This document shows positions 1-64,000 of a DNA stretch of 64,000 bases, piece after piece; the first letter of the stretch is position 1; the number at the start of each line of letters is the position of its first letter. Position numbers and translations under genes: made by a program. The DNA is from Glycomyces salinus. Its GTDB lineage: Bacteria; Actinomycetota; Actinomycetes; Mycobacteriales; Micromonosporaceae. A model generated the notes under the pieces. The model was given only the letters and a program-made list of their open reading frames with translations, was not told the origin of the DNA and did no database searches. The DNA lies in assembly GCF_016428645.1 (NCBI RefSeq), contig NZ_JAELXW010000017.1, positions 62,001 through 126,000 on the forward strand, read 5' to 3'.

Positions 1-694
1 CCAGGTCGTCCGGCGCCCACGGCAGCGGCGTGTACGCGCCCATGCCGCCGGTGTTCGGACCGGTCCCGTCCTCGCCGACCCGCTTGTAGTCCTGCGCCGG
101 CAGCATCGCCCGCGCGCTCTTGCCGTCCGAGACCACGAACAGCGACACCTCGGGGCCGTCCAGGTACTCCTCGATCACGACGCGGTCGCAGTCCAGCGCG
201 TGCGCCAGGGCCGCCTCGCGGTCCTCGGTCACCACCACGCCCTTGCCCGCGGCCAGGCCGTCGTCCTTGACCACGTAGGGCGCGCCGAACTCGTCGAGCG
301 CGGCCTCGGCCTCCTCGCGGGTGCGGCACGCGCGCGCGGCGGCGGTCGGCACGCCCGCGGCGGCCATGACCTCCTTGGCGAACGCCTTCGAGCCTTCGAT
401 GCGGGCCGCCTCGCGGCTCGGCCCGTAGACCGGGATGCCCTTGGCGCGGACCGCGTCGGCCACGCCCGCCACGAGCGGCGCCTCGGGCCCGATCACGACC
501 AGGTCGGCCGCTCCGGTCACCGCCAGCGACGCGACCGCGGCCGGGTCGTTCTGGTTGACCTGGGCGCACTCGCCTAGAGCGGCCATGCCCGGGCTACCGG
601 GCGCGCAGATGAGCGCGTCGACGGATTCGTCGGCGGCCAGCGCCGCCGCCAGGGCGTGCTCGCGGCCGCCGGAACCGATCAGGAGTACTCGCAC
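1..694 (-). CDS. purD: Phosphoribosylamine--glycine ligase (GARS), 3' part missing
   Basis: Second step of de novo IMP synthesis: joins glycine to phosphoribosylamine using ATP, in the cytoplasm. The N-terminal motif VLLIGSGGREHAL follows a GTG start at 694, and the frame runs off the left edge of the window, so about 231 of the usual ~420 residues are present; the ATP-grasp portion is only partly visible. The gene is divergent from purB with about 90 bases between the two starts, so the pair probably shares a control region. The family call rests on the glycinamide ribonucleotide synthetase N-domain and the purine neighbours. The missing end is a window effect; nothing in the visible part looks broken. 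Confidence 0.93.
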   Translation of the reverse strand, partial: MRVLLIGSGGREHALAAALAADESVDALICAPGSPGMAALGECAQVNQNDPAAVASLAVTGAADLVVIGPEAPLVAGVADAVRAKGIPVYGPSREAARIEGSKAFAKEVMAAAGVPTAAARACRTREEAEAALDEFGAPYVVKDDGLAAGKGVVVTEDREAALAHALDCDRVVIEEYLDGPEVSLFVVSDGKSARAMLPAQDYKRVGEDGTGPNTGGMGAYTPLPWAPDDL

Positions 695-783
695 ACCGCC
701 AGTTTACGGCCTGCACACGGGCCGGTTAACAGGCGCGCCGACGCACATGTCACACCGTGGGAACCGAGTGCGATCATGGGCGC

Positions 784-2202
784 GTGACTCCGAATGTGCT
801 CGCCGAGCGGTACGCCTCCGGTCAAATGCGCGACATCTGGGACCCCGTCGGCAAGGTCAAGGCCGAGCGGCGCCTGTGGCTGGCCGTGCTCCGGGCCCAG
901 CACGAGCTGGGCGTGACCGTCCCCGACGGCGTCATCGCCGACTACGAACGGGTCCTCGACACGGTCGATCTCGACTCGATAGCCGCCCGCGAGCGCGTCA
1001 CCAAGCACGACGTCAAGGCCCGCATCGAGGAGTTCTCCGACCTGGCCGGGCACCAGCACGTGCACAAGGGCATGACCAGCCGGGACCTGACCGAGAACGT
1101 CGAGCAGATGCAGGTGCGGCAGTCCCTGGAGCTGGTCCGCGACCGGACCGTGGCCGTCCTGGTGCGCCTGGCCGCCCGCGCCGAGCAGTACCGGGACCTG
1201 GTCATGGCCGGACGCAGCCACAACGTGCCCGCCCAGGCCACCACCCTGGGCAAGCGCTTCGCGTACTGGGCCGAGGAGCTCCTGGCCGCCTACGAGCGGA
1301 TCGAGGACCTGCTGGCCCGCTACCCGCTGCGCGGCGTCAAGGGCCCGGTCGGCACCGCCCAGGACATGCTCGACCTCTTCGGCGGCGACACCGCGAAGCT
1401 CGCCGAGCTGGAGCGCCGCGTCGCCTCCCACCTGGGGTTCGAGCGGGTCATGGACTCGGTCGGTCAGGTCTACCCGCGCTCGCTGGACTACGAGGTCGGC
1501 TCCGCGCTCGTGCAGGCGGTGGCCGCCCCGTCGAGCGCGGCGGTCACGATCCGCCTCATGGCCGGGGCGGAACTGGCCACCGAGGGCTTCGTCGAGGGCC
1601 AGGTCGGTTCCTCGGCGATGCCGCACAAGATGAACACGCGCTCGTCCGAGCGCGTGGGCGGCCTGGCCGTGGTCGCCCGCGGCTACGCGGCGATGCTCGG
1701 CGAGCTGGCCGGGGACCAGTGGAACGAGGGCGATGTGTCCTGTTCCGTGGTGCGCCGGGTGGCCCTGCCCGACCTGTTCTTCGCCGTCGACGGCCTCTAT
1801 GAGACGTTTCTCACCATCCTCGACAATTTCGGGGCCTACCCGGCGGTCGTCGCGGCCGAGCTCGACCGGTACCTGCCGTTCCTGACCTCGACGAAGATCC
1901 TCATGGAGGCGGTGCGCCGGGGCGCCGGGCGCGAGGACGCGCACGAGGCGATCAAGGAGCACGCCGTCGCCGTCGCCCGCGCCATGCGCGAATCCGGGCA
2001 GCGGGAGAACGACCTGTTCGCGCGCCTGGCCGCCGACGACCGGCTGCCGCTCGACTGTGAGGAGCTGTCGTCCCTGGTAGCCGATACGAGTGAATTCGTT
2101 GGGGCCGCTGGAGATCAGGTCGACCGGGTCGCCGAGCGGGTGGCCGCCGCGGCGAAAGCCCACCCTGAGGCGGCCGCCTACGGGCCCGCCGACATCCTCT
2201 GA
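784..2202 (+). CDS. purB: Adenylosuccinate lyase
   Basis: 472 residues. Acts twice in purine synthesis, releasing fumarate from SAICAR and from adenylosuccinate. The fumarase/aspartase superfamily signature is seen as SSAMPHKMNTRSSE near residue 280, and the catalytic-region motif TSRDLTEN near residue 100; length is normal for the family. GTG at 784 is chosen because it gives the family N-terminus (VTPNVLAERYAS); an ATG further upstream would only add residues unlike the family. It is divergent from purD and lies about 100 bases before the purSQL operon. Confidence 0.96.
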   Translation: MTPNVLAERYASGQMRDIWDPVGKVKAERRLWLAVLRAQHELGVTVPDGVIADYERVLDTVDLDSIAARERVTKHDVKARIEEFSDLAGHQHVHKGMTSRDLTENVEQMQVRQSLELVRDRTVAVLVRLAARAEQYRDLVMAGRSHNVPAQATTLGKRFAYWAEELLAAYERIEDLLARYPLRGVKGPVGTAQDMLDLFGGDTAKLAELERRVASHLGFERVMDSVGQVYPRSLDYEVGSALVQAVAAPSSAAVTIRLMAGAELATEGFVEGQVGSSAMPHKMNTRSSERVGGLAVVARGYAAMLGELAGDQWNEGDVSCSVVRRVALPDLFFAVDGLYETFLTILDNFGAYPAVVAAELDRYLPFLTSTKILMEAVRRGAGREDAHEAIKEHAVAVARAMRESGQRENDLFARLAADDRLPLDCEELSSLVADTSEFVGAAGDQVDRVAERVAAAAKAHPEAAAYGPADIL

Positions 2203-2309
2203 TCGGCTGTGACGCGGCTCCCGACGCGCTGTCCGTCGTGCTGGCCCTGGTCAGACCCGCTCAATATGCTGGAAGTTGTCCCGTCCAAGTGACCGACAGG
2301 AGTGCGACC

Positions 2310-2654
2310 GTGGCCCGTGTAGTGGTCGACGTGATGCTGAAGTCCGAGATCCTCGACCCGCAGGGCGAGGCCGTGCTCGGGGCGCTGCCGCGCCTCGGCG
2401 TCAACAACGTGAAGTCGGTGCGGATCGGCAAGCGAGTCGAGCTCGAATTCGACGACGAAGGAGTCGAATCTGAGCATGGTGACGACGAAGGAGTCGAATC
2501 TGCGAGCAGTGACGACGCAGGAGCCGAGACCGAGCGCACCGACGGCGCCGCCCGGAACGTCCGAGAACAGGCGCAGATCATCGCCGACAAGCTCCTGGCC
2601 AACCCCGTGATCGAGAACTTCGAGATCTCGGTGCCCGGCGAGGACGCCGCATGA
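2310..2654 (+). CDS. purS: Phosphoribosylformylglycinamidine synthase subunit PurS, with a repeat insertion
   Basis: 114 residues against the usual ~80. PurS is the small subunit that bridges PurQ and small PurL in FGAM synthase and helps channel ammonia. The core is ordinary: [20 protein letters not shown] at the N-terminus, and [16 protein letters not shown] at the C-terminus. Between them, after ELEFDD (about residue 50), sit roughly 30 extra acidic residues that form three decapeptide repeats. GTG 2310 gives the family start. The stop overlaps the purQ start (ATGA), so translation is probably coupled. The reading frame through the insert is intact. Confidence 0.93.
2451..2540 (+). repeat. 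Three 30-bp in-frame repeats inside purS
   Basis: Period 30 bases, with units starting at 2451, 2481 and 2511. The first 21 bases of units 1 and 2 are identical; unit 3 has diverged. They encode [20 protein letters not shown] and [11 protein letters not shown] multiple-of-three tandem expansion leaves the purS frame open. Confidence 0.9.
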
Positions 2655-3379
2655 GCCACCCGCCGACGCCGCCCGCGCAGGCGGGCCCGCCGTCCGACCG
2701 CGCCCGCATCGGCATCGTCACCTTCCCCGGCTCGCTCGACGACCGCGACGCCGCCCGCGCCGTCCGGCTCGGCGGCGCAGAGCCGGTGCCGCTGTGGCAC
2801 GACGACGCGATGCTCCGCAGCGTCGACGCCGTGTTCCTGCCCGGCGGCTTCTCCTACGGCGACTACCTGCGCTGCGGCGCCATCGCACGTTTCAGCGAGG
2901 TCATGGGCCTGGTCCGCGAGGCCGCCGACCGCGGCATGCCGGTCATCGGCGTCTGCAACGGCTTCCAGGTCCTGTGCGAGTCGCACCTGCTGCCGGGGGC
3001 GCTGGTCCGCAACGCCCACCTGCGCTACCGCAACCGCCCGGCCCGCCTGCGCGTGGAGACCGACAAGACCGCCTGGACCGCCGCCTACGGCGCCGGCGCC
3101 GAAGTGGTCTTCCCCGCCAAGCACGGCGAGGGCCGCTTCGTCGCCGACGAGGCCACACTCGACCGCATCGAGGCCGGCGGCCAGGTCGTCTTCCGCTACC
3201 TCGACAACCCCAACGGCGCGATGCGCGACATCGCCGGCGTCTCCAACGAGGCCGGCAACGTCGTCGGCCTCATGCCCCACCCCGAGCACGCCGTCGAGGC
3301 GCTCACCGGCCCGTCCACCGACGGGCTCGGCGTGGTCGCCTCGGTTCTCTCCTATCTGAGACAGGGAGCCGCGCGATGA
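2651..3379 (+). CDS. purQ: Phosphoribosylformylglycinamidine synthase subunit PurQ (glutaminase)
   Basis: 242 residues. Class I glutamine amidotransferase that supplies ammonia to PurL for FGAR to FGAM conversion. The nucleophile elbow is [11 protein letters not shown] (Cys near residue 101); the oxyanion segment is [12 protein letters not shown]; the catalytic His-Glu pair is in [10 protein letters not shown] near the C-terminus. The ATG at 2651 overlaps the purS stop and its own stop overlaps the purL ATG, both ATGA junctions, giving a tightly coupled purSQL operon. Length is slightly above the usual ~225 owing to a short Pro-rich N-terminal extension. Confidence 0.96.
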
Positions 3380-5655
3380 CCGCACAGCTCAACGTCGTCG
3401 TCGACACCGTCGGCGTGGCCGAGGCCACGCCCGACGAGAAGCAGCCTTGGGCCGAACTGGGCCTCAAGGAGGACGAGTACGACCGCATCCGCGAACTGCT
3501 GGGCCGCCGGCCCACCCAGTCCGAACTGGCCATGTACTCGATCATGTGGTCCGAGCACTGCTCGTACAAGTCCAGCCGGGTCCACCTGCGGCAGTTCTCC
3601 CAGAAGAACCCGAAGACCCCGCGCCTGCTGGCCGGGATCGGCGAGAACGCCGGCGTGATCGCCATCGACGAGAACATCGCGGTCACTTTCAAGGTCGAAT
3701 CGCACAACCACCCGTCCTATGTCGAGCCCAAGCAGGGCGCGGCCACCGGCGTCGGCGGCATCATCCGCGACATCATCGCCATGGGCGCCCGCCCGATCGC
3801 GGTCATGGACTCCCTGCGCTTCGGCGACATCGACCATCCCGACACCGCCCGGGTCCTGCCTGGCGTGGTCGACGGCGTCGGCCACTACGGCAACTGCGTG
3901 GGACTGCCCAACATCGGCGGCGAGACCGTCTTCGACCCCTGCTACCAGGGCAACCCGCTGGTCAACGCGCTCAGCGTCGGCGTGATGCCGCGCTCGCGCC
4001 TCCAGTCGATGGAGGCGTCCGGCGTCGGCAACGTGGTGATCCTGCTGGGCGCCAAGACCGGCCGCGACGGCATCGGCGGCGTCTCGGTGCTGGCCAGTGC
4101 CACCTTCTCCGAGGACGGCGACGAGGACTCGCGACCCAGCGTCCAGGTCGGCGACCCGTTCGAGGAGAAGCTGCTCATCGAATGCTGCCTGGAGCTGTTC
4201 GACTCCGGGCTCGTCGTCGGCGTCCAGGACCTCGGCGGCGCCGGGCTCACCTGCGCGCTCTCGGAGACCGCGGCCGCCGGCGACGGCGGCATGCACGTCG
4301 ACCTCGAACTGGTGCCGCTGCGCGCGGCGGGCATGGAGCCGCACGACATCCTCGCCTCGGAGTCGCAGGAGCGGATGCTCCTGATCGTCGACCCGGCGAA
4401 CGTGGAGAACGTGCTGGCCCGCGCCCACCGCTGGGGCCTGCTGGCCACGGCCATCGGCACCGTCACCGACACCGGCCGCCTGGTGGTCGACTACCACGGG
4501 CAGTCCGTGGTCGACGTCCCGCCGGCGAGCCTGGCCGACGAGGGCCCGGTCTACGAGCGCCCGATCGCAGAACCGAACGACCTGGCGCTGATCGCGGTCG
4601 ACCGGGCCGAGACCCTGTCGCGGCCCTCGACCGACGCCGAGATCCGCCAGACCGTCCTGGACATGGCCGCCAGCCCGAACCTGTGCGACAAGACCTGGGT
4701 CACCGAGCAGTATGACTCCTCGGTGTTCGGCAACACCGTCCTCGGCGCCCCGCACGACGCGGGGGTCGTGCGGCTCGACGAGCGCACCGGCGTGGGCATC
4801 GCGATCTCCCTGGACGGCAACGGCCGCTTCGCGCGGCTCGACCCGTACACCGGCGCGCAGCTCTCGCTGGCCGAGGCTTACCGGAACGTGGCGACGACCG
4901 GCGCGACGCCGATCGCCGTCACCGACTGCCTCAACTTCGGCTCCCCCGAGGACCCGAACGTGATGTGGCAGTTCGAGCGGGCCGTGACCGGCATCGCCGA
5001 CGGCTGCCAGCAGTTGGGCATCCCGGTGACGGGCGGGAACGTGTCCTTCTACAACCAGACCGGCCGCGAGGCGATCCACCCGACCCCGGTCATCGGGGTC
5101 CTGGGTGTGATCGAGGACGTGAACCGGCGGGTGCCGCTGGGGCTGGGGAGCACCGGCGACACGATCGCGCTCATCGGGGAGACCCGCGAGGAGCTCTCGG
5201 GCTCGGAGTGGGCGTGGGTGACGCACCGCCACCTCGGCGGCGTCCCCCCGAAGGTCGACCTGGGCCACGAGATGAAGCTGGCCGAACTGCTCGGCCGCCT
5301 GGCCGAGCACGAGCAGCTGGCCGCCGCGCACGACCTGTCCGAGGGCGGGCTGGCGCAGGCGCTGGTCGAGGGCATCATGCATTCGGGGCTGGGCGCGCAG
5401 ATCCTGCTGCCGGAGGGCGCCGACCCGTTCACGTACCTGTTCAGCGAGTCGACCGGGCGCGTGCTCGTGGTGATCCCGCGCGGCCAGGAGCTGGCCGTGC
5501 GCGGCGCGTGCGAGCAGCGCGGTCTGCCGATCACGCCGCTGGGCGTGACCGACGCCTCGACCGACGGCCTGCACCTGCGCGACCACTTCGACATCCCGCG
5601 CGTCGAACTCGAGGCGGCCTGGAAGGGCGGCATCGGGGCCGCGGTGGGCGCATAG
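3376..5655 (+). CDS. purL: Phosphoribosylformylglycinamidine synthase subunit PurL (small type)
   Basis: 759 residues, the small form of PurL that works with separate PurS and PurQ rather than the fused ~1300-residue enzyme. It carries out the ATP-dependent amidation of FGAR. Motifs seen: [12 protein letters not shown] near residue 55, [10 protein letters not shown] near 110, [36 protein letters not shown] in the second half, and [12 protein letters not shown] near the C-terminus, giving the two AIRS-like halves. ATG 3376 overlaps the purQ stop by four bases. A strong hairpin follows the stop. Confidence 0.97.
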
Positions 5656-5664
5656 GAATCAGCG

Positions 5665-5708
5665 ACGGCAGAGCCCGCCCCGGCGATAGCCGGGGCGGGC
5701 TCTGCCGT
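5665..5708. terminator. Bidirectional terminator between purL and the SDR gene
   Basis: Perfect 20-bp inverted repeat (5665-5684 and 5689-5708) with a GATA loop. It sits between two converging stop codons, so it can serve both strands. No long T run follows, as is common in high-GC actinomycetes. Confidence 0.85.
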
Positions 5709-5718
5709 ACCCCCGGGC

Positions 5719-6582
5719 TCAGGCGGCCCGAGGCATGTAAGGAGCGATCAGGTCCGCCGAGAGGGTCTCGAGCTGTGCTCGGGCCCGCGGGTCATAAGCC
5801 TGCTCGTGGGCGCGAGCCGGTCGGAACCGGTCGAAGTACTGTCCGGTCACCTCTTTCAGCTCGGGGTCGCCGATCAGCCGGAGCGTCGGTCGGGCGCCTT
5901 CGTCGGTGTCGGTCAAGGGGGTGAAGCCGCTTTCCTGCACGATCGCGGTGTCCATCAGATGGGCGGGATGCACGGCGTTCACGGTGATCCCCAGCGGCGC
6001 GAGTTCCTTAGACAAGTCCATGGTGGACATGATCATGGAGAGTTTGCTCTGGCAGTAGGCGCGCACGCCTTCGTATTCGCGTTGCAGCATCGGATCGGTG
6101 AAGTCGATAGGGGCTTGGCCGATGGAGGCCACGTTCACCACTCGGGAGGGCGCGCTGTCCGCCAGCAGGCCGGCGAGCGATCGCGCCAGCAGCAGCGGCG
6201 CCAGGTGATTGACGGCGAATCGCAGCTCGTGGCCCTGCGCGCTGAGCTCCCTGCGCGAGGTGTCCGAGCCGCCGCCGACGACGGCGTTGTTGACCAGGAC
6301 GTCGAGTCGGGGCTCGTGCTCCGCGATCGCGTCCGCCATCGTCCGCACCTGGCCGAGGTCGCTGAGGTCGGCCAGGTAGCGGTGGATCTCGACTCCCGGG
6401 TGCTCTCCTTCGAGCCGGCGGGCGACGGCGTCGAGCAGTTCGGCGTCGCGCCCGTGCAGGAGGAGGACGGCTCCGGCGGCAGCGAGGTGTTCGGCCAGCC
6501 GGAGCCCGAGACCGCGGGTAGCGCCTGTGATGAGGACATGGCTGCCCCGCATGGGAAGGAGAAAATCGCTCATATGCGCCAT
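5719..6582 (-). CDS. SDR-family NAD(P)-dependent oxidoreductase
   Basis: 287 residues. A classical short-chain dehydrogenase: cofactor motif TGATRGLG near residue 20, DLSDL, NNAVVGGG around 97, and active-site YCQSK (Tyr-x3-Lys) near 175, with a Ser in the VNVASIG strand. The C-terminus (DRFRPARAHEQA) resembles retinol-dehydrogenase-like SDRs. The substrate is not predictable. It converges on purL and is divergent from a MarR gene across a 62-base AT-rich gap, the usual arrangement of a MarR regulator and its target. The ATG at 6582 is preceded by AAGGA; ATG 6573 is an alternative. Confidence 0.85.
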   Translation of the reverse strand: MAHMSDFLLPMRGSHVLITGATRGLGLRLAEHLAAAGAVLLLHGRDAELLDAVARRLEGEHPGVEIHRYLADLSDLGQVRTMADAIAEHEPRLDVLVNNAVVGGGSDTSRRELSAQGHELRFAVNHLAPLLLARSLAGLLADSAPSRVVNVASIGQAPIDFTDPMLQREYEGVRAYCQSKLSMIMSTMDLSKELAPLGITVNAVHPAHLMDTAIVQESGFTPLTDTDEGARPTLRLIGDPELKEVTGQYFDRFRPARAHEQAYDPRARAQLETLSADLIAPYMPRAA

Positions 6583-6620
6583 GTTATCAAAGTCCTTATA
6601 ACAATAAAGACTTGTATAAT
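6583..6620. promoter_or_regulatory. Divergent promoter/operator between SDR and MarR genes
   Basis: A perfect TATAAT lies at 6615-6620 on the plus strand, 24 bases before the MarR start. GTTAT (6583-6587) and ATAAC (6598-6602) form an inverted repeat of the kind MarR proteins bind. The AT-richness contrasts sharply with the flanks. Autorepression by the MarR protein is inferred. Confidence 0.6.
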
Positions 6621-6644
6621 TGAGCGGAGCTGTATGGTCGTCTC

Positions 6645-7067
6645 GTGAGCATGCCCGTCGATCAGCGGCTCGGCCTCGACATCAAGCGAGCCGAGCAGCG
6701 TCTCATGTCGGCCAAGTCCAACGCGCTGCGCGAGCTCGGCTTGAGCGTCGCCGCATACGCCGCGCTGCTCGCGATCGACCGGACGCCCGGAATCTCCGCC
6801 GCGGGACTCGCCCGCGCCTGCCTGGTCACCCCGCAGGCGATCAATTCGGTGCTGAAGACGTTGACCGAACGCGGACTGGTCGAGCGCGCACCGCACCCGT
6901 GGCTGCGCCACGCCACCGAGACCACATTGACCGACCAAGGGCGGACGGTCCTCGCAGAAGCGGACCGGCGGGCGGTGGCCGTGGAACGCCGCTTGTCCGA
7001 GGCGTTCACGCCCGACGAGCGCGAGACACTGCGCCGCCTGCTCGCCAAAGCCGCGGATGCGCTCTGA
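6645..7067 (+). CDS. MarR-family transcriptional regulator
   Basis: 140 residues. Winged-helix regulator; members usually repress a divergent neighbour and release DNA when a small molecule binds. Visible features: helix-turn-helix around GLARACLVTPQAINSVLKTL (residues 55-75), then the wing LRHATETTLTDQG, and a C-terminal helix for dimerisation. The GTG at 6645 starts the frame; no clear Shine-Dalgarno is seen, but a good -10 box lies upstream. The likely target is the divergent SDR gene; the ligand is unknown. Confidence 0.88.
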   Translation: MSMPVDQRLGLDIKRAEQRLMSAKSNALRELGLSVAAYAALLAIDRTPGISAAGLARACLVTPQAINSVLKTLTERGLVERAPHPWLRHATETTLTDQGRTVLAEADRRAVAVERRLSEAFTPDERETLRRLLAKAADAL

Positions 7068-7096
7068 CGCCGCTGATTGCCAGGTCGGTGCCCGTA

Positions 7097-7483
7097 TCAC
7101 CGACGTCGGCGATGAGCGCGACGTCCGACGAAGGGTAAAGAGAGGTCTTCGACGACCGGCAGGTGGTCGCTCAGATCGGCCCGCTGCCCGGAGGCCGTGA
7201 CCTTCCCGGCCGCGACCGCCTCGGCGAAGCCGGTCCTTCCGCAGGCCAGTTCGATGAACACGACCGGTTGACATTCGACGACGTTCGGCGGAGTCCCGCG
7301 GCGGTGCCTCGGACCCTCGACGCACTGGACCGCCCCGAACGGGGGCACCCGCACCTCCACCGAGTGACCAGGGGCTTTCTCGGCGAGCACCTTGAGAAGT
7401 TCTCGCACCGCCGATTTCAGGGTCTCCCGATCGGGCTGTTCACCGTTGTCCAGAGCCGAAATGGCGTCGGCCACAGCGTCCAT
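7097..7483 (-). CDS. Sterol carrier family protein (bacterial SCP-like)
   Basis: 128 residues. Matches the small actinobacterial SCP-2-like family often found next to purF. Recognisable stretches are VRVPPFGAVQCVEGPRHRRG and GTPPNVVECQPVVF, followed by AEAVAAGKVTASGQRADLS. SCP-2 domains bind hydrophobic ligands, but the role of this bacterial branch is not established. ATG 7483 has GGAAGG seven bases upstream. Here it is separated from purF by the large membrane protein gene, and converges on the MarR gene. Confidence 0.8.
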   Translation of the reverse strand: MDAVADAISALDNGEQPDRETLKSAVRELLKVLAEKAPGHSVEVRVPPFGAVQCVEGPRHRRGTPPNVVECQPVVFIELACGRTGFAEAVAAGKVTASGQRADLSDHLPVVEDLSLPFVGRRAHRRRR

Positions 7484-7654
7484 GGAGTTCCCTTCCGCCA
7501 GGTTAGACTGCGCAGGACGGCGCCGCTCGCCCGAAGGGCGCCGCCGTGCTCAACCCGCGTCCTGTAACCGAAACGAGACAAGGCATAGTGGCGACGACGA
7601 ACCGCGTCAGCGATCCGTCGTGCTCAAGAAGGGCATGCCCAGGAGGGGATGTAC

Positions 7655-9661
7655 ATGACCACCGGAGCCGATCCGAGCCGGACCCAGACTAGCGTCTCCA
7701 GGTCCCGGCACGGACTAAGGGGTCGCCTGCGCACGCGCCTGGCACTCCTCGCCGCGCTCGTCGGCGTCGCGCTCGGCGCCTTCACCCTCCCGGCAGCCGC
7801 CCAGGCCCAGGACGGCAAGGTGCTCGCCTGGATGTCCAGCGGCCAGAATCCCTTCATCGACATCGGTGGCTCCGCGGCCATGGTCACCATCACGGTCCAG
7901 CCCAACTTCCAGGTGGGGGATGGCCCCAGGCAGGCCACCATCACCGCGTCTCTCGAGGGCTTGGACGGCTACGTCGGAGTCGACACCGACGGCGGGCAGT
8001 GCACCAAGAACAGCCCGAATCAGGTCACGTGCTCCAACATCACCGCGCAGGAAGGGCAACGCACGATTCAGTTCACGCTCGCCCCCGCGGTCGAGTCGGA
8101 TCTGCCCGAAGGCGAGACCAAGACCGGGAAGCTCAAGCTCCAATACGGAGGCGACGCCAAGGGCAAGGAGGAGACCGACGTCAAGGTCGCCGGGCACGCC
8201 CAGGCCGGGGTCTCCTCGATCACCGGCAAGGTCACCTCCAACGCCGATCCGGTCCCCGACGCCAAGGTCGTCCTCAACGACGGCGACGGCACCGACCACG
8301 AGACCAGCACCAACGACGGCGGCGAGTTCTCCTTTCCCGCCGGGGGCGAGACCATCGCGCCCGGGGAGATGACCCTCACCATCTCCAAGGACGGATACGA
8401 GGACGAGAGCGTCGAATTCGAGGTCCCCGCGGGCGGCACGAACAACCGCAATCTGACCCTCACCGAGGTCGAGGAAGACGAACCGGTGGAGGAGACCACC
8501 GCGGTCGAGGAGACCACGGAGGCCGCGACCGAGGAAGCGACTCCGGCCGCCGCCGAAGACGAGGGCGGCATCTCCGGCACCCTGCTGGTCCTGATCATCG
8601 TCGGCGCGCTGCTGGTCATCGGCGGCATCATCGGCATCGTGCTCCTGCTGCGCGGCGGCAAGGACGACAAGGACGACGACGACGGCGAGGGCTTCCCCAC
8701 CGACGCCCCGCCCGAGCATTCCCCCACCGCGGCGCAGGTCGGCAGCCCCGGCGTCTACCAGGCCGGGCCCAGCCCCGCCGGCGACGCGCCCACCATGGTC
8801 CACAACGGTCCGCTGGTCTCCGACAACGAGGTCGGCGCCTACGGCGCCCCGACCGCGTTCGGCCCCGCCTACGGCGCCGGCGCCGGCAGCGACTCCACCC
8901 AGGTCATGCCGCAGGCGGGCGCCCAGCAGCCCCCGCCGCCCCCGGCCGCGCCGCCCGCCGTCGGCCCCGACGGCACCCAGCTCCTGCCCACGGTCAAGAA
9001 CACCGGCGGCCCCGGAGCCCCCGGCGCTCCCAGCGGCCCCGGCGGAGCCGACGCCACCCAGGTGATGCCGCAGGCCAACCTCGGCTCCCCGCCGCCCGCC
9101 TCGGCCCCGCCGAGCGCCTTCGGCGACCCCGCGGCCACCCGGCCCCACCCGTCGCCGACACCGTCCCCGACGCCGCCGCCCAGCACCGGACCGCGGCCCT
9201 CGCCGAGCCCGTCACCCGGCTCGGCGCCGCGCCCGTCGATGTTCGAGCCGCCCTCGCAGCCCAGCGCCCCGCCGCCGGGCTCGCGCGACCCGTACGCGCC
9301 GCAGCAGCAGCCCTCCCAGCCGCCGATGCCCCCGCAGCCTTCGCCGCAGCGGCCCCCGCAGCCGGGCACCGGCTCGTTCGGCGCCCCCGGCAGCCGCGAC
9401 CCGTACGCGCCGCCGCCGGAGCCCAGCGCCCCGCCGACCGGCCCGTACACCCCGGCCCCGACCCAGGCGGTCCCGCAGTCCGGCCCCGGATTCGGTGCCG
9501 ACCGGCAGCCCTCGCCGTACGCCCCCGACGGGCCCGACCATAACCAGTGGCCCGGCCGCGACGACGCCGCCGACCAGGGAACCGGTCCCGACCAGTCGTA
9601 CCGCCCCGACGAGGAGCGACGCGGCTGGGGCGAATGGGACGACCGTCCGCGCTCGTGGTGA
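7655..9661 (+). CDS. Exported, membrane-anchored protein with carboxypeptidase-regulatory-like domain and Pro-rich cytoplasmic tail
   Basis: 668 residues, function unknown. An N-terminal signal sequence (RTRLALLAALVGVALGAF) is followed by an extracellular part ending in a CarboxypepD_reg/transthyretin-like fold (ITGKVTSNADPVPDAKVVLN ... ISKDGYEDESVEF), a Glu/Thr-rich stalk, one membrane span at about residues 308-333, an Asp/Lys stop-transfer patch, and a ~330-residue Pro/Gly/Gln-rich tail that should lie in the cytoplasm. The tail holds three Asp-x-Thr-Gln-[Val/Leu]-[Met/Leu]-Pro motifs and two SRDPYAP repeats. The ATG at 7655 is preferred over 7649 because AGGAGG abuts the latter. Confidence 0.75.
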   Translation: MTTGADPSRTQTSVSRSRHGLRGRLRTRLALLAALVGVALGAFTLPAAAQAQDGKVLAWMSSGQNPFIDIGGSAAMVTITVQPNFQVGDGPRQATITASLEGLDGYVGVDTDGGQCTKNSPNQVTCSNITAQEGQRTIQFTLAPAVESDLPEGETKTGKLKLQYGGDAKGKEETDVKVAGHAQAGVSSITGKVTSNADPVPDAKVVLNDGDGTDHETSTNDGGEFSFPAGGETIAPGEMTLTISKDGYEDESVEFEVPAGGTNNRNLTLTEVEEDEPVEETTAVEETTEAATEEATPAAAEDEGGISGTLLVLIIVGALLVIGGIIGIVLLLRGGKDDKDDDDGEGFPTDAPPEHSPTAAQVGSPGVYQAGPSPAGDAPTMVHNGPLVSDNEVGAYGAPTAFGPAYGAGAGSDSTQVMPQAGAQQPPPPPAAPPAVGPDGTQLLPTVKNTGGPGAPGAPSGPGGADATQVMPQANLGSPPPASAPPSAFGDPAATRPHPSPTPSPTPPPSTGPRPSPSPSPGSAPRPSMFEPPSQPSAPPPGSRDPYAPQQQPSQPPMPPQPSPQRPPQPGTGSFGAPGSRDPYAPPPEPSAPPTGPYTPAPTQAVPQSGPGFGADRQPSPYAPDGPDHNQWPGRDDAADQGTGPDQSYRPDEERRGWGEWDDRPRSW

Positions 9662-9832
9662 GCGGGGACGCACAACCGCCCGATCGTGAGGGTGGAGTTT
9701 CCCGTCGGTTCGGATAAACTGTGACGAGGCATCTCTCTTGCCGATTTCGGCATCGCCTGCCGATCTCACGCCGCGCAAGTGCCGGCGAGGGGGCTGCGAG
9801 CCGTGAACTTTTTCAGCGACCGAGGAGTTGCA

Positions 9833-11338
9833 GTGGCCCGAGGTGACGGCCTACTCACCACGGAACTCGATCCCGACCAGCCCGGACCTCGCGATGCCTG
9901 CGGCGTCGTCGGGATTTGGGCTCCCGGGGAAGAGGTCTCGAAACTCACCTACTTCGGGCTGTACGCGTTGCAGCACCGCGGTCAGGAAGCCGCCGGGATC
10001 GCCGCCTCAGACGGCTCCCGGACCGTCGTCTACAAGGATCTCGGCCTGGTCGCCCAGGTCTTCGACGAGTCCACCCTCGCCCCCCTGCAGGGGCACCTGG
10101 CCATCGGCCACGCCCGCTACTCCACCACCGGGGCCCCCACCTGGGAGAACTCCCAGCCGACCATCCGCTCGACCGAAGCGGGCACGGCGATCTCCCTGGC
10201 CCACAACGGGAACCTGGTGAACACCGCCGACCTGCTCGAAGAGATCGACCGCCTCGGCGTCGACATGGACGGCACCACCTCCGACACGCACCTGATCACC
10301 GCGCTGCTGGCGGCCCGGCCCGACGAGTCGGTGGCCGCCGCCGCGGAGCGGGTCCTGCCGAAGCTGCGCGGCGCGTTCTGCCTGGTGTTCATGGACGAGA
10401 ACTCCCTGTACGCCGCGCGCGACCCGCAGGGCGTCCACCCGCTCGTGCTCGGGCGGCTCGCCAGCGGCTGGGCCGTGGCCAGCGAGACGGCCGCGCTCGA
10501 CACCATCGGCGCGCACTTCGTACGCGAGGTCGAGCCCGGCGAGATGATCACCGTCGACGAGCACGGGCTGCGCTCGACCCGCTTCGCCCCGCCCGAGCCG
10601 AAGGGCTGCCTGTTCGAGTACGTCTACCTGGCCCGCCCCGACTCGAAGCTGGCCGGGCGCGGTGTCTACGCCACCCGCGTCGAGGTCGGCCGCACCCTCG
10701 CGGGGGAGCACCCGGTCGACGCCGACCTGGTCATCGGCGTCCCCGAGTCGGGCATCCCGGCCGCGATCGGCTACGCCGAGGCCTCCGGCATCCCCTACGG
10801 GCAGGGCTTCACCAAGAACTCCTACGTCGGCCGCACCTTCATCCAGCCCTCGCAGTCGCTGCGGCAGCTCGGCATCCGCCTCAAGCTCAACCCGCTGGTC
10901 GACCAGATCAAGGGCAAGCGATTGGTCGTCGTCGACGACACGATCGTGCGCGGCAACACGCAGCGGGCGCTGGTCCGGATGCTGCGCGAGGCCGGGGCCG
11001 TCGAGGTCCACATCCGCATCTCGGCCCCGCCGGTCAAGTGGCCCTGCTTCTACGGCATCGACTTCGCCACCCGCGCCGAGCTGATCGCCGGTAGCCTCGA
11101 CGTGGACGGCATCCGCTCCCAGATCGGCGCCGACACGCTCGGCTACGTCTCCCAGGAAGGTCTGGTCCGGGCCACCGAGCAGCCCGCGTCCAGGCTCTGC
11201 ATGGCCTGCTTCGACGGCCAGTACCCCATCGAACTGCCCGCGGCCGACCTGATCGGCAAGCACCTGCTCGAACCGAACCGGCGAGCAGCGCAACCCACCG
11301 AAGCGAGCACGCAAGTGCGGGAAGGGACCAACGCGTGA
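9833..11338 (+). CDS. purF: Amidophosphoribosyltransferase
   Basis: 501 residues. First committed step of purine synthesis, making phosphoribosylamine from PRPP and glutamine. A short propeptide precedes the N-terminal nucleophile in DACGVVGIWAPG; then come YGLQHRG-type YALQHRGQEAAGIA, ARYSTTG, and the PRPP-binding loop VVVDDTIVRGNT near residue 370. Cysteines near the C-terminus (RLCMACFDGQYP) fit the Fe-S-type enzymes. GTG 9833 is chosen for CGAGGAG five bases upstream. The stop overlaps purM (GTGA), so purF-purM form an operon. Confidence 0.96.
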   Translation: MARGDGLLTTELDPDQPGPRDACGVVGIWAPGEEVSKLTYFGLYALQHRGQEAAGIAASDGSRTVVYKDLGLVAQVFDESTLAPLQGHLAIGHARYSTTGAPTWENSQPTIRSTEAGTAISLAHNGNLVNTADLLEEIDRLGVDMDGTTSDTHLITALLAARPDESVAAAAERVLPKLRGAFCLVFMDENSLYAARDPQGVHPLVLGRLASGWAVASETAALDTIGAHFVREVEPGEMITVDEHGLRSTRFAPPEPKGCLFEYVYLARPDSKLAGRGVYATRVEVGRTLAGEHPVDADLVIGVPESGIPAAIGYAEASGIPYGQGFTKNSYVGRTFIQPSQSLRQLGIRLKLNPLVDQIKGKRLVVVDDTIVRGNTQRALVRMLREAGAVEVHIRISAPPVKWPCFYGIDFATRAELIAGSLDVDGIRSQIGADTLGYVSQEGLVRATEQPASRLCMACFDGQYPIELPAADLIGKHLLEPNRRAAQPTEASTQVREGTNA

Positions 11339-12420
11339 GCAGCGGAACCACCACCCACCAGCAGACCGTCTCCTACGCCTCGTCCGGCGTCGACATCGCC
11401 GCCGGGGACAAGGCGGTCGAGGCACTCAAACCCTCGATCCGCAAGACCACTCGGCCCGAGGTCGTCGGCGGCATCGGCGGATTCGCCGGGCTGTTCGCCC
11501 TCGACACCGAGAAGTACAAGAAACCGCTGCTGGCCTCCTCCACCGACGGGGTCGGCACGAAACTGGTCGTCGCTCAGCGGCTCGGCATCCACGACACGGT
11601 CGGCATCGACCTGGTCGCCATGGTCGTCGACGACCTGGTGGTCTGCGGTGCCGAACCGCTGTTCCTGCTGGACTACATCGCGACCGGTCAGGTGGTGCCC
11701 GAGAAGATCGCCGACATCGGCGCCGGCATCGCCGACGGGTGCCGCTACGCCGGCTGCTCGCTCATCGGCGGCGAGATCGCCGAGCACCCCGGGGTCATGA
11801 AGGCCGACGACTACGACATCTCCGCGACCGGCGTCGGCGTGGTCGAGGCCGACGCGGTGCTCGGGCCCGAGCGCGTCAAGCCCGGCGACGTGGCGATCGC
11901 CATGCGCGCCTCCGGGATCCACTCGAACGGCTTCTCGCTGGTGCGCCACGCCCTGTTCGGGTCCGGGGCCGGGACCGAGCTGGACACGGTCGTGCCCGAG
12001 TTCGGCACGCAGCGCACCCTCGGCGAGGAGCTGCTGACCCCCACCCACATCTACGCCAAGCTCTGCCTGGAGCTGTCGAAGGAGTGCGACGTGCACGCCT
12101 TCGCGCACATCACCGGCGGCGGCATCGCCGGGAACCTGGTGCGCTCGGTCCCCGAGAGCCTCTCAGTCCGTGTCGACCGGTCCACCTGGACGCCGAACCC
12201 GGTGTTCGACTACGTGCAGCGCACCGGCGGGATCAGTGACGAGGAGATGGAGCGGACCTTCAACATGGGGATCGGCATGGTCGCCATCGTCGCCCCCGAC
12301 CAGGTCGACCGCTCCCTGGCGGTCCTGACCGCCCGCCACGTCGAGGCGTGGACCATCGGCGAGGTCACCGAGGGCGACGACGGCGTGAAGCTCACTGGGA
12401 GCTATCGGACTGCTGGCTAG
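11335..12420 (+). CDS. purM: Phosphoribosylformylglycinamidine cyclo-ligase (AIRS)
   Basis: 361 residues. ATP-dependent ring closure of FGAM to AIR. Motifs: SYASSGVDIAAGDKAVE at the N-terminus, the ATP-binding SSTDGVGTKL near residue 65, VVDDLVVCGAEPLFLLDY, GGEIAEHPG, and the C-terminal GIGMVAIV. GTG 11335 overlaps the purF stop by four bases. Its 3' end overlaps the convergent PAP2 gene by 29 bases, so there is no room for a separate terminator between them. Confidence 0.96.
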   Translation: MSSGTTTHQQTVSYASSGVDIAAGDKAVEALKPSIRKTTRPEVVGGIGGFAGLFALDTEKYKKPLLASSTDGVGTKLVVAQRLGIHDTVGIDLVAMVVDDLVVCGAEPLFLLDYIATGQVVPEKIADIGAGIADGCRYAGCSLIGGEIAEHPGVMKADDYDISATGVGVVEADAVLGPERVKPGDVAIAMRASGIHSNGFSLVRHALFGSGAGTELDTVVPEFGTQRTLGEELLTPTHIYAKLCLELSKECDVHAFAHITGGGIAGNLVRSVPESLSVRVDRSTWTPNPVFDYVQRTGGISDEEMERTFNMGIGMVAIVAPDQVDRSLAVLTARHVEAWTIGEVTEGDDGVKLTGSYRTAG

Positions 12421-13489
12421 GGATCTCGGCCGCTTCCTCTTCCTCCTCGCGCCGCCTGGCCTCGCGCCGGCTCAGCAGCAGCCATCCCAGGCCGGTGGCC
12501 ACCACCAGCACCGCTGAAACCAGCGCCAGGTTGAGCGGCAGCAGCGGCGTGCCCATCACCCACAGGATGAGCAGCGTCGAGATCAGGATGGTCTTGCGCG
12601 TGGCCGGCTCGAAGACCTTCAGCGGCCCCAGTGGTATCTCATGCCAGGCCACGCGTTGGGCGCTGCGGATGATCAACAGCCCCAGGATGATTCCGGCCGG
12701 CTCGTCGGAGAACCAGTGCTGCCCCAGGTAGAACACCTGGGCGCTGAACACGGCGATCGGCGGCACCCATATGAGCCCCCAACGCAGGGTCTTGGGGATG
12801 AGGCCGCCGATGAGCATGACGATCAGGCCGAACAGCAGCACCGAGTTGACCGCGTGCCCCGAAGGGAAGGCCGTGGCCTCGTTGATGTTGCCGCCCCCGC
12901 CCTCGGGGAAGTAGGTGAACAGCAGCGCGCCGTCGGGGGAGACGTCCCGCAGCTGGAACGGATGCAGCGACAGCGGGCGGCCGAGGACGTACTTCATGCC
13001 CAGGATCGCGGCCAGGGTGATGAAGGAGAGCACGTACATCAGCAGCGGCCGGATGCTGCGCGATCGCAGGGAGCACCAGACGGCGAAGCCGAGCGTCACA
13101 GGGGCGACGACGCGGGCCTGGCCGAACTGGGCGAGGGATTCGGCGACCGGGCGCAGGCTCTCGATGCGGTAGTCGATGGCCCACATGCGTACCGCCCAGT
13201 CGAACTGGATCAGCGGCGAGGGCCAGGTCAGGAGCGCGGCCATGGCCAGGAACGAGGTGAACAGCCACAGGTCGGGCCACCATGACTTCGGCCGTTTCCC
13301 GTAGGGCTCCCAATCGAACCAACCGACGGGGATGTAACGGCGCAGCGGTCTGACGAGCTGGTCGACGACAGCGTCGTCGGGCACGGTCACACCGCGGTCC
13401 CGGATGCCAGCGCTCCGGCGCGTGGTCGTGGATCGTTCGGATGGCATACCTGGATAGTCGCTTGCGAAGTTGAATTCTGATGGCGTCAC
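12392..13489 (-). CDS. PAP2-superfamily membrane phosphatase
   Basis: 365 residues. Integral membrane lipid-phosphate phosphatase candidate. The three PAP2 motifs are visible: KYVLGRP near residue 170, PSGH near 215 (in ATAFPSGHAVNSV), and the LGQHWFSDEPAG block with its catalytic His and Asp near 265. Six or more hydrophobic segments surround them, and a Glu-rich charged tail ends the protein. Substrates in the family include phosphatidate and undecaprenyl pyrophosphate; nothing here decides which. GTG 13489 is the longest start; ATG 13447 is possible and neither has a clear ribosome site. An AT-rich stretch upstream (13500-13540) is a likely promoter. Confidence 0.82.
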   Translation of the reverse strand: MTPSEFNFASDYPGMPSERSTTTRRSAGIRDRGVTVPDDAVVDQLVRPLRRYIPVGWFDWEPYGKRPKSWWPDLWLFTSFLAMAALLTWPSPLIQFDWAVRMWAIDYRIESLRPVAESLAQFGQARVVAPVTLGFAVWCSLRSRSIRPLLMYVLSFITLAAILGMKYVLGRPLSLHPFQLRDVSPDGALLFTYFPEGGGGNINEATAFPSGHAVNSVLLFGLIVMLIGGLIPKTLRWGLIWVPPIAVFSAQVFYLGQHWFSDEPAGIILGLLIIRSAQRVAWHEIPLGPLKVFEPATRKTILISTLLILWVMGTPLLPLNLALVSAVLVVATGLGWLLLSRREARRREEEEEAAEIPSQQSDSSQ

Positions 13490-13688
13490 ACCCGAACTGG
13501 ACCAAATTTGTTATCAGGTCGGTATATATGATGTGGTTTGGGACGCAGGAGCGAAGCGACCGGATGATGCCGTGCGACACCGGTCACCATCTCAGATCAC
13601 ACATCCACCCCATTTGTCGCTGCGGCATCAGGAAACCCAGAAGCGTCAAAGTGGCCTGTCGCGGTGCCGGGAGCGCGGGTCGGTGGGT

Positions 13689-15176
13689 TCAGCACCCGTC
13701 CTTGCCGACGTAGACGTAGGTGAGCGAGATCGGTTCGTCGAGCGGGCGTTCCCGACCGCCCTGCGGGGACTGCTGAGTGACCTCGCAGTCGCTGTACTCA
13801 TTGCCGGTCCGCCTGTAACCGTCGTCAGGGATGTCGTCGAACCCGGCCTCGATCAGAGTGCCCCTGGCCTCGGAGAGCGTCAGGCCGACGACGTCGGGGA
13901 CGGTCCCGGTGGACGTCTCCTGGCCGTCCGGGTCGGTGGTGGTCGGGGCCGCGGAGGAATCCTCGGACCCGTCCGGAGTGGGCTCGGTGTCGTCGCCAGG
14001 TCCGGGGTCCGGTTCGGGTGTGGGGCCGGGCGCCTCCTCGCCGGTGTTCTCACCCGTATCCGAGGGCTCGGGGTCCGTGGGCTGCAGGGAGGGCCGGTCG
14101 TCGTCCTCTGCCGTGGCTTCACCGCCGCCCGCGCCGCCCGCGCCGCCCGCGTCCACCGGTGGATCGGTGAGCAGTTGGTAGGCGGTGACCGTCCCGGCGG
14201 CGACGAGCGCGGCTGCCAGGACCAGCACCAGTGCCAGGACGGGGCGCCTCGAGCGCTTCCGCGGGCGCTTCCGCGCGGCGACCGGCGCGGCGGCCAGCGG
14301 GAGCTGGACCGGGCCGTCGGCCGCGGCCAGTGCGGCGCCTTCGGCGGCGGCCAGGTCCGGCATCTCGGGGACGAACGGGTCGATCCCGAGGCGCTCCCGG
14401 AGCGTCTGAATGACAAGCGGTGTGCGGCTGGCGCCGCCGATCAGCAGGAGTTCGGCGCGGTGGGAGGGCCCGACGTTGGCCGTATCCAGGGTCCGCTCGG
14501 CCAGGTCGGCGGTCTGGGCGACCGTTTCGGCGATGACGGAATCGAGTTCGGCGCGGGTGATCGTCAGCTCCCGGCCCGGGATGTCGATGGTGGTGGTCGG
14601 GGAGGTGGTCAGCCGTTCGCGGGCGACGCGGATCCGGTCGAGCAGGGCTGCGCGTTCGCTGTTGGGCCCGAAGGCGTCGATGCGGAGCCAGAACGCCGGT
14701 GAGGTGCTCCGGTGCCAGTCGGCGAGGTATTCGAGCAGGATCTCGTCGAAGCGGCGTCCGCCGACGCCGTCGGCGTCGGCCGCGGCGTGGATCTCGTACT
14801 CGTCGCCGTCGGTGCTGACGATCCCGACGTTGCAGGATTCGGCGCCGAGGTTGTAGACGATCAGCGGGGTGTCGGGGTCGAGCTCCCGCTCTCCGATCTC
14901 GGTGTAGTAGCGGGCGGCCGCCTCGGGTTCGGGCACGAGCCAGACTCGGTCGAACCCGGCGCGGGCGGCCGCCTCGATGTGGTCGGCGCGCTGGTCATCG
15001 TCCCAGGACGCGGGCACCACCAGGGCCGCCGAGAAGGTGCCTCCGGCGGTGAGCTGGTCGGGCACGGGGTCGACGATGTTGGCCGCGGACCTGTCGCCGC
15101 TGCGGCGGACCATGACTGTAGTCGTGGACGACCCCAGGTCGATGCCCACCGCGGTGGAGGGGGGTGCGGACTGCAT
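13689..15176 (-). CDS. Hsp70/actin-fold ATPase fused through one membrane span to a PASTA domain
   Basis: 495 residues. The N-terminal ~285 residues are a DnaK-type nucleotide-binding domain: phosphate-1 loop VGIDLGSSTTTVMV, the VPEPEAAARYY segment, phosphate-2-like IVYNLGAESCNVGIV, and adenosine motif LLIGGASRTPLV. There is no DnaK substrate-binding domain. Instead come a basic stretch, one membrane helix at about 310-335, an acidic Pro/Thr-rich linker, and a C-terminal PASTA domain from about 424 (VPDVVGLTLSEARGTLIEAG) with two cysteines. PASTA domains bind muropeptides or cell-wall precursors in Ser/Thr kinases and PBPs. The predicted topology is cytoplasmic ATPase with external PASTA. Probably co-transcribed with the gene upstream, 30 bases away. 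Confidence 0.85.
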   Translation of the reverse strand: MQSAPPSTAVGIDLGSSTTTVMVRRSGDRSAANIVDPVPDQLTAGGTFSAALVVPASWDDDQRADHIEAAARAGFDRVWLVPEPEAAARYYTEIGERELDPDTPLIVYNLGAESCNVGIVSTDGDEYEIHAAADADGVGGRRFDEILLEYLADWHRSTSPAFWLRIDAFGPNSERAALLDRIRVARERLTTSPTTTIDIPGRELTITRAELDSVIAETVAQTADLAERTLDTANVGPSHRAELLLIGGASRTPLVIQTLRERLGIDPFVPEMPDLAAAEGAALAAADGPVQLPLAAAPVAARKRPRKRSRRPVLALVLVLAAALVAAGTVTAYQLLTDPPVDAGGAGGAGGGEATAEDDDRPSLQPTDPEPSDTGENTGEEAPGPTPEPDPGPGDDTEPTPDGSEDSSAAPTTTDPDGQETSTGTVPDVVGLTLSEARGTLIEAGFDDIPDDGYRRTGNEYSDCEVTQQSPQGGRERPLDEPISLTYVYVGKDGC

Positions 15177-15206
15177 GACGCAAGTCTATGGCCCGCTAGA
15201 CGTTCG

Positions 15207-16004
15207 TCACACCCGCGCCAGCCTTCGTGTTCTCGACTCACGTGGAGGGAGCGGGATCATGAGGTAGGCAGACCCGTCGGGACGGACATGAAAGCCCGGG
15301 TCATGCGGGTGCCGCTGCGGCCGGACGGATGTGGACGGTGCCGGTGGCGATTGTGGAGCCGGTGGTGGCGAAGATGGCGGAGGTGACGGGCGTGATGGGG
15401 GTGGCGGGATCGGAGGCGAGTCGGGTTCGGGCGGTGCGGGTTCGGGTTCGTCGCCGGGCCCGACGGCCCCGAAGTAGGTGGTCCAGGCGAGCCCGGACGC
15501 GAACGAGGTCAGGAGCAGGTAGGCCAGGCTGAGCAGGAGAGTGACGCGGCGGCGGACGGTGCCGTTGCGCCGGACCGTGGCGGTTCGGGTGCTCCGATCG
15601 GGAAGACTCATCGGGTCCTGCGGAGGGGCCGAGTGTGTGGCCGGAGCCGAAGGCGGATGCGGAACCGGGGCCGGACGGGGTACCGGGGCCGGGGCCCGAG
15701 CCGGTGTCGGATTCGGGGCCGGGGCCGAGGTCCCGATCTTCGTAGGTGTGGTCGTGCCCGGCACCTCGGGGTACGGGCTGAGCCGCTCGGCACGGATGCG
15801 TCGAAGCTTGGCGCGGAAGGCGTCCGGGTCCTTGGGCGGCAGGTGCCAGGGTTCGAACGGGGAGGTCGGGCGGGGTTTCCCAGACTCGGCGGGGAGCGCC
15901 CAAGCGGGCGTCCCGGAGACAGGACGGGCGGCAGTCCAGTCGACGGGACGGGTGTTTTGGTCTAGAGGTTCGGACCGATTTTGTCGTAGAGTGACACCAA
16001 CCAC
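15207..16004 (-). CDS. Pro-rich single-pass membrane protein
   Basis: 265 residues, not assigned to a family. A cytoplasmic Pro/Ala-rich N-terminal part of ~135 residues precedes one membrane helix (LLLSLAYLLLTSFASGLAW), and then a very Pro-rich tail ([20 protein letters not shown]) and a basic end. GTG 16004 is preceded by AGGAAGG. It stands 30 bases before the Hsp70-PASTA gene on the same strand, so the two probably form one transcription unit and may act together at the membrane. The low-complexity composition makes the exact frame less certain than for its neighbours, but codon bias supports it. Confidence 0.6.
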   Translation of the reverse strand: MVGVTLRQNRSEPLDQNTRPVDWTAARPVSGTPAWALPAESGKPRPTSPFEPWHLPPKDPDAFRAKLRRIRAERLSPYPEVPGTTTPTKIGTSAPAPNPTPARAPAPVPRPAPVPHPPSAPATHSAPPQDPMSLPDRSTRTATVRRNGTVRRRVTLLLSLAYLLLTSFASGLAWTTYFGAVGPGDEPEPAPPEPDSPPIPPPPSRPSPPPSSPPPAPQSPPAPSTSVRPQRHPHDPGFHVRPDGSAYLMIPLPPRESRTRRLARV

Positions 16005-16193
16005 GGGAGGTTTCCTTCCTGGTTTAGGGTGGCGGGTCGCCTCTAGGTCGCCAAACTCAAGAGGGCGGCCCGCCGTGAACTATTCGGTTCGAAAGCGAAG
16101 ATTCGCGCACTGCGCGTACTTAAACGCTGACACAACATCCACGCCAGAATCAAGCGCGACACGCCCATGCGTACGAAACCGTCTAGAAAAGAC

Positions 16194-16222
16194 GAACGAC
16201 CCTCGCTCGGCGAGGGTCGTTC
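16194..16222 (+). terminator. Rho-independent-like hairpin
   Basis: 13-bp perfect stem (16194-16206 with 16210-16222) and a 3-base loop, followed on the plus strand by TTGTTGTG. No plus-strand gene is recognised just upstream, so what it terminates is unclear. Confidence 0.65.
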
Positions 16223-16253
16223 TTGTTGTGCTGGGACGGGATCCGAGCAAACT

Positions 16254-16287
16254 ACGAGGGCCGGACCCGATCGGGTCCGGCCCTCGT
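16254..16287 (-). terminator. Terminator of the small exported protein gene
   Basis: A perfect 34-base palindrome lying 28 bases past the stop of the minus-strand gene at 16315-16731; TAGTTT follows on the minus strand. Confidence 0.75.
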
Positions 16288-16314
16288 CGAATCAGAACCT
16301 TGAAGTCGGAGTGG

Positions 16315-16731
16315 TTATCCGATCAGGCCGTTGGAGTCGTCGATCTGCTGGACATCGTCCAGGTTGCACTTGGCGGAGTTGCCGAGGATGCCGGTGCCGT
16401 AGCCGCCGATGCCGCCCATGGCGTCGACGCAGCGGGCGTCGACGTGGACCAGCGGGGCGCCGTAGGAGGCGACCAGGCTCGACTGCTTGTCGTGGAACAT
16501 GGCGTCGCCGTAGGTCGAGCCGAAGTCGCCCGCGGCGTTTCCGGCCTCGGCCGTGCCCCACTCGAGGCCCGCATCGGAAGCGGTCGAGCTGAGGATCAGG
16601 CCGGCGTCCTGGGCCACCGAGCCCAGAGCGTTCTCGGTCTGGTCCTGCTCGGCGGCGAGCGCGGGAGCGGCAATGGCCGCGGCGGCAGCGGTGCCGGCCA
16701 GCGCGGACGCGACGATGCGCGAAACCTTCAT
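16315..16731 (-). CDS. Small exported protein, unknown function
   Basis: 138 residues. A clear signal peptide (MKVSRIVASALAGTAAAAAI, then APALA cleavage) is followed by a mature chain of about 110 residues, rich in Gly, Ala and Asp, with just two cysteines (DARCVDAMGG and NSAKCNLDD), likely a disulfide. It has no recognised domain. The ATG at 16731 has AAAGG upstream, and the region beyond it is strikingly AT-rich, consistent with a strong promoter. A perfect palindrome follows the stop. It stands alone between a divergent cassette and the Pro-rich membrane protein. Confidence 0.75.
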   Translation of the reverse strand: MKVSRIVASALAGTAAAAAIAAPALAAEQDQTENALGSVAQDAGLILSSTASDAGLEWGTAEAGNAAGDFGSTYGDAMFHDKQSSLVASYGAPLVHVDARCVDAMGGIGGYGTGILGNSAKCNLDDVQQIDDSNGLIG

Positions 16732-16876
16732 ATGTATCTACCTTTCATCCGTGGGGCGTCTTTTGTGTCATTAACGAATAATAGGTAGATAAGGTTATGT
16801 ATCAGACCAAGATTTTCTGTCAAGCCGAGGGAGAATCCGGGAAAGCAAGGGAATGCGCGGGCGTCCGGATAACAGA

Positions 16877-16901
16877 ACGGCCCCCGCTTCGCGGGGGCCG
16901 T
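16877..16901. terminator. Hairpin at the left copy of the DUF397-tail repeat
   Basis: 11-bp perfect stem (16877-16887 with 16891-16901) and a TTC loop. The same hairpin, with a complementary loop, follows the intact DUF397 gene at 20853-20875, where it fits a terminator. Confidence 0.7.
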
Positions 16902-16941
16902 GATCGGTTCGGGCGGGTCGTTCTCAGGCGCTGTGACCCTC
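16891..16941. repeat. 51-bp direct repeat, left copy
   Basis: Identical base for base to 20866-20916. It spans half of the hairpin plus the last codons of a DUF397 gene, and similarity continues with gaps for another ~25 bases. The two copies enclose a 3.9-kb cassette of LuxR, exported protein and ABC transporter genes. Confidence 0.9.
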
Positions 16942-16967
16942 GTGGGTCAAGCGCCGAGGCGGCGACC
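16924..16967 (-). pseudogene. Broken DUF397 gene, 3' remnant
   Basis: On the minus strand the last codons read LTHEGHSA-stop, the same end as the intact DUF397 protein whose stop is at 20899. Upstream the match to that gene decays with small gaps that break the frame, and no start or DUF397 core (W-x-KSSRS) remains. It is best read as the leftover of a duplicated or recombined DUF397 gene. Confidence 0.6.
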
Positions 16968-17135
16968 GGGATCGCCCGCTGCGGGGACACCGAATGAAGA
17001 CTCGGGCGGATTTCGCTCGGATTCGCGCTCCCACGCTGAGTAGTCGAAAGTGCTAGCATCAGTCCGAAAGGTATGATTCCCTCCCCTTTTCTTCCACCGA
17101 TCTGTGAGGAACCGGCAAACCCAAAGGACCGACCT

Positions 17136-17411
17136 GTGGACGACACTCCTGCCGACGGCAACCCTGAACCCCTTGTCACCGAGCGTCAGCGCGAGATCCT
17201 GATCCTGATGGCCCAGGGCATGGGGTACAAGGAGATCGCCCAGCACATGTACTTGTCGACGAGAACGGTTGAACGGCACGCCGCCCGGGCCGCCAGAGCC
17301 CTCGGGGCGCCGAGCCATGTGTCCCTCGGCGCCGTCGCGTATGAGATGGGCCTGCTGCGCCCGGAGCACCTTACGAACGACGAGACCCGAAATGACATAC
17401 GGGGCAACTGA
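17136..17411 (+). CDS. Stand-alone LuxR-type helix-turn-helix protein
   Basis: 91 residues, essentially only a GerE/LuxR DNA-binding domain: LVTERQREILILMAQGMGYK, then the recognition helix region LSTRTVERHAARAARALG, and a C-terminal helix ending in GLLRPEHL. There is no receiver or ligand-binding domain, so the activating signal must come by another route, or the protein acts constitutively like other orphan LuxR-solo proteins. GTG 17136 has AAAGGA seven bases upstream and is preferred over the ATG at 17073. It is the first gene of the cassette and may control the exported protein and ABC genes downstream. Confidence 0.8.
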   Translation: MDDTPADGNPEPLVTERQREILILMAQGMGYKEIAQHMYLSTRTVERHAARAARALGAPSHVSLGAVAYEMGLLRPEHLTNDETRNDIRGN

Positions 17412-17657
17412 TGACGGTATCCCGCCAGATGGTGTCGGGATCCCGACGACTCTGCCTGTGGCCCTTGCCTCTCCGAGGGCCCAGACTCCATGATCGAATC
17501 GCCGGCGTCCATACGCCGGACGAGAGCGCCTGGCGCGAGAATCGTTGCACCGACTGCGCCAGGCGTCCGAATCGAGAAATGCGAGGCATCGCCGTCGCGG
17601 CCCTCGATCCAAGAGATCGTAGCAGGGCCGGGTCGGCGTGCCAGGAAGGAAACTCGA

Positions 17658-17996
17658 GTGAAGAGTCTCAAACGAACCATCATGCACACGGCAGTCGTGC
17701 TTGGTCTCACAGTCGGCGGCGTCGGCGTCGTCGCCTCCGCGGCGAACGCGGCCTCCTACACCAACGAGGTCTACAACTGCTACGGCATCATGTGGAACAC
17801 CGACTGGAACCAGAACTGCGGCAGCGGTGGCGCGGACGAGGCCGGTTACTACTACACGAAGGTTGACTGCACCGGCGCGGACAATACACGGGATCTCGAC
17901 AAGTACCGCAGGGCGGGCAACAGCACCTCGTACGACGGCGACGACTGCATCTTCGGCATCAACTACGACGAGGCGTTCACCAACTGGAGGGACTAG
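17658..17996 (+). CDS. Small four-cysteine exported protein
   Basis: 112 residues, no recognised family. The signal peptide is MKSLKRTIMHTAVVLGLTVG-like, with a cleavage site after SAANA near residue 31, leaving a mature chain of about 81 residues that is rich in Tyr, Asn, Asp and Trp. It has four cysteines (VYNCYG, NQNCGS, VDCTG, DDCIFG), which could form two disulfides. The GTG start has AGGAAGGA seven bases upstream, an excellent ribosome site, and a strong hairpin follows the stop, so it is probably expressed on its own at a high level. An ABC transporter follows immediately; a secreted peptide toxin or signal is one possibility, not shown. Confidence 0.72.
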   Translation: MKSLKRTIMHTAVVLGLTVGGVGVVASAANAASYTNEVYNCYGIMWNTDWNQNCGSGGADEAGYYYTKVDCTGADNTRDLDKYRRAGNSTSYDGDDCIFGINYDEAFTNWRD

Positions 17997-18030
17997 TCGG
18001 TCGGCCGGAGCCGAGAAACTCGCAGGAATC

Positions 18031-18065
18031 GGCCGGGCCGTTCGCATGGTGCGGACGGTCCGGCC
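18031..18065. terminator. Terminator after the four-cysteine exported protein
   Basis: 16-base arms (18031-18046 with 18050-18065) and a 3-base loop; 14 Watson-Crick pairs, the other two being G-T. It ends 20 bases before the TTG chosen for the ABC ATPase. Confidence 0.75.
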
Positions 18066-18084
18066 CCTCTCGGAAGGCACTGTC

Positions 18085-18828
18085 TTGATCACAGGATCAC
18101 AGCTGACTCAGGGGTACGGCACCCATATCGTGTTCAAGGGGCTCGACATACGCCTCGGGACCGGAGTCACCGCCCTGCTGGGGCCGAACGGAGCTGGAAA
18201 GAGCACGCTGCTGAGGACCCTCGCCACGGTCCAGCCGCCACGGTCCGGGAAGCTGACTTTCGACGGCGCCGCTATCGACTCTGAGGCGGCGGCCCGGAAG
18301 GCCCGTCGTCAGATCGGGTACCTCCCGCAGCGGACCGGGTTCGAACCTGGGATGCGGTTGCGGGACTTCGTCGAGTACGCCGCATGGCTGCGCGGGCTGC
18401 CGAGCGGCGAGTGGCGTTCGGCTGCCGAGGAGGCGATTTCCCGTGTGGGGCTCTCCGCCCGGATCCGTTCCCGGCTCGGGCGGCTCTCCGGAGGCATGCG
18501 CCAGCGAGCGGCGGTCGCCTGGGCGATCGCGGGAGGCCCGAGACTGGTGATCCTCGACGAGCCGACTGTGGGACTCGATCCCCAGCAGCGCTTCCGGTTC
18601 CGTGAGATCGTCGAATCCCTGGAGGACACGGCCGTCATTCTGAGCACGCACCTGATCGACGACGTGGACGCCATAGGCGACCGGGTGCTCATCATGGGTT
18701 CCGGCCGGATCATGTTCGACGGCACCGTGGCCGAGCTCAAGGACGAGGACGACGATTCTGCGCCCGGCCATACTCCCCTCGAACGGGCCTACATGAGCCT
18801 TCTGCCGGAACAGGATCGCGAGAAGTGA
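18085..18828 (+). CDS. ABC transporter ATP-binding protein
   Basis: 247 residues. All the ABC motifs are present: Walker A GPNGAGKST near residue 35, Q-loop IGYLPQRTGF, signature LSGGMRQRAAV near 135, Walker B LVILDEPTVGLD, and switch histidine in ILSTHLIDDV. It is similar to ATPases of ABC-2-type exporters and multidrug or peptide-resistance systems. TTG 18085 is preferred because GGAAGG lies seven bases upstream and because the ATG at 18046 falls inside a terminator hairpin. The stop overlaps the permease GTG. It energises the membrane protein(s) downstream. Confidence 0.9.
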   Translation: MITGSQLTQGYGTHIVFKGLDIRLGTGVTALLGPNGAGKSTLLRTLATVQPPRSGKLTFDGAAIDSEAAARKARRQIGYLPQRTGFEPGMRLRDFVEYAAWLRGLPSGEWRSAAEEAISRVGLSARIRSRLGRLSGGMRQRAAVAWAIAGGPRLVILDEPTVGLDPQQRFRFREIVESLEDTAVILSTHLIDDVDAIGDRVLIMGSGRIMFDGTVAELKDEDDDSAPGHTPLERAYMSLLPEQDREK

Positions 18829-20105
18829 GCGCGCTGACGCTGACGCTCCGGACGAGCCCGGCTCGATACGCGGCTCTGCCGTTGAGCCTGATCGGCATCG
18901 CCGTCCTGTTCATTCGGACGGACTACTGGATGGGCATATGGCCGGAGGCGGGCGCGGCCGCGCAGACCGCCGGGTACTTCATCAGCCTGTTCGCCGCCGG
19001 AGTGGCCGGATGGGCGGCCGCCGCGCCTTCGAAGAACGGTATGGACGAGCAGTTCGCCGCCGCGAAGGTACCCGGCACGACGATCGAGGCCGCCCGGCTC
19101 GGCGCCGCCCTGATCTGGGTGGCCGCGCCATACGGGCTGACTGTGGCTGGTGCGGTGATCGCGACCGTCGCAAGCGACGGTTTCCCGAGCGGCTTCCCGA
19201 TGTTCCTGTCGTACACGCTCATCGGGCTTGTGCCGATCGCGCTCGGCACGGCATGGGGGTGGCTGGTCGGCAGGGCGTTCCCGCCGATGGTCGCCGCGGT
19301 GTCGGCGCTGCTCAGTTGGCTGATCGTGAGTTACCTGCTCCTGGTGTTCGCCGACGGCGTGGTCACGGTGTCCGGTCCGCCGTGGATCGCCGTGGACAGC
19401 GGCTTGGTCGCCTTGCGCCTCGGCGCCGCCGTGCTGCTGGCGCTGGCGGTCTGCATGCTGCCGAGGTTGAAGCGAAGGATCGCGGTCCCCGCGGCCGCGA
19501 TCGCGGTGTCGCTGATCGCCGTCGGAGCGTCGTTCTCCACCACGGTGCTTTACGACCGCGCCGTCCCGGCCGACGAGGACCTGGTCTGCTACACCGGGGA
19601 GATCGAGTACTGCCTGTGGCCCGAGCATGAGAAGTACCTGGAGCTGGTCGAGACCGTCGATGCGAACGCCGCGGAGCTGCCCGGTGTCGTCGAGCTCCCC
19701 GAGCGCATGGTGGACTACCGTCTGTCCGGTGAGGAGCTGTACTGGATGGAGATGGGGCCCGAAGGCGATGTCGACAAGGAGTTCGACTCCGAGTTCGATA
19801 TCTCCGAGGGCAGTGTCTGGGCGCTGGCCATGGGTGTCTCCGACGGGATACAGCGAGTGACCTTCGAGGGCTGCGATCGGGATCTCTACGATGATCCGGA
19901 ACTCGGACCCGCGATCGAGCAGTTCGGTGCTTGGCTTGAATACCGGCTCGCGGGCGGCGGCAGCGTCGACTACACCACCACGGCACCGCGCGACATCCAG
20001 GAGGCGTGGGCGGAGGGCCGCGAGATCGCGGCCGAATGGCCCGAGGCCGAGCAGACCGCCTGGGTCGAGGATCTCCTAGATCGAGCGAAGGTCGAGTATT
20101 GCTGA
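18825..20105 (+). CDS. ABC-transporter-associated membrane protein with a large C-terminal external domain
   Basis: 426 residues. The first ~250 residues hold about six hydrophobic segments (for example YAALPLSLIGIAVLFI, LIGLVPIALGTAWGWLVG, LLSWLIVSYLLLVFADG), and the last ~180 are soluble, acidic and contain paired cysteines (DLVCYTGEIEYCLWP, EGCDRD, VEYC at the end). By position and topology it is the permease of the ATPase encoded just upstream, with which it overlaps by four bases. No named family is recognised for the C-terminal domain. It overlaps the next gene by seven bases, so three genes are translationally coupled. Confidence 0.72.
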   Translation: MSALTLTLRTSPARYAALPLSLIGIAVLFIRTDYWMGIWPEAGAAAQTAGYFISLFAAGVAGWAAAAPSKNGMDEQFAAAKVPGTTIEAARLGAALIWVAAPYGLTVAGAVIATVASDGFPSGFPMFLSYTLIGLVPIALGTAWGWLVGRAFPPMVAAVSALLSWLIVSYLLLVFADGVVTVSGPPWIAVDSGLVALRLGAAVLLALAVCMLPRLKRRIAVPAAAIAVSLIAVGASFSTTVLYDRAVPADEDLVCYTGEIEYCLWPEHEKYLELVETVDANAAELPGVVELPERMVDYRLSGEELYWMEMGPEGDVDKEFDSEFDISEGSVWALAMGVSDGIQRVTFEGCDRDLYDDPELGPAIEQFGAWLEYRLAGGGSVDYTTTAPRDIQEAWAEGREIAAEWPEAEQTAWVEDLLDRAKVEYC

Positions 20106-20761
20106 GCGGCGGTGACCGGACCGAGTTCCGGCGGATGGCCGCGGCCTACTTCATGGTTCGCAAGGGCAAGTGGCTGATCGGCGTCGCCATCTCGGTCGCG
20201 GCGGTAACGGCGCTGATCGGGGAGATGACCGCGAGTCTGCCCGCGGCCGACGCCTCGGGCGGCGGTGACATCCCGATGTGGCGCATGCTGGGGATGAGTT
20301 CGGCGCTGCTGGCGGTTTCGACGCTCAACCAGCCGCTCGGTGAGCTGGAGGACGCTGCGGGTCAGGCGTGGCATCGCGTCAGGGGCCTGGTATTGGCTGC
20401 TGTGTTCCTCGGCTCGAGCCTGCTGTTCTTGGCGGGTGCCTGGATCGCGGCGGGGAGTGAGATCGTGCCGCTGGTGGCCCGGGCGCAATTCGGCTGGCTC
20501 GGGATCGCCCTGTTGTCAGGCCGGATTCTCGGCCAGCGGCTCGCCTGGGCGGGCCCGTGCCTGTTCCTGGCCATCGCCATCTACTGGGGATATGCCACGG
20601 ACAGTGGTCCGCGATGGTGGGAGTTCACCGCGCTTCCACCAGGGAATTCGGCGGGGGCGTTCACGGCCTTCGGAATCTTCGCGGCCGGGGTGGCGGCCTT
20701 CATCGCCACTCCGTGGCGTACGAAGCGCCTCCGGTCTCTGCTCTTCTTCCGGAGCTGGTGA
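20099..20761 (+). CDS. Second membrane protein of the ABC operon
   Basis: 220 residues with about five to six hydrophobic helices (KWLIGVAISVAAVTALIG, LVLAAVFLGSSLLFLAGAWI, WLGIALLSGRILGQRLAWAG, AGAFTAFGIFAAGVAAFIA). It has no recognised family. TTG 20099 is chosen: GAAGG lies seven bases upstream and the start overlaps the preceding stop, the same coupling as elsewhere in the operon; ATG 20135 is the alternative. It is likely the partner subunit or an immunity-type accessory of the ABC system. The gene ends shortly before the right-hand repeat. Confidence 0.65.
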   Translation: MLSGGDRTEFRRMAAAYFMVRKGKWLIGVAISVAAVTALIGEMTASLPAADASGGGDIPMWRMLGMSSALLAVSTLNQPLGELEDAAGQAWHRVRGLVLAAVFLGSSLLFLAGAWIAAGSEIVPLVARAQFGWLGIALLSGRILGQRLAWAGPCLFLAIAIYWGYATDSGPRWWEFTALPPGNSAGAFTAFGIFAAGVAAFIATPWRTKRLRSLLFFRSW

Positions 20762-20852
20762 GGAACCGGCGGAGCGGTATGGCATGTCGGTGGTGAGGCG
20801 TGAACGGCGCAGGATCGCGTAGGAGGCGCGTGCTGAGGTTGCAGTAGGAATG

Positions 20853-20875
20853 CGGCCCCCGCGAAGCGGGGGCCG
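20853..20875. terminator. Terminator after the DUF397 gene
   Basis: 10-bp perfect stem (20853-20862 with 20866-20875) and a GAA loop, 24 bases past the minus-strand DUF397 stop. It may also serve the plus-strand ABC operon. Partly shared with the repeat at 16891. Confidence 0.75.
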
Positions 20876-20916
20876 TGATCGGTTCGGGCGGGTCGTTCTC
20901 AGGCGCTGTGACCCTC
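20866..20916. repeat. 51-bp direct repeat, right copy
   Basis: Identical to 16891-16941; here it covers the terminator arm and the last codons of the intact DUF397 gene. Confidence 0.9.
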
Positions 20917-21153
20917 ATGAGTCAGAAGCGCGCGCCAGGCGGCGGGAGAGGCGTCGAGGACCGGGGAGGTGTCTCCGAGCTTGGTGTCCCGTACCTGAAC
21001 AACGCCATTGTGGGCACGGACCTCGACGCAGGCCCCGCCTTGGTTATCGCTACGAGACGATTTCTTCCACTCGGCAGTGAGGAAACGCGCCTCGACGCAG
21101 GCCCCGCCTTGGTTGTTGCTGCGGGAGGACTTCCGCCATTCGTTCGTTAGCAT
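20899..21153 (-). CDS. DUF397 protein with a duplicated N-terminal motif
   Basis: 84 residues. DUF397 proteins partner with XRE/DUF5753 regulators in actinomycetes (the Scr1/Scr2 type pair), with the regulator encoded next door, as here. The family motif W-[RK]-KSSRS-x-NQGGACVE appears twice, at about residues 5 and 28, because of a 23-residue tandem duplication; the rest (VQVRDTKLGD, then AAWRALLTHEG) is normal. ATG 21153 has GGAAAG upstream and overlaps the XRE stop, so the two are coupled. Confidence 0.85.
   Translation of the reverse strand: MLTNEWRKSSRSNNQGGACVEARFLTAEWKKSSRSDNQGGACVEVRAHNGVVQVRDTKLGDTSPVLDASPAAWRALLTHEGHSA
21021..21114. repeat. 69-bp tandem duplication in the DUF397 gene
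   Basis: The 25 bases at 21021-21045 recur exactly at 21090-21114, a period of 69 bases, doubling the KSSRS/NQGGACVE motif without breaking the frame. The sequence between the copies has drifted. Confidence 0.88.
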
Positions 21154-21971
21154 CGCTCTGCTTTCCACTCGTCCAGCGGCACGGCCAGTGCCAACGTGTC
21201 AGAGAATACGCCACGGCAGCGTGCGACCTGATCTTTGGAAGCTTCGTATTGAGCGCCTAGCGGGCCTTCGTGGTACACGACATCGGGGGTAGCGGGATCA
21301 TCGAACGACATGATCATGTACACCCCGCCCATCGATGGGTGGAACAGCTGGGTCGGCAGCACGTAGATCTCAACGTTGTCGCGCTCGCTGTCCTCCGACA
21401 TCCGAGCCAACTGATCCTCGAAGAGGGGCATCCCATCCATGCATATGAGCGATTGCTCTGCCTGGATGACGCGTAGCCTAAGACTGCTGTCGGGGTTCTC
21501 CAGAACCGTCCGGCGGCGGTATGCACGGAAGTCCAGCGCGCGCTCCTTCTGGTCTGGTGGCATGGTTCGGTTCGTGTCCATGATCGCGCTCGCATAGGCC
21601 CTGGTCTGCAACAGGCCCGTGATATAGGCGCCCTCATAGATGTCCAGTGCCGAAGCCTGAGGTTCGAGCTGCGTGAGCCTACTCAGCCACTCCGGGCCCT
21701 GGTTCTGCCAGCGCGAAGGGTCTCCGAACCGAATCTCCCGGCATTGGGCCTTGGCTTCGTCGATCACGTATTGCGGCGCGCCATAGTCTCGCAGCCACTC
21801 CGCGACCATCGCGGGCTCCATGTAGCCGCGTTCGCCGCGCTCGTAGGAGCGCAGGATTTCAACCGAGGTGCCGAGGAATGCGGCGGCGTCCGTCTGGTTG
21901 AGCCCCTTGAGCTCTCGGTACTTCACCAGCGTTTTCGCCACTTGAGAGTGCAGGAAGCTCGGAGAAGGCAT
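21147..21971 (-). CDS. XRE-family regulator with DUF5753 domain (Scr1-like)
   Basis: 274 residues. The N-terminal helix-turn-helix spans about residues 10-70 (LKGLNQTDAAAFLGTSVEIL, then RSYERGERGY), and the rest matches the DUF5753 domain (IYEGAYITGLLQTRAYA near 115, AEQSLICMDGMPLFEDQL, IYVLPTQLFHPSMGG). Such proteins act as pleiotropic regulators in Streptomyces and are partnered by DUF397 proteins; that partner is encoded directly downstream with overlapping stop and start. ATG 21971 is used; a GTG six bases upstream is possible. Confidence 0.9.
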   Translation of the reverse strand: MPSPSFLHSQVAKTLVKYRELKGLNQTDAAAFLGTSVEILRSYERGERGYMEPAMVAEWLRDYGAPQYVIDEAKAQCREIRFGDPSRWQNQGPEWLSRLTQLEPQASALDIYEGAYITGLLQTRAYASAIMDTNRTMPPDQKERALDFRAYRRRTVLENPDSSLRLRVIQAEQSLICMDGMPLFEDQLARMSEDSERDNVEIYVLPTQLFHPSMGGVYMIMSFDDPATPDVVYHEGPLGAQYEASKDQVARCRGVFSDTLALAVPLDEWKAERC

Positions 21972-22238
21972 GCCCACATGATGCCAGCAGCGAAGTATGA
22001 GCCGTCTGTCAACTTCCCGTCACAAGATCAATGTGATTCGCGGATGGTCTTGCCGATTGCCGATTCCACATGCCGAAGCCGATCGGCGTTTCCGGGTGCG
22101 AATTGCGCCTGATGTCCGCGATGGCCGAACCCGATCTTGTGTCGTGCGCTGACCTGCCCATACGTTGGTTTTCAGTAGAGGGCGCGGCCGTCTTGCTGAC
22201 CTGTCGGCCGCGCCCCGCCTACGGAAGGAGACCACGAC
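21972..22238. other. Intergenic region upstream of XRE and the small-gene trio
   Basis: About 265 bases between divergent genes. GC is lower than in the flanks. A GGAAGGAG ribosome site at 22223-22230 belongs to the plus-strand gene. No coding frame on either strand looks real, and no palindrome stands out. Confidence 0.5.
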
Positions 22239-22574
22239 ATGACCGCCAAGGCAGACTCAGATTCGCCAAAGAAGGGCGTCGTCCGGCGCGGTTCGTTCTC
22301 GGACGGCGCCGGATCGACGTTCCACGTCTTCGCCTCCAGCGCAGACGCTCCCGGCGCCCTGTTCGTCCACTACGAATCCAACCGCGCCGACGCGGTACTG
22401 ATCGTCACCGGCCTCAGCTCCGGAAACCTCCACGCCTCCTGGGGACCGCGCTGGCGCGCGGCCGCACGCCCCTGGCAGCGCTGGTGCCAAGGGGCCGCCC
22501 TCCATGTCTTCTACAACGGCGGCGAAGCCGTCCCTGCCACCGCCACCGGACGGGCCCGCGTCTGCGATGGATGA
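22239..22574 (+). CDS. Small hypothetical protein, first of an overlapping trio
   Basis: 111 residues, not recognised. A basic/polar N-terminus (MTAKADSDSPKKGVVRRGSF) leads to a compact domain with FHVFASSADAPGALFVHYES and a Trp-rich segment (HASWGPRWRAAARPWQRWCQ). There is no signal peptide or membrane segment, so it is likely cytoplasmic. The ATG has GGAAGGAG eight bases upstream. Its stop overlaps the next start by eight bases. Confidence 0.65.
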   Translation: MTAKADSDSPKKGVVRRGSFSDGAGSTFHVFASSADAPGALFVHYESNRADAVLIVTGLSSGNLHASWGPRWRAAARPWQRWCQGAALHVFYNGGEAVPATATGRARVCDG

Positions 22575-22815
22575 CCAGTACATCGGGGAGTTCTTCGACG
22601 AGGCTGCCGCAGTTGTCTTCTCGGTCTTCCGGGTCACCTCGGAACCCGACCTCTACAAGGTGACCGGCTACGACGGAAGGAACGCAACGGTGGTCTGCAC
22701 CTTCCACCCCGGCTCCGAACCCGAATGGATCGGCCGCTGGCAACGCCACAAGCGCCGAGGCGCAATAACGGAGACGGCGACCAGGATCGCCCGAGGAGAG
22801 CAGAGGCGGACATGA
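22567..22815 (+). CDS. Small hypothetical protein, second of the trio
   Basis: 82 residues, not recognised. It starts MDDQYIGEFFDEAAAVVFSV and continues with alternating strands (DLYKVTGYDGRNATVVCTFH), ending in a basic helix (RWQRHKRRGAITETATRIAR). Soluble by composition. The start lies inside the end of the preceding gene and the stop forms an ATGA overlap with the third gene, so all three are expected to be made together. Confidence 0.6.
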   Translation: MDDQYIGEFFDEAAAVVFSVFRVTSEPDLYKVTGYDGRNATVVCTFHPGSEPEWIGRWQRHKRRGAITETATRIARGEQRRT

Positions 22816-22976
22816 GCGACCCGACCCAGCCGCCCGACCGCGACCGGCGATCGGAGCCCGAAGGCGAGCCCTTCCCGGTCGACGGCACTCCCTTCGACGT
22901 GGCCCTGTGGCAGGTGCGCCACAAGCACGACGGCACTCCCCGCCGCGCCTTCTGCGGCGGCACCGACCCCGAATGA
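22812..22976 (+). CDS. Very small hypothetical protein, third of the trio
   Basis: 54 residues, not recognised. A polar, Pro/Asp/Arg-rich N-terminus (MSDPTQPPDRDRRSEPEGEP) is followed by a conserved-looking end (FDVALWQVRHKHDGTPRRAF). The reading frame is supported mainly by its four-base overlap with the upstream gene and by codon bias. Confidence 0.5.
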   Translation: MSDPTQPPDRDRRSEPEGEPFPVDGTPFDVALWQVRHKHDGTPRRAFCGGTDPE

Positions 22977-23038
22977 GACCCGGGCGGAGCACAGCGCGGA
23001 TTCCTTCCCGGCGCGCGGCCCCCGTCCGTCCCGAACGC

Positions 23039-23134
23039 TCAGTACCCCTGCCCGGGAATGATCGAAGGGTTGCTCATGTAGTTGTGGAAGTTGTTGAATT
23101 CCAAGTCGAGCGCTTCTCTGGTGGCGTCGATCCG
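23039..23134 (-). pseudogene. 3' remnant of an unidentified gene after the ATPase stop
   Basis: Directly past the ATPase TAG (23135-23137), the same frame stays open for 31 codons to TGA and reads like a protein end: ATREALDLEFNNFHNYMSNP, then SIIPGQGY. It has no start of its own apart from an internal ATG and no ribosome site. Either the ATPase gene was once longer, or this is the tail of a gene that was lost. Confidence 0.4.
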
Positions 23135-24535
23135 CTATTCGTACACGTCGGCGGGTTCGACCAGCTTCAGCTTGTCGTCGTCGGCGGCGTGGCGGCGCAG
23201 TCGTTCGCTGAAGCCGCTGCGGGAGAACAGGTACCTCATCGGCTGCTCGACCCGTCGCTCGATGTGCGGGATGAGCCGGTCGAGGAGGTTCAGTTCGTCG
23301 AAGTCGACTTCGTTCGAGGTCCACTTGCACATGCCGACCGATGTGGCGCGCTGTTCATGGTCGACGCCGACCACGTCGATCTCCCTCGTCTCGACCCGGC
23401 GGCCCTCCCCGGTAGGGACGTTGCCCCACCAGCGGCCGACCCTGGCCACGTCCACGGCGTTCAGCAGTACGTGCTCCTGGCACACCTCCTCCCACGCTTC
23501 GGATACGAAGTGGTCGAGCTGTGGAAGGACGGCCCTGTCGAGGTACGCCTCAGCCAATTCGGCGGTGCGAGTGAGCGAACGGTCGGATTCGATGAAGCGG
23601 TAGTGGAACCTGAGGAACTGGTCGGCGATGCGGTAGGCCGTCTTCTTGCTCCGCGAGGGGGCGGTGATCGGGCGGAGCTGTTCGACCAGGCCCAGCCGTG
23701 CGAGCGTTCGCAGCGCCTTGAGGACCTGAGCCGAGGCCAGCCCGGTGCGGTCGGCGATGGTGCTGTTGCGGTTGTAGCCGTGCGCGATAGCCCCCAGTAC
23801 GGCGAAGTAGTTCTCCGGATTCGCGATCGATTGGCGCAGCAGCAGCTCGGCCTCGGTGTAGAGGATCCCGGTGGGGCTGACGACTTCTTGGAGCAGGTGG
23901 TCGCGGAGCGATTCCGAATCGTCGAACCGCTCCAGATAGTACGGGATGCCACCGCACACCGCGAATGCACGGATTCGGTCCTCGGGCGGGTAGTTGGGAT
24001 GGAACAGCGATGAGTCCTTCGCCAGAAACGGAAGGACCTTCAGCTGGCCGGTCCGTCTGCCGTACATGGTCCCGGCGAGCACCTCGTCCTCGAAGAACGA
24101 GATCTCGCTGCCGGCGATCACCAGAGTGATTGGCAGGTGCCGTCCCGTTTCACGCCACCATACATTCGTCTGCCCCTCCATACCCCGATGCTGGCGGGCC
24201 AGGTACTGGAACTCGTCGAGTACCACCAGGGCGGGCTCGTCGCGCGCGAAATCGGCTATCGCGTCGAGTGCCTGACTCCAATCGGTCAACGGACGGCGGG
24301 CATAGTCGCGATTCCCGGTGGCACGGGCCAGTTGTTCGCTCAGTCCGCGGAGTTGGTCGAGGGCGGAGCTCGGCGTCGCCTCGAAGTAGATCGAGCGGCA
24401 GTCCCGCGCCAACTGCGTCAGAAGTTCGGTCTTCCCGACCCGGCGTCTGCCGTAGACGATCAAGAAATCCGCTCTGGAGGTGGCAGTACGCGCTCGTAGC
24501 AGGGCCAGCTCGGAGGTGCGGTTGTGGAACGCCAT
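23135..24535 (-). CDS. ATP-binding protein, archaeal-type AAA ATPase with DUF234 nuclease-like domain
   Basis: 466 residues. N-terminal AAA domain with Walker A YGRRRVGKTEL near residue 29 and Walker B LVVLDEFQYLA near 105; sensor-like IAGSEISFF near 142; then a winged-helix part (YNRNSTIADRTGLASAQVLK) and a C-terminal DUF234 domain of PD-(D/E)xK type (RREVD-like TREIDVVGV, then SVGMCKW). In the family the last motif is usually GECKW; here the Glu is Met. These ATPases are widespread, often mobile, and of unclear function. It is preceded by a 58-bp palindrome. Confidence 0.85.
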   Translation of the reverse strand: MAFHNRTSELALLRARTATSRADFLIVYGRRRVGKTELLTQLARDCRSIYFEATPSSALDQLRGLSEQLARATGNRDYARRPLTDWSQALDAIADFARDEPALVVLDEFQYLARQHRGMEGQTNVWWRETGRHLPITLVIAGSEISFFEDEVLAGTMYGRRTGQLKVLPFLAKDSSLFHPNYPPEDRIRAFAVCGGIPYYLERFDDSESLRDHLLQEVVSPTGILYTEAELLLRQSIANPENYFAVLGAIAHGYNRNSTIADRTGLASAQVLKALRTLARLGLVEQLRPITAPSRSKKTAYRIADQFLRFHYRFIESDRSLTRTAELAEAYLDRAVLPQLDHFVSEAWEEVCQEHVLLNAVDVARVGRWWGNVPTGEGRRVETREIDVVGVDHEQRATSVGMCKWTSNEVDFDELNLLDRLIPHIERRVEQPMRYLFSRSGFSERLRRHAADDDKLKLVEPADVYE

Positions 24536-24549
24536 CCTTCGAGTGTACA

Positions 24550-24607
24550 GAAGATTATCCTTCTCGGGGTAATCCTGCGCGGGATTATCCCGAGAAGGAT
24601 AATCTTC
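24550..24607. promoter_or_regulatory. 58-bp near-perfect palindrome built of two 22-bp palindromic sites
   Basis: The arms 24550-24578 and 24579-24607 are reverse complements apart from two positions. Within it lie two sites of the form GATTATCC-N6-GG[AG]TAATC, at 24553-24574 (one mismatch) and 24583-24604 (perfect). It occupies the whole gap between the SDR stop and the ATPase start, so it could be an operator for the ATPase, a terminator for the sugar operon, or both. Confidence 0.8.
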
Positions 24608-24610
24608 AGT

Positions 24611-25348
24611 TCAGCGGACGAGGCGCAGGCCGGACATGCCGCCGTCGATCGCCACGCTCGTTCCGGTGAGGGACTTGTTGACCGGGTCGGCCAGGTAGAC
24701 GATCGCCGCGGCGACCTCCTCGGGGCTCACCAGGCGGCCGGTCGGTTGCCTGGCCTCGAGCTTGCGGCGCTCCTCGGCCGGGTCGTCGGCCTGGTCGAGC
24801 AGGCGGCCCACCCATGGGGTATCGGCCGTGCCGGGGGCCACCGAGTTGACGCGGATGCCCTCGGCCACGTGGTCGGCGGCCATCGCCTGGGTCAGGGAGT
24901 GCACCGCGCCCTTGGAGGCCGAGTACAGGGCCCGCTTGACCAGCCCGGCCGTCGCCGCGATCGAGGAGGTGTTCACGATCGCCGGGGAGTCGGACTCGCG
25001 CAGGTGCGGCATGCAGGCCCTCGCCAGGCGCACCATGCCCATCAGGTTGACGTCCAGCACCCGCATCCACTGCTTGTCGGAGTTCTCCTCGACGGTCCCG
25101 ACCGCGCCCATGCCGGCGTTGTTGACCAGCACGTCGATGCCGCCGAAGTGCTCGACGGTCGCCTCGACCGCCTGGCGCACCTGGTGGTCGTCGGAGACGT
25201 CGCACCGGACCGACCAGTGCTTGCCGCTCTCGTTGAGGTCGAGCACGGCGGCGTTCGCGCCGCGGGCGGCGAAGGCGTCGGCGGCGGCCGCGCCGATGCC
25301 GGAGGCGCCGCCGGAGATCACGACCGTCAGGCCGTCGAAGTCACTCAT
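24611..25348 (-). CDS. SDR dehydrogenase, probable 2-keto-3-deoxy-L-fuconate dehydrogenase
   Basis: 245 residues, last gene of the five-gene sugar operon. Classical SDR: SGGASGIGAAAADAF near residue 12, NNAGMGAVGTVEE near 80, NTSSIAATAG, YSASKGAVHSL (catalytic Tyr-x3-Lys, near 143) and a C-terminal IDGGMSGLRLVR. In the non-phosphorylative L-fucose pathway an SDR oxidises 2-keto-3-deoxy-L-fuconate to the 2,4-diketo acid with NAD+. The assignment comes from family plus neighbours; a first-step sugar dehydrogenase is the alternative. It starts one base after the dehydratase stop. Confidence 0.8.
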   Translation of the reverse strand: MSDFDGLTVVISGGASGIGAAAADAFAARGANAAVLDLNESGKHWSVRCDVSDDHQVRQAVEATVEHFGGIDVLVNNAGMGAVGTVEENSDKQWMRVLDVNLMGMVRLARACMPHLRESDSPAIVNTSSIAATAGLVKRALYSASKGAVHSLTQAMAADHVAEGIRVNSVAPGTADTPWVGRLLDQADDPAEERRKLEARQPTGRLVSPEEVAAAIVYLADPVNKSLTGTSVAIDGGMSGLRLVR

Positions 25349-25349
25349 G

Positions 25350-26624
25350 TCAAGTTCTCCATTCTGGACCGTCTGGGTAGGCGAATCGCTGGATGCTCTC
25401 GCGCTTGATCTCCGACGAGAATCCCGGGGCCGCCGGAGCGGTGTACCGGCCGCGCTTGATGACCGTCGGCTCGACGAAGTGCTCGTGCAGGTGGTCGACG
25501 TACTCGATCACCCGGTTCTCCATGGTGCCCGAGACCGACGTGTAGTCGAACATCGACAGATGGCACACCAGCTCGCACAAGCCCACCCCGCCCGCGTGCG
25601 GGCACACCGGCACGTCGAACTTCTTGGCCAGCAGCAGGATCGCCAGGTTCTCGTTGACCCCGGCCACGCGCGCGGCGTCGATCTGCACGAAGTCGACGGC
25701 CCCGGCCTGGAGGAACTGCTTGAACATGACGCGGTTGTGGACGTGCTCGCCGGTCGCCACCTTGATCGGGGCCAGGCGGCGGCGGATCTCGGCGTGCCCG
25801 AGGATATCGTCGGGGCTGGTCGGCTCCTCGATCCACCACGGGTCGAACTCGGCCAGCGCGCCCATCCACTCCTCGGCCGCGTCCACGTCCCAGCGCTGGT
25901 TGGCGTCCACGGCGATCCGCACCCCGGGGCCGACCGCGGCCCGCGCGGCGGCCAGCCGCCGCCGGTCGTCGTCGACGTCGGCGCCGACCTTCAGCTTGAT
26001 CTGCCCGAAGCCCTCGGCCACGGCCTCGCGAGCCAGGCGCACGACCTTCTCGTCGGAGTAGCCGAGCCAGCCGGGGGAGGTGGTGTAGGCCGGGTAGCCG
26101 TCGCGCTCGATCTCGGCGATCCGCTCGGCCTTGCCGGTCTCGGCCCCGCGCAGGATCTCCAGGGCCTCATCGGGGCCGAGCGCGTCGGTCAGGTACCGCC
26201 AGTCGACGCAGTCGACGATCCGCTCGGGCGCCATCTGCGAGAGGAACTTCCACACCGGCACGCCCTCGCGTTTGGCGGCCAGGTCCCAGGCGGCGTTGAC
26301 CAGCGCGGCCGCGGCCAGGTGCATGACGCCCTTCTCCGGGCCGAGCCAGCGGATCTGCGAGTCGTGCGTCAGGCGCCGGTGGAACTCGCCGAGGTCGTCG
26401 ACCTCGCGGCCGATGACGTACTCGGCGAGCGTCTCGATCGCCGCGCAGCAGATGTCGTTGCCGCGGCCGATGGTGAAGGTGAACCCGTGGCCTTCGCGGC
26501 CGTCGTCGGCGTGCAGGACGACGTAGGCCGCCGAATAGTCGGGGTCGGGGTTCATCGCGTCGGAGCCGTCGAGGCTGCGCGAAGTGGGGAAGCGGACGTC
26601 CACGACGTCCACGGCGGTGATCAT
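25350..26624 (-). CDS. Enolase-superfamily acid-sugar dehydratase, probable L-fuconate dehydratase
   Basis: 424 residues. Mandelate racemase/enolase fold: N-terminal cap ([20 protein letters not shown], typical of L-fuconate dehydratases), catalytic KxK in [10 protein letters not shown] near residue 215, metal ligands in VDANQRWD and [10 protein letters not shown], then the [10 protein letters not shown] motif and the [11 protein letters not shown] segment. It converts L-fuconate to 2-keto-3-deoxy-L-fuconate by loss of water. The gene starts two bases after the FAH stop, and the order fits one polycistronic transcript. Some relatives act on other acid sugars, such as rhamnonate. Confidence 0.88.
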
Positions 26625-26626
26625 TG

Positions 26627-27457
26627 TTATCCCTGGACCAGCGGGTTCCGGGTCTGACCGAGGCCGTCGATGCCGACCTCGACGACGTCGCCGGCCTTCA
26701 GGTACGGGAACCGGCCCGACAGCGCCACGCCCTCGGGGGTGCCGGTGAGCAGCAGGTCGCCGGGGTCGAAGGCCATGAACTGGGACATGTGGTGGATGAT
26801 CTCGGCGACGCCGAAGATCATGTCGGCGGTGTTGGAGTCCTGCCGGATCTCGCCGTTGACCTTGGACCACATGCGCAGCTTCTGCACGTCCGCGACCTCG
26901 TCGGGCGCGACCAGCTCCGGGCCCAGCGGGGTGAACGTCGGGCACGCCTTGCCCTTGGAGAACTGGCCGCCGGAGCGCTCGATCTGGAACTCGCGCTCGG
27001 AGACGTCGTTGGCGACCACGAAGCCGGCGACGCATTCGAGGGCCTCTTCCCGGGAGGACAGGTAGCCGGCCTTCTTGCCGAAGACGACGCCGAGCTCGAC
27101 CTCCCAGTCGGTGCGGGTCGAGCCGCGCGGGATCTGTACCTCGTCGCCGGGGCCGACGATCGTGTTGGGGTGCTTGTAGAACACGACCGGTTCGGCGGGC
27201 GGCTCGGCGCCGGACTCGGCGCAGTGGGCGGCGTAGTTCATGCCGATGCACACCACCGCGCCCGGCCGGGCGATGGGCGGGGCGACGCGCTTCCCGTCGA
27301 TGTCGACCTTGGGGAAGGAGGCCACACTGGACACTCCGCCGCGGGCCAGGAAGTCCCCGTCGATGTCGCCGTAGAGCCCCGAGAGGTCGTAGTACTCGCC
27401 CTCGTGGAGGGCCACCGGGGTCTCAAGGCCGGGCTCGCCGATGCGAAGATATCTCAT
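26627..27457 (-). CDS. FAH-family hydrolase, probable 2,4-diketo-3-deoxy-L-fuconate hydrolase
   Basis: 276 residues. Fumarylacetoacetate-hydrolase fold: [14 protein letters not shown] near residue 68, [15 protein letters not shown], metal-binding [12 protein letters not shown] near 117, [12 protein letters not shown] and [14 protein letters not shown], ending [14 protein letters not shown]. In the fucose route this class splits the diketo acid into pyruvate and L-lactate, which links it to lutABC on the other side of the GntR gene. It overlaps the lactonase stop by four bases and precedes the dehydratase. Confidence 0.86.
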
Positions 27458-28305
27458 TTCACTCCTAGCTTGTAGGTCCTCGCCGCCGTGCCGGCGAATA
27501 TGTCGGGGTCCTCGCGGCCGAGGATCTCGGTGAGCGCCTCTTTCACACGGGAGTAGGTGGCGGCCAGTTCGCATACGGGCCAGTCGGATCCGAACATGAG
27601 GCGGTCGGGCCCGAACAGTTCGAGGGCGGTCTGCACGAACGGGCGCAGGTCCTCGGCGCTCCACTGCTCCCAGTCGGCCTCGGTGACCAGCCCGGAGAGC
27701 TTGGCGGTCACGTTGGGCTGCTTGGCGAGCGGTCCGACGGCCTCGCGCCAGGCCCACAGGCCGTCGGCGCCGTCGCGGATCCGCGGCTTGCCCAGGTGGT
27801 CGAGGACGAACGTCAGCTCGGGGACGGCCTGGGCGGCCTTGGCCGCCGCCGGGAGCTGGTCGACGCGCACGACCAGGTCGAAGGTGGGGACGAGCCCGGC
27901 GATGGTCTTCAGGGCGGCGACGACCTCGCCCCGGGCGAGGAAGTCGGCCTCCTCGCGGCCCTGGACCTGGTCGCGCAGGCCCACCAGGTAGCGCACGCGC
28001 GGGTGGCCGCGGTAGCGGGCCAGGACGCCCTTGAGGTCGGGGTCGAGCAGGTCGATGTGGCCGACGACGCCGGCGATCTCGGGGACGGCCCCGGCCAGGT
28101 GCAGGAACTCGACGGTCTCGGACGGGTGCCCCCAGCCGGCCTCGACCAGGACGGTCCGGTCGACTCCGGCCTCGGCGAGGTTGGCGCGCAGGTCCGCGAT
28201 GCCGTAGTCGCGGCGGATGGGTTCGAGTCCGGGTTCGGACGAGAGCCAGGGGTAGTCGGCGGTCCAGACGTGGTGGTGAGCGTCTATGACCTGGTACACG
28301 GTCAT
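27454..28305 (-). CDS. Amidohydrolase-2 family, probable L-fucono-1,5-lactonase
   Basis: 283 residues. The metal-dependent amidohydrolase N-terminus VIDAHHHVWTADYPWL is followed by HIDLLDPDLKGVL, VLDHLGKPRIR near residue 180, and the terminal metal site MFGSDWPVCELAATY near 240. This cluster of COG3618 includes L-fuconolactone and L-rhamnonolactone hydrolases. It would open the lactone formed by the aldo/keto reductase encoded just upstream, with which it overlaps by four bases. Sequence and context agree; substrate identity is inferred. Confidence 0.86.
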   Translation of the reverse strand: MTVYQVIDAHHHVWTADYPWLSSEPGLEPIRRDYGIADLRANLAEAGVDRTVLVEAGWGHPSETVEFLHLAGAVPEIAGVVGHIDLLDPDLKGVLARYRGHPRVRYLVGLRDQVQGREEADFLARGEVVAALKTIAGLVPTFDLVVRVDQLPAAAKAAQAVPELTFVLDHLGKPRIRDGADGLWAWREAVGPLAKQPNVTAKLSGLVTEADWEQWSAEDLRPFVQTALELFGPDRLMFGSDWPVCELAATYSRVKEALTEILGREDPDIFAGTAARTYKLGVK

Positions 28306-29288
28306 GGAGTGGGTGCCTCCTCGGCCAGAAGCCCGGTCCGCTTGAGCTCGTGCCAGAGCGCGCCGGGAATCGGGTGGGCGAACATCGCGAGGGCGTCGTC
28401 GACCTCGGCCGGGTTGCGGGCGCCGACCAGGACCGACGCCACGGCGGGGTGGGCACCGGGGAATTGCAGCGCCGCGGCCCGCAACGGCACATCGTACTTC
28501 GCGCACACGTCGGCGATGGCGCGGGCGCGGGCCAGCAGCGCCGGGTCGGCGGCGGTGTAGTCGAAGGTGGCCCGGCCGTCCGGGTCGGCCAGGACGCCGG
28601 AGTTGAACACCCCGGCGGCGACCACCGAGACGCCGCGTTCGAGGCACAGCGGGTAGAGCCTGTCGAGGGCCGACTGGTCGAGCAGGGTGTAGCGCCCGGC
28701 GATGAGGGCGAGGTCGAAGTCGCCGCGGCCGAGCATGTCGGCGGCGGCCTCGGTGGAGTTCATGCCGATGCCGACCGCGCCGATGCGGCCGGCATCGCGC
28801 AGTTCGGCCAGGGCCCGGTAGGTCCCGGCGGCGGCCTCGTCGCGGTGGTCGTCGGGGTCGTGGACGAGTCCGATGTCGACCCGGTCGACGCCGAGGCGGT
28901 CGAGGCTGGCCTCGTGGGAGTCCAGGCAGGCCCGGTAGGAGAAGTCGAAGACCGCGGCCTTGCCGCTGTCCTCGGCCCAGATGTCCCAGGGGCCCTCGTG
29001 GTCGACCAGGACGCGGCCCATCTTGGTCGAGAGTGTCAGGCCCGCACGCCCCAATGTGGTGAGAGCGCTCCCGAGTCGCCGTTCGGACAGGCCGGCCCCG
29101 TAGTGGGGGGCGGTGTCGAAGTAGCGGACGCCGCCGGCGTGCGCGGCGGCGACCGCGTCCGCGGCCACGGCGGGGTCGACCGGGGTGAACAGGCCCCCGA
29201 GTGGCGCGCAGCCCAGGCCCAGGGCGGTCACGGACACGTCGGTTCGGCCGAGGCGGCGACGCGGAAGTTCGGGGCTGTCCATGGTCAC
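28302..29288 (-). CDS. Aldo/keto reductase, probable L-fucose (D-threo-aldose) 1-dehydrogenase
   Basis: 328 residues, first gene of the sugar operon. AKR motifs: LGLGCAPLGGLF near residue 24, FDTAPHYGAGLSERRLG (catalytic Asp and Tyr near 58-63), LSTKMGR with the catalytic Lys, LVHDPDDH, and VGIGMNSTEAAADML. The pattern matches D-threo-aldose 1-dehydrogenases that oxidise L-fucose to its lactone. GTG 29288 has GGA seven bases upstream; ATG 29282 is possible. The promoter region holds a palindrome shared with the divergent GntR gene. Confidence 0.86.
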   Translation of the reverse strand: MTMDSPELPRRRLGRTDVSVTALGLGCAPLGGLFTPVDPAVAADAVAAAHAGGVRYFDTAPHYGAGLSERRLGSALTTLGRAGLTLSTKMGRVLVDHEGPWDIWAEDSGKAAVFDFSYRACLDSHEASLDRLGVDRVDIGLVHDPDDHRDEAAAGTYRALAELRDAGRIGAVGIGMNSTEAAADMLGRGDFDLALIAGRYTLLDQSALDRLYPLCLERGVSVVAAGVFNSGVLADPDGRATFDYTAADPALLARARAIADVCAKYDVPLRAAALQFPGAHPAVASVLVGARNPAEVDDALAMFAHPIPGALWHELKRTGLLAEEAPTP

Positions 29289-29291
29289 GAA

Positions 29292-29309
29292 AATATCCTA
29301 TAGGATGTT
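29292..29309. promoter_or_regulatory. Probable GntR operator between the fucose operon and gntR-lutABC
   Basis: ATCCTATAGGAT at 29295-29306 is a perfect 12-base palindrome, extended by AA and TT outside one mismatched pair. It sits in the only control region of both divergent operons. The AGGA inside it also serves as ribosome site for the GntR start at 29314, so a bound repressor could block transcription on both sides. Confidence 0.7.
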
Positions 29310-29313
29310 CGGC

Positions 29314-30048
29314 ATGAGCGGAACGGTGGCGGCCTCACAAAAGCGGACCTTGGCAGACGCTGCCTACACCCAGCTGAAGGCCCACATCATCCAGGGCGAG
29401 CTCGCGCCCGGCGCCAAGGTCAGCATCGACGGCCTGGCCCGCCGCCTGGAGTTCTCCCAGACCCCGATCCGCGAGGCCCTGGCGCGCCTGGAATCCGAAG
29501 GACTGCTCGCCCGCCGCCCCCTCAGCGGCTACACCGTCACTCCGCTGTTGACCGCCGCCGAACTGGCCGACCTCTACGAGATCCGCCGTCTCCTGGAGCC
29601 CTTCGCCGCCCGGCGCGCCGCCGAACGCGACCCGCTCGCCGACGCCGAAGCCGCCCGGCTCGCCGACGCCGCGCGCATGCCGACCCCGACGGTCGGACGG
29701 CTCGCCTTCACCGAGGCCGACGCCCGCTTCCACGACGCGGTCGCCCACCTCAGCGGCAGCGCCCAGCTGTCGAACGCCATCCGGCGGCTCGACGCCCACA
29801 TGCACCTCTACCGCGCCTACATCGAGCCCGGCGCGATCGAGGAGACCGAAGGCGAGCACCGGGCCATCGCCGAGGCCATCGCCCGGCACGACCCGACCGA
29901 GGCCGCCGCGGCCATGCGCCGCCATCTGGAGCGGGCCCGCGACCGGCACAACGAGGCATTCCGCAACGCCGAGGCCGCCCAGACCGAAGCCCCCGCAGAA
30001 CCCCCGGCCATGACCGGGCTCCCGAAACGAGGTGAGTCAACCCCTTGA
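29314..30048 (+). CDS. GntR-family (FCD domain) transcriptional regulator
   Basis: 244 residues. N-terminal winged helix (AAYTQLKAHIIQGELAPGAK, IDGLARRLEFSQTPIREALA, and wing LLARRPLSGYTVTPL), then an all-helical FCD effector domain with ELADLYEIRRLLEPFAA, RFHDAVAHLSG and the metal-ligand-type HLERARDRHNE. Such regulators sense small organic acids. Position suggests control of the fucose operon and lutABC; likely ligands are a fucose-pathway intermediate or L-lactate. ATG 29314 is preferred over 29305. The stop overlaps the lutA TTG. Confidence 0.88.
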   Translation: MSGTVAASQKRTLADAAYTQLKAHIIQGELAPGAKVSIDGLARRLEFSQTPIREALARLESEGLLARRPLSGYTVTPLLTAAELADLYEIRRLLEPFAARRAAERDPLADAEAARLADAARMPTPTVGRLAFTEADARFHDAVAHLSGSAQLSNAIRRLDAHMHLYRAYIEPGAIEETEGEHRAIAEAIARHDPTEAAAAMRRHLERARDRHNEAFRNAEAAQTEAPAEPPAMTGLPKRGESTP

Positions 30049-30740
30049 GCCGCATAGGTCTGTTCATCACCTGCGTCAACGACGCGCTCTACCCGCAGAC
30101 GCCGAAAGCGGTCGTGACCGTGCTCGAGCGACTGGGCTACGAGGTCGACTTCCCGACCGCGCAGACCTGCTGCGGGCAGATGCACGCCAACTCCGGATAC
30201 CGCGACGACGCCGCGAAACTGGCGCGCTCCTTCGAGGAGGTCTTCGGCGGCTACGAGGCCGTCGTGACCCCCTCGGGTTCGTGCGCGGCCATGGTCCGCG
30301 ACCAGTACCCGGACCTGACCGGCAGCGACTTCGGCGCCCGCGTCCTGGAGCTGTCGGAGTTCCTGCTCGACCACGCCGGAGTCGACGACGTCGGCGCCCG
30401 CTTCGAGCACACCGTCACCTACCACCCCACCTGCCACGGCACCCGCGCGCTCGGCCTGGGCGACAAGCCGCTGCGGCTGCTGCGCAACGTCGCCGGCATC
30501 GAACTGGTCGACCTGCCCGAGGCCGACCAGTGCTGCGGCTTCGGCGGGACCTTCGCCCTGAAGAACTCCGAGGTCTCGACCGCGATGCTCGAGGACAAGT
30601 GCCGCCACGCCGACCGGACCGGCGCCGAGTACCTGGCCGCGGCCGACAACTCGTGCCTGACCCACATCGGCGGCGGCATCTCCCGCTCCGGAGGGCCGCG
30701 CCCGATCCACTACGCCGAGATCCTGGCGGCCACCGCATGA
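30045..30740 (+). CDS. lutA: L-lactate utilisation protein LutA (CCG-domain Fe-S subunit)
   Basis: 231 residues. Two cysteine-rich CCG domains: AQTCCGQMHANSGYRDDA near residue 42 and TYHPTCHGTRAL ... DQCCGFGGTFALKNSE near 165, as in LutA/YkgE. LutABC oxidises L-lactate to pyruvate in bacteria lacking other lactate dehydrogenases. TTG 30045 forms a TTGA overlap with the GntR stop, and the stop overlaps lutB (ATGA), so the regulator and all three subunits are coupled. Placing lactate oxidation beside a pathway that yields L-lactate is functionally sensible. Confidence 0.92.
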   Translation: MSRIGLFITCVNDALYPQTPKAVVTVLERLGYEVDFPTAQTCCGQMHANSGYRDDAAKLARSFEEVFGGYEAVVTPSGSCAAMVRDQYPDLTGSDFGARVLELSEFLLDHAGVDDVGARFEHTVTYHPTCHGTRALGLGDKPLRLLRNVAGIELVDLPEADQCCGFGGTFALKNSEVSTAMLEDKCRHADRTGAEYLAAADNSCLTHIGGGISRSGGPRPIHYAEILAATA

Positions 30741-32119
30741 GCACCGCGTTCCCGAAAGCCGCCAAGGTCGCGCTCGGCATGCCGCAGCTGCGATCGAACC
30801 TGGCCCACGCCACCGGCACCATCCGCGGCAAGCGCGCCGCCGTCGCCGCCGAACTCGACGACTGGGAGCAGCTGCGCGACGCCGCCAGCGCCGTCAAGGC
30901 CGACGTCCAGCGCCACCTGCCCGAACTGCTTGAAACGTTCGAACGCAACGCCATCGAGGCCGGGGCGAAGGTCCACTGGGCCCGCGACGGAGCCGAAGCG
31001 AACCGGATCGCCGCGCGGATCACGCGCGAGGCCGGCGCCGACGAGGTCGTCAAGGTCAAGTCGATGGCCACCCAGGAGATCGAGCTCAACGAGCACTTCG
31101 AGGCCGAGGGCCTGGCCGCGTGGGAGACCGACCTGGCCGAACTGATCGTCCAGCTCGCCGAGGACCGGCCGAGCCACATCCTGGTCCCGGCGATCCACTA
31201 CAACCGCACCGAGATCCGCGACATCTTCAAAGGCCGCATGAAGGACGCCCCCGCGGACCTGACCGACGACCCGGCCGCGCTGGCCGAGGCCGCCCGCCGG
31301 CACCTGCGGCGGCGATTCCTGTCGGCGAAGGTGGCCGTGTCGGGCGCGAACTTCGCGATCGCCGAGACCGGCTCGCTGGTGGTCGTCGAGTCCGAGGGCA
31401 ACGGCCGCATGTGCCTGACCATGCCCGAGACGCTCATCAGCATCGTCGGCGTCGAGAAGCTCCTGCCGAGCTTCGACGACCTCGAGGTGTTCATGCAGCT
31501 GCTGCCGCGCTCCTCGACCGGGGAGCGGATGAACCCGTACTCCTCGATCTGGACCGGCCGGGCCGAGGGCGACGGTCCGAAGGACGTCCACATCATCCTG
31601 CTCGACAACGGCCGCACCGATGTCCTGGCCGACGAGGTCGGCCGCCAGGCGCTGTCGTGCATCCGCTGCTCGGCCTGCCTGAACGTGTGCCCGGTGTACG
31701 AGCGGACCGGCGGGCACGCCTACGGGCACGTCTACCCCGGCCCCATCGGCGCGATCCTGGCCCCGCAACTGGAGCCGGGCAGGCACGACGACCTGCCGTA
31801 CGCCTCCAGCCTGTGCGGGGCGTGCTACGAGGTGTGCCCGGTCAAGATCAACATCCCCGAGGTGCTGGTGCACCTGCGGCAGACCGGCCCGCACGGCGCG
31901 GGCGAGAAGGCCGCGATGGGCGCGGCCCAGGCGGTCATGGCCCGCCCCGGGCTGTGGCGGGCCGCGCTCCGGGCGGCGCGGTTCTTCTCGCGGCCGTGGC
32001 GGCGGCGCGGCTACGTGCGCAGGCTCCCCTTCCCGGGGTCGAAGTGGACGGTCAGCCGCGACCTGGGGGTGCCCCCGAAGGAGAGCTTCCGGGACTGGTG
32101 GAAGGAGCACGAGCGGTGA
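30737..32119 (+). CDS. lutB: L-lactate utilisation protein LutB (Fe-S subunit)
   Basis: 460 residues. The LutB/YkgF pattern is complete: central LUD domain with VSGANFAIAETGSLVVVESE near 215 and MPETLISIVGVEKLLPSFDD, then a bis-[4Fe-4S] ferredoxin part with CIRCSACLNVCPVYERTGGH near residue 310 and SSLCGACYEVCPVKINIPEV near 360. It probably passes electrons from lactate oxidation towards the respiratory chain. ATG 30737 overlaps lutA and the stop overlaps lutC (GTGA). Length is normal. Confidence 0.94.
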   Translation: MSTAFPKAAKVALGMPQLRSNLAHATGTIRGKRAAVAAELDDWEQLRDAASAVKADVQRHLPELLETFERNAIEAGAKVHWARDGAEANRIAARITREAGADEVVKVKSMATQEIELNEHFEAEGLAAWETDLAELIVQLAEDRPSHILVPAIHYNRTEIRDIFKGRMKDAPADLTDDPAALAEAARRHLRRRFLSAKVAVSGANFAIAETGSLVVVESEGNGRMCLTMPETLISIVGVEKLLPSFDDLEVFMQLLPRSSTGERMNPYSSIWTGRAEGDGPKDVHIILLDNGRTDVLADEVGRQALSCIRCSACLNVCPVYERTGGHAYGHVYPGPIGAILAPQLEPGRHDDLPYASSLCGACYEVCPVKINIPEVLVHLRQTGPHGAGEKAAMGAAQAVMARPGLWRAALRAARFFSRPWRRRGYVRRLPFPGSKWTVSRDLGVPPKESFRDWWKEHER

Positions 32120-32709
32120 ACGCCAAGGAGGAGATCCTCGCCAGGATCGGCCGGGCCCTGGACGGGACCGAGGAGACCGTGGAGGTCCCGCGCCGGTACC
32201 GGCGCTCCCTCGACGAGGGCACCGACGTGGTCGAGCTGCTGATCGACCGCCTCGTGGACTACAAGGCGAACGTCCACCACGGCCTCGAATCGATCGAGGC
32301 GGCCCTGGGCGAGGCGAAGAAGGTCGTCGTCCCGGCCGACCTGCCCGCCGGATGGCGCCGCGGCGGCGCCGAGTACATCGAGGACGACGCGCTCGCCACC
32401 GACGAGCTGGACGGCATGGACGCGGTCCTGACCGGCTGCGCGGCGGCCGTGGCCGTGTCGGGCACGATCATGCTCGACGCCGGACCGGCCCAGGGCAGGA
32501 GGGCGATCACGCTGGTCCCGGACCACCACGTGGTGGTGGTCGGACGCGACCAGATCGTGGGCCACCTCGCCCAGGCCCTGCCGCGGCTGTCCCGAACCGA
32601 CCCGCAGACCTGGATCTCGGGCCCCTCGGCCACCAGCGACATCGAGCTGCAAAGAGTAGAAGGAGTCCACGGCCCCCGCCGCCTCGACGTGGTCATCGCG
32701 GACCTGTAA
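32116..32709 (+). CDS. lutC: L-lactate utilisation protein LutC (LUD domain)
   Basis: 197 residues. LUD-domain protein: EEILARIGRALDG at the N-terminus, then DAVLTGCAAAVAVSGTIMLD near residue 105, ITLVPDHHVVVVGRDQIV, and WISGPSATSDIELQRVEGVH near 175 with the closing RLDVVIADL. It forms the complex with LutA and LutB; its own chemistry is not fully defined in the family. GTG 32116 overlaps the lutB stop. A weak hairpin with a bulge lies about 30 bases downstream (32741-32761). Confidence 0.92.
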   Translation: MNAKEEILARIGRALDGTEETVEVPRRYRRSLDEGTDVVELLIDRLVDYKANVHHGLESIEAALGEAKKVVVPADLPAGWRRGGAEYIEDDALATDELDGMDAVLTGCAAAVAVSGTIMLDAGPAQGRRAITLVPDHHVVVVGRDQIVGHLAQALPRLSRTDPQTWISGPSATSDIELQRVEGVHGPRRLDVVIADL

Positions 32710-32845
32710 GACAAAGGCCATCCCTAACCCCCACCCACCCGGGGATCCGCAGGATCTCCCCGATCCTGCCCGAGGGGTCCGACAAGAATCCGGGCCGAGC
32801 AGCCTCAAACGGTGAAGACGCCACTCGAAAGAATGAAGAGCGACT

Positions 32846-33283
32846 TCATTCCGGGCCGGCCACGAATTTCGCGATGCTCCTGATGTACTCGCGGTAGCCG
32901 CTGAGGGCCATCGGGATCGCGGCGGCCAGCACTTCGGTGTCGGTCTCCAAGTACTCGTGAACCAGAACATTCCGAAGGCCGGTGCTCGGCCTGAGGTTCG
33001 CCGCCAGCGCCGGTGAGATCGCGCCGGTACGAGCAGCCAGGTCGAACGATTCGCGGTAGCTTTGGGCGCCCGTCCCCAGACGGTTGGCGGCGAGATACTG
33101 GTTCACCGAAACGGCGATATCGACTACCTGGGTGACAATGCGCTCCACGGCGAGGCGAACGATGTCGTCGGGCATCCGATCCGCCATGTCCTGTGGCGCG
33201 ATCTCCTCAAGGCGATCGAGCAGCTGGCCCATCAACTGGAGGCGACGTGCCACGATCGCTTGGGCCCCTTGCGAATCAGTCAT
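32846..33283 (-). CDS. HepT-like toxin (HEPN domain)
   Basis: 145 residues. HEPN-type RNase-fold toxin of the HepT/MntA (type VII) toxin-antitoxin system. The diagnostic Rx4HxY is intact: R104, H109 and Y111 in GLRNVLVHEYLE. The rest is helical (LMGQLLDRLEEIAPQDM, VTQVVDIAVSVNQYLAANRL), as expected. In studied systems MntA AMPylates a tyrosine in this motif of HepT to neutralise it. It overlaps the antitoxin stop by four bases, in the antitoxin-first order. It lies between the lut operon and a glycosyltransferase gene. Confidence 0.88.
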   Translation of the reverse strand: MTDSQGAQAIVARRLQLMGQLLDRLEEIAPQDMADRMPDDIVRLAVERIVTQVVDIAVSVNQYLAANRLGTGAQSYRESFDLAARTGAISPALAANLRPSTGLRNVLVHEYLETDTEVLAAAIPMALSGYREYIRSIAKFVAGPE

Positions 33284-33693
33284 TTCGCCATCAGTCTCAA
33301 ACTCAGGTCGCGCATCGGCGCGGTCTCGGCGAATTCGGTCAAGGCCGCCATGAGGACTTCCACATAGCGTCCCGGGGTGTGTTCATAGAGGGGGATCGTG
33401 CCGAGGAGCGCTTCGCGCCGTGCGACCGGATCGGCTCGGTTCAGGACCATCACGTCGATGTCGCAGGGGCCGGTCACTTCGGCGAATGCCTCGTAGAGAT
33501 CGAGCAGCGCCAACCGGGATCGCCCTCTGCGGGTCGAGACCGCTATGTCGAGGTCCCTCGGGCTCGCCGCGCCCTTCGCCGTTGAGCCGAACACCACCAC
33601 CAGGTCGAGCCCGAATCGGTCGCACAGCGCCTCGAGCCGGCCGCTCTCGGCGGCCGCCTTGAGCCGAGCCAGGCCCTCCTTCGGCGAAGTCAT
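33280..33693 (-). CDS. MntA-like nucleotidyltransferase antitoxin
   Basis: 137 residues. A minimal nucleotidyltransferase with VVVFGSTAKGAASPRDLDIA: Gly36-Ser37, then nine residues and Asp47-Leu-Asp49, with a third acidic residue in DIDVMVLNRAD. This is the catalytic arrangement used by MntA to AMPylate its HepT partner. It also carries the C-terminal helical part (YVEVLMAALTEFAETAP). First gene of the pair; the toxin ATG overlaps its stop. All visible catalytic positions are present, so the module looks functional. Confidence 0.87.
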   Translation of the reverse strand: MTSPKEGLARLKAAAESGRLEALCDRFGLDLVVVFGSTAKGAASPRDLDIAVSTRRGRSRLALLDLYEAFAEVTGPCDIDVMVLNRADPVARREALLGTIPLYEHTPGRYVEVLMAALTEFAETAPMRDLSLRLMAK

Positions 33694-33741
33694 GGCTTCA
33701 CCTTAGCGGCAGCCCGGCGGTCAAGGCAGCGGACTTTCCGG

Positions 33742-34446
33742 TCAGCGCTTGCGGCGGAGGCGTTCGCGGCTGAGCAGCCACAGGGCGTGGACGCCGTCGG
33801 TCCAGGTGATCTTCTTGCCGTCCTCGCGACTGCGGGCGGTGTAGGAGATCGGGACCTCGAAGGGCCGGATGCCCCGCTTGAGGAGCTTGGCGGTCAGCTC
33901 GGCCTCCATGCCGAAGCCGGTCGAGCGGATGTTCAGCTCCCGGTACAGCTCCCGCGGCAGCAGCTTGTAGCAGGTCTCCAGATCGGAGATGTAGGAGTTG
34001 AACAGCACGTTCGCCGCCAGTGTGATCCCTTTGTTGCCCATGACGTACCAGAACGAGTACGCCGAGTGGGACCCGAAGGTGCGCGAGCCGTAGACGACCT
34101 CGGCCTTGCCGTCGAGGATCGGCGCCAGCAGCTTCGGCAGGTCGTCGGCCTCGTACTCGCCGTCGGCGTCGAAGACCACCACGTAGTCCCCGCTCGCCTC
34201 CTTGACGGCGGTGCGGATCGCCGCGCCCTTGCCCTTGTTCCGATCATGGCGCACCAGCTGCACCCGCGCCTGGTCCTGAAAGGACTGGAGTGCCTCCCAC
34301 GACCGGTCGCGCGAACCGTCGTCGACCGCGACGATCTCGGTCTCGCAGGGGAAGTCCACCGCGAGGAGCTCCTTGAGGGTCCCGGTGACGAGGCGTTCCT
34401 CGTTGTAGACCGGAACCAGAATCGACAGCAACACTTGGAGCTCCAT
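33742..34446 (-). CDS. Glycosyltransferase family 2, polyprenyl-phosphate type
   Basis: 234 residues. GT-A fold, DPM1-like: SILVPVYNEERLVTGTLKEL at the start, VAVDDGSRDRSWEAL near 40, RNKGKGAAIRTAVKEASGDY, the DxD-type VVFDADGEYEADDL near 92, YGSRTFGS, and the family end ISYTARSREDGKKITWTDGV near residue 210. There is no membrane domain. Such enzymes make dolichol/polyprenyl-phosphate sugars or modify lipids. ATG 34446 starts the domain; a start 10 codons upstream at 34476 is possible. It is divergent from a GT-C-like gene that could use a polyprenyl-phosphate sugar, a plausible donor-acceptor pair. Confidence 0.87.
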   Translation of the reverse strand: MELQVLLSILVPVYNEERLVTGTLKELLAVDFPCETEIVAVDDGSRDRSWEALQSFQDQARVQLVRHDRNKGKGAAIRTAVKEASGDYVVVFDADGEYEADDLPKLLAPILDGKAEVVYGSRTFGSHSAYSFWYVMGNKGITLAANVLFNSYISDLETCYKLLPRELYRELNIRSTGFGMEAELTAKLLKRGIRPFEVPISYTARSREDGKKITWTDGVHALWLLSRERLRRKR

Positions 34447-34513
34447 GACGAGTGATCGAACAGGTCTCGTAACCATAACGCGTTAACGTCGGGAAGGCAT
34501 CGGCCGATCGGTC

Positions 34514-36634
34514 GTGTTGAATGAAGCCGTGCTACTCGTCCCGTGGCTTCTGGTACTGCTGCCCGCCCTGGCCTACGCCCTGCGCCCGCTCGAAGGCTCC
34601 GTGGTCGCCCCGATGCGCCTGGCCGCGGTCCGCGCGGCCGTGCTCCTGGGCGCCTGGGCCATCGCGACCGTCGAGGCGGCCTCCGCCCTCACCAGGCTCG
34701 GCACCGGCCTCGTCCTCGCCTCCTGGTCGATCGCGACCGCCGCGGTCACCGCGGCGGTCCTGACCCGCATCGTCCGCGACGTCGCCCCCGCCGAGGGCTC
34801 CCTGACCGACCGGCTGCGCGGCCGCCGCGGCGCCACCCGCCGCACCTGGCGCCGCACCAAGTCCGCCGCCGCCGCGGCCCCGGCCTGGCAGTGGGCGCTG
34901 GCGTGCGTCGTGGTCATCCTGTTCATCGCCGCCGGAATCCTGGCGGTGTCCTCCTCCCCGAACAACTTCGACTCCCAGACCTACCACCTGCCGCGCATCG
35001 AGCACTGGGTGCAGAACGGCTCGGTCGAGGCGTACGCGACCGCCATCCACCGGCAGGTCGACATCTCCCCCGGCGCCGAGTACCTGCTGACCCACCTGCG
35101 GCTCCTGGACGGCGGCGACGGCGCCTACCACCTGCTCCAGTACTTCGCCGCCGCCGGCTGCGCCGTGGCCGCCTCCCGCATCGCCGCCCAGCTCGGCGGC
35201 GGCCCGCTCGCCCAGCTCGCCACCGTCTTCCTGATCGCCACCACCCCCGAGGTCCTCCTCCAGGCCTCCAGCACCCAGGTCGACCTCGTCGCCGCCGCCT
35301 GGGTCGCGTCCCTGGCCACGGTCGTCCTCGACGAGTTCACCCGCCCGTCCACACCGCTGGGCGCGCCCGCGCCGCCGGCCTCCGAGGCGCTCTACCTCGG
35401 CCTCGCCCTCGGATTGATCGCCGTCACCAAGTCCACCGGCCTGCTCGCGGCCGCCCCGCTCCTGCTGGCCTGGGGCATCGGCCGCCTCGTCCGCGACGGA
35501 CGCCGCCGCAAACCGTGCCTGTGCGGCAGGGGCCCCGAGCAGTGCTCGCGCGCCGACCGCTCCGGCGCGACCGCCGCCCGCGCCCGCACCGTCGCCGCCT
35601 CGGTCGCGATCCTCGCGCTCGCGGTGGCGATCGTCGGCCCCTTCCTGGCGCGCATGCACGCCACCTTCGGCCACCCGCTCGGCCCGGAGATGCTGCGGAC
35701 CTCGATCGGCACCGACACCGCCGACCCGCGCCTGATCCTGATCAACCTGCTGCGCATCGCCCACACGGCCCTGGACACCCCGTTCGCGCCGCTGTCCGAG
35801 GCCGGGGCCGCCGCGATCCGCGGCCTGGCATCGGCGATGGGCGTCGACTCCAACGACCCGGCCGTCACCTTCGTCGGCACCGAGTTCCCGGCCGCCTCCT
35901 GGTACCCCGACGAGGACCGCGCGGCCTTCCCGCTCACCGGAGCGGCCATGATCGGAGCCCTCGCCTGGTTCCTGTGGAAGGGCCCGGCGCTGCGCCGGAC
36001 CTACGCGGCGTGCCTGGGGCTGGCGTGGATCGCCGTGGCCGCCTCGGTCGCCTGGCAGCCGTGGATCAACCGCCTGGTCATGTTCCTGGTCGTCCTCGGC
36101 GCGCCCGCCGCGGGCGTGGCCGCCGCCGCGCTCGCCCGGCACCTGGTCGACCACCGCCGCAGGGCCGTGGCCTGGACGCTGCTGGGCACCTTCGCGGCCA
36201 CCGCGTCCCTGGCGGGCCTGCTGACGGTCGCCTACGGCTTCCCGCGCCGCCTGACCGGCGCCTGGTCGGTCTTCACCGTCTCCGACCTCGAGGAGCGGTT
36301 CATCCGCCGCCGCGAATGGTTGCCGCAGTACGAGCAGGCCGCCGCGGCGGTCGCCGACTCCGGGGCCGAGACGGTCGGGATCGTCCAGGGCAACGACTCC
36401 TGGGAGTACCCCTGGTGGATCCTCCTGCCCGACGGCACGCGCCTGGTCGCGCTCGAATCGGTCGTCCCCGGCCGCCCGGGGGCCGATCCCGGTTCGGTCG
36501 ACGCGATCGTGTGCGCCGAGGACCTGGAAGAGTGCGCCGACCTCGTCCCCGGCGACTGGGACCTGGTCGAGCTGGGCACCGTGGCCTACGCGCTGCCGCC
36601 CGACGAGGCGTTAGCCTGGCCTCATGCTGCTTAG
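34514..36634 (+). CDS. Polytopic membrane protein, GT-C/GT39-like glycosyltransferase candidate
   Basis: 706 residues with about ten or more hydrophobic helices. After two N-terminal helices and a basic loop comes the GT-C-like first-loop motif [20 protein letters not shown] near residue 155, then [14 protein letters not shown], with the acidic Asp expected in lipid-linked-sugar transferases. A C-terminal soluble part of ~130 residues ([20 protein letters not shown]) should be extracytoplasmic. GTG 34514 is the longest start, and GTG 34529 is possible. Divergent from a polyprenyl-phosphate GT2 gene; overlaps dcd by 11 bases. Confidence 0.72.
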
Positions 36635-37199
36635 CGACCGCGACATCTCCGAGGCCGTCAAGAACGGCAGGATCGGCATCGAGCCGTTCGAGCCCGACCT
36701 GGTCCAGCCTTCCAGCATCGACGTGCGCCTGGACCGGCGCTTCAGGGTGTTCAACAACCAGAAGTACACCCACATCGACCCCGCCGTCCGCCAGGACGAC
36801 CTGACCGTCGCCGTCGAGGTCGCCCCCGACGAGCCGTTCGTGCTGCACCCCGGCGAGTTCGTGCTCGCCTCCACCCTCGAAGTGGTCACCCTCCCCGACG
36901 ACCTGGCCGCGCGCTTGGAGGGCAAGTCGAGCCTGGGCAGGCTCGGACTGCTCACCCACTCCACGGCCGGGTTCATCGACCCCGGCTTCTCCGGGCACGT
37001 CACCTTGGAGCTGTCGAACGTGGCGAACCTGCCGATCACACTGTGGCCGGGCATGAAGATCGGGCAGCTGTGCGTCTTCCGCCTCTCCAGCCCCGCCGAG
37101 CACCCCTACGGCTCGCAGGTCAACGCCTCCCGCTACCAGGACCAGCGCGGCCCCACCCCCAGCAAGTCCTGGCTCAAATGGCGCACCTGGCCCACCTGA
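36624..37199 (+). CDS. dcd: dCTP deaminase
   Basis: 191 residues. Converts dCTP to dUTP for thymidylate synthesis, or in the bifunctional form to dUMP. The trimeric dUTPase-like fold is clear: [20 protein letters not shown] at the start, [13 protein letters not shown] near 30, [12 protein letters not shown], the active-site [20 protein letters not shown] near residue 98-118, [16 protein letters not shown], and [19 protein letters not shown]. The ATG lies inside the end of the preceding membrane-protein gene. The length matches the family. Which of the mono- or bifunctional forms cannot be decided from motifs alone. Confidence 0.95.
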
Positions 37200-37314
37200 C
37201 TCTCCTGGAGCGCCGCCCCGGCGGCCGCGCCGGTCCCTCGCGTCCTGTCCCCGCCAAGGAGGATAAAAACCGGAATACGCCGTATACCAGACCTATCTGA
37301 CTTACGCTGCGGAC

Positions 37315-38097
37315 ATGGATATCACGCAGAGTTTTCAGAACATGCTCGATGATGTGGTGCAATTCCTGCCGCGCGCGGCGGCCTTCCTGGCGATCCTCCT
37401 CGTCGGCTGGTTCGTCTCCAAATGGGTCGGCAAGCTCATCGGAAAGCTGCTCGCCAGGGTCGGCCTCGACCGCCTGGGCGAGCGTTCGGGACTGCGCCGC
37501 TTCACCGGCAAGTTCGAGATGAGCGAGCTGTTCGGCAAGCTCATCTACTACATGCTGCTGCTGTTCACGCTCCAGCTGGCGTTCGGCGCCTTCGGGCCCA
37601 ACCCGGTCTCGGACCTGCTGACCTCGCTGGTCGCCTGGCTGCCGCAGCTGTTCGTCGCGATCCTGATCCTGGTGGTGGCCTTCGCGGTCGCCAACGCCGT
37701 CTTCGGGCTGGTCAGCGGGGTCCTCTCCGATGCCTCCTACGGCAAGACGCTGGGCCGGATCACCCAGATCGCGATCGTCTTCGTCGGCGCCGTCGCCGCC
37801 GCGGGCCAGGCCGGCATCGCCGACACGGTGACCACCCCGATCCTGTGGACGGTGCTGGCCGCGCTCGCGGGCACGATCATCGTCGGCGTCGGGGGCGGCC
37901 TGATCGGCCCGATGCGCGAACGCTGGGAGCGGATGCTCAACAGCGCCGAGACCGAGACGGCCCGGATGCGCGAGGCCCGGCAGACCCGGCAGGACCCGGC
38001 CGACCCGATGGCGCAGACGTACTCCTCGGAGCGCTACGGCACCGGCTCGGACATGCAGGCCGAGGGCGAAAGGGAGCGGCACGACACGGAGATGTAG
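37315..38097 (+). CDS. Mechanosensitive-channel-type TM-helix-repeat protein
   Basis: 260 residues. N-terminal amphipathic helix (FQNMLDDVVQFLPRAAAFLA) and four or five membrane helices in the TM_helix repeat pattern found near small-conductance channels (ILLVGWFVSKWVGKLIGKLL, VAWLPQLFVAILILVVAFAV, VLAALAGTIIVGVGGGLIG). The typical MscS beta-domain is absent; a charged Glu/Arg tail ends the protein. It probably works as a membrane partner or minimal channel. The next gene encodes a full MscS protein, separated by a terminator. The upstream gap (37200-37314) is AT-rich. Confidence 0.78.
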   Translation: MDITQSFQNMLDDVVQFLPRAAAFLAILLVGWFVSKWVGKLIGKLLARVGLDRLGERSGLRRFTGKFEMSELFGKLIYYMLLLFTLQLAFGAFGPNPVSDLLTSLVAWLPQLFVAILILVVAFAVANAVFGLVSGVLSDASYGKTLGRITQIAIVFVGAVAAAGQAGIADTVTTPILWTVLAALAGTIIVGVGGGLIGPMRERWERMLNSAETETARMREARQTRQDPADPMAQTYSSERYGTGSDMQAEGERERHDTEM

Positions 38098-38141
38098 CGG
38101 TGTCGTTGCGGTACAAGCAAAACTGAAGACGCTGCTCGACG

Positions 38142-38177
38142 GCCGGCCGCGTTCCGGGGCTTCGGAACGCGACCGGC
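38142..38177. terminator. Terminator after the TM-helix-repeat protein
   Basis: 15-base arms (38142-38156 with 38163-38177), one mismatch, and a 6-base loop, followed by TTCCCTT on the plus strand, 45 bases past the stop. Confidence 0.75.
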
Positions 38178-38234
38178 TTCCCTTCGGGGCAGCAGACGTG
38201 TGCACTGCTCGTCACTGTCGATACCCTGTACTCT

Positions 38235-39407
38235 ATGCACAACCTCTCCCCCTGGTTGGTCATCGTCTCCGTGGCCCTCCTTTCGGCGGCTGTCGTCAGC
38301 CTCGCCCGGCTGCTCGTGAAGTGGCTGCTGCTGCGCCACGCCTCCGAACGCTGGTCCAGCGTCATCGGCAAGGCACTGCGGCCGGCCCAGTTCATGGCCG
38401 CCACCGGCGGCGTCCAGATCCTGCTGTTCGTGATGCGCAACGACACGGACTGGGGTCCGGGGGCGGACGGCTGGAACTCGAACCTGAGCCAGGGGCTCCT
38501 GTTCGGCACCGTCGCCAGCGGTGCCTGGTTGGTGTCCAACCTGCTCAGCATCGCCAAGACCCCGTTGCAGGAGCGCTGGGGCTCCCTCCAGCAGGACGAT
38601 GTGGACGGACGGAAGCGCCGCACCCAGGTCATCGTCATCTACCGGCTCATCTCGGCCGGGGTGTGGCTGATCGCGGTCGGCATCGTCCTGTTCAACATCC
38701 CCGAGCTGAAGGCCCTGGGCACCACCATGCTCGGCGCGGCCGGCCTCGCTGCCGTCATCGCCACCCTCGCCGCCCAGACGATGCTCTCGAACCTGTTCGC
38801 GGGCATGTCGCTGGCCTTCGGGGACGCGGTGCGCCTTGAGGACGTGGTCGTCATCGAGGGCGAATGGGGTCGGATCGAGGAGATCACCCTCTCCTACGTG
38901 GTGGTGCGCATCTGGGACGAGCGGCGCCTGGTGCTGCCGACGTCCTATTTCAAGGACGCGCCGTACGTCAACTGGACCCGCAACAACCCGCTGGTGCTCG
39001 GAACGGTCAAGATCGACGTCGACTGGCGGCTGCCGGTCGGGGAGGCCCGCGCCGAACTGCGGCGCTTCCTGACCAACAACCCGCTGTGGGACGGCCGCAA
39101 GTCCGGGGTGATCGTGCTGGACGCGACCGGCCCGTACATGCAGCTACGCCTGCTGGTCTCGGCGTCCAGCCCTTCCGACCAGTGGGACCTGCGCTGCGAA
39201 TCGCGCGAGCACATGATCGCCTGGATCGTCAAGGAGCACCCGCACTGCATTCCCCGGATGCGGGTCAACAGCTACCAGTCGCTCATGGACGTCCGCACCG
39301 GCGGCGTGCCCGGCCAGCAGAGCGAGAATGTCGCCGACATGGAGGCCACGGAGATCCAGGCGCTGCTCAACGAGACGCCCCTGGACCACCACCGCCGTCG
39401 GGATTGA
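38235..39407 (+). CDS. MscS-family mechanosensitive ion channel
   Basis: 390 residues. Membrane part of four or five helices; the pore-lining helix is GAAGLAAVIATLAAQTMLSN near residue 170, followed by the beta-domain LFAGMSLAFGDAVRLEDVVV and the conserved RIEEITLSYVVVRIWDERRL near 215, then LPTSYFKDAPYVNWTR. A C-terminal alpha/beta portion follows. Such channels open under membrane tension to relieve hypo-osmotic stress. The start follows an AT-rich stretch; ATG 38235 fits the first helix. It is followed by a TetR gene 17 bases later. Confidence 0.87.
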   Translation: MHNLSPWLVIVSVALLSAAVVSLARLLVKWLLLRHASERWSSVIGKALRPAQFMAATGGVQILLFVMRNDTDWGPGADGWNSNLSQGLLFGTVASGAWLVSNLLSIAKTPLQERWGSLQQDDVDGRKRRTQVIVIYRLISAGVWLIAVGIVLFNIPELKALGTTMLGAAGLAAVIATLAAQTMLSNLFAGMSLAFGDAVRLEDVVVIEGEWGRIEEITLSYVVVRIWDERRLVLPTSYFKDAPYVNWTRNNPLVLGTVKIDVDWRLPVGEARAELRRFLTNNPLWDGRKSGVIVLDATGPYMQLRLLVSASSPSDQWDLRCESREHMIAWIVKEHPHCIPRMRVNSYQSLMDVRTGGVPGQQSENVADMEATEIQALLNETPLDHHRRRD

Positions 39408-39424
39408 GGGGTACTCTTGCGCCG

Positions 39425-40066
39425 GTGAACTTCGATGCAGACGGTGCCGGCGATCGGCTCGCGAACTTCGCCGACAACGGCCGCGCCGGCTCGAAACGGC
39501 GCCGCGAGATCCTCGACGTAGCGGTGAAGATGCTGGCCAAGCACGGATACCACGGCGTGTCGATGGACGACATCGGGGCGGCCGCGAACATCACCGGCCC
39601 GGCCCTCTACCACCACTTCAAGGGCGGCAAGGAGCAGATGCTCGCCGACGCCCTCATCCCGGTCTCCGAGCGGCTCCTGGTCGGCGGCCGCCACTTCGCG
39701 TCGCTGCACTCCGACTCGCCGCGCGCGGCCCTGGAGGCCCTGGTCGACTTCCACCTGACCGTCACGGTCGAATCGCCCGAGATCGTCATCCTCCACCTGC
39801 ACGAGCTCGACCGGCTCCCCTCCGAGCCGCGCCGCCAGGTCCGGCGGCTCCAGCGCCTCTACGTCGAGGAATGGGTGCGGGTGCTGTGCGAGCTGACCGC
39901 CGACCTCAAGCCCGAGCAGGCCCGAGTCATCGCGCACGGCGCGTTCGGCCTGCTCAACTCCACCCCCTACCTGGCCCTGGGCGAGGAGGTCGGCCCCGAC
40001 GAGGTCCGCGGCGTCCTCAGAGAGGCCGCACTCCGCGCCCTCACGGCGACGCGCGCGGAGCCGTAG
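39425..40066 (+). CDS. TetR-family transcriptional regulator
   Basis: 213 residues. The N-terminal HTH is clear: SKRRREILDVAVKMLAKHGY, then GVSMDDIGAAANITGPALYHH near residue 45 and FKGGKEQMLADAL. The C-terminal ligand domain matches the TetR_C class found in regulators of fatty-acid or branched-chain amino-acid catabolism (LHLHELDRLPSEPRRQVRRL). It sits directly before HMG-CoA lyase on the same strand, so a leucine/acyl-CoA-related target is plausible. GTG 39425 is the likely start. It lies 17 bases after MscS but is probably unrelated in function. Confidence 0.85.
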   Translation: MNFDADGAGDRLANFADNGRAGSKRRREILDVAVKMLAKHGYHGVSMDDIGAAANITGPALYHHFKGGKEQMLADALIPVSERLLVGGRHFASLHSDSPRAALEALVDFHLTVTVESPEIVILHLHELDRLPSEPRRQVRRLQRLYVEEWVRVLCELTADLKPEQARVIAHGAFGLLNSTPYLALGEEVGPDEVRGVLREAALRALTATRAEP

Positions 40067-40139
40067 ATTAGGAGATTTCCCGCATAGTGAGATACGCTCG
40101 CTCTGTGCAGCAGGCTTCGCCGCGGCAGGAGGTGGCACC

Positions 40140-41045
40140 ATGACCCAGCCCGACCAGGTCTCCATCAGGGAGGTCGGCCCCCGCGACGGCCTCCAGAACG
40201 AACCGCCCGTGCCCGCCGAGGACAAGGTCCGCCTGATCGACGCGCTCTCCCGCACCGGCCTGGCCCGCATCGAAGCGGTCAGCTTCGTCCATCCCAAGGC
40301 GATCCCGCAGATGGCCGACGCCGACCGGGTCTGGGCCGAAGCCGAGAAGCACCCCGGCATCCGCTACAGCGCCCTCGCCCCCAACCTCAAAGGCGTCCAG
40401 CGGGCCCTCGACGCCGGATTCGCCGAGATCGAAGTCGTCGTCTCTGCCTCGCAGACCCACAACCGCGCCAACGTCGGCCGCGCCACCGAGGAGTCGGTCG
40501 CCGAGTTCGGCCCCATCGCCGCCCTCGCCCACGAACGCCTCGCCAGCGTGGAGGCCATCATCGCCACCAGCTTCGGCTGCCCCTACGAAGGCGACGTCGA
40601 CCCCGCCCGCGTGGCCGCCATCGTCGACGCGGTCACCGAGGCCGGAGCCGACCGGATCGCCTTCGGCGACACCACCGGCATGGCCACCCCCAGGCGAGTC
40701 GACGACCTGCTCGACGCCGTCGACACCGACCTGCCGGTCCTCATGCACTTCCACGACACGCGCGGCACCGCCCTGGCCAACGTCCTCACCGCCCTCGAAA
40801 GGGGCGTCACCGAATTCGACGCCAGCGTCGGCGGCCTCGGCGGATGCCCCTACGCGCCCGGAGCCTCCGGCAACGTCGCCACCGAAGAGGTCGTGCACAT
40901 GCTCCACGACATGGGCATCGACACCGGCGTCGACCTCGACGCGCTCATCGCCGTGGCCGAGACCGCCCAGGACCTGGTCGGCCGCCGGCTCGACTCGGGC
41001 GTCCTCTGGGCCGGGCCCCGGACCCGCCTGACCCCGAAGCCGTGA
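40140..41045 (+). CDS. mvaB: Hydroxymethylglutaryl-CoA lyase
   Basis: 301 residues. Cleaves HMG-CoA to acetyl-CoA and acetoacetate, the last step of leucine catabolism. The HMGL/DRE-TIM signature REVGPRDGLQNEPPV stands at residues 10-24, the catalytic-loop motif VGGLGGCPYAPGASGNVATE near 240 with its active-site Cys, and metal-binding MHFHDTRG near 202. ATG 40140 has GGAGG-type upstream bases (CAGGAGGTGGCACC). The rest of a leucine pathway (MCC subunits, acyl-CoA dehydrogenase) is not in the window, so the substrate context is by family only. Confidence 0.93.
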   Translation: MTQPDQVSIREVGPRDGLQNEPPVPAEDKVRLIDALSRTGLARIEAVSFVHPKAIPQMADADRVWAEAEKHPGIRYSALAPNLKGVQRALDAGFAEIEVVVSASQTHNRANVGRATEESVAEFGPIAALAHERLASVEAIIATSFGCPYEGDVDPARVAAIVDAVTEAGADRIAFGDTTGMATPRRVDDLLDAVDTDLPVLMHFHDTRGTALANVLTALERGVTEFDASVGGLGGCPYAPGASGNVATEEVVHMLHDMGIDTGVDLDALIAVAETAQDLVGRRLDSGVLWAGPRTRLTPKP

Positions 41046-41050
41046 ACGAA

Positions 41051-41084
41051 ACGGGCCCGAGCGGCCGAAACCGCTCGGGCCCGT
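41051..41084. terminator. Bidirectional terminator after mvaB
   Basis: Perfect 14-bp stem (41051-41064 with 41071-41084) and CCGAAA loop, directly past the mvaB stop and facing the convergent membrane-protein gene. Confidence 0.85.
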
Positions 41085-41134
41085 CCGGGCGCCGGTCACA
41101 GGACGGATCGCGGAACGGCGCCCGGATGCCGGTC

Positions 41135-41722
41135 TCACCTCCGAGTACCCGGCAGCCTCTCCGGCTCGTGCGGCGCGTGCTCGGCGAACTTCCAGGTCGC
41201 CAACAGCCCGGCGATCACCAAGAACCCCAGCACCGCACGCCAGCCGAAACCGGGCACGATCGCGCCCGCGCCCGCACCGGCCGCCAACGCGGCCGCGACC
41301 GCCGGCGACGACGTCAGCGCCGGGCCCGCCCCCAGGTCGGCCAGCACCCGGTGCGACGTCGCCGCCGCCAGCCCGGCCGAGACGCCCATCGCGGCCGCGG
41401 CCGCGAACAGCATCGGGAAGTTCACCGACAGCGCCGCCGCGAACGCGGCGACCGTCAGCACCCCCAGCGCGAGCGTCCCCGCATAGCGCGGCCGCATCCG
41501 CACGCCCTGCGCCAGATTCGCGGCCGCCACCAGTCCGAACGCGAACGCCCCCAGCGGCCACAGCCGCGCCGCCGGCGCCGTCTCCATCGCCGTGGCGATA
41601 TCGGTCGACAGGAACGCCAGCACGGTCCCCGAGGTGAAGGCGGCCGCCTGCGCTCCAGTCGCGGCCACGACGGCGGCACGGGGCTTCACGGCCGTCACCT
41701 CGATCTCAGTCGTCGAATTCAT
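41135..41722 (-). CDS. Small polytopic membrane protein, half-size MFS-like
   Basis: 195 residues with about six helices (AAAFTSGTVLAFLSTDI, LWPLGAFAFGLVAAANLAQG, YAGTLALGVLTVAAFAAALS, FPMLFAAAAAMGVSAGLAAA, AVLGFLVIAGLLATW). The GxRMRPRYAGT-like loop recalls the MFS signature, but the protein is only half of a 12-helix transporter and has no second half nearby. It is divergent from a LAL regulator with an inverted repeat between, mirroring the MFS gene beside the paralogous regulator. ATG 41722. The substrate is unknown. Confidence 0.62.
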   Translation of the reverse strand: MNSTTEIEVTAVKPRAAVVAATGAQAAAFTSGTVLAFLSTDIATAMETAPAARLWPLGAFAFGLVAAANLAQGVRMRPRYAGTLALGVLTVAAFAAALSVNFPMLFAAAAAMGVSAGLAAATSHRVLADLGAGPALTSSPAVAAALAAGAGAGAIVPGFGWRAVLGFLVIAGLLATWKFAEHAPHEPERLPGTRR

Positions 41723-41779
41723 GCCCTCGAAGCTAAGCGCGCCGAACCCAAGGGACGTAGGTCGAATGACCGGCCGCGC

Positions 41780-41838
41780 CGACTGGGATCGACCCGGTAG
41801 CCCGGCCAGGTAGCCCCCGGCCCGGTCGACCCCAGTCG
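41780..41838. promoter_or_regulatory. Inverted repeat between the small membrane protein and the first LAL regulator
   Basis: The 15-base box CGACTGGGATCGACC at 41780-41794 is mirrored, with one change, at 41824-41838. A GTCGAATGAC box also occurs twice as a direct repeat (41761-41770 and 41835-41844). A related CGACTGG repeat stands at 47746-47792 in the paralogous locus. Confidence 0.65.
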
Positions 41839-41911
41839 AATGACAGATGCACCCGTCGGACCTCGCGGTTACCCTGGGAGGAGTCCGCTGCCCGCTGCGG
41901 AAGGAGCCGCC

Positions 41912-44668
41912 GTGAACACCCCCGCCCGCCCCGCCGCGACGGCCCGGACGATCCTGTACGGACGCGACGCGGAACTGGACACCATCCACGCCCTCCTCGA
42001 CGGCGCACGCATCGGCCACGGCGGCGCCCTGGTCGTCCGCGGCGAACCCGGCATCGGCAAGTCCGCGATCGCCGACGCCGCCGTCGACCTGGCCGACGGC
42101 TTCACCGTCCTGCGCACCCTCGGCGTCGAAGCCGAGCACACCTGGTCCTACGCCGGACTCCAGATGCTGCTCCACCCGCTGCTCGACCGCATCGACCACC
42201 TCCCGGCCGCCCAGGCCGAATCCCTGCGCACCGCCCTCGGCATGGGCGAGGGCGCCGCCCGCGTCCAACGCCTCCAGATCGGCCTGGCCGTGCTCAACCT
42301 CCTGGTCGACGCCTCCGCGCAGCGCCCGGTGTACGTCGTCATCGACGACGCCCACTGGCTCGACCGCGACTCCACCGACGCCCTCCTGTTCGCCGCCCGG
42401 CGCCTGCCGACCGAGTCGATCGCGATGGTCCTGATCGTCCGCGACGGCTTCGCCCCCGACTTCCCAGCCCCCGGCGTCCCCGAGATGACCCTGGGACCGC
42501 TCGACGACGAGGCGTCCCGGGCGATCCTGGACACCCGCTCCGAGGCCGTCCCCTTCACCAGCCGCGACTGGATCCTGCGCCTGTCCGAAGGCAACCCGCT
42601 CGCGCTCCTGGAGCTGCCGGCGGCCGACCACGAGGACCCCGTCCACACCATCGACGCCTCCAACAGCCGCTACTCGACCACCTCCCGCATCAAGCAGGCG
42701 TTCACCGAGCGCATCATCGCCCTCCCCGAGGCCACCCGCACGCTCCTGCTGGTCGCCGCCGCCGAGGAGACCGGCGAGACCGCCGTGATCGCCGAGGCCG
42801 CCGAGCGACTCGGCGCGAACCTGACCGACCTCGAACCGGCCGAGGTCGACGACCTGGCCCGCTACCACCAGGGCCGCATCGAGTTCGTGCACCCGCTGAT
42901 CCGCTCGGCGGCCTACCACTCCTCGCCGCGGGCCCGCCGCATCGAAGCCCACCGGGCCCTGTCCGAGGCGTTCGGCGAAGGCGACATCCGCCACGCCCGC
43001 CACCTGGCCGCGGCCACCACCGGCTTCGACGAGAAGGCCGCGGCCGCCCTCGAATCCATCGCCTCCTACGAGGCCGAGAGGGGCGGCTGCGTGGCCGAGA
43101 TGGCCGCGCTCGAACGCTCCGCGTCGTTCACGCCCGACCCGAACGAGCGGGCCCGCCGCCTCGTGGACGCCTCCCAGACCGCCTACGCGGCCGGGCTCGT
43201 CGCCAAGGCCGTCGAACTGGCCGAGCAGGCCGAGCGGCTCACCGAGGACCACGTCCTGCTGGCACGCACCGCACTCATCCGGGCCACCATCATGTCCTGG
43301 GCCGGGAACGCCGGCGCGTTCGAAGTGTGGATGGAATCGGCCGAGCACTACGCGGCCGGCGGCCACGAGAACACCGGCTACCCGCTGCTGCGCGGTGTCT
43401 GGAACGCCTGGGAGACCGGCGACTTCGGCAAGGTCGAGTACGCGAACGAACTGGCCACCCGCTTCGGCGGCTCCAGCAACACCTGGGCCAAGCGCCTGGC
43501 GCGGGCCGCGGCCGGGCTGAACCGGCGCCCGCAGGTCACCGCCGGGGAAGCCGTCGACGCCCTGCGCAGCCTCTACGACTACTACCAGCCCCTCCACGAC
43601 GACTTCCGCCGCTTCGACCAGGTCCTGGCCGCGCGCTGGCGCCTGCTGGCCGGAGACGTCCCGGCCGCGCACGCCGCCGCCGGCGAGAAGGTCCGCGACT
43701 GCCGGCAGACCGGTGCCACCAGCCCCCTCATCCAGGCCCTGCTCGTCCAGGCCCAGACCCAACTGCACTACGGCCGCTACGCCGACGCCCAGGCCGCCGC
43801 CACCAGCGCCATCGAACTGGCCGCCGAGACCGACGACCGCCGCGCGCTCATGCAGGGCCGGGTGTGGGTGCTGCTGCCGATCGCGGCCATCCGCGGCGAG
43901 GAGCGCCACTGCCGCGAACTGATCGCCGCCGCCATCGAAGACGCCCCCGAGGACTCGGTGATCCCGGCCGACACCGCCCTGGGGCTGCTGGACGTGGGCG
44001 TGGGCCGCTACGAGGCCGCGTTCGACCGGCTCCGGCGCCTGGTCGAGGGCGTCACCCCCATGGAAGTGCTCCAGCAGGTGCCGTCCCTGGTCGAGGCCGC
44101 CTTCCGCACCGGGCGGATCGGCGAGGTCAAGGAGGCGTTCGACTGGTTCGCCGACTGGGCCGACGCCACCGGCCGCCCCTACTGGGAGGCCCTGGTCGAA
44201 CGCTGCCGCGCCCTGATCGCGGCCGACGCCGAATCCGGGGCCCACTACGCGCGCGCGGTCGAACTGCACCGCGCCGACGACATCGACCCGTTCGAGCGGG
44301 CGCGCACCGAACTGGTCTACGGCGAATGGCTGCGGCGCGAACGGCGCATCAACGAGGCCCGCGCCCACCTGCGCGAGGCCACCGAGGTCTTCGAGCGCCT
44401 CGGCGCGAACCCGTGGACCGAGCGCGCCCAGGCCGAACTGCGCGCCGCCGGCGACTCCTCCGCGATCGAGTCCGGCGGCCCGGACCTGGCCGAGCGCCTC
44501 ACCCCGCAGGAACTCCAAGTGGTGCGCCTGGCCGCCGAAGGGCTCACGAACCGCCAGATAGGCGAGCAGCTGTTCGTCAGCCCCCGCACGGTCGGCTACC
44601 ACCTCTACAACGCCTACCCGAAACTCGGCGTCTCCTCCCGCACCGAACTGGCCAAGCTCAACGTCTAG
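41912..44668 (+). CDS. Large ATP-binding LuxR regulator (LAL family), first paralogue
   Basis: 918 residues. STAND-type ATPase with Walker A VVRGEPGIGKSA near residue 42-52 and Walker B VYVVIDDAHWLDRD near 140, a long helical/TPR-like middle part, and a C-terminal GerE HTH (LTPQELQVVRLAAEGLTNRQ, near 863 to the end, then SPRTVGYHLYNAYPKLGV). LAL proteins activate transport or secondary-metabolite genes in an ATP-dependent way. GTG 41912 has GGAAGGAG five bases upstream. It is divergent from a small membrane protein gene. It closely resembles the LAL at 48515 over the whole length. Confidence 0.92.
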   Translation: MNTPARPAATARTILYGRDAELDTIHALLDGARIGHGGALVVRGEPGIGKSAIADAAVDLADGFTVLRTLGVEAEHTWSYAGLQMLLHPLLDRIDHLPAAQAESLRTALGMGEGAARVQRLQIGLAVLNLLVDASAQRPVYVVIDDAHWLDRDSTDALLFAARRLPTESIAMVLIVRDGFAPDFPAPGVPEMTLGPLDDEASRAILDTRSEAVPFTSRDWILRLSEGNPLALLELPAADHEDPVHTIDASNSRYSTTSRIKQAFTERIIALPEATRTLLLVAAAEETGETAVIAEAAERLGANLTDLEPAEVDDLARYHQGRIEFVHPLIRSAAYHSSPRARRIEAHRALSEAFGEGDIRHARHLAAATTGFDEKAAAALESIASYEAERGGCVAEMAALERSASFTPDPNERARRLVDASQTAYAAGLVAKAVELAEQAERLTEDHVLLARTALIRATIMSWAGNAGAFEVWMESAEHYAAGGHENTGYPLLRGVWNAWETGDFGKVEYANELATRFGGSSNTWAKRLARAAAGLNRRPQVTAGEAVDALRSLYDYYQPLHDDFRRFDQVLAARWRLLAGDVPAAHAAAGEKVRDCRQTGATSPLIQALLVQAQTQLHYGRYADAQAAATSAIELAAETDDRRALMQGRVWVLLPIAAIRGEERHCRELIAAAIEDAPEDSVIPADTALGLLDVGVGRYEAAFDRLRRLVEGVTPMEVLQQVPSLVEAAFRTGRIGEVKEAFDWFADWADATGRPYWEALVERCRALIAADAESGAHYARAVELHRADDIDPFERARTELVYGEWLRRERRINEARAHLREATEVFERLGANPWTERAQAELRAAGDSSAIESGGPDLAERLTPQELQVVRLAAEGLTNRQIGEQLFVSPRTVGYHLYNAYPKLGVSSRTELAKLNV

Positions 44669-45642
44669 GCCCGTCGCCGTCCGCTCGGGGACGCCTCGGA
44701 GACGAACGCCCGGTGGGCGCGCGCGAGCATGGACCGGACGACGACCGGATGCAGCAGGCGGACCGGCAGCAGGTAGAGGCGGCCTCGGCGCCGCTTCGCG
44801 CGCGCGATCGAGGTGACGGTGACCGCGTGCTCGGTGACGTGCACCGACACACGGAAGTCGAGATGGTCGGCGTCGGTGCCGAGCAGCACCTCGTCATCGG
44901 TGCGCTCCAACGTCTCGAAGGCGGATCCGTCGTCGCGCTCGATGCCGACGAGGCCGACGAGTGCCTGCCGCAGCGCCAAGAGCGCGCCGACCCACCGGGG
45001 AGGCCGATGGAAGACCGCTTCAGCCCAGGCCTGCGGGTCGTCGGGGAGGCGCCGGTGGTGGGGAACGGCGTAGGCGTCGACCAGGTCGATTCGATCACTG
45101 CCGCCGTACCGGGAGATCGTCCGGCGGGCCAGGTCCGCGCCCGCCGGGATCGGGACCCCGCGGGGACGCGCCGCCTCCGCGCGCTGCATGAGCCGGGTCA
45201 GGGGCGACCATCGCGCGGGAGCGCGGACGGTGCCGGTGGCCTCGCGTTCCGCGTTGTCGAGCAGGTCCTCGACGACGGCGTCGTGCGCGCGGATCAACAG
45301 CGGTTGCACGAGGCGCAGCAGGCCGCGCGTCCGGCAGGCCAGCAGGTGCTCGACCCTCGTGCCCTCGCCCGAGGGCGCGACGGTGAGCTCATGGTGGCCG
45401 TCGATGCCGCAGGCCGGGTCGAACGTGAAGCGCACGCGGCGGCCGGGTTCGTACTCGGTGACGCGGTAGCGGATCGAGCCGTGCCCGCCGGAGGCGCCGA
45501 CCGCGAGCGGGCGGTCGAGCCTCATCGGGGTCCACGCGGGCGTGGGCCACAGGCGGTCGTCGTGCCCGCCGAGCCCGGACAGGAGCGCGGACACGGAGTC
45601 GACAGGGGCATCGAACTCGCGGATATGGACGTTGTGGATCAT
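44665..45642 (-). CDS. SRPBCC domain fused to a DUF2867 domain
   Basis: 325 residues. The N-terminal ~150 residues look like a START/SRPBCC polyketide-cyclase fold (VRFTFDPACGIDGHHELTVA), and the C-terminal ~170 match DUF2867 (DRIDLVDAYAVPHHRRLPDD near 190, VLLGTDADHLDFRVSVHV, ending YLLPVRLLHPVVVRSMLARA). The two domains usually exist separately, so this is a fusion; the function is unknown, but SRPBCC folds bind hydrophobic ligands. ATG 45642 has GAGGTG upstream. It is divergent from a TetR gene with two palindromic operators, and overlaps LAL1 by four bases at the stops. Confidence 0.75.
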   Translation of the reverse strand: MIHNVHIREFDAPVDSVSALLSGLGGHDDRLWPTPAWTPMRLDRPLAVGASGGHGSIRYRVTEYEPGRRVRFTFDPACGIDGHHELTVAPSGEGTRVEHLLACRTRGLLRLVQPLLIRAHDAVVEDLLDNAEREATGTVRAPARWSPLTRLMQRAEAARPRGVPIPAGADLARRTISRYGGSDRIDLVDAYAVPHHRRLPDDPQAWAEAVFHRPPRWVGALLALRQALVGLVGIERDDGSAFETLERTDDEVLLGTDADHLDFRVSVHVTEHAVTVTSIARAKRRRGRLYLLPVRLLHPVVVRSMLARAHRAFVSEASPSGRRRA

Positions 45643-45660
45643 CCCGCACCTCGGCAATTT

Positions 45661-45702
45661 CCATACGCGACCGTATGGTCACCTCCATACGGTACCGTAT
45701 GG
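45661..45702. promoter_or_regulatory. Two palindromic TetR operators
   Basis: CCATACG-CGAC-CGTATGG at 45661-45678 and the perfect 18-mer CCATACGGTACCGTATGG at 45685-45702, 24 bases apart start to start. They lie between the SRPBCC-DUF2867 gene and the divergent TetR gene; two same-face repeats suggest cooperative binding. Confidence 0.85.
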
Positions 45703-46292
45703 AAGTGACCCGGCAACGTGGAAAGGCCCGCCTGCAGGCGGAGGACTGGGCGGCGGCCGCGCTGCGCGCCATCGAAGCCGGCGGTCTCGAAGCCGTCGCC
45801 GTCGAGCGGCTCGCGAGGGAGCTCGGGGCGACGAAGGGCAGCTTCTACTGGCACTTCGCGAACCGGCGGGCGCTCGTCGAGGCCGCGATGGGCCGGTGGG
45901 AGCAGGAGCAGACCGACGCGGTGATCGACGCGATGCAGCGCATCGAGAGTCCGGCCCGGCGCCTCGACGAGCTGCTCGCCGTCGTCCTCGAGCACCGTGT
46001 CGATCCGCTCGAGGTGGCGCTGCTCGCCGCCGTGCAGGATCCTGTCGTGGGCGACGCCGTCGCCCGTGTGACCGGGCGCCGGATCGACTACGTCGCGTCG
46101 CTCTACCACGCGACCGGTATGGGCGAGGACGCGGCCTACAGTTCCGCCGTGACGGCCGTCGCGGCGTATCTCGGGAACATGCAGCTCGCGCACGCGGCGC
46201 CCGCGACGCTTCCGACCGGAGACCGCTGGGCGGCCCACCGCGACCGGGTCCGCGAGATGCTCGTCGACCGCCCGGTCGCGGACGCGACCTGA
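45699..46292 (+). CDS. TetR-family transcriptional regulator
   Basis: 197 residues. HTH: WAAAALRAIEAGGLEAVAVE, then RLARELGATKGSFYWHFANR near residues 35-55. The C-terminal domain is of the common TetR_C type with AALLAAVQDPVVGDAV. Two operators overlap both the promoter and the possible starts: ATG 45675 lies in the first, ATG 45699 in the second, and GTG 45705 follows. None has a clear ribosome site, and 45699 is the best guess. Autorepression plus repression of the divergent SRPBCC-DUF2867 gene is the straightforward reading. Confidence 0.82.
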   Translation: MEVTRQRGKARLQAEDWAAAALRAIEAGGLEAVAVERLARELGATKGSFYWHFANRRALVEAAMGRWEQEQTDAVIDAMQRIESPARRLDELLAVVLEHRVDPLEVALLAAVQDPVVGDAVARVTGRRIDYVASLYHATGMGEDAAYSSAVTAVAAYLGNMQLAHAAPATLPTGDRWAAHRDRVREMLVDRPVADAT

Positions 46293-46330
46293 CCTCCGGC
46301 CGCAACCCGATCTGCCGGCCTCGGGTTCGC

Positions 46331-47701
46331 TCACCGCTTCCCGGCGCGGTGGGCGACGACCATCGCGACCGCGCCGAGGACGGCCACGCCGGTCAGGACC
46401 GCCGCCGACAGCCGGTAGCCGTCGACCGGGCCCGCGCCCAGCCCCCAGGCCAGGGCGGCCAGGACGGGACCGAGGGACGAGCCGATGGTGCGCGTGGTGG
46501 CCATGAACGCCCCGGCCGTCCCCGCCTGCTCGGCGGGCGCCGCCGCGAGCAGGTAGGCGTTCACGGGCGCGTTGAAGACCCCGAACAGCATGCCCAGCGC
46601 CGCGACCCGCACGCCGATGCCGAGCACCGAGGTGGACTCACCGACGAACACCAGCGGGACCATGCCCGCGACCACCAGCACCGCCCCGGTCAGCGACACC
46701 CGGCCGGGCCCGTAGCGGTCGGCCAGCCAGCCCGCCAGCGGCGTCGTGACCGCCAGACCCCCGATGAACGTCATCAGCACTGCGCTGACCAGCGCCGGGC
46801 TCACCTCCTGGACGTCGGTGAGCAGGAACGGCAGGCTGAAACTCTGCAGCCCCGTCACCGTCGCCATGAGCACCAGCGACAGCAGCGCTCCGGCCACGGC
46901 CGGGTTCCGCATCAGCGCCAGCGTCGGCGCCGAGGCCGGCAGCCGCGTCCACGCCGCCGCGAGCGCGACGCTGAGCGCCAGGACCGCGGCGGCGAGCCAC
47001 GGCGCCGAGTCGACGTACTCGAAGGCCAGCAGGAACGCGAAGATCGCCCCGCCCGACGTGGCCAGGTCGGCCAGGACCGCCCGGTCGGGCCGCGGCAGAC
47101 CGGTGCCGTCGCCGGGCACGGTCCGCCACAGCCAAACCGTCGCCCCCGCGCCCGCGACCGCGAAGATCCAGAACAGGCCCCTCCAGTCGAAGACGGCGAC
47201 CGCCAGGCCCCCGGCCCCGACCATGCCCATGCCGCCGACTGTCATCAGCAGCGTGATCACCGACAGCGCCCGGCCGCGGGTCCGCTCGGGCGCGGCGAGG
47301 GTGACGATCCGCCCGGTCATGCCGAACAGCAGCCCGCCGATCAGAGCCTGCGCGGCGCGGGCGGCGATGAGCAGGCCGAAGTTCGGGGCCAGGGCCGCGG
47401 CCACGGAGAACACGGTGAGCCCGGCCATGGAGAAGACCGAGACCGCGCGCAGGTCGGCCTTGTCGGCGAGCCGCCCGGCCGCCATCGCGACCGCGCCCAT
47501 CGGCAGCGCGTACGCCAGCAGCACCCAGGCGGTGGCGGCCCCGCCCACTCCGAGGTCGGTGCGAATCGCCGGGAGCCCCACCGACACCCCGGACATGCCC
47601 CCGGCCACCACCAGCTGCGCGAACCCGACCGCCAGGACCGTGGACCACCGGGTCCGTTGCGCGGTAGTCGGCGTCGCCGACGTCATCGGTGTCTGTGTCA
47701 T
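46331..47701 (-). CDS. MFS transporter (DHA2-like drug/metabolite exporter)
   Basis: 456 residues with 12-14 membrane helices. Motifs of MFS exporters: the N-terminal loop AGRLADKADLRAVSVFSMA and TGRIVTLAAPERTRGRALSV near residue 130, AGWLADRYGPGRVSLTGAVL near 330, and a C-terminal basic end. Proton-driven export of drugs or secondary metabolites is likely, but the substrate is unknown. Divergent from the FMN reductase with an inverted-repeat control region, and next to a LAL regulator. ATG 47701 is the family start. Confidence 0.88.
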   Translation of the reverse strand: MTQTPMTSATPTTAQRTRWSTVLAVGFAQLVVAGGMSGVSVGLPAIRTDLGVGGAATAWVLLAYALPMGAVAMAAGRLADKADLRAVSVFSMAGLTVFSVAAALAPNFGLLIAARAAQALIGGLLFGMTGRIVTLAAPERTRGRALSVITLLMTVGGMGMVGAGGLAVAVFDWRGLFWIFAVAGAGATVWLWRTVPGDGTGLPRPDRAVLADLATSGGAIFAFLLAFEYVDSAPWLAAAVLALSVALAAAWTRLPASAPTLALMRNPAVAGALLSLVLMATVTGLQSFSLPFLLTDVQEVSPALVSAVLMTFIGGLAVTTPLAGWLADRYGPGRVSLTGAVLVVAGMVPLVFVGESTSVLGIGVRVAALGMLFGVFNAPVNAYLLAAAPAEQAGTAGAFMATTRTIGSSLGPVLAALAWGLGAGPVDGYRLSAAVLTGVAVLGAVAMVVAHRAGKR

Positions 47702-47745
47702 GGGCCGAACGGTATGGCCGCGGCGACCGGACCTGCATCCGTCGA

Positions 47746-47792
47746 CCGACTGGAAGCGGCGACTGAACGTCGCGGCCCGCGCTTCCAGTCGG
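47746..47792. promoter_or_regulatory. Perfect inverted repeat between MFS and the FMN reductase
   Basis: CCGACTGGAAGCG at 47746-47758 and its exact reverse complement at 47780-47792, 21 bases between. Extra GACTG/CAGTC boxes flank it (47761, 47797, 47819), so the region is densely repeated. A similar CGACTGG repeat occurs at the first LAL locus. Confidence 0.7.
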
Positions 47793-47881
47793 GCTACAGT
47801 CGTCCGACAGATGCCGCGACAGTCGCCCCGTCCGTAGCTTCGACCCCGCAAGAGGCTCCGAAGCGACGAAATGAGGCAGCG

Positions 47882-48475
47882 ATGTCCGAGAATCTGAAAC
47901 TGGCCGTCATCATCGGCTCGACCCGCGAGGGCCGCTGGGGTCCGGTCCCGGCCGCGTGGGTCGCCGAGCAGGCCCGCGAGCACGGCGCCTTCGACGTCGA
48001 CCTGGTCGACCTGGTCGAGGCCCAACTGCCGCAGTACGTCACCGAACAGGACCTGTGGTCGCGCCCGGGCCAGCCCAGCGAGCCCGTCGCCACCCTCGGC
48101 GAGCGCCTGCACCGCGCCGACGCGTTCGTCGTGGTCACACCCGAGTACAACCACTCCTACCCGGCCCAGCTCAAGCACGCGGTCGACTACTACATGCGCG
48201 AATGGCAGGCCAAACCGGTCGGGCTGGTCTCCTACGGCGGCGGCGCCGGAGGCGTGCGCGCCGCCGAGCACCTGCGGCAGATCTTCCCCGAGGTCCGGGC
48301 GACGACCATCCGCCACTCGCTGGTGTTCCCGATGTACTGGGAGAAGTTCGACGAGAACGGCGACTACACCGGCTTCGCCGACACCGAGCCGTACGCCAAG
48401 CAGTTCCTCGACGAACTCGAATGGTGGGCCCGGGCCCTGGTGAACGCCCGCAAGGAAGCCCCGCTGCCCGCCTGA
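47882..48475 (+). CDS. NADPH-dependent FMN reductase
   Basis: 197 residues. Flavodoxin-like fold: AVIIGSTREGRWGPVPAAWV near residue 8, then the FMN-site VVVTPEYNHSYPAQLKHAVD near 78-97, PVGLVSYGGGAGGVRAAEHL near 112. Family members are NAD(P)H:quinone or azo reductases. It is divergent from an MFS exporter gene with an inverted-repeat operator, and lies 39 bases before the LAL regulator, so the three may form one stress- or drug-response unit. ATG 47882. Confidence 0.85.
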   Translation: MSENLKLAVIIGSTREGRWGPVPAAWVAEQAREHGAFDVDLVDLVEAQLPQYVTEQDLWSRPGQPSEPVATLGERLHRADAFVVVTPEYNHSYPAQLKHAVDYYMREWQAKPVGLVSYGGGAGGVRAAEHLRQIFPEVRATTIRHSLVFPMYWEKFDENGDYTGFADTEPYAKQFLDELEWWARALVNARKEAPLPA

Positions 48476-48514
48476 GACCGGGCACGGACCGAGGGCGGCG
48501 CTATCGTTGCAACC

Positions 48515-51235
48515 GTGCTTCACGGACGCGCCGACGAGACCGCCGCCCTCCAGACCGTCCTCGACGACGCCCGCGCCGCTCGGGGATCGGCCCTGGTCGT
48601 GCGCGGCGAGGCCGGCATCGGAAAGTCCACTCTGGTCGACGAGGCCCTCGGCGGCGCCGAGGGCTTCACCACCCTGCGCTGCGTGGGCGTCGAAAGCGAG
48701 CACACCTGGGCGTTCGCCGGACTCCAAGCGCTGCTGCGGCCCGTGCACGGACTGATCGAGACCCTCCCCGGCTCCCAGCAGTGCATGCTCAGCACCGTGC
48801 TCGGCCTGACCTCGGCCGACCCGGCCAAACGGCCGCCGGCCGACCTCAGCTTCGGCGTCGGCATGGCCGTCCTCAACCTCCTCTCGGAGGCCTCGGCCGA
48901 ACACCCCGTCCTGTGCGTGGTCGACGACGCCCACTGGCTCGACCGCGAATCCGCCGACGTCCTCCTCTTCGCCGCCCGCAGGCTCGGCGCCGAACGCGTC
49001 GCCATGGTCGTCACCGCCCGCGACGGCTACGCCCCGCACTTCCCCGCCCCCGGCCTGCCCGAACTGCGCCTCGGCCCCCTCTCCGACGAGGCCGCCCGCC
49101 GGATCCTCGGCGACCGCTTCGCCGGGATCTCCACCTCCACCCGGCAGCGCATCCTCCGCGCCGCCGGGGGCAACCCGCTCGCGCTCCTCGAACTTCCGCC
49201 GGTCGACTTCGACACGCGACCGGCCACCGCCTTCGGCGGGAGCCGGCACTCGACCACCGAACGGCTCAAGCAGACCTTCGCCGACCGCATCGACCGGCTC
49301 CCGACGACCACCCGCGACCTGCTGCTCCTGGCCGCCGCCGAAGACACCGGCGACACCGGCGTCATCCTGGCCGCCGCCGCCAAACTCGGCGCCGGACTCG
49401 AAGACCTCGCCCCCGCCGAAGCCGACGACCTCATCGCCTACCGGCAGGACCGCTTCGAATTCGGCCACCCCCTCATCCGCTCCGTCGCCTACCGCGGCGC
49501 CCCCTCCTACCGCCGCATCGAAGCCCACCAGGCGCTCGCCGCCGCCATAGACCCCGACGACCGCCGCCGCGTCCTCCACCTGGCCGCCGCCACGACCGGC
49601 CCCGACGAGGACATCGCCGCCTCCCTCGAAGCCGCCGCCGAATGCGCCGCCGGCTGCGGCGGACACACCGTCGAATACTCGGTCCTCGAACGCGCCGCCG
49701 GGTTCTCGCCCGACGACGCCGACCGGGCCAGGAGGCTCACGCGCGCCGCCGAGGCCGCGCTGACGGCCGGAGACGGCCGCAAAGCCGGCGAACTGGCCGC
49801 CGCCGTCGCACTCCACGCCAGGGACCGGGCCGTCCTGGGCAGGGCCACGGTCGTGGCCGCCACGGTCGCCACCTGGAGCGGCCGGACCCGCGAGGCATAC
49901 CGGCTGTGGATGGAGGCCGCCGACCACTACGCCGCCGCCCGACCCGAAGCCACCGGCGCACCGCTGTTCCGCGCGGTCGAGCACGCCTGGAAATCCGGCG
50001 ACGTCGCCGGAGCCGAGGCCGCCGCCGAACGCGCCGAGCGCCTCGGACTCGAACACGCCCCATGGGTCCGCGACCTGGCCGCGGCCGCCGCCGGACTCAA
50101 CCGCTCCTGCTCCTACACCGCCGCCGACGCGGTCGCGGCCCTGCGCCGCCTCCTCGACATCCACAACCGGCACAGCGCCACGCAGTCGCTGATCGAGCGC
50201 ACCATGACCGTCTGGTGGCACGTACTCACCGGCGACATGGACGCCGCCCGCGCCGAGATCGCCGAAGTGGTCCGCGAATGCCGCGAAGCCGGAGCCTCGG
50301 GCGCGCTGCCCAGGGCGCTGGTCATCAACGGCGTCACCGAATTCCACAAAGGCCGGTGGAACGACGCCGAGGCGTTCGCCGCGAACGCCGTCGAGATCGG
50401 CGGCGAACTCGGCCAACGGGTCTGGCTCCAGTTCGCCCGCGCCCAGGTCCTCGGACCCATAGCCGCCCTGCGCGGCCAGACCTCACGCGTCCGCGAACTG
50501 ACCGAGGCCACCGAGGACGGACCGGAGGGCCCGGTCGGCACGGCCGGACCGCTGCTCGAATTCAGCTTGGGCCGCTACGATTCCGCGCTCGACGGGTACG
50601 CCGCGATCCTCGAATCCGAGGTCCCCGGCGACGCGATCACCCACGTGCCCACGGCCGTCGAAGCGGCCGTGCGCGCCGGGAGGCCGCAGCGCCTGGCGGC
50701 GTTCCTCGACTGGTACGCCGACTGGGCGGCCGCGACCGGCAAACCGCACTGGGAGGCCCTGCTCGAACGCTGCCGGGGCCTGTTGGCCGAAGACGAGACC
50801 GAGGCCGGGGCGCACCTCGCGCGCGCCGCGGACCTGCACCGCCGCGACGACAAGTTCCCGTTCGAGACCGCCCGCACCGACCTGCTGCTGGGCGAATGGC
50901 TGCGCCGGGCCCGCCGCGTCAACGAGGCCAAGACCCGCCTGCGCTCGGCCGTCGAGGTCTTCGAGCGCCTCGGCGCGGCCCCGTGGGTCGAACGGGTCCG
51001 CGCCGAACTGCGCGCCGCCGGGGACGCCGGGCCGATCGAGTCCGAGCCCGGTCTGGCCGAGCGGCTGACGCCTCAAGAGCTGCAAGTGGTCCGCCTCGCC
51101 GCGAACGGCCTGACGAACCGCGAGATCGGCGAGCAGCTCTACATGAGTCCGCGCACGGCCGGGTACCACCTCTACAAGGCCTACCCGAAACTGGGCGTGG
51201 CCTCCCGCACCGAACTGTCGAAACTCGGCCTTTGA
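48515..51235 (+). CDS. Large ATP-binding LuxR regulator (LAL family), second paralogue
   Basis: 906 residues. Same architecture as the LAL at 41912: Walker A VVRGEAGIGKSTL near residue 28-38, Walker B CVVDDAHWLDRE near 125, long helical repeat region, and C-terminal HTH (LTPQELQVVRLAANGLTNRE, then SPRTAGYHLYKAYPKLGV) from about 850. The two share most of the C-terminal residues. It starts with GTG 48515, 39 bases after the FMN reductase stop and with no good ribosome site. Control of the divergent MFS/reductase region is a natural inference. Confidence 0.92.
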   Translation: MLHGRADETAALQTVLDDARAARGSALVVRGEAGIGKSTLVDEALGGAEGFTTLRCVGVESEHTWAFAGLQALLRPVHGLIETLPGSQQCMLSTVLGLTSADPAKRPPADLSFGVGMAVLNLLSEASAEHPVLCVVDDAHWLDRESADVLLFAARRLGAERVAMVVTARDGYAPHFPAPGLPELRLGPLSDEAARRILGDRFAGISTSTRQRILRAAGGNPLALLELPPVDFDTRPATAFGGSRHSTTERLKQTFADRIDRLPTTTRDLLLLAAAEDTGDTGVILAAAAKLGAGLEDLAPAEADDLIAYRQDRFEFGHPLIRSVAYRGAPSYRRIEAHQALAAAIDPDDRRRVLHLAAATTGPDEDIAASLEAAAECAAGCGGHTVEYSVLERAAGFSPDDADRARRLTRAAEAALTAGDGRKAGELAAAVALHARDRAVLGRATVVAATVATWSGRTREAYRLWMEAADHYAAARPEATGAPLFRAVEHAWKSGDVAGAEAAAERAERLGLEHAPWVRDLAAAAAGLNRSCSYTAADAVAALRRLLDIHNRHSATQSLIERTMTVWWHVLTGDMDAARAEIAEVVRECREAGASGALPRALVINGVTEFHKGRWNDAEAFAANAVEIGGELGQRVWLQFARAQVLGPIAALRGQTSRVRELTEATEDGPEGPVGTAGPLLEFSLGRYDSALDGYAAILESEVPGDAITHVPTAVEAAVRAGRPQRLAAFLDWYADWAAATGKPHWEALLERCRGLLAEDETEAGAHLARAADLHRRDDKFPFETARTDLLLGEWLRRARRVNEAKTRLRSAVEVFERLGAAPWVERVRAELRAAGDAGPIESEPGLAERLTPQELQVVRLAANGLTNREIGEQLYMSPRTAGYHLYKAYPKLGVASRTELSKLGL

Positions 51236-51413
51236 CGGTCCCAACCCCAACCCCAACCCCAGCCGCAACGAAACGACAGAGTTCACCGCAGCGCCGAGGG
51301 CGGTGATCGAACAGCAATACCGATCCCCGCACCTACCCAACCCAAACTACTGGAACAAATCATTCCGTTCTGATATGATGAGAGGAAACCACCGCCCGAA
51401 GGAGAGAGTCCTG
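51236..51413. promoter_or_regulatory. Intergenic region with a short C-rich microrepeat and -10 box
   Basis: A run of CCAACC units at 51240-51262 follows the LAL2 stop. The stretch 51340-51390 is AT-rich and contains TATGAT (51374-51379), a fair -10 box, 35 bases before the VOC gene start. No other gene is visible. Confidence 0.5.
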
Positions 51414-51905
51414 ATGACGACGAAACCCGCCCCGATCCCCGACGGCTACGGCACCGTGACCCCCTGGATGGTCACCGAGGACACCGCCGGACTGCTCGAC
51501 TTCCTCAAGGCGGCGTTCGATGCCAAGGAGCTGGGCCGAGTCGAGGGACCCGAACCCGGCGGCATCGGCCACGCCGAAGCGCGTATCGGCACCTCCATAG
51601 TGATGATGTTCGACTCCCCGTTCAAGGTCGAGACTCCTGCTCTGCTACGTCTCTATGTGGACGACGCAGAGGAGGCGATCCGGCGCGCGGTCGACGCCGG
51701 CGCGGCGGTGGTCACCCCGGTGACCGACGTACAGGCATGGGGAGACAGAGTCGGCAGGGTGAGAGACCCCTTCGGGAACCTCTACTGGCTTCAAGAGCGC
51801 GTCGAGGAGGTCGACCCCGCCGAGGTTCCCGAGCGCTTTCAGGACCCGAAGTACGTCAAGGCCATGGAGCAGACCCAGGTGATGGAGGCCCCAGGCATGG
51901 TGTGA
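51414..51905 (+). CDS. VOC-superfamily protein (glyoxalase/bleomycin-resistance fold)
   Basis: 163 residues. PhnB-like VOC protein: IPDGYGTVTPWMVTEDTAGL near residue 10, LDFLKAAFDAKELGRVEGPE, then HAEARIGTSIVMMFDSPFKV near 55, LYVDDAEEAIRRAVDAGAAV near 88, and the closing VRDPFGNLYWLQERV. One metal-type His is present; the function of such single-domain proteins is broad. ATG 51414 has GGAGAGAG upstream. A VOC-type role in resistance is a possibility only. Confidence 0.85.
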   Translation: MTTKPAPIPDGYGTVTPWMVTEDTAGLLDFLKAAFDAKELGRVEGPEPGGIGHAEARIGTSIVMMFDSPFKVETPALLRLYVDDAEEAIRRAVDAGAAVVTPVTDVQAWGDRVGRVRDPFGNLYWLQERVEEVDPAEVPERFQDPKYVKAMEQTQVMEAPGMV

Positions 51906-51980
51906 AGCCCGAAGCCCTCGGGCTCGATTCGGAGATCGGTCGCGCCCGAAGGGCGGGGCCGGAAGCAGCGGACCGGGACG

Positions 51981-52631
51981 TCAAGGGATCCTGCGGGCGA
52001 GGAGATGCGCGTGGTGGAAACCGCGGACCGCATCCTCGCCCGGGGCCTCGACGAGCCGGGCGACCTCCTCGAAACCGGCGCGCTCCAAGAGCACGGTCAC
52101 GCGGGGAATCGAAAGGCGGTAAGCGGTGGTGACCCTGTGGTCGAACGCCCAGGCAAGCTGCGAGTCGTCCTCGTGTGCCGTGAAAGCGACGAGCAGGTGA
52201 CCGCCCGGGGCGAGGACCCGGTGGAACTCCGCGAAGACCTCGGGGAGCGAATCCGGCAAGACATGGATGATCGAGTAGCGCGAAAGGACACCGCCGAGCG
52301 CTCCGTCCCCGACCTCCAGCGCAGACATCGAACCTTCGACGAACCTCAGCTCGGGATGCTCCCTCCGGGCGATCGCGAGCATCCGCGGCGAGAGATCGAT
52401 CCCGAAGGCATCCAGGCCGAGATCGCGCAGATGCGCGGTGACGTGCCCGGGCCCGCAGCCGACATCGGCCACCGCACCCGATTCGGTCGCCCGCGCGAGC
52501 TCCGCAAACGCCCCGATCATCGCCCGGTCGAAGACCTGCTCCGGAATCGAATCGCGAAAGGTCTCGGCGTACTGCTCGGCGACATCGTCATATGCCGCTC
52601 GGGTGTCGTGAAGGATCTCCGATTCGCCCAT
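51981..52631 (-). CDS. SAM-dependent class I methyltransferase
   Basis: 216 residues. Methyltransferase fold: YDDVAEQYAETFRDSIPEQ near residue 13, SAM-binding AVADVGCGPGHVTAHLRDLG near 55, GIDLSPRMLAIARREHPEL, SRYSIIHVLPDSLPEVFAEF near 115, and VLAPGGHLLVAFTAHEDD. The substrate is unpredictable. ATG 52631 is preferred over a GTG eight codons upstream. It converges on the VOC gene. Upstream is a stretch with two DnaA-box-like 9-mers. Confidence 0.85.
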   Translation of the reverse strand: MGESEILHDTRAAYDDVAEQYAETFRDSIPEQVFDRAMIGAFAELARATESGAVADVGCGPGHVTAHLRDLGLDAFGIDLSPRMLAIARREHPELRFVEGSMSALEVGDGALGGVLSRYSIIHVLPDSLPEVFAEFHRVLAPGGHLLVAFTAHEDDSQLAWAFDHRVTTAYRLSIPRVTVLLERAGFEEVARLVEAPGEDAVRGFHHAHLLARRIP

Positions 52632-52698
52632 GGCCGAGCACGATACACCGACCAACCCGAACCCCTATCGGGGCGATTTGTGGTGATATAACCCGAAG

Positions 52699-52748
52699 GT
52701 ATCCACAGATAGGACACTATCGAGAATAGATCTCACCAGTTATCCACA
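52699..52748 (+). other. Two DnaA-box-like 9-mers
   Basis: TTATCCACA at 52740-52748 is a consensus DnaA box, and GTATCCACA at 52699-52707 differs at the first base; both point the same way, 41 bases apart. Just two boxes, upstream of a methyltransferase gene, do not make an origin. Confidence 0.45.
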
Positions 52749-52904
52749 GGCGCAGAAGTTTCTCTTGCGGGCTTGCGTGGTGCGTGTCAATGTCATATGG
52801 AAAAAACGGCAAGTTGGTTCGGTCCTGGCACACGAGCTGAATTGCCCTCTCGCAGGATCGGTGGCGAGGACGGAGGAGATGTCCCGGGAGCCACCATCAC
52901 AAGT

Positions 52905-52930
52905 CCGCGCGCGGGGCGCCCCGCGCGCGG
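52905..52930. terminator. 26-base perfect palindrome
   Basis: Two 13-base arms with no spacer, all G/C, past the xylanase stop; the second of two stacked hairpins on the xylanase side. Confidence 0.6.
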
Positions 52931-52957
52931 CTCCTGCGAGGGACCCGCGGGTAGATC

Positions 52958-52988
52958 GCGGGCGGGCGGCACCCAGCCGCCCGCCCGC
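52958..52988 (-). terminator. Terminator of the xylanase gene
   Basis: Perfect 13-bp stem (52958-52970 with 52976-52988) and 5-base loop, 68 bases past the xylanase stop on the minus strand. Confidence 0.7.
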
Positions 52989-53055
52989 ACCCACCCCGCA
53001 GGTCCAGAGGTCACGGCGTCTGCGAACACCGCGCCGAGAACCCACGGGGCGTCGG

Positions 53056-54057
53056 CTAACTGCACGAGACGCTTGGCCAGTTCCAGTTGCCGTTGTGCCG
53101 GATCGTGAGCCCGAAGTTGTTTCCGCTGCCGTTGGGAGTGCAGACCATCCGCTGGGAAGTCGGCCATTCGGCGTTGCAGCTCCAGTAGGCGATGGTCTCG
53201 GCCGGAGACGGCACGTCCAGGACGACCCTCCAGTTGCTGGAACCGGAGACCGAGACGTTGAGGTTGTAGCGGTCGCTCCACTGCTGGCCGGCCGAGAGCG
53301 CGGCCGTGCAGGCGCCGCCTCCGCCGCCGTCGTCACCCCCGCCGCCATCGTCCCCGCCGCCTCCGCCGGTGGAGTCGACGGTGATGTTGGAGCTTCCGTT
53401 GCTCTGGTAGCCCTCGGTGGCCATGATCATGTAGTAGTTGAACGAGCCCAGGTTCATGCCGTGCTGCGCCCAAGCGTCGAAGTGCGCACCGGTATCGATG
53501 GTGCCGCTGCTGCGGTGGTTGCGCCGGACGCTGAAGAACTGTTCGAAGGTTGTGTTGCCCTCGACCGAAGGCGCGTCGTACCTCATGGCGTGGACGAGGT
53601 CGTATTCGCTGCCGTCGGCGTAGAAGGAGCCGCGGGTCTCACCGCTGCTGCTGGGGTTGTAGGGGCCGTGGGACTCGACGATGTAGTACTCCACCAGCGG
53701 GTTCGCGGTCCAGCCGTAGAGGGCCAGGTAGCCGTTGCTGCCGTGGTTGACCCAACCGTCGTAGTTGATGGTGCGGCGGCCGCCGTTGGCCCAGCCCTTG
53801 CCGCACACGAAGTTGTTCGTGCCGCTCCACTGGGTGGAGTAGTTGCCGCCGGAGCCCATCGTCATGGAGACACTGCCTTGAGTGTCGGTCCAGAACGAGT
53901 AGTAGTAGCCGTCGTGGGTCCCCTCCTGGTTGGTGGTGATGGTCTGCTGTGCATTGGCGGTTCCGGGCAGCAGCAACGCCGACGAGCCGGCGACGAGTGC
54001 GCCGGCGCCGCCGAGCAGCAGACTGCGGCGGCTGACCGGGGGTTTGTCCTTGGACAT
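53056..54057 (-). CDS. Tat-exported endo-1,4-beta-xylanase, GH11 with CBM2-like domain
   Basis: 333 residues. Signal with twin Arg ([20 protein letters not shown], cleaved near TANA). GH11 catalytic domain (about 38-225): [20 protein letters not shown], nucleophile Glu in [18 protein letters not shown], and acid/base Glu in [18 protein letters not shown]; all GH11 landmarks are intact. A Gly/Asp-rich linker leads to an ~85-residue C-terminal carbohydrate-binding domain ([20 protein letters not shown]), CBM2-like with two cysteines. ATG 54057 has GGAGGA. It hydrolyses xylan outside the cell. Confidence 0.92.
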
Positions 54058-54657
54058 GTTTCCTCCTTGAGCAGGCTGGCAGGAAACCAGCGGGCGTTGC
54101 GCGGCTTCGGCGGTCGAGCGGTGGCAAGGCCTTGGGCCGCCGCGTGCCGACCCCGTGCGGCGCACTGGTAATCGGCCGACCGTCACGGTCGGGACGGCCG
54201 GTGGTCGGAGCCGCGGGCGCGGTCCCGATCGACACCTATCGATGTCTTTCAGTGGACTAATTATGGGTGTGACACTGATGGCTGTCAATACTTTCCGGAA
54301 CTTTATCGGAAGATTTTTCGTGCAAATGGGACCACGGTGAGTGCTATATTCCAGCACTAATCGGTCACTGTGGGGGTGAATTGGACTAGATGAGAGGCGA
54401 GCTGGGGGTGGATTGATGTTGGACATTATCGGAAACTTTCGGAGGGTTTCCGAGTGGAATCGTCCGGGCCAGCGCAGTAGCTCGCGGGCAGCACCTCGGC
54501 CCAACATCGCTCCATCCGATGCGTTGGCACGCGGAGTCCTTCGAGTTTCGAAGGGCGGGTCGGACCGGGCAGGGCTCGTCAGCCCCGCCGGGCCCCGACG
54601 CGTTGGCACGCGGAGTCATTCGAGTTTCAGAGGGCGGGTCGATTCGGCCGGAGGTCG
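54058..54657. other. Xylanase upstream region and radA 3' flank
   Basis: 600 bases. From 54240 to 54360 the DNA is AT-rich and probably carries the xylanase promoter. At 54430-54442 a xylanase-type box is seen, and from 54521 a 79-bp tandem repeat runs to the radA end. No gene is supported. Confidence 0.55.
54430..54442. promoter_or_regulatory. CGGAAACTTTCGG box, candidate xylanase regulatory site
   Basis: Contains GAAA-C-TTTC, close to the CGAAA-N-TTTCG palindrome described upstream of Streptomyces xylanase genes (one flanking base differs on the left). It lies ~375 bases before the xylanase ATG, further than usual. Confidence 0.4.
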
Positions 54658-54673
54658 TCAGCCCCGCCGGGCC
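54521..54673. repeat. 79-bp tandem duplication covering the 3' end of radA
   Basis: Copy 1 starts at 54521 and copy 2 at 54600. They share GCGTTGGCACGCGGAGTC, a GAGTTTC core and GTCAGCCCCGCCGGGCCC. The second copy contains the actual radA stop (54658-54660) and last codons; the first copy repeats them 79 bases beyond. Confidence 0.85.
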
Positions 54674-56061
54674 CACGAGCGGGCCGCGGCCTGCTTGGCG
54701 TCGTTCACCGTCTCGACCTCGATCACCTCGATCCCCGTGTGGCGCTCGGAGACCGAGCCTCGCGGGACGATCGCGGTCTTGAAGCCCAGCCGCGACGCCT
54801 CGCTGACGCGGCGATCGGCGTTGACCGTGCGCCGCACCTGGCCGGTCAGACTCACTTCGCCGATCGCCGCCAAGTCGGCGCTCACAGCGATCTCCTGCTC
54901 GGCGCTCACCAGCGCCAGCGCCAGGGCCAAATCCGAGGCCGGTTCGCGCACTCGGATGCCGCCGATCGTCGTCGCGTACACCTCCCGGTCCAGCAGCCGC
55001 AGGCCGCCGCGCCGGGTCAGGACCGCCAGGACCATGTTCAGCCTCGCCTGGTCGAGCCCGGAGACCGTGTGCCGCGGGATCGCACCGTCCTTCACGGACT
55101 TGCCGACGAGCGCCTGGATCTCGACCGGCACCGCCCGGCGGCCCTCCATAGTGACCGTCACGCACGTGCCGGGCGTCGGCTCCGATGGCGCGTCGTCGAG
55201 GAAGAGCCCGGACGGGTCGGCGAGGGAGACGATGCCGTCCTCGGCCATCTCGAAGCAGCCGACCTCGTCGGCCGGGCCGAAGCGGTTCTTGACCCCGCGC
55301 AGGAGCCGCAGCATCGAGTGCCGGTCGCCCTCGAAGTGCAGCACCGTGTCGACCAGGTGCTCCAGGGCCCGGGGCCCGGCGATGTTGCCCTCCTTGGTGA
55401 CGTGGCCGACCAGGATCGCGGCCATGCCTCTGGCCTTGGCCTCGGCGATGATCGCACTGGCCACGGCCTTGACCTGGGTGACTCCACCGGGGACGCCGTC
55501 GGTGTCGCCGGCGAGGACGGTCTGCACCGAGTCGAGGATCAGCAGGGACGGCTTCACGTCCTCGATGTGGCCGAGCACGGCGCCCAGGTCGGTCTCGGAG
55601 GCGAGGTAGAGCTCCTCGGACAGGCAGCCGGTGCGGTCGGCGCGGCGGCGCACCTGCGCGGCCGACTCCTCGCCGGTCACGACCAGGGCCCGGCCGTAGC
55701 CGGCCTCGCCGAAGCGGTGCGCCACTTCGAGCAGCAGCGTCGATTTGCCCACGCCCGGTTCGCCGGAGATGAGGGCGACGCCGCCGGGGACGAGCCCGCC
55801 GCCCAGGACGCGGTCGAATTCGCCGATGCCGGTCGGCAGGCTCGCGGCCTGTTCGGAGGAGACGGTGCCGATCCGCTGCGCCGGGGAGGCCGGGCGCCTG
55901 ACGGCCGCGCCGGGGGCCGCGGGGGAGGCGGCCTGTCTGGGCGGGGCGACGGTCTCCTCCATCGAGCCCCACTCGCCGCAGTCGGGGCACTGCCCGACCC
56001 ATTTGGGGACGCGGTGGCCGCAGGCGGCGCAGGCGTATGAGATGCGCTGGCTTTTCGGCAT
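54658..56061 (-). CDS. radA: DNA repair protein RadA
   Basis: 467 residues. RecA-like branch-migration helicase for recombination intermediates. The N-terminal zinc finger (CAACGHRVPKWVGQCPDCGE) has four cysteines, Walker A ISGEPGVGKSTLLLE is near residue 100, the KNRFG motif (GVKNRFGPADEVG) near 255, and the C-terminal Lon-protease-like domain ends WARRG. Length matches the family. ATG 56061. The gene is divergent from a HAD-phosphatase gene; its end has been duplicated as a 79-bp repeat. Confidence 0.96.
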   Translation of the reverse strand: MPKSQRISYACAACGHRVPKWVGQCPDCGEWGSMEETVAPPRQAASPAAPGAAVRRPASPAQRIGTVSSEQAASLPTGIGEFDRVLGGGLVPGGVALISGEPGVGKSTLLLEVAHRFGEAGYGRALVVTGEESAAQVRRRADRTGCLSEELYLASETDLGAVLGHIEDVKPSLLILDSVQTVLAGDTDGVPGGVTQVKAVASAIIAEAKARGMAAILVGHVTKEGNIAGPRALEHLVDTVLHFEGDRHSMLRLLRGVKNRFGPADEVGCFEMAEDGIVSLADPSGLFLDDAPSEPTPGTCVTVTMEGRRAVPVEIQALVGKSVKDGAIPRHTVSGLDQARLNMVLAVLTRRGGLRLLDREVYATTIGGIRVREPASDLALALALVSAEQEIAVSADLAAIGEVSLTGQVRRTVNADRRVSEASRLGFKTAIVPRGSVSERHTGIEVIEVETVNDAKQAAARSWARRG

Positions 56062-56140
56062 GGCGCAAGCCTACGGGCCGGTTCCGACAGCCCGGGAATA
56101 ACGGCGGGTCGGCGTCGGTGGTTCGGCCTAGACTGGCCGC

Positions 56141-56998
56141 ATGGACTCAGAGGAGCCGAGAGGCGGCTCACCGGCACTCTCGACCGGGCCCGCACCGGCC
56201 CCGCATGCCAGCGCGGTCTTCTTCGATCTGGACAAGACCGTCATCGCCAAGGCCAGCACGCTGGCGTTCAGTCGGCCGCTCTACAAGGGGGGCCTGCTGG
56301 GCCGCCGCGACGTGCTCAAGGTGGCCTATTCGCATCTGGCGTTCCGCCTCGGCGGTTCCAGCGACGAGGAGCAGATGGCGCGCACTCGCGACTATGTGGC
56401 GGCGCTGTCGCGCGGCTGGCCGGCGGGGCAGGTGGCCGAGATCGTGAACGAGACGCTCCACGATCTGATCGACCCGTTCGTGTACGCCGAGGCGGCCGCG
56501 CTCATCGAGGCCCATCGGGCGGCCGGGCGGCATGTGGTGCTGGTCAGCGCCTCGGGGGAGGAGATGGTCGCGCCGATCGGGCGGATGCTCGGAGTCACGG
56601 ATGTGATCGCCACTCGCATGGTGGTGGGCGCGGACGGCCGGTACACCGGCGAGATCGACTTCTATGCGGCGGGGCCGGCGAAGGCCGAGGCGATCAAGGC
56701 GTTCGCGGCCGAGCGCGGGATCGATCTGGCCGTCTCGTTCGCCTATTCGGATTCGATCACCGACGAGCCGATGCTGCGGACGGTGGGTTTCCCGCGGGCG
56801 GTGAATCCGGATCGGGCGCTGCGGCGGTTGGCGGCCGAGGAGGGCTGGCCGCAGTTGTCGTTCCGGCGTCCGGTGCCGGTGCGGGAGCCGATGTCGGGTC
56901 CGGGCCGGTTGAAGGTGCTCGCGGCGGGGGTCGGAGTTGCGGCCGTGGCGCTTGTGGCTTGGCGTTTGTGGAGGGATCGTCGCCTGAGGACCGCGTGA
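56141..56998 (+). CDS. HAD-IB family hydrolase
   Basis: 285 residues. SerB-like HAD phosphatase: motif I FFDLDKTVIAKAS near residue 28, motif II VVLVSASGEEMVAPI near 133, motif III Lys in GPAKAEAIKAF, and motif IV AYSDSITDEPML near 205. The C-terminus is a membrane-anchor-like stretch (VLAAGVGVAAVALVAWRLW) with a basic end. Members act on phosphoserine, phosphatidylglycerophosphate or lysophosphatidate; the membrane anchor favours a lipid-like substrate, but this is not certain. ATG 56141, divergent from radA. Confidence 0.86.
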   Translation: MDSEEPRGGSPALSTGPAPAPHASAVFFDLDKTVIAKASTLAFSRPLYKGGLLGRRDVLKVAYSHLAFRLGGSSDEEQMARTRDYVAALSRGWPAGQVAEIVNETLHDLIDPFVYAEAAALIEAHRAAGRHVVLVSASGEEMVAPIGRMLGVTDVIATRMVVGADGRYTGEIDFYAAGPAKAEAIKAFAAERGIDLAVSFAYSDSITDEPMLRTVGFPRAVNPDRALRRLAAEEGWPQLSFRRPVPVREPMSGPGRLKVLAAGVGVAAVALVAWRLWRDRRLRTA

Positions 56999-57032
56999 GC
57001 AGCGCTTTCCCGCACTCGGTAGCCTCAGCGAA

Positions 57033-58052
57033 ATGGAACGCAAACAACCGGCCAGACTGGCCGACGTCGCCCGAGCCGCCGGTGTCTCGGTGGCAACCGC
57101 CTCTCGCGTGCTCAACGGCTCACCGCATCGGGTGAGCGATCAGTTGAGCGAGCGGGTACGCGAGGCCGCGCGACGGTTGCGATACGCGCCGAACGTGGGG
57201 GCCCAGGTGCTGGCGCGCTCGACTTCGCAGACGGTGGCGCTGCTGCTCCACGATGTCACCGACCCGTACTTCGGGCAGATCGCCGGCGGGGTGCTGGCCG
57301 AGGCGGCCCGCCGGAATGTGCGGGTGCTCATCGCCGACACGGGCATCGACCCGGATTCGGAGGTTCAGCACCTGGACTCGCTGCGCGGCTACCGGCCGCG
57401 GGCGGTGATCGTGGCCGGTTCGCGGACCGTCGACGCCGAGGCCGAGCAGCGGCTGTCCGATCAGCTCTCGGAGCTTCTGGAGCTGGGCGCGACGGTGGTG
57501 AGCGTGGGCCAGCCCGGGCTGCCGGGCCGAGTGGTCAGTCCGGGCAACCGCGAGGGGGCGGCGGCGCTGGCGCGGTATCTGGTCGGGTTGGGGCACCGCG
57601 ATTTCGCGGTGGTGTCCGGGCCCGAGCAGCTGCAGGTGGTGCGGGAGCGCCGCGACGGGTTCATGGAGGCGCTGCCGAGCGACGCGAAGGTGGTGCACGT
57701 GGCCTCGGAGTTCACTCGCGACGGCGGTTATCAGGCCGGGCGGGAGCTGCTCGAGCACGGTTCGCGGCCGACGGCGGTGTTCGTGACCGGTGACGTGCAG
57801 GCCACGGGCCTGTGCACGGCGCTGCGGGAGGGCGGGGTCCGGATTCCCGAGGAGGTCTCGGTGGCGGGCTTCGACGACATCCCGGTGGTGCGCGATCTCA
57901 CTCCGTCGTTGACGACGGTAGCGTTGCCGCTGCATGAGATGGGGGTCAGGGCGCTGGAGGCGGCCCTGGACGAGGAGGGGGCGGTCGCCGACGAGGTGGC
58001 CGTGCCGGCGGAATTGATCGAGCGGGCCTCGACGGCCGCCCCGAGAGATTGA
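57033..58052 (+). CDS. LacI-family transcriptional regulator
   Basis: 339 residues. HTH ARLADVARAAGVSVATASRV at residues 7-26, hinge helix (YAPNVGAQVLARSTSQTVAL), then a periplasmic-binding-protein-like sugar domain (DPYFGQIAGGVLAEAARRNV near 78, VAGFDDIPVVRDLTPSLTTV near 285). It would repress sugar-use genes and respond to a sugar or sugar phosphate. No obvious sugar operon adjoins it, so its target may be elsewhere. ATG 57033; followed by a strong hairpin. Confidence 0.92.
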   Translation: MERKQPARLADVARAAGVSVATASRVLNGSPHRVSDQLSERVREAARRLRYAPNVGAQVLARSTSQTVALLLHDVTDPYFGQIAGGVLAEAARRNVRVLIADTGIDPDSEVQHLDSLRGYRPRAVIVAGSRTVDAEAEQRLSDQLSELLELGATVVSVGQPGLPGRVVSPGNREGAAALARYLVGLGHRDFAVVSGPEQLQVVRERRDGFMEALPSDAKVVHVASEFTRDGGYQAGRELLEHGSRPTAVFVTGDVQATGLCTALREGGVRIPEEVSVAGFDDIPVVRDLTPSLTTVALPLHEMGVRALEAALDEEGAVADEVAVPAELIERASTAAPRD

Positions 58053-58072
58053 CGAATAGATCAGAATCTTTT

Positions 58073-58110
58073 AAGACGGGCCTCGCGAACGCCTTCGCGG
58101 GGCCCGTCTT
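58073..58110. terminator. Terminator after the LacI gene
   Basis: 17-bp stem (58073-58089 with 58094-58110, one G-T pair) and a CGCC loop, 20 bases past the stop. Confidence 0.85.
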
Positions 58111-58111
58111 C

Positions 58112-58611
58112 GCGTCAGGCTTGCTAGGCTTCAAGTATCGGAAATCGGTTTCGCCGAAACATATATGAAACATCCAATAAGGGCCGGCGGCACGCATCTT
58201 GTGCTGCGATTCCGCCGTCGTATTAGATGATGAGACGCGGATCACCAACGCTGCGTGACCTCCATCTCACCAAAGAAACTGGCAAACGATTAAATATAGG
58301 TGTGTTTGGATATAACACCTGGTAGTGCTTCTGCGACCGGCAGGCGGAGGTCCCCGGGGTGCGAAACCGATCATCCGTCAGCGCTGGCCCGGCTGGCGCG
58401 GACGGCGTAATCTCGTCGTTGGATCAGGTAGGAGCCGTGGTGCAGCTCCGAATCCGATCCGAGTCCGAGGAACCGAACCCTTTGCGTGCCGGAAGTGTCG
58501 TCGTTACCGTCCGGCTACAAGACAAGGGCATATTCAGGGTTGGAACTGGATTGATGGCAGCGCGGCCTGAGCTCCAGCACCGCCTGGGAACCATCCGGAA
58601 GGAACGCGATC
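58112..58611. other. Intergenic region of lower GC
   Basis: 500 bases without a supported gene, GC well below the flanks, particularly 58130-58330. It has a GTTTCG-C-CGAAAC palindrome near 58147 and an AGGTGT/ACACCT repeat near 58296. The open frames here lack ribosome sites and family features. The ArsR ribosome site GGAAGGAA lies just before 58612. Confidence 0.5.
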
Positions 58612-58968
58612 ATGGTGCGAGTCACCGTAGAGGCCGAGACGCCCGTTTCACCGGTCAGCGGGGAGACGCTCTCCAAGGCCGATGCCGAGCGCATCGCAGG
58701 TGTCCTTAAAGCACTTGCCGACCCAAACCGGCTGCAGCTCATCAGCCTCATCCAGGCCTCTCCAGATCAAGAGGCCTGCGTCGCCGAGCTCACCGAACCG
58801 CTGGGCCTGTCCCAGCCGACCGTCAGCCACCACCTGCGCATCCTGGCCGAAGCCGGGGTGGTAGAGCGCGACAAGCGCGGTGTGTGGGCCTACTTCCGCC
58901 TCGTGCCCGACACGATGCGGATCGTGGCCGACCTGCTGACCCCGCCCAAGCGGCGCCGCCGCCGCTAG
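58612..58968 (+). CDS. ArsR-family transcriptional regulator
   Basis: 118 residues. Winged-helix HTH: IAGVLKALADPNRLQLISLI near residue 28, then ELTEPLGLSQPTVSHHLRIL (recognition helix, near 62) and the wing VVERDKRGVWAYFRL, ending in an Arg-rich tail. The metal-binding ELCVCDL motif of ArsR is replaced by EACVAELTEP with one Cys, so a metal signal is uncertain. ATG 58612 has GGAAGGAACG upstream. It may act on the gene that follows. Confidence 0.87.
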   Translation: MVRVTVEAETPVSPVSGETLSKADAERIAGVLKALADPNRLQLISLIQASPDQEACVAELTEPLGLSQPTVSHHLRILAEAGVVERDKRGVWAYFRLVPDTMRIVADLLTPPKRRRRR

Positions 58969-59064
58969 GACCTCCTTCGGCCGGCGGCGGTCACCGTCGG
59001 TCGGGGGTAGATAACAGAATTACCGCAACTCGACTGAAACTGTGTCCGGCCATACACTTGTAGT

Positions 59065-59928
59065 GTGACCGGCAGACACCGCAGACCACGACGACTCTCG
59101 AAAGAGGGCCGCCGGCTGCTTGGCGGTGTCGCGCTACTGGCCGTGTTCGCGCCGGTCACGGCCTACACGCTCAACGCCGCGATCGCGCACGTGCGCTCCT
59201 GCGACGACGAGGTGACCCTGACCGTGGCGGCCGCCCCCGAGATCGCCGGTGTCCTGGAGGACTTCGTCGACGCCGGCGGCGGCGCGCCCGAGCGCGGCTC
59301 CGACGTGTGCGCCGACTTCGAGATCATCCCGGTCGCCTCCGATGAGGCGGACCAGTCCGGGGCCGAAGTGTGGATCCCCGAGACCGACCTGTGGCTCGAC
59401 GTCCCCGAGAGCGGACTGCGCGAGCGGTGGGAGGTCATGAACGCCTCCACCGCCTCCAGCCCCGTCGGCCTGGCGCTGCCCGCCGAGGACGACCCCGCCG
59501 CAGTCGACCCGACCGCGGCCGAGGTCGCCGTGGAGGATCCGCGCGCCGACCCGGCGGAGCTGCTGTGGATCACCGTGTTCGGCGTCGGCGACAACATCAC
59601 CGCCTCCGGCGAGGAGGTCATGTCCGCCCACCAGGTCCGGGCCCACAACGCCGAAGGCGGCGACCGGCTCCAGGCCCCCAGTGCCGCGGCCCAGATCGGA
59701 CAGTTCACCTACCCGATGCTCACCGCCGTCGACATCGACGACGACCACCGCGAGGCCGCCCGGAACCTGCTTCGCTCATACGACCTGCCCGAATACAACG
59801 AGCTGCTCGCCGAGGCCGGCTTCGGCCCGCAGGTGACCGTCGGGTCCCAGCGGGACGAGACGATCGTCGCCTCGGCGCTGGAAGCCTGGGACTCCTACTC
59901 CTCGGAGTCCTCGAGCAATTTGGACTGA
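59065..59928 (+). CDS. Membrane-anchored extracytoplasmic protein, substrate-binding-like
   Basis: 287 residues. Signal-anchor near the N-terminus (LLGGVALLAVFAPVTAYTLN) and a predicted external part beginning VTLTVAAAPEIAGVLEDFVD, with AEVWIPETDLWLDV as in solute-binding/VWA-linked proteins of actinomycetes. No C-terminal VWA domain is present. The function is unknown; an extracellular solute-binding fold is the best guess. GTG 59065. Its 3' end overlaps the convergent gene by 34 bases. Confidence 0.6.
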   Translation: MTGRHRRPRRLSKEGRRLLGGVALLAVFAPVTAYTLNAAIAHVRSCDDEVTLTVAAAPEIAGVLEDFVDAGGGAPERGSDVCADFEIIPVASDEADQSGAEVWIPETDLWLDVPESGLRERWEVMNASTASSPVGLALPAEDDPAAVDPTAAEVAVEDPRADPAELLWITVFGVGDNITASGEEVMSAHQVRAHNAEGGDRLQAPSAAAQIGQFTYPMLTAVDIDDDHREAARNLLRSYDLPEYNELLAEAGFGPQVTVGSQRDETIVASALEAWDSYSSESSSNLD

Positions 59929-61022
59929 TTGAGCACGTCGTTGAGGATCGGCTGCGCGTCGGTCTCGGCCAGGTCGGCGTCCATCGAGGCCACGGCCGTA
60001 ACGTGAAGGACCTGGTCGCCGGTGTCGACGAACACGCTCAGCGACGCCTTCCACTCCCCGGGAGGCTCGCGCACCGAGAATCCGATGTCGCCGTTCTCGT
60101 AGACCTGGAGCGGCTGGTACGGCAGCTCCTCCTGGAGCCCCTCGCGGGCGTCGTCGTCGCATTCCGCCTCGCACGCCGACCAGGACACCAGCACCGTGGA
60201 CTGCCCGTCCGGGGCGGTGCAGTCGGCGGTCCGGTCGACCTCGCGGCACTCGTAGTCGGGCGGCACTAGGAAGGCGAACGGCCAGCCCTCCATGGAGACG
60301 ACGGTGGTCTCGTCGCCCTCCTCGAACGAGGACCCGGCCACCGACATGCCCTCGGTGTCGGGGTTCCACTCCGGGAACGGCGGGGCCTCGGCGTCGCCCG
60401 CCGACGACTCCTCGGGGGCCGCGGCGGAGGACTGCTCGTCGGCCGACTCCACGGCCGGGGCCGAGGAGTCCGAATCGCCTCCGGCCAGGGTGCTCCAGAT
60501 GATCCAGCCGCCCACTACGAGGGCGATCATCGCCAGCACGCTGGCGACGCCGATGAGGATCGGCTTGAGCTGGCTGCGCTTCTTCGGCGGCGGGATCGCC
60601 ACCGGCGGGGACATCGGCGGCGCGGAAGGGGCCGGGGCCGCCGGCGAGGCCGGGGCCTGCGGCCGGTTCGAGTGGGAGGGCGGTCCGACCGGCAGCGGGC
60701 CGGTCGCCGGGCCGAGCGTCAGCAGCCGGTCCATGATCCGATCGGCCCCGCGCATCCGCGGATCGCGCAGCACGACCACGTACGGCTGCTCGGCCTCCAA
60801 GTCCGCCACCAGGATCGGGGCGTCATCGGGACCGGCGGTGGCGTAGGCCCAGGCGACGGTGTCCGACAGGAGCCCGCGTCGGGCCGGGTCCTTGGACGAG
60901 GCCGAGCCGAGGGTGAGGATCTGGACCGGGCGCCCGGTCTCGTCGGCGCCCTCGCACAGCTCGTAGGCCCCTTCGACTCGAGCGGTCGCGACATCTTTGT
61001 ACGGCCCGACCGTGCGACTCAT
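59895..61022 (-). CDS. Single-pass membrane protein with an external C-terminal domain
   Basis: 375 residues. The N-terminal ~130 residues look cytoplasmic (VGPYKDVATARVEGAYELCE, PYVVVLRDPRMRGADRIMDR), then come a Pro-rich linker and one helix (LIGVASVLAMIALVVGGWII, near 160), an acidic Ser/Ala/Glu stalk and a domain with four cysteines (YECREVDRTADCT, WSACEAECDDD). No family is recognised. ATG 61022 has GGAGGG six bases upstream. It overlaps the end of the convergent gene. Confidence 0.6.
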   Translation of the reverse strand: MSRTVGPYKDVATARVEGAYELCEGADETGRPVQILTLGSASSKDPARRGLLSDTVAWAYATAGPDDAPILVADLEAEQPYVVVLRDPRMRGADRIMDRLLTLGPATGPLPVGPPSHSNRPQAPASPAAPAPSAPPMSPPVAIPPPKKRSQLKPILIGVASVLAMIALVVGGWIIWSTLAGGDSDSSAPAVESADEQSSAAAPEESSAGDAEAPPFPEWNPDTEGMSVAGSSFEEGDETTVVSMEGWPFAFLVPPDYECREVDRTADCTAPDGQSTVLVSWSACEAECDDDAREGLQEELPYQPLQVYENGDIGFSVREPPGEWKASLSVFVDTGDQVLHVTAVASMDADLAETDAQPILNDVLNQSKLLEDSEE

Positions 61023-61195
61023 CGAGACCCTCCCTCCCACGCCGCGCTGATTTACCCACAAGTATGGACCGGCTCTGCACGCGCCGCGACATCGAGGCCC
61101 CGCGAACGGCACGGCCCGATCGGGCCGGTGCGCCCGGGAACCGCATGGGCCGTACGACCGAGGCGCTCGGGGCCGGACAAGGCTACTCTGACGAC

Positions 61196-62161
61196 GTGAC
61201 GATCTACCGCAGCACCGACCAAGGGCCGGTCCCCGTCGACGGCGAGCCCCGGCCGCGGCGCACCTCCTGGCGCTCGGCCCCGCAGCTGGCCGTCCGCGGC
61301 GGACTGATCGGCGCCGCCGAAGGGGTGCCCGCGATCTCAGGCGGCACCATCGCGCTGGTCGTCGGCCTGTACGACCAGTTGATCGACGCGGCCGGACAGC
61401 TGCTGCACGCCCTGCGCACTCTGGTCTCGGGCATCGCGAGGCGACGCGGACTGGCCGAGGGCAGGCGGGCGCTGGCGGCCATAGACTGGCCGCTGCTGGT
61501 GCCGGTCCTGGTCGGGATGGCCGTCTTCCTGCTGCTGGCCATCAAGACCATCGCCCCGCTGCTGGAGGAGCATCCGGTGCCGACGCACGCGGCGTTCTTC
61601 GGCATGATCGCCGCCTCCGTCGCGGTGCCGCTGCGGATGATGCCGCAGCGGTTCCGCCTCCTGGACGGCGTGTTGCTGGTCGCCGGTGCGATCGCGGCGT
61701 TCCTCCTGACCGGGCTGCCGCAGAACGAGGTGAGCGACCCACCGCTGTGGCTGGTGTTCTTCGGCGCCGCCATAGCCATCAACGCCCTGGTGCTGCCGGG
61801 AGTCTCGGGCTCGTTCCTGCTGCTGGCCATGGGGTTGTACGTGCACGTCGAGCACGCCCTGGACGAGCGGAACCTCGCCTTCATCGGCGTCTTCGCGCTC
61901 GGGGCGATGGTCGGCCTGGGCTCGTTCGTCAAGCTCCTCCAGTGGCTGCTGCACCACCGCCGGCAGGCCATGATGGCCGTCCTGGCCGGCCTCATGCTCG
62001 GCTCGCTCCGGTCCCTGTGGCCGTGGCAGAGCGAGCAGAACGAGCTCCAGGCCCCGACCGGGTCGTTGGTCGGCCCGATCCTGCTGGCCCTGCTGGGGGC
62101 CGTGGTCATCGTCGTGGCCATCGTGTGGGAAGCCAAGCAGCACAAGAACACCGCGGATTAG
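61196..62161 (+). CDS. DUF368 membrane protein, undecaprenyl-phosphate translocase (PopT family)
   Basis: 321 residues with about nine helices. The family motif GGLIGAAEGVPAISGGTIALV (residues 34-54, shown in part) includes the repeated P-[AG]-ISGGT, with the mirror motif LVLPGVSGSFLLLAMGLY in the second half, an inverted-repeat arrangement. DUF368 proteins recycle undecaprenyl phosphate to the inner leaflet for wall synthesis. GTG 61196 follows TACTCT at 61182-61187, so leaderless translation is plausible; ATG 61145 is the alternative. Nearby genes share the envelope theme. Confidence 0.87.
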   Translation: MTIYRSTDQGPVPVDGEPRPRRTSWRSAPQLAVRGGLIGAAEGVPAISGGTIALVVGLYDQLIDAAGQLLHALRTLVSGIARRRGLAEGRRALAAIDWPLLVPVLVGMAVFLLLAIKTIAPLLEEHPVPTHAAFFGMIAASVAVPLRMMPQRFRLLDGVLLVAGAIAAFLLTGLPQNEVSDPPLWLVFFGAAIAINALVLPGVSGSFLLLAMGLYVHVEHALDERNLAFIGVFALGAMVGLGSFVKLLQWLLHHRRQAMMAVLAGLMLGSLRSLWPWQSEQNELQAPTGSLVGPILLALLGAVVIVVAIVWEAKQHKNTAD

Positions 62162-62303
62162 GGCAAAACCGGCGCAGAGTGTCGGCTGGGCGACTTTTTC
62201 GAATTTCTTCGCGTCCGGGCGTAACCGCTTCCGCTTCCGGCCAGTTATTCAGGGTGGCTGCGCGGCCAAGTCAGCTCGCTCTGAAGAAAGGCAACTCAAG
62301 CAG

Positions 62304-62684
62304 ATGGAAATGCGCACTATGCGTAAGGCGGCCCTCGTCGGAGGACTCGCCACGGGGGCTCTGCTGTTCGCGGGATCGGGCGCTCAGGCCTCAGAAGCCG
62401 CGCCCGAGCAGCTCGGTGGCCTGCCCACCGACGGTCTCCCGCTGCCCGCCAACGGACTTCCCGTCCCCACCGACGCGATTCCGGGGCTCGACGCGGTCCC
62501 GGCCGACCAGCTTCCCGGCGTGGGCGCCGTCCTGCCGCAGCAGGAGGACCACCCGGACGCCGTGGCCGACAAGAAGCACCAGGGCGACGACCAGCAGCAG
62601 GGCCAGGCCGAGGCCCCCGCTGGTCCCGTCGACGACCTGCTCGGCAACCTCGGGGGCGGCCTGCCGGTCCCGCTGCCGTTCTAA
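62304..62684 (+). CDS. Small exported Pro/Gly-rich protein
   Basis: 126 residues, no recognised domain. Signal peptide (RKAALVGGLATGALLFAGSG, cleaved near AQAS) and a mature chain of repeats around GLP-[LV]-[PA]-x-[DN] (TDGLPLPANGLPVPTDAIPG), followed by a polar Gln/Asp stretch and PVDDLLGNLGGGLPVPLPF. There are no cysteines. Its C-terminal style (L-x-GNLGGGLPV) also occurs in the end of the chaplin-like protein downstream, so the two may act together on the cell surface. AAAGG upstream. Confidence 0.68.
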   Translation: MEMRTMRKAALVGGLATGALLFAGSGAQASEAAPEQLGGLPTDGLPLPANGLPVPTDAIPGLDAVPADQLPGVGAVLPQQEDHPDAVADKKHQGDDQQQGQAEAPAGPVDDLLGNLGGGLPVPLPF

Positions 62685-62692
62685 GAAGACGA

Positions 62693-62743
62693 CCGCCGCG
62701 GCCGCGAACGGACATCACCGTCGCATCCATTCGCGGCCGGCGG
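62693..62743. terminator. Hairpin after the small exported protein
   Basis: About 16 base pairs with a 2-base bulge and a 21-base loop (arms 62693-62708 and 62730-62743), nine bases past the stop. Confidence 0.55.
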
Positions 62744-62949
62744 AAACCGGAGGGCGGGCCGGCCCCGAGCCACGGGCCGGATCCAGGGCGGCCCGCCGCC
62801 GGATTACAACCACTCCCGGCTTCGACGACACCCGCTTCCCGCGAGACCCAGCTCGCCTTCGGAACGCCCACAAGTCGTCGGGGCCACGGAGCTTCACGGG
62901 GGATACGTGATGGAACAACGAGAACGATTTCCCTGAAAGGTGACGGTTC

Positions 62950-63963
62950 GTGAACTACTCATGGGCACGTAAGACTGCACAGACCTCTGTCATCACCGCG
63001 GGCGCGGTGGTCCTCGCCGGAGCAGGCCAGGCCTACGCCACCGGTGACGACATCCACACGCACGACCAGGTCGGCGCGGTTTCGGGCAACCAGGTGGTCG
63101 CGCCGATCCAGGCGCCGGTCAACATCTGCGGCGTCGCCGCCGCGGTCCTCGGCCACGCCGAGGCCGGGTGCGAGGGCGGCTCCGAGGCGACCTTCGGCTC
63201 CACCGGAGGCGACCTGCACACCCACGACAACACCGGGCTCGGCAACGGCAACCAGGTGTTCGCCCCCGTCCAGGCTCCCACCGAGGTCAGCGGCATCGCC
63301 GCGGCCGTCGGCGGGGCGGCCGGGGCCGAGTCGGAGGGCGGCTCGCAGGCGAACCTGCCCGAGTCGGGCAACGCCGGCGGCGACACCACCACGCACCACA
63401 ACATCGGCGCGCTGTCGGGCAACCAGCTGCTCGCGCCGATCCAGGCGCCCATCAACGCCTGCGGCAACGCGATCGCAATCGGCGGCGCCAGCGGCGCCGA
63501 GTGCGAGGGCGGCGCGGACGCCTCCTACGGCGGCTCCGGCGGCATGGAGACCCACGACAACACCGGCCTGGGCAACGGCAACCAGCTGTTCGCCCCGATC
63601 CAGGCGCCGATCAACGTGTGCGGCAACGCCGTCGCGATCCTCGGCACGGCCTACGCCAGCTGCGAGGGCGGCTCCGAAGCCGAAATCGACGAACCCGACG
63701 ACGAAGGCAGCCACAAGAAGCGCGACGGCTACCAGGAGTCGGCCGAGACCGAGTCGGCGGACCTGGACGTGGCCGAGGAGCAGCTCCCGACCGGGGGCGC
63801 GCCCGGTCTCGACGCCGTCTCCGGCGCGGCCGACACCGTGACCGGGAACCTCCCGGTCCAGGACGTGCCGCTCGCCGGCGGCCTGCTCGGCAACGCCTCC
63901 CCCGAGGGTGTTGCCGACACCGTCTCCGGCGTCACCGAGACGGCCGGAGCCGGCCTGCTCTAA
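62950..63963 (+). CDS. Chaplin-like surface protein with four repeats, one lacking its cysteines
   Basis: 337 residues. Signal peptide (TSVITAGAVVLAGAGQAYAT) and four chaplin-like repeats with the core GNQ-x-x-AP-[IV]-QAP. Cysteine pairs 14 apart: C60/C74, C171/C185, C224/C238; in repeat 2 the same positions are S114 and S128. Repeats 1 and 3 share an ALSGNQ-type start, repeats 2 and 4 a GLGNGNQ start, so the array looks like a doubled pair. The C-terminus is acidic, then LPTGG near residue 275 (sortase-like, but internal) and a hydrophobic end. GTG 62950. Chaplins coat aerial hyphae in Streptomyces. Confidence 0.78.
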   Translation: MNYSWARKTAQTSVITAGAVVLAGAGQAYATGDDIHTHDQVGAVSGNQVVAPIQAPVNICGVAAAVLGHAEAGCEGGSEATFGSTGGDLHTHDNTGLGNGNQVFAPVQAPTEVSGIAAAVGGAAGAESEGGSQANLPESGNAGGDTTTHHNIGALSGNQLLAPIQAPINACGNAIAIGGASGAECEGGADASYGGSGGMETHDNTGLGNGNQLFAPIQAPINVCGNAVAILGTAYASCEGGSEAEIDEPDDEGSHKKRDGYQESAETESADLDVAEEQLPTGGAPGLDAVSGAADTVTGNLPVQDVPLAGGLLGNASPEGVADTVSGVTETAGAGLL

Positions 63964-64000
63964 GCCGCACGAGGGATACACCGGTCAGGGCCGGTGCCGC
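63964..64000. other. Window edge after the chaplin-like gene
   Basis: Only 37 bases remain. They include CCGGTCAGGGCCGG, the start of a possible hairpin that is cut off by the window end. No gene can be assigned. Confidence 0.4.

Follow-up and report, generated by a model that had tools for sequence, protein, structure and literature searches.

Introduction

Chaplins are surfactants that form amyloid at interfaces (PMC5618241). Streptomyces produces long chaplins (ChpA-C), with two tandem PF03777 domains and a C-terminal sortase signal, and short chaplins (ChpD-H) with one domain of about 55 residues, and the two forms appear to coexist universally in sporulating actinomycetes (PMC3079736). 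Three GN motifs spaced 12–13 residues apart define the long forms (PMC13251363). Most domains carry two cysteines, for which both an intramolecular (PMC5618241) and an intermolecular (PMC3079736) disulphide have been offered; a minimal strain whose ChpH lacks its cysteines is severely impaired in aerial hyphae, and such a protein still forms fibrils in vitro (PMC3079736). A cysteine-free domain has been reported for ChpE and ChpB, and chaplin-like genes are known beyond Streptomyces, in Stackebrandtia nassauensis and others (PMC4255298). ChpE, a short chaplin without cysteines, is thought to coordinate assembly, and is essential in the wild type but dispensable in some mutant backgrounds (PMC3079736). 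The cysteine-free second domain of ChpB appears in PMC13251363 only; PMC3079736 and PMC5618241 name ChpE alone.

It is an open question why a chaplin coat should combine members that have cysteines with members that do not. Here we examine a 64,000-nucleotide stretch of the Glycomyces salinus genome (hereafter the window). The organism is a filamentous soil bacterium, and its genus forms aerial mycelium and may be counted as sporulating. The window holds a gene for a chaplin-like protein with four domains, one of which has serine at both cysteine positions. In the literature, covered mostly at title and abstract level and thinly for subscription journals, we found no account of a four-domain chaplin that is encoded by one gene, lacks an anchor and keeps one repeat constantly free of cysteine; papers mentioning both Glycomyces and chaplins were unrelated, as judged by title and start of abstract.

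Results and discussion

A divergent chaplin-like protein with four domains

The gene and its parts, all on the forward strand, are as follows:

62950–63963, +, chaplin-like protein with four domains (337 residues, GTG start; PF03777 E 3.2e-28, 97.8 bits, cut-off 21)
62950–63039, +, putative signal peptide, residues 1–30, cleavage after AYA (read by eye; W5, K8 and A30 invariant in alignment A1)
63061–63186, +, repeat 1, residues 38–79 (Cys60/Cys74; 33.4 bits)
63223–63348, +, repeat 2, residues 92–133 (cysteine-free, Ser114/Ser128; 22.2 bits)
63394–63519, +, repeat 3, residues 149–190 (Cys171/Cys185; 35.5 bits)
63553–63678, +, repeat 4, residues 202–243 (Cys224/Cys238; 32.6 bits)
63691–63960, +, acidic C-terminal tail, residues 248–337 (pI 4.05, 19-residue hydropathy at most 0.68, last 15 residues free of K and R)

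A profile search matched PF03777 (ChpA-C) to four stretches of the reading frame, each above 21 bits, and the combined score, 97.8 bits against a cut-off of 21, places the repeats within the chaplin family; a placement outside it would have refuted the original prediction. The kinship proposed in the original prediction is thus the best reading of the protein. The NCBIfam search gave a chance-level match only, and a sequence search of the Protein Data Bank returned no chain at E 1. The putative signal peptide is clear by eye and conserved in the genus.

The protein belongs to neither described class. The part after residue 30 is 307 residues long with four domains, rather than about 55 residues with one as in short chaplins, and it has twice the domains of a long chaplin without a conserved LPXTG. 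By our reading of the sequence the first GN motif is present in all four repeats, the second in repeats 3 and 4 only and the third in none, so we call it a chaplin-like PF03777 protein rather than a canonical chaplin. Like ChpA-C, it has tandem PF03777 domains, after a putative signal peptide, and paired cysteines (in repeats 1, 3 and 4, though not in repeat 2); unlike ChpA-C, it has four domains rather than two, cysteines 14 rather than 18 residues apart, [DE]GG in place of the third GN motif and no sorting signal. The cysteine-bearing domains are as hydrophobic as those of the Streptomyces type, with a mean GRAVY of 0.50 for 63 Glycomyces domains compared to 0.51 for ten Streptomyces-type domains.

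For domains of the Streptomyces type, which match PF03777 over its full length (up to 105.9 bits), 13 of 16 loci yielded 22 readable segments. The cysteines lie 18 residues apart in 21 of these; the remaining one, the second domain of the two-domain chaplin L134, has Ser/Ser in their place, also 18 apart. The spacing of 14 therefore marks the Glycomyces kind as a divergent subtype. AlphaFold2 predicted strands throughout the repeats, with a mean pLDDT of 39 for the whole protein (22 sequences) and 46 for repeats 3–4 (54 two-domain segments); both predictions are of low confidence, so neither establishes a fold.

One chaplin gene in each Glycomyces genome

We searched the source genome (5.37 Mb in 211 contigs, 98.77% complete) with the PF03777 profile. 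These four domains were its sole matches above the cut-off, with two further matches below it (E 0.6 and 1.1). Each of the 22 Glycomyces genomes, comprising this one and 21 congeners, has one gene with four PF03777 domain matches. The profile found no match over the cut-off outside that gene in the 21 congeners, and no short chaplin in any of the 22 genomes; a fifth match in one congener (G005), on a separate contig, scored 19.5 bits and falls below the cut-off. If the genus is counted as sporulating, it departs from the remark that long and short forms coexist (PMC3079736). Elsewhere in the source genome lies a gene for a SapB/AmfS-type lanthipeptide precursor (L159, contig C113, 72288–72431; 47.2 bits against a cut-off of 25).

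We consider it reasonably likely that the gene encodes a divergent, unanchored, single-gene hyphal coat protein of the chaplin type, secreted, acidic and four-domained, and the only chaplin found in Glycomyces. The profile match, the status as sole chaplin gene, the genus-wide conservation and the SapB/AmfS-type gene all support this role, which the original prediction had raised as a possibility. We envisage export through the Sec pathway; the four repeats would assemble as chaplins do, forming a film of amyloid type at the interface with air, where it would reduce surface tension and cover the aerial hyphae. Several observations count against this reading: published chaplin systems consist of short forms and anchored long forms, and Glycomyces has neither; no repeat has the third GN motif described for long chaplins, and only repeats 3 and 4 have the second; and Glycomyces repeat 2, at a mean GRAVY of 0.18, is less hydrophobic than the cysteine-free domains of other genera (0.50).

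The protein could instead be a secreted adhesin or matrix amyloid whose repeats serve surface attachment or hyphal aggregation rather than the raising of aerial hyphae. Chaplins have a part in attachment too, and some of the organisms with chaplin-like genes are not known to form aerial growth (PMC4255298); the absence of a wall anchor and the strongly acidic character (pI 4.05) would suit such a protein as well. We judge this alternative unlikely, given that presence in all 22 genomes and the SapB/AmfS-type gene fit a developmental role, with which a function in adhesion as well would be compatible.

The two cysteine sites change together

Every Glycomyces protein has exactly six cysteines, confined to repeats 1, 3 and 4, giving the pattern C-S-C-C in all 22 species. 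The cysteines within each pair are 14 residues apart, and repeat 2 has serine at both sites in every species, including G012 and G021, both columns being invariant; the arrangement read from the single sequence (three spaced pairs, serine twice in repeat 2) is therefore a feature of the genus. At the first repeat 2 site the serine codon is AGC or AGT in twenty species and TCC or TCG in two. A switch between AGY and TCN needs two substitutions, so serine has apparently been kept at this site.

The original prediction had taken the double serine for a coordinated loss, a claim that found strong support among relatives. Using a profile trained on the Glycomyces repeats we tabulated, with duplicates removed, 208 domains in the relatives fetched, a count that does not include the four domains of the window. 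Both cysteines are present in 159 of these domains, neither in 49 and exactly one in none, so that the sites go together throughout. A cysteine was scored as present when found no more than one residue away from site 1 or, for site 2, 11–18 residues beyond site 1; six Dactylosporangium domains, in which each cysteine is shifted by one residue, were thereby scored as having both. The table drops L114, L118, L119 and L120 as duplicates of L063, L073, L059 and L057, and lacks L115, L116 and L126, in which the Glycomyces-trained profile found no domain although PF03777 had matched; contig ends truncate L122 and L125.

The coupling also holds when shared ancestry is considered. We masked the two sites when building the 96-domain tree described below, which rests on 40 columns. 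Its well supported branches provide eight independent contrasts, and both sites change together in all eight (p 0.0078). The cysteine-free state requires 13 changes on the best tree, at least eight of them forced by supported branches. Concerted evolution acting within arrays might produce a similar pattern in part, although it would still imply that the cysteine-free state was kept through homogenisation.

Because none of the 208 domains has a single cysteine and the eight contrasts agree, the simplest reading is one disulphide within each cysteine-bearing domain, and the all-or-none pattern provides comparative evidence for such a bond. Repeats 1, 3 and 4 would then each close one disulphide across their 14-residue spacing.

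Multi-domain arrays and cysteine-free domains in relatives

The original prediction regarded four domains as unusual on the ground that chaplins normally have one or two. The premise is right for Streptomyces (PMC3079736, PMC5618241), but arrays of 3 to 10 domains occur in many of the relatives we examined, and 29 proteins outside Glycomyces have three or more, so the number itself does not set this protein apart. Of 250 genomes sampled across the family, 136 had PF03777 matches, spread over 27 of 44 genera; in a scan of named genomes, a single-protein query returned nothing and a query with alignment A1 returned 43 loci.

At least one cysteine-free domain occurs in 24 of the 29 non-Glycomyces arrays, a proportion that is not an unbiased rate because loci entered the set through their similarity to the query or by our own choice. 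In 20 of the 24 it occupies the C-terminal position, as the last one or two domains, a pattern seen in Stackebrandtia, Catellatospora, Catelliglobosispora, one Micromonospora (L063) and the genomes G041, G082 and G130. The arrays of the four named genera resemble that of Glycomyces in cysteine spacing (14–15 residues) and have 3–5 domains with one or two cysteine-free; they differ in placing these last, where Glycomyces has repeat 2 of 4. In three proteins the cysteine-free domains come first: Phytohabitans maris L070, in which the first two of five domains are cysteine-free with Ala replacing Cys, and L123 and L124 of G028, a genome from another family, which have 10 and 7 domains with the first one or two cysteine-free. 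The 10-domain L123 also has an LPVTG motif, with a hydrophobic segment and a basic end behind it. All six Dactylosporangium proteins (L074–L079) are closed by their last domain, with Ser-Cys at site 1 and Cys as the final residue.

Two probable sister genera, G049 and G050, share with Glycomyces a set of four domains in a single gene. G050 is probably a Natronoglycomyces, a genus described as having aerial mycelium (PMC8289206), and its pattern is C-S-C-C, with repeat 2 cysteine-free as in Glycomyces. G049 has the same four-repeat plan with cysteines in all four repeats, and differs from Glycomyces in lacking the LP...VPG tail. Orthologues with cysteines in repeat 2, named in the original prediction as evidence that would refute it, are thus found in this one probable sister genus (L112) and in none of the 21 congeners. 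A cysteine-free repeat is therefore not indispensable to an array.

Could repeat 2 simply be degenerate, its cysteines lost by drift and its serines inherited without function? It has the lowest profile score of the four (22.2 bits) and is the least hydrophobic, G049 has Cys/Cys at the same sites, and all 22 species would be accounted for by a single loss that preceded the radiation of Glycomyces. We nevertheless regard drift as improbable: both serines are invariant in those species, the first across a two-base codon change; cysteine-free domains recur in the 24 arrays noted above; and one single origin of cysteine-free domains (26 of the 96 in the domain tree) is rejected (p-AU 0.022).

Under the coat reading, repeat 2, having lost both cysteines together, would supply in cis the function proposed for cysteine-free ChpE. 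As with ChpE, a cysteine-free domain is found beside cysteine-bearing ones (PMC3079736); in Glycomyces it is repeat 2 of a single polypeptide and not a separate gene product. For ChpB, a cysteine-free C-terminal domain is reported (PMC13251363). More generally, and only tentatively, arrays may be under recurrent selection for at least one disulphide-free, ChpE-like domain in cis, with Glycomyces as a minimal one-gene case at a ratio of 3:1, compared to Streptomyces, in which the two kinds are spread over several genes; the leader and tiny reading frame described below would then control dose. Glycomyces provides a compact natural case of mixed cysteine-bearing and cysteine-free units. With a lone chaplin gene, an array fixed at 3:1 and no short chaplin found, it allows the reason for the mixture to be tested by single-gene replacements.

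Repeat order fits a duplicated pair only in part

The four repeats had been described as an ABAB array, two copies of a pair. Their spacing agrees with this, with 53–55 residues between repeats 1 and 2 and between repeats 3 and 4, and 56–65 between repeats 2 and 3 in all 22 species. The two halves of the domain disagree: for the N-terminal half ABAB wins outright in 18 of 22 species, whereas for the C-terminal half AABB wins outright in 12 and ABAB in 1. In a tree of 96 domains, Glycomyces repeats 1, 2 and 3 mostly group each with its own kind and the placement of repeat 4 is not settled, with repeat 1 not joined to repeat 3 nor repeat 2 to repeat 4. As the halves disagree and the tree joins neither pair, a duplicated pair fits the spacing and part of the sequence only. 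This tree rests on 40 columns, with 41 of its 93 inner branches drawn open; it includes the window's protein, 8 of 21 Glycomyces records, 3 of 9 Catellatospora records and the remaining loci, and omits L070, L071, L074–L079, L111 and L122–L125.

The tail and attachment of the protein

An internal LPTGG followed by a hydrophobic end had been noted, which implies a sortase anchor. The motif, at residues 279–283, occurs in only 3 of 22 species, the others having LPAVPG, LPVPG, LPSGG and similar sequences. Across the 22 species the tails reach a maximum 19-residue hydropathy of 0.68–1.64, without a membrane-spanning stretch, and the last 15 residues lack K or R in 21 species, with one such residue in G014. 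The idea of a sortase-anchored long chaplin with extra domains, held through LPTGG, can draw on the motif in the window's protein and on two sortase genes in the genome, but it is highly improbable given the rarity of the motif and a tail with neither membrane-spanning stretch nor basic end. As the protein does not look like a sortase substrate, self-assembly would have to keep it in place, or else another component, possibly its small exported neighbour.

A conserved neighbour and leader upstream

Three further features precede the gene:

62304–62684, +, P0002, a 126-residue, probably exported Pro/Leu-rich protein ending GGGLPVPLPF and a putative partner (signal peptide read by eye)
62885–62949, +, near-invariant leader of the chaplin gene (Shine-Dalgarno AAGGTGA at 62937–62943)
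62910–62936, +, possible 8-codon leader reading frame, MEQRERFP then stop (a short frame of 6–10 codons in 22 of 22 species)

The small exported partner suggested upstream proved to be a constant companion. P0002 has a match in all 22 genus genomes, is the gene immediately before the chaplin gene, in the same orientation, in all 21 named records, and ends in GGGLPVPLPF or a close variant across the genus; it had no Pfam or NCBIfam match. Both P0002 and the chaplin tail contain PGLDAV, and homology between the two is unsupported (hhalign, 8 columns at 14% probability). Near the chaplin genes of G049 and G050 we found no match to P0002; a dissimilar reading frame with a signal-peptide-like start lies there between a transporter gene and the chaplin gene. 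Farther upstream, the window also encodes a polyprenyl-phosphate transporter of the VCA0040 kind (PF04018), and a transporter of this type lies upstream in G049, in G050 and in 6 of 21 named Glycomyces records (at most 5 kb fetched), a fraction that makes its link to the chaplin gene a loose one.

The leader stands out from its surroundings. Ten-base blocks across 62885–62944 have identities of 0.80–0.99, compared to 0.32–0.84 in the remaining intergenic region, and mean column identity is 92% (16 of 22 species aligned). It occurs once in its own genome with up to three mismatches allowed. Gaps inside the possible leader reading frame are multiples of three except in L045, which has a one-base gap. 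An Rfam search of 62100–63000 returned only a miRNA match, far below the gathering score and on the opposite strand. In the predicted fold, UCAC pairs with GGUGA of the Shine-Dalgarno sequence (z -2.16, in a region too invariant for covariation), and it is possible that such a helix would hide the ribosome-binding sequence. The last part of the leader, CCCTGAAAGGTGA, also precedes the chaplin genes of G049 and G050.
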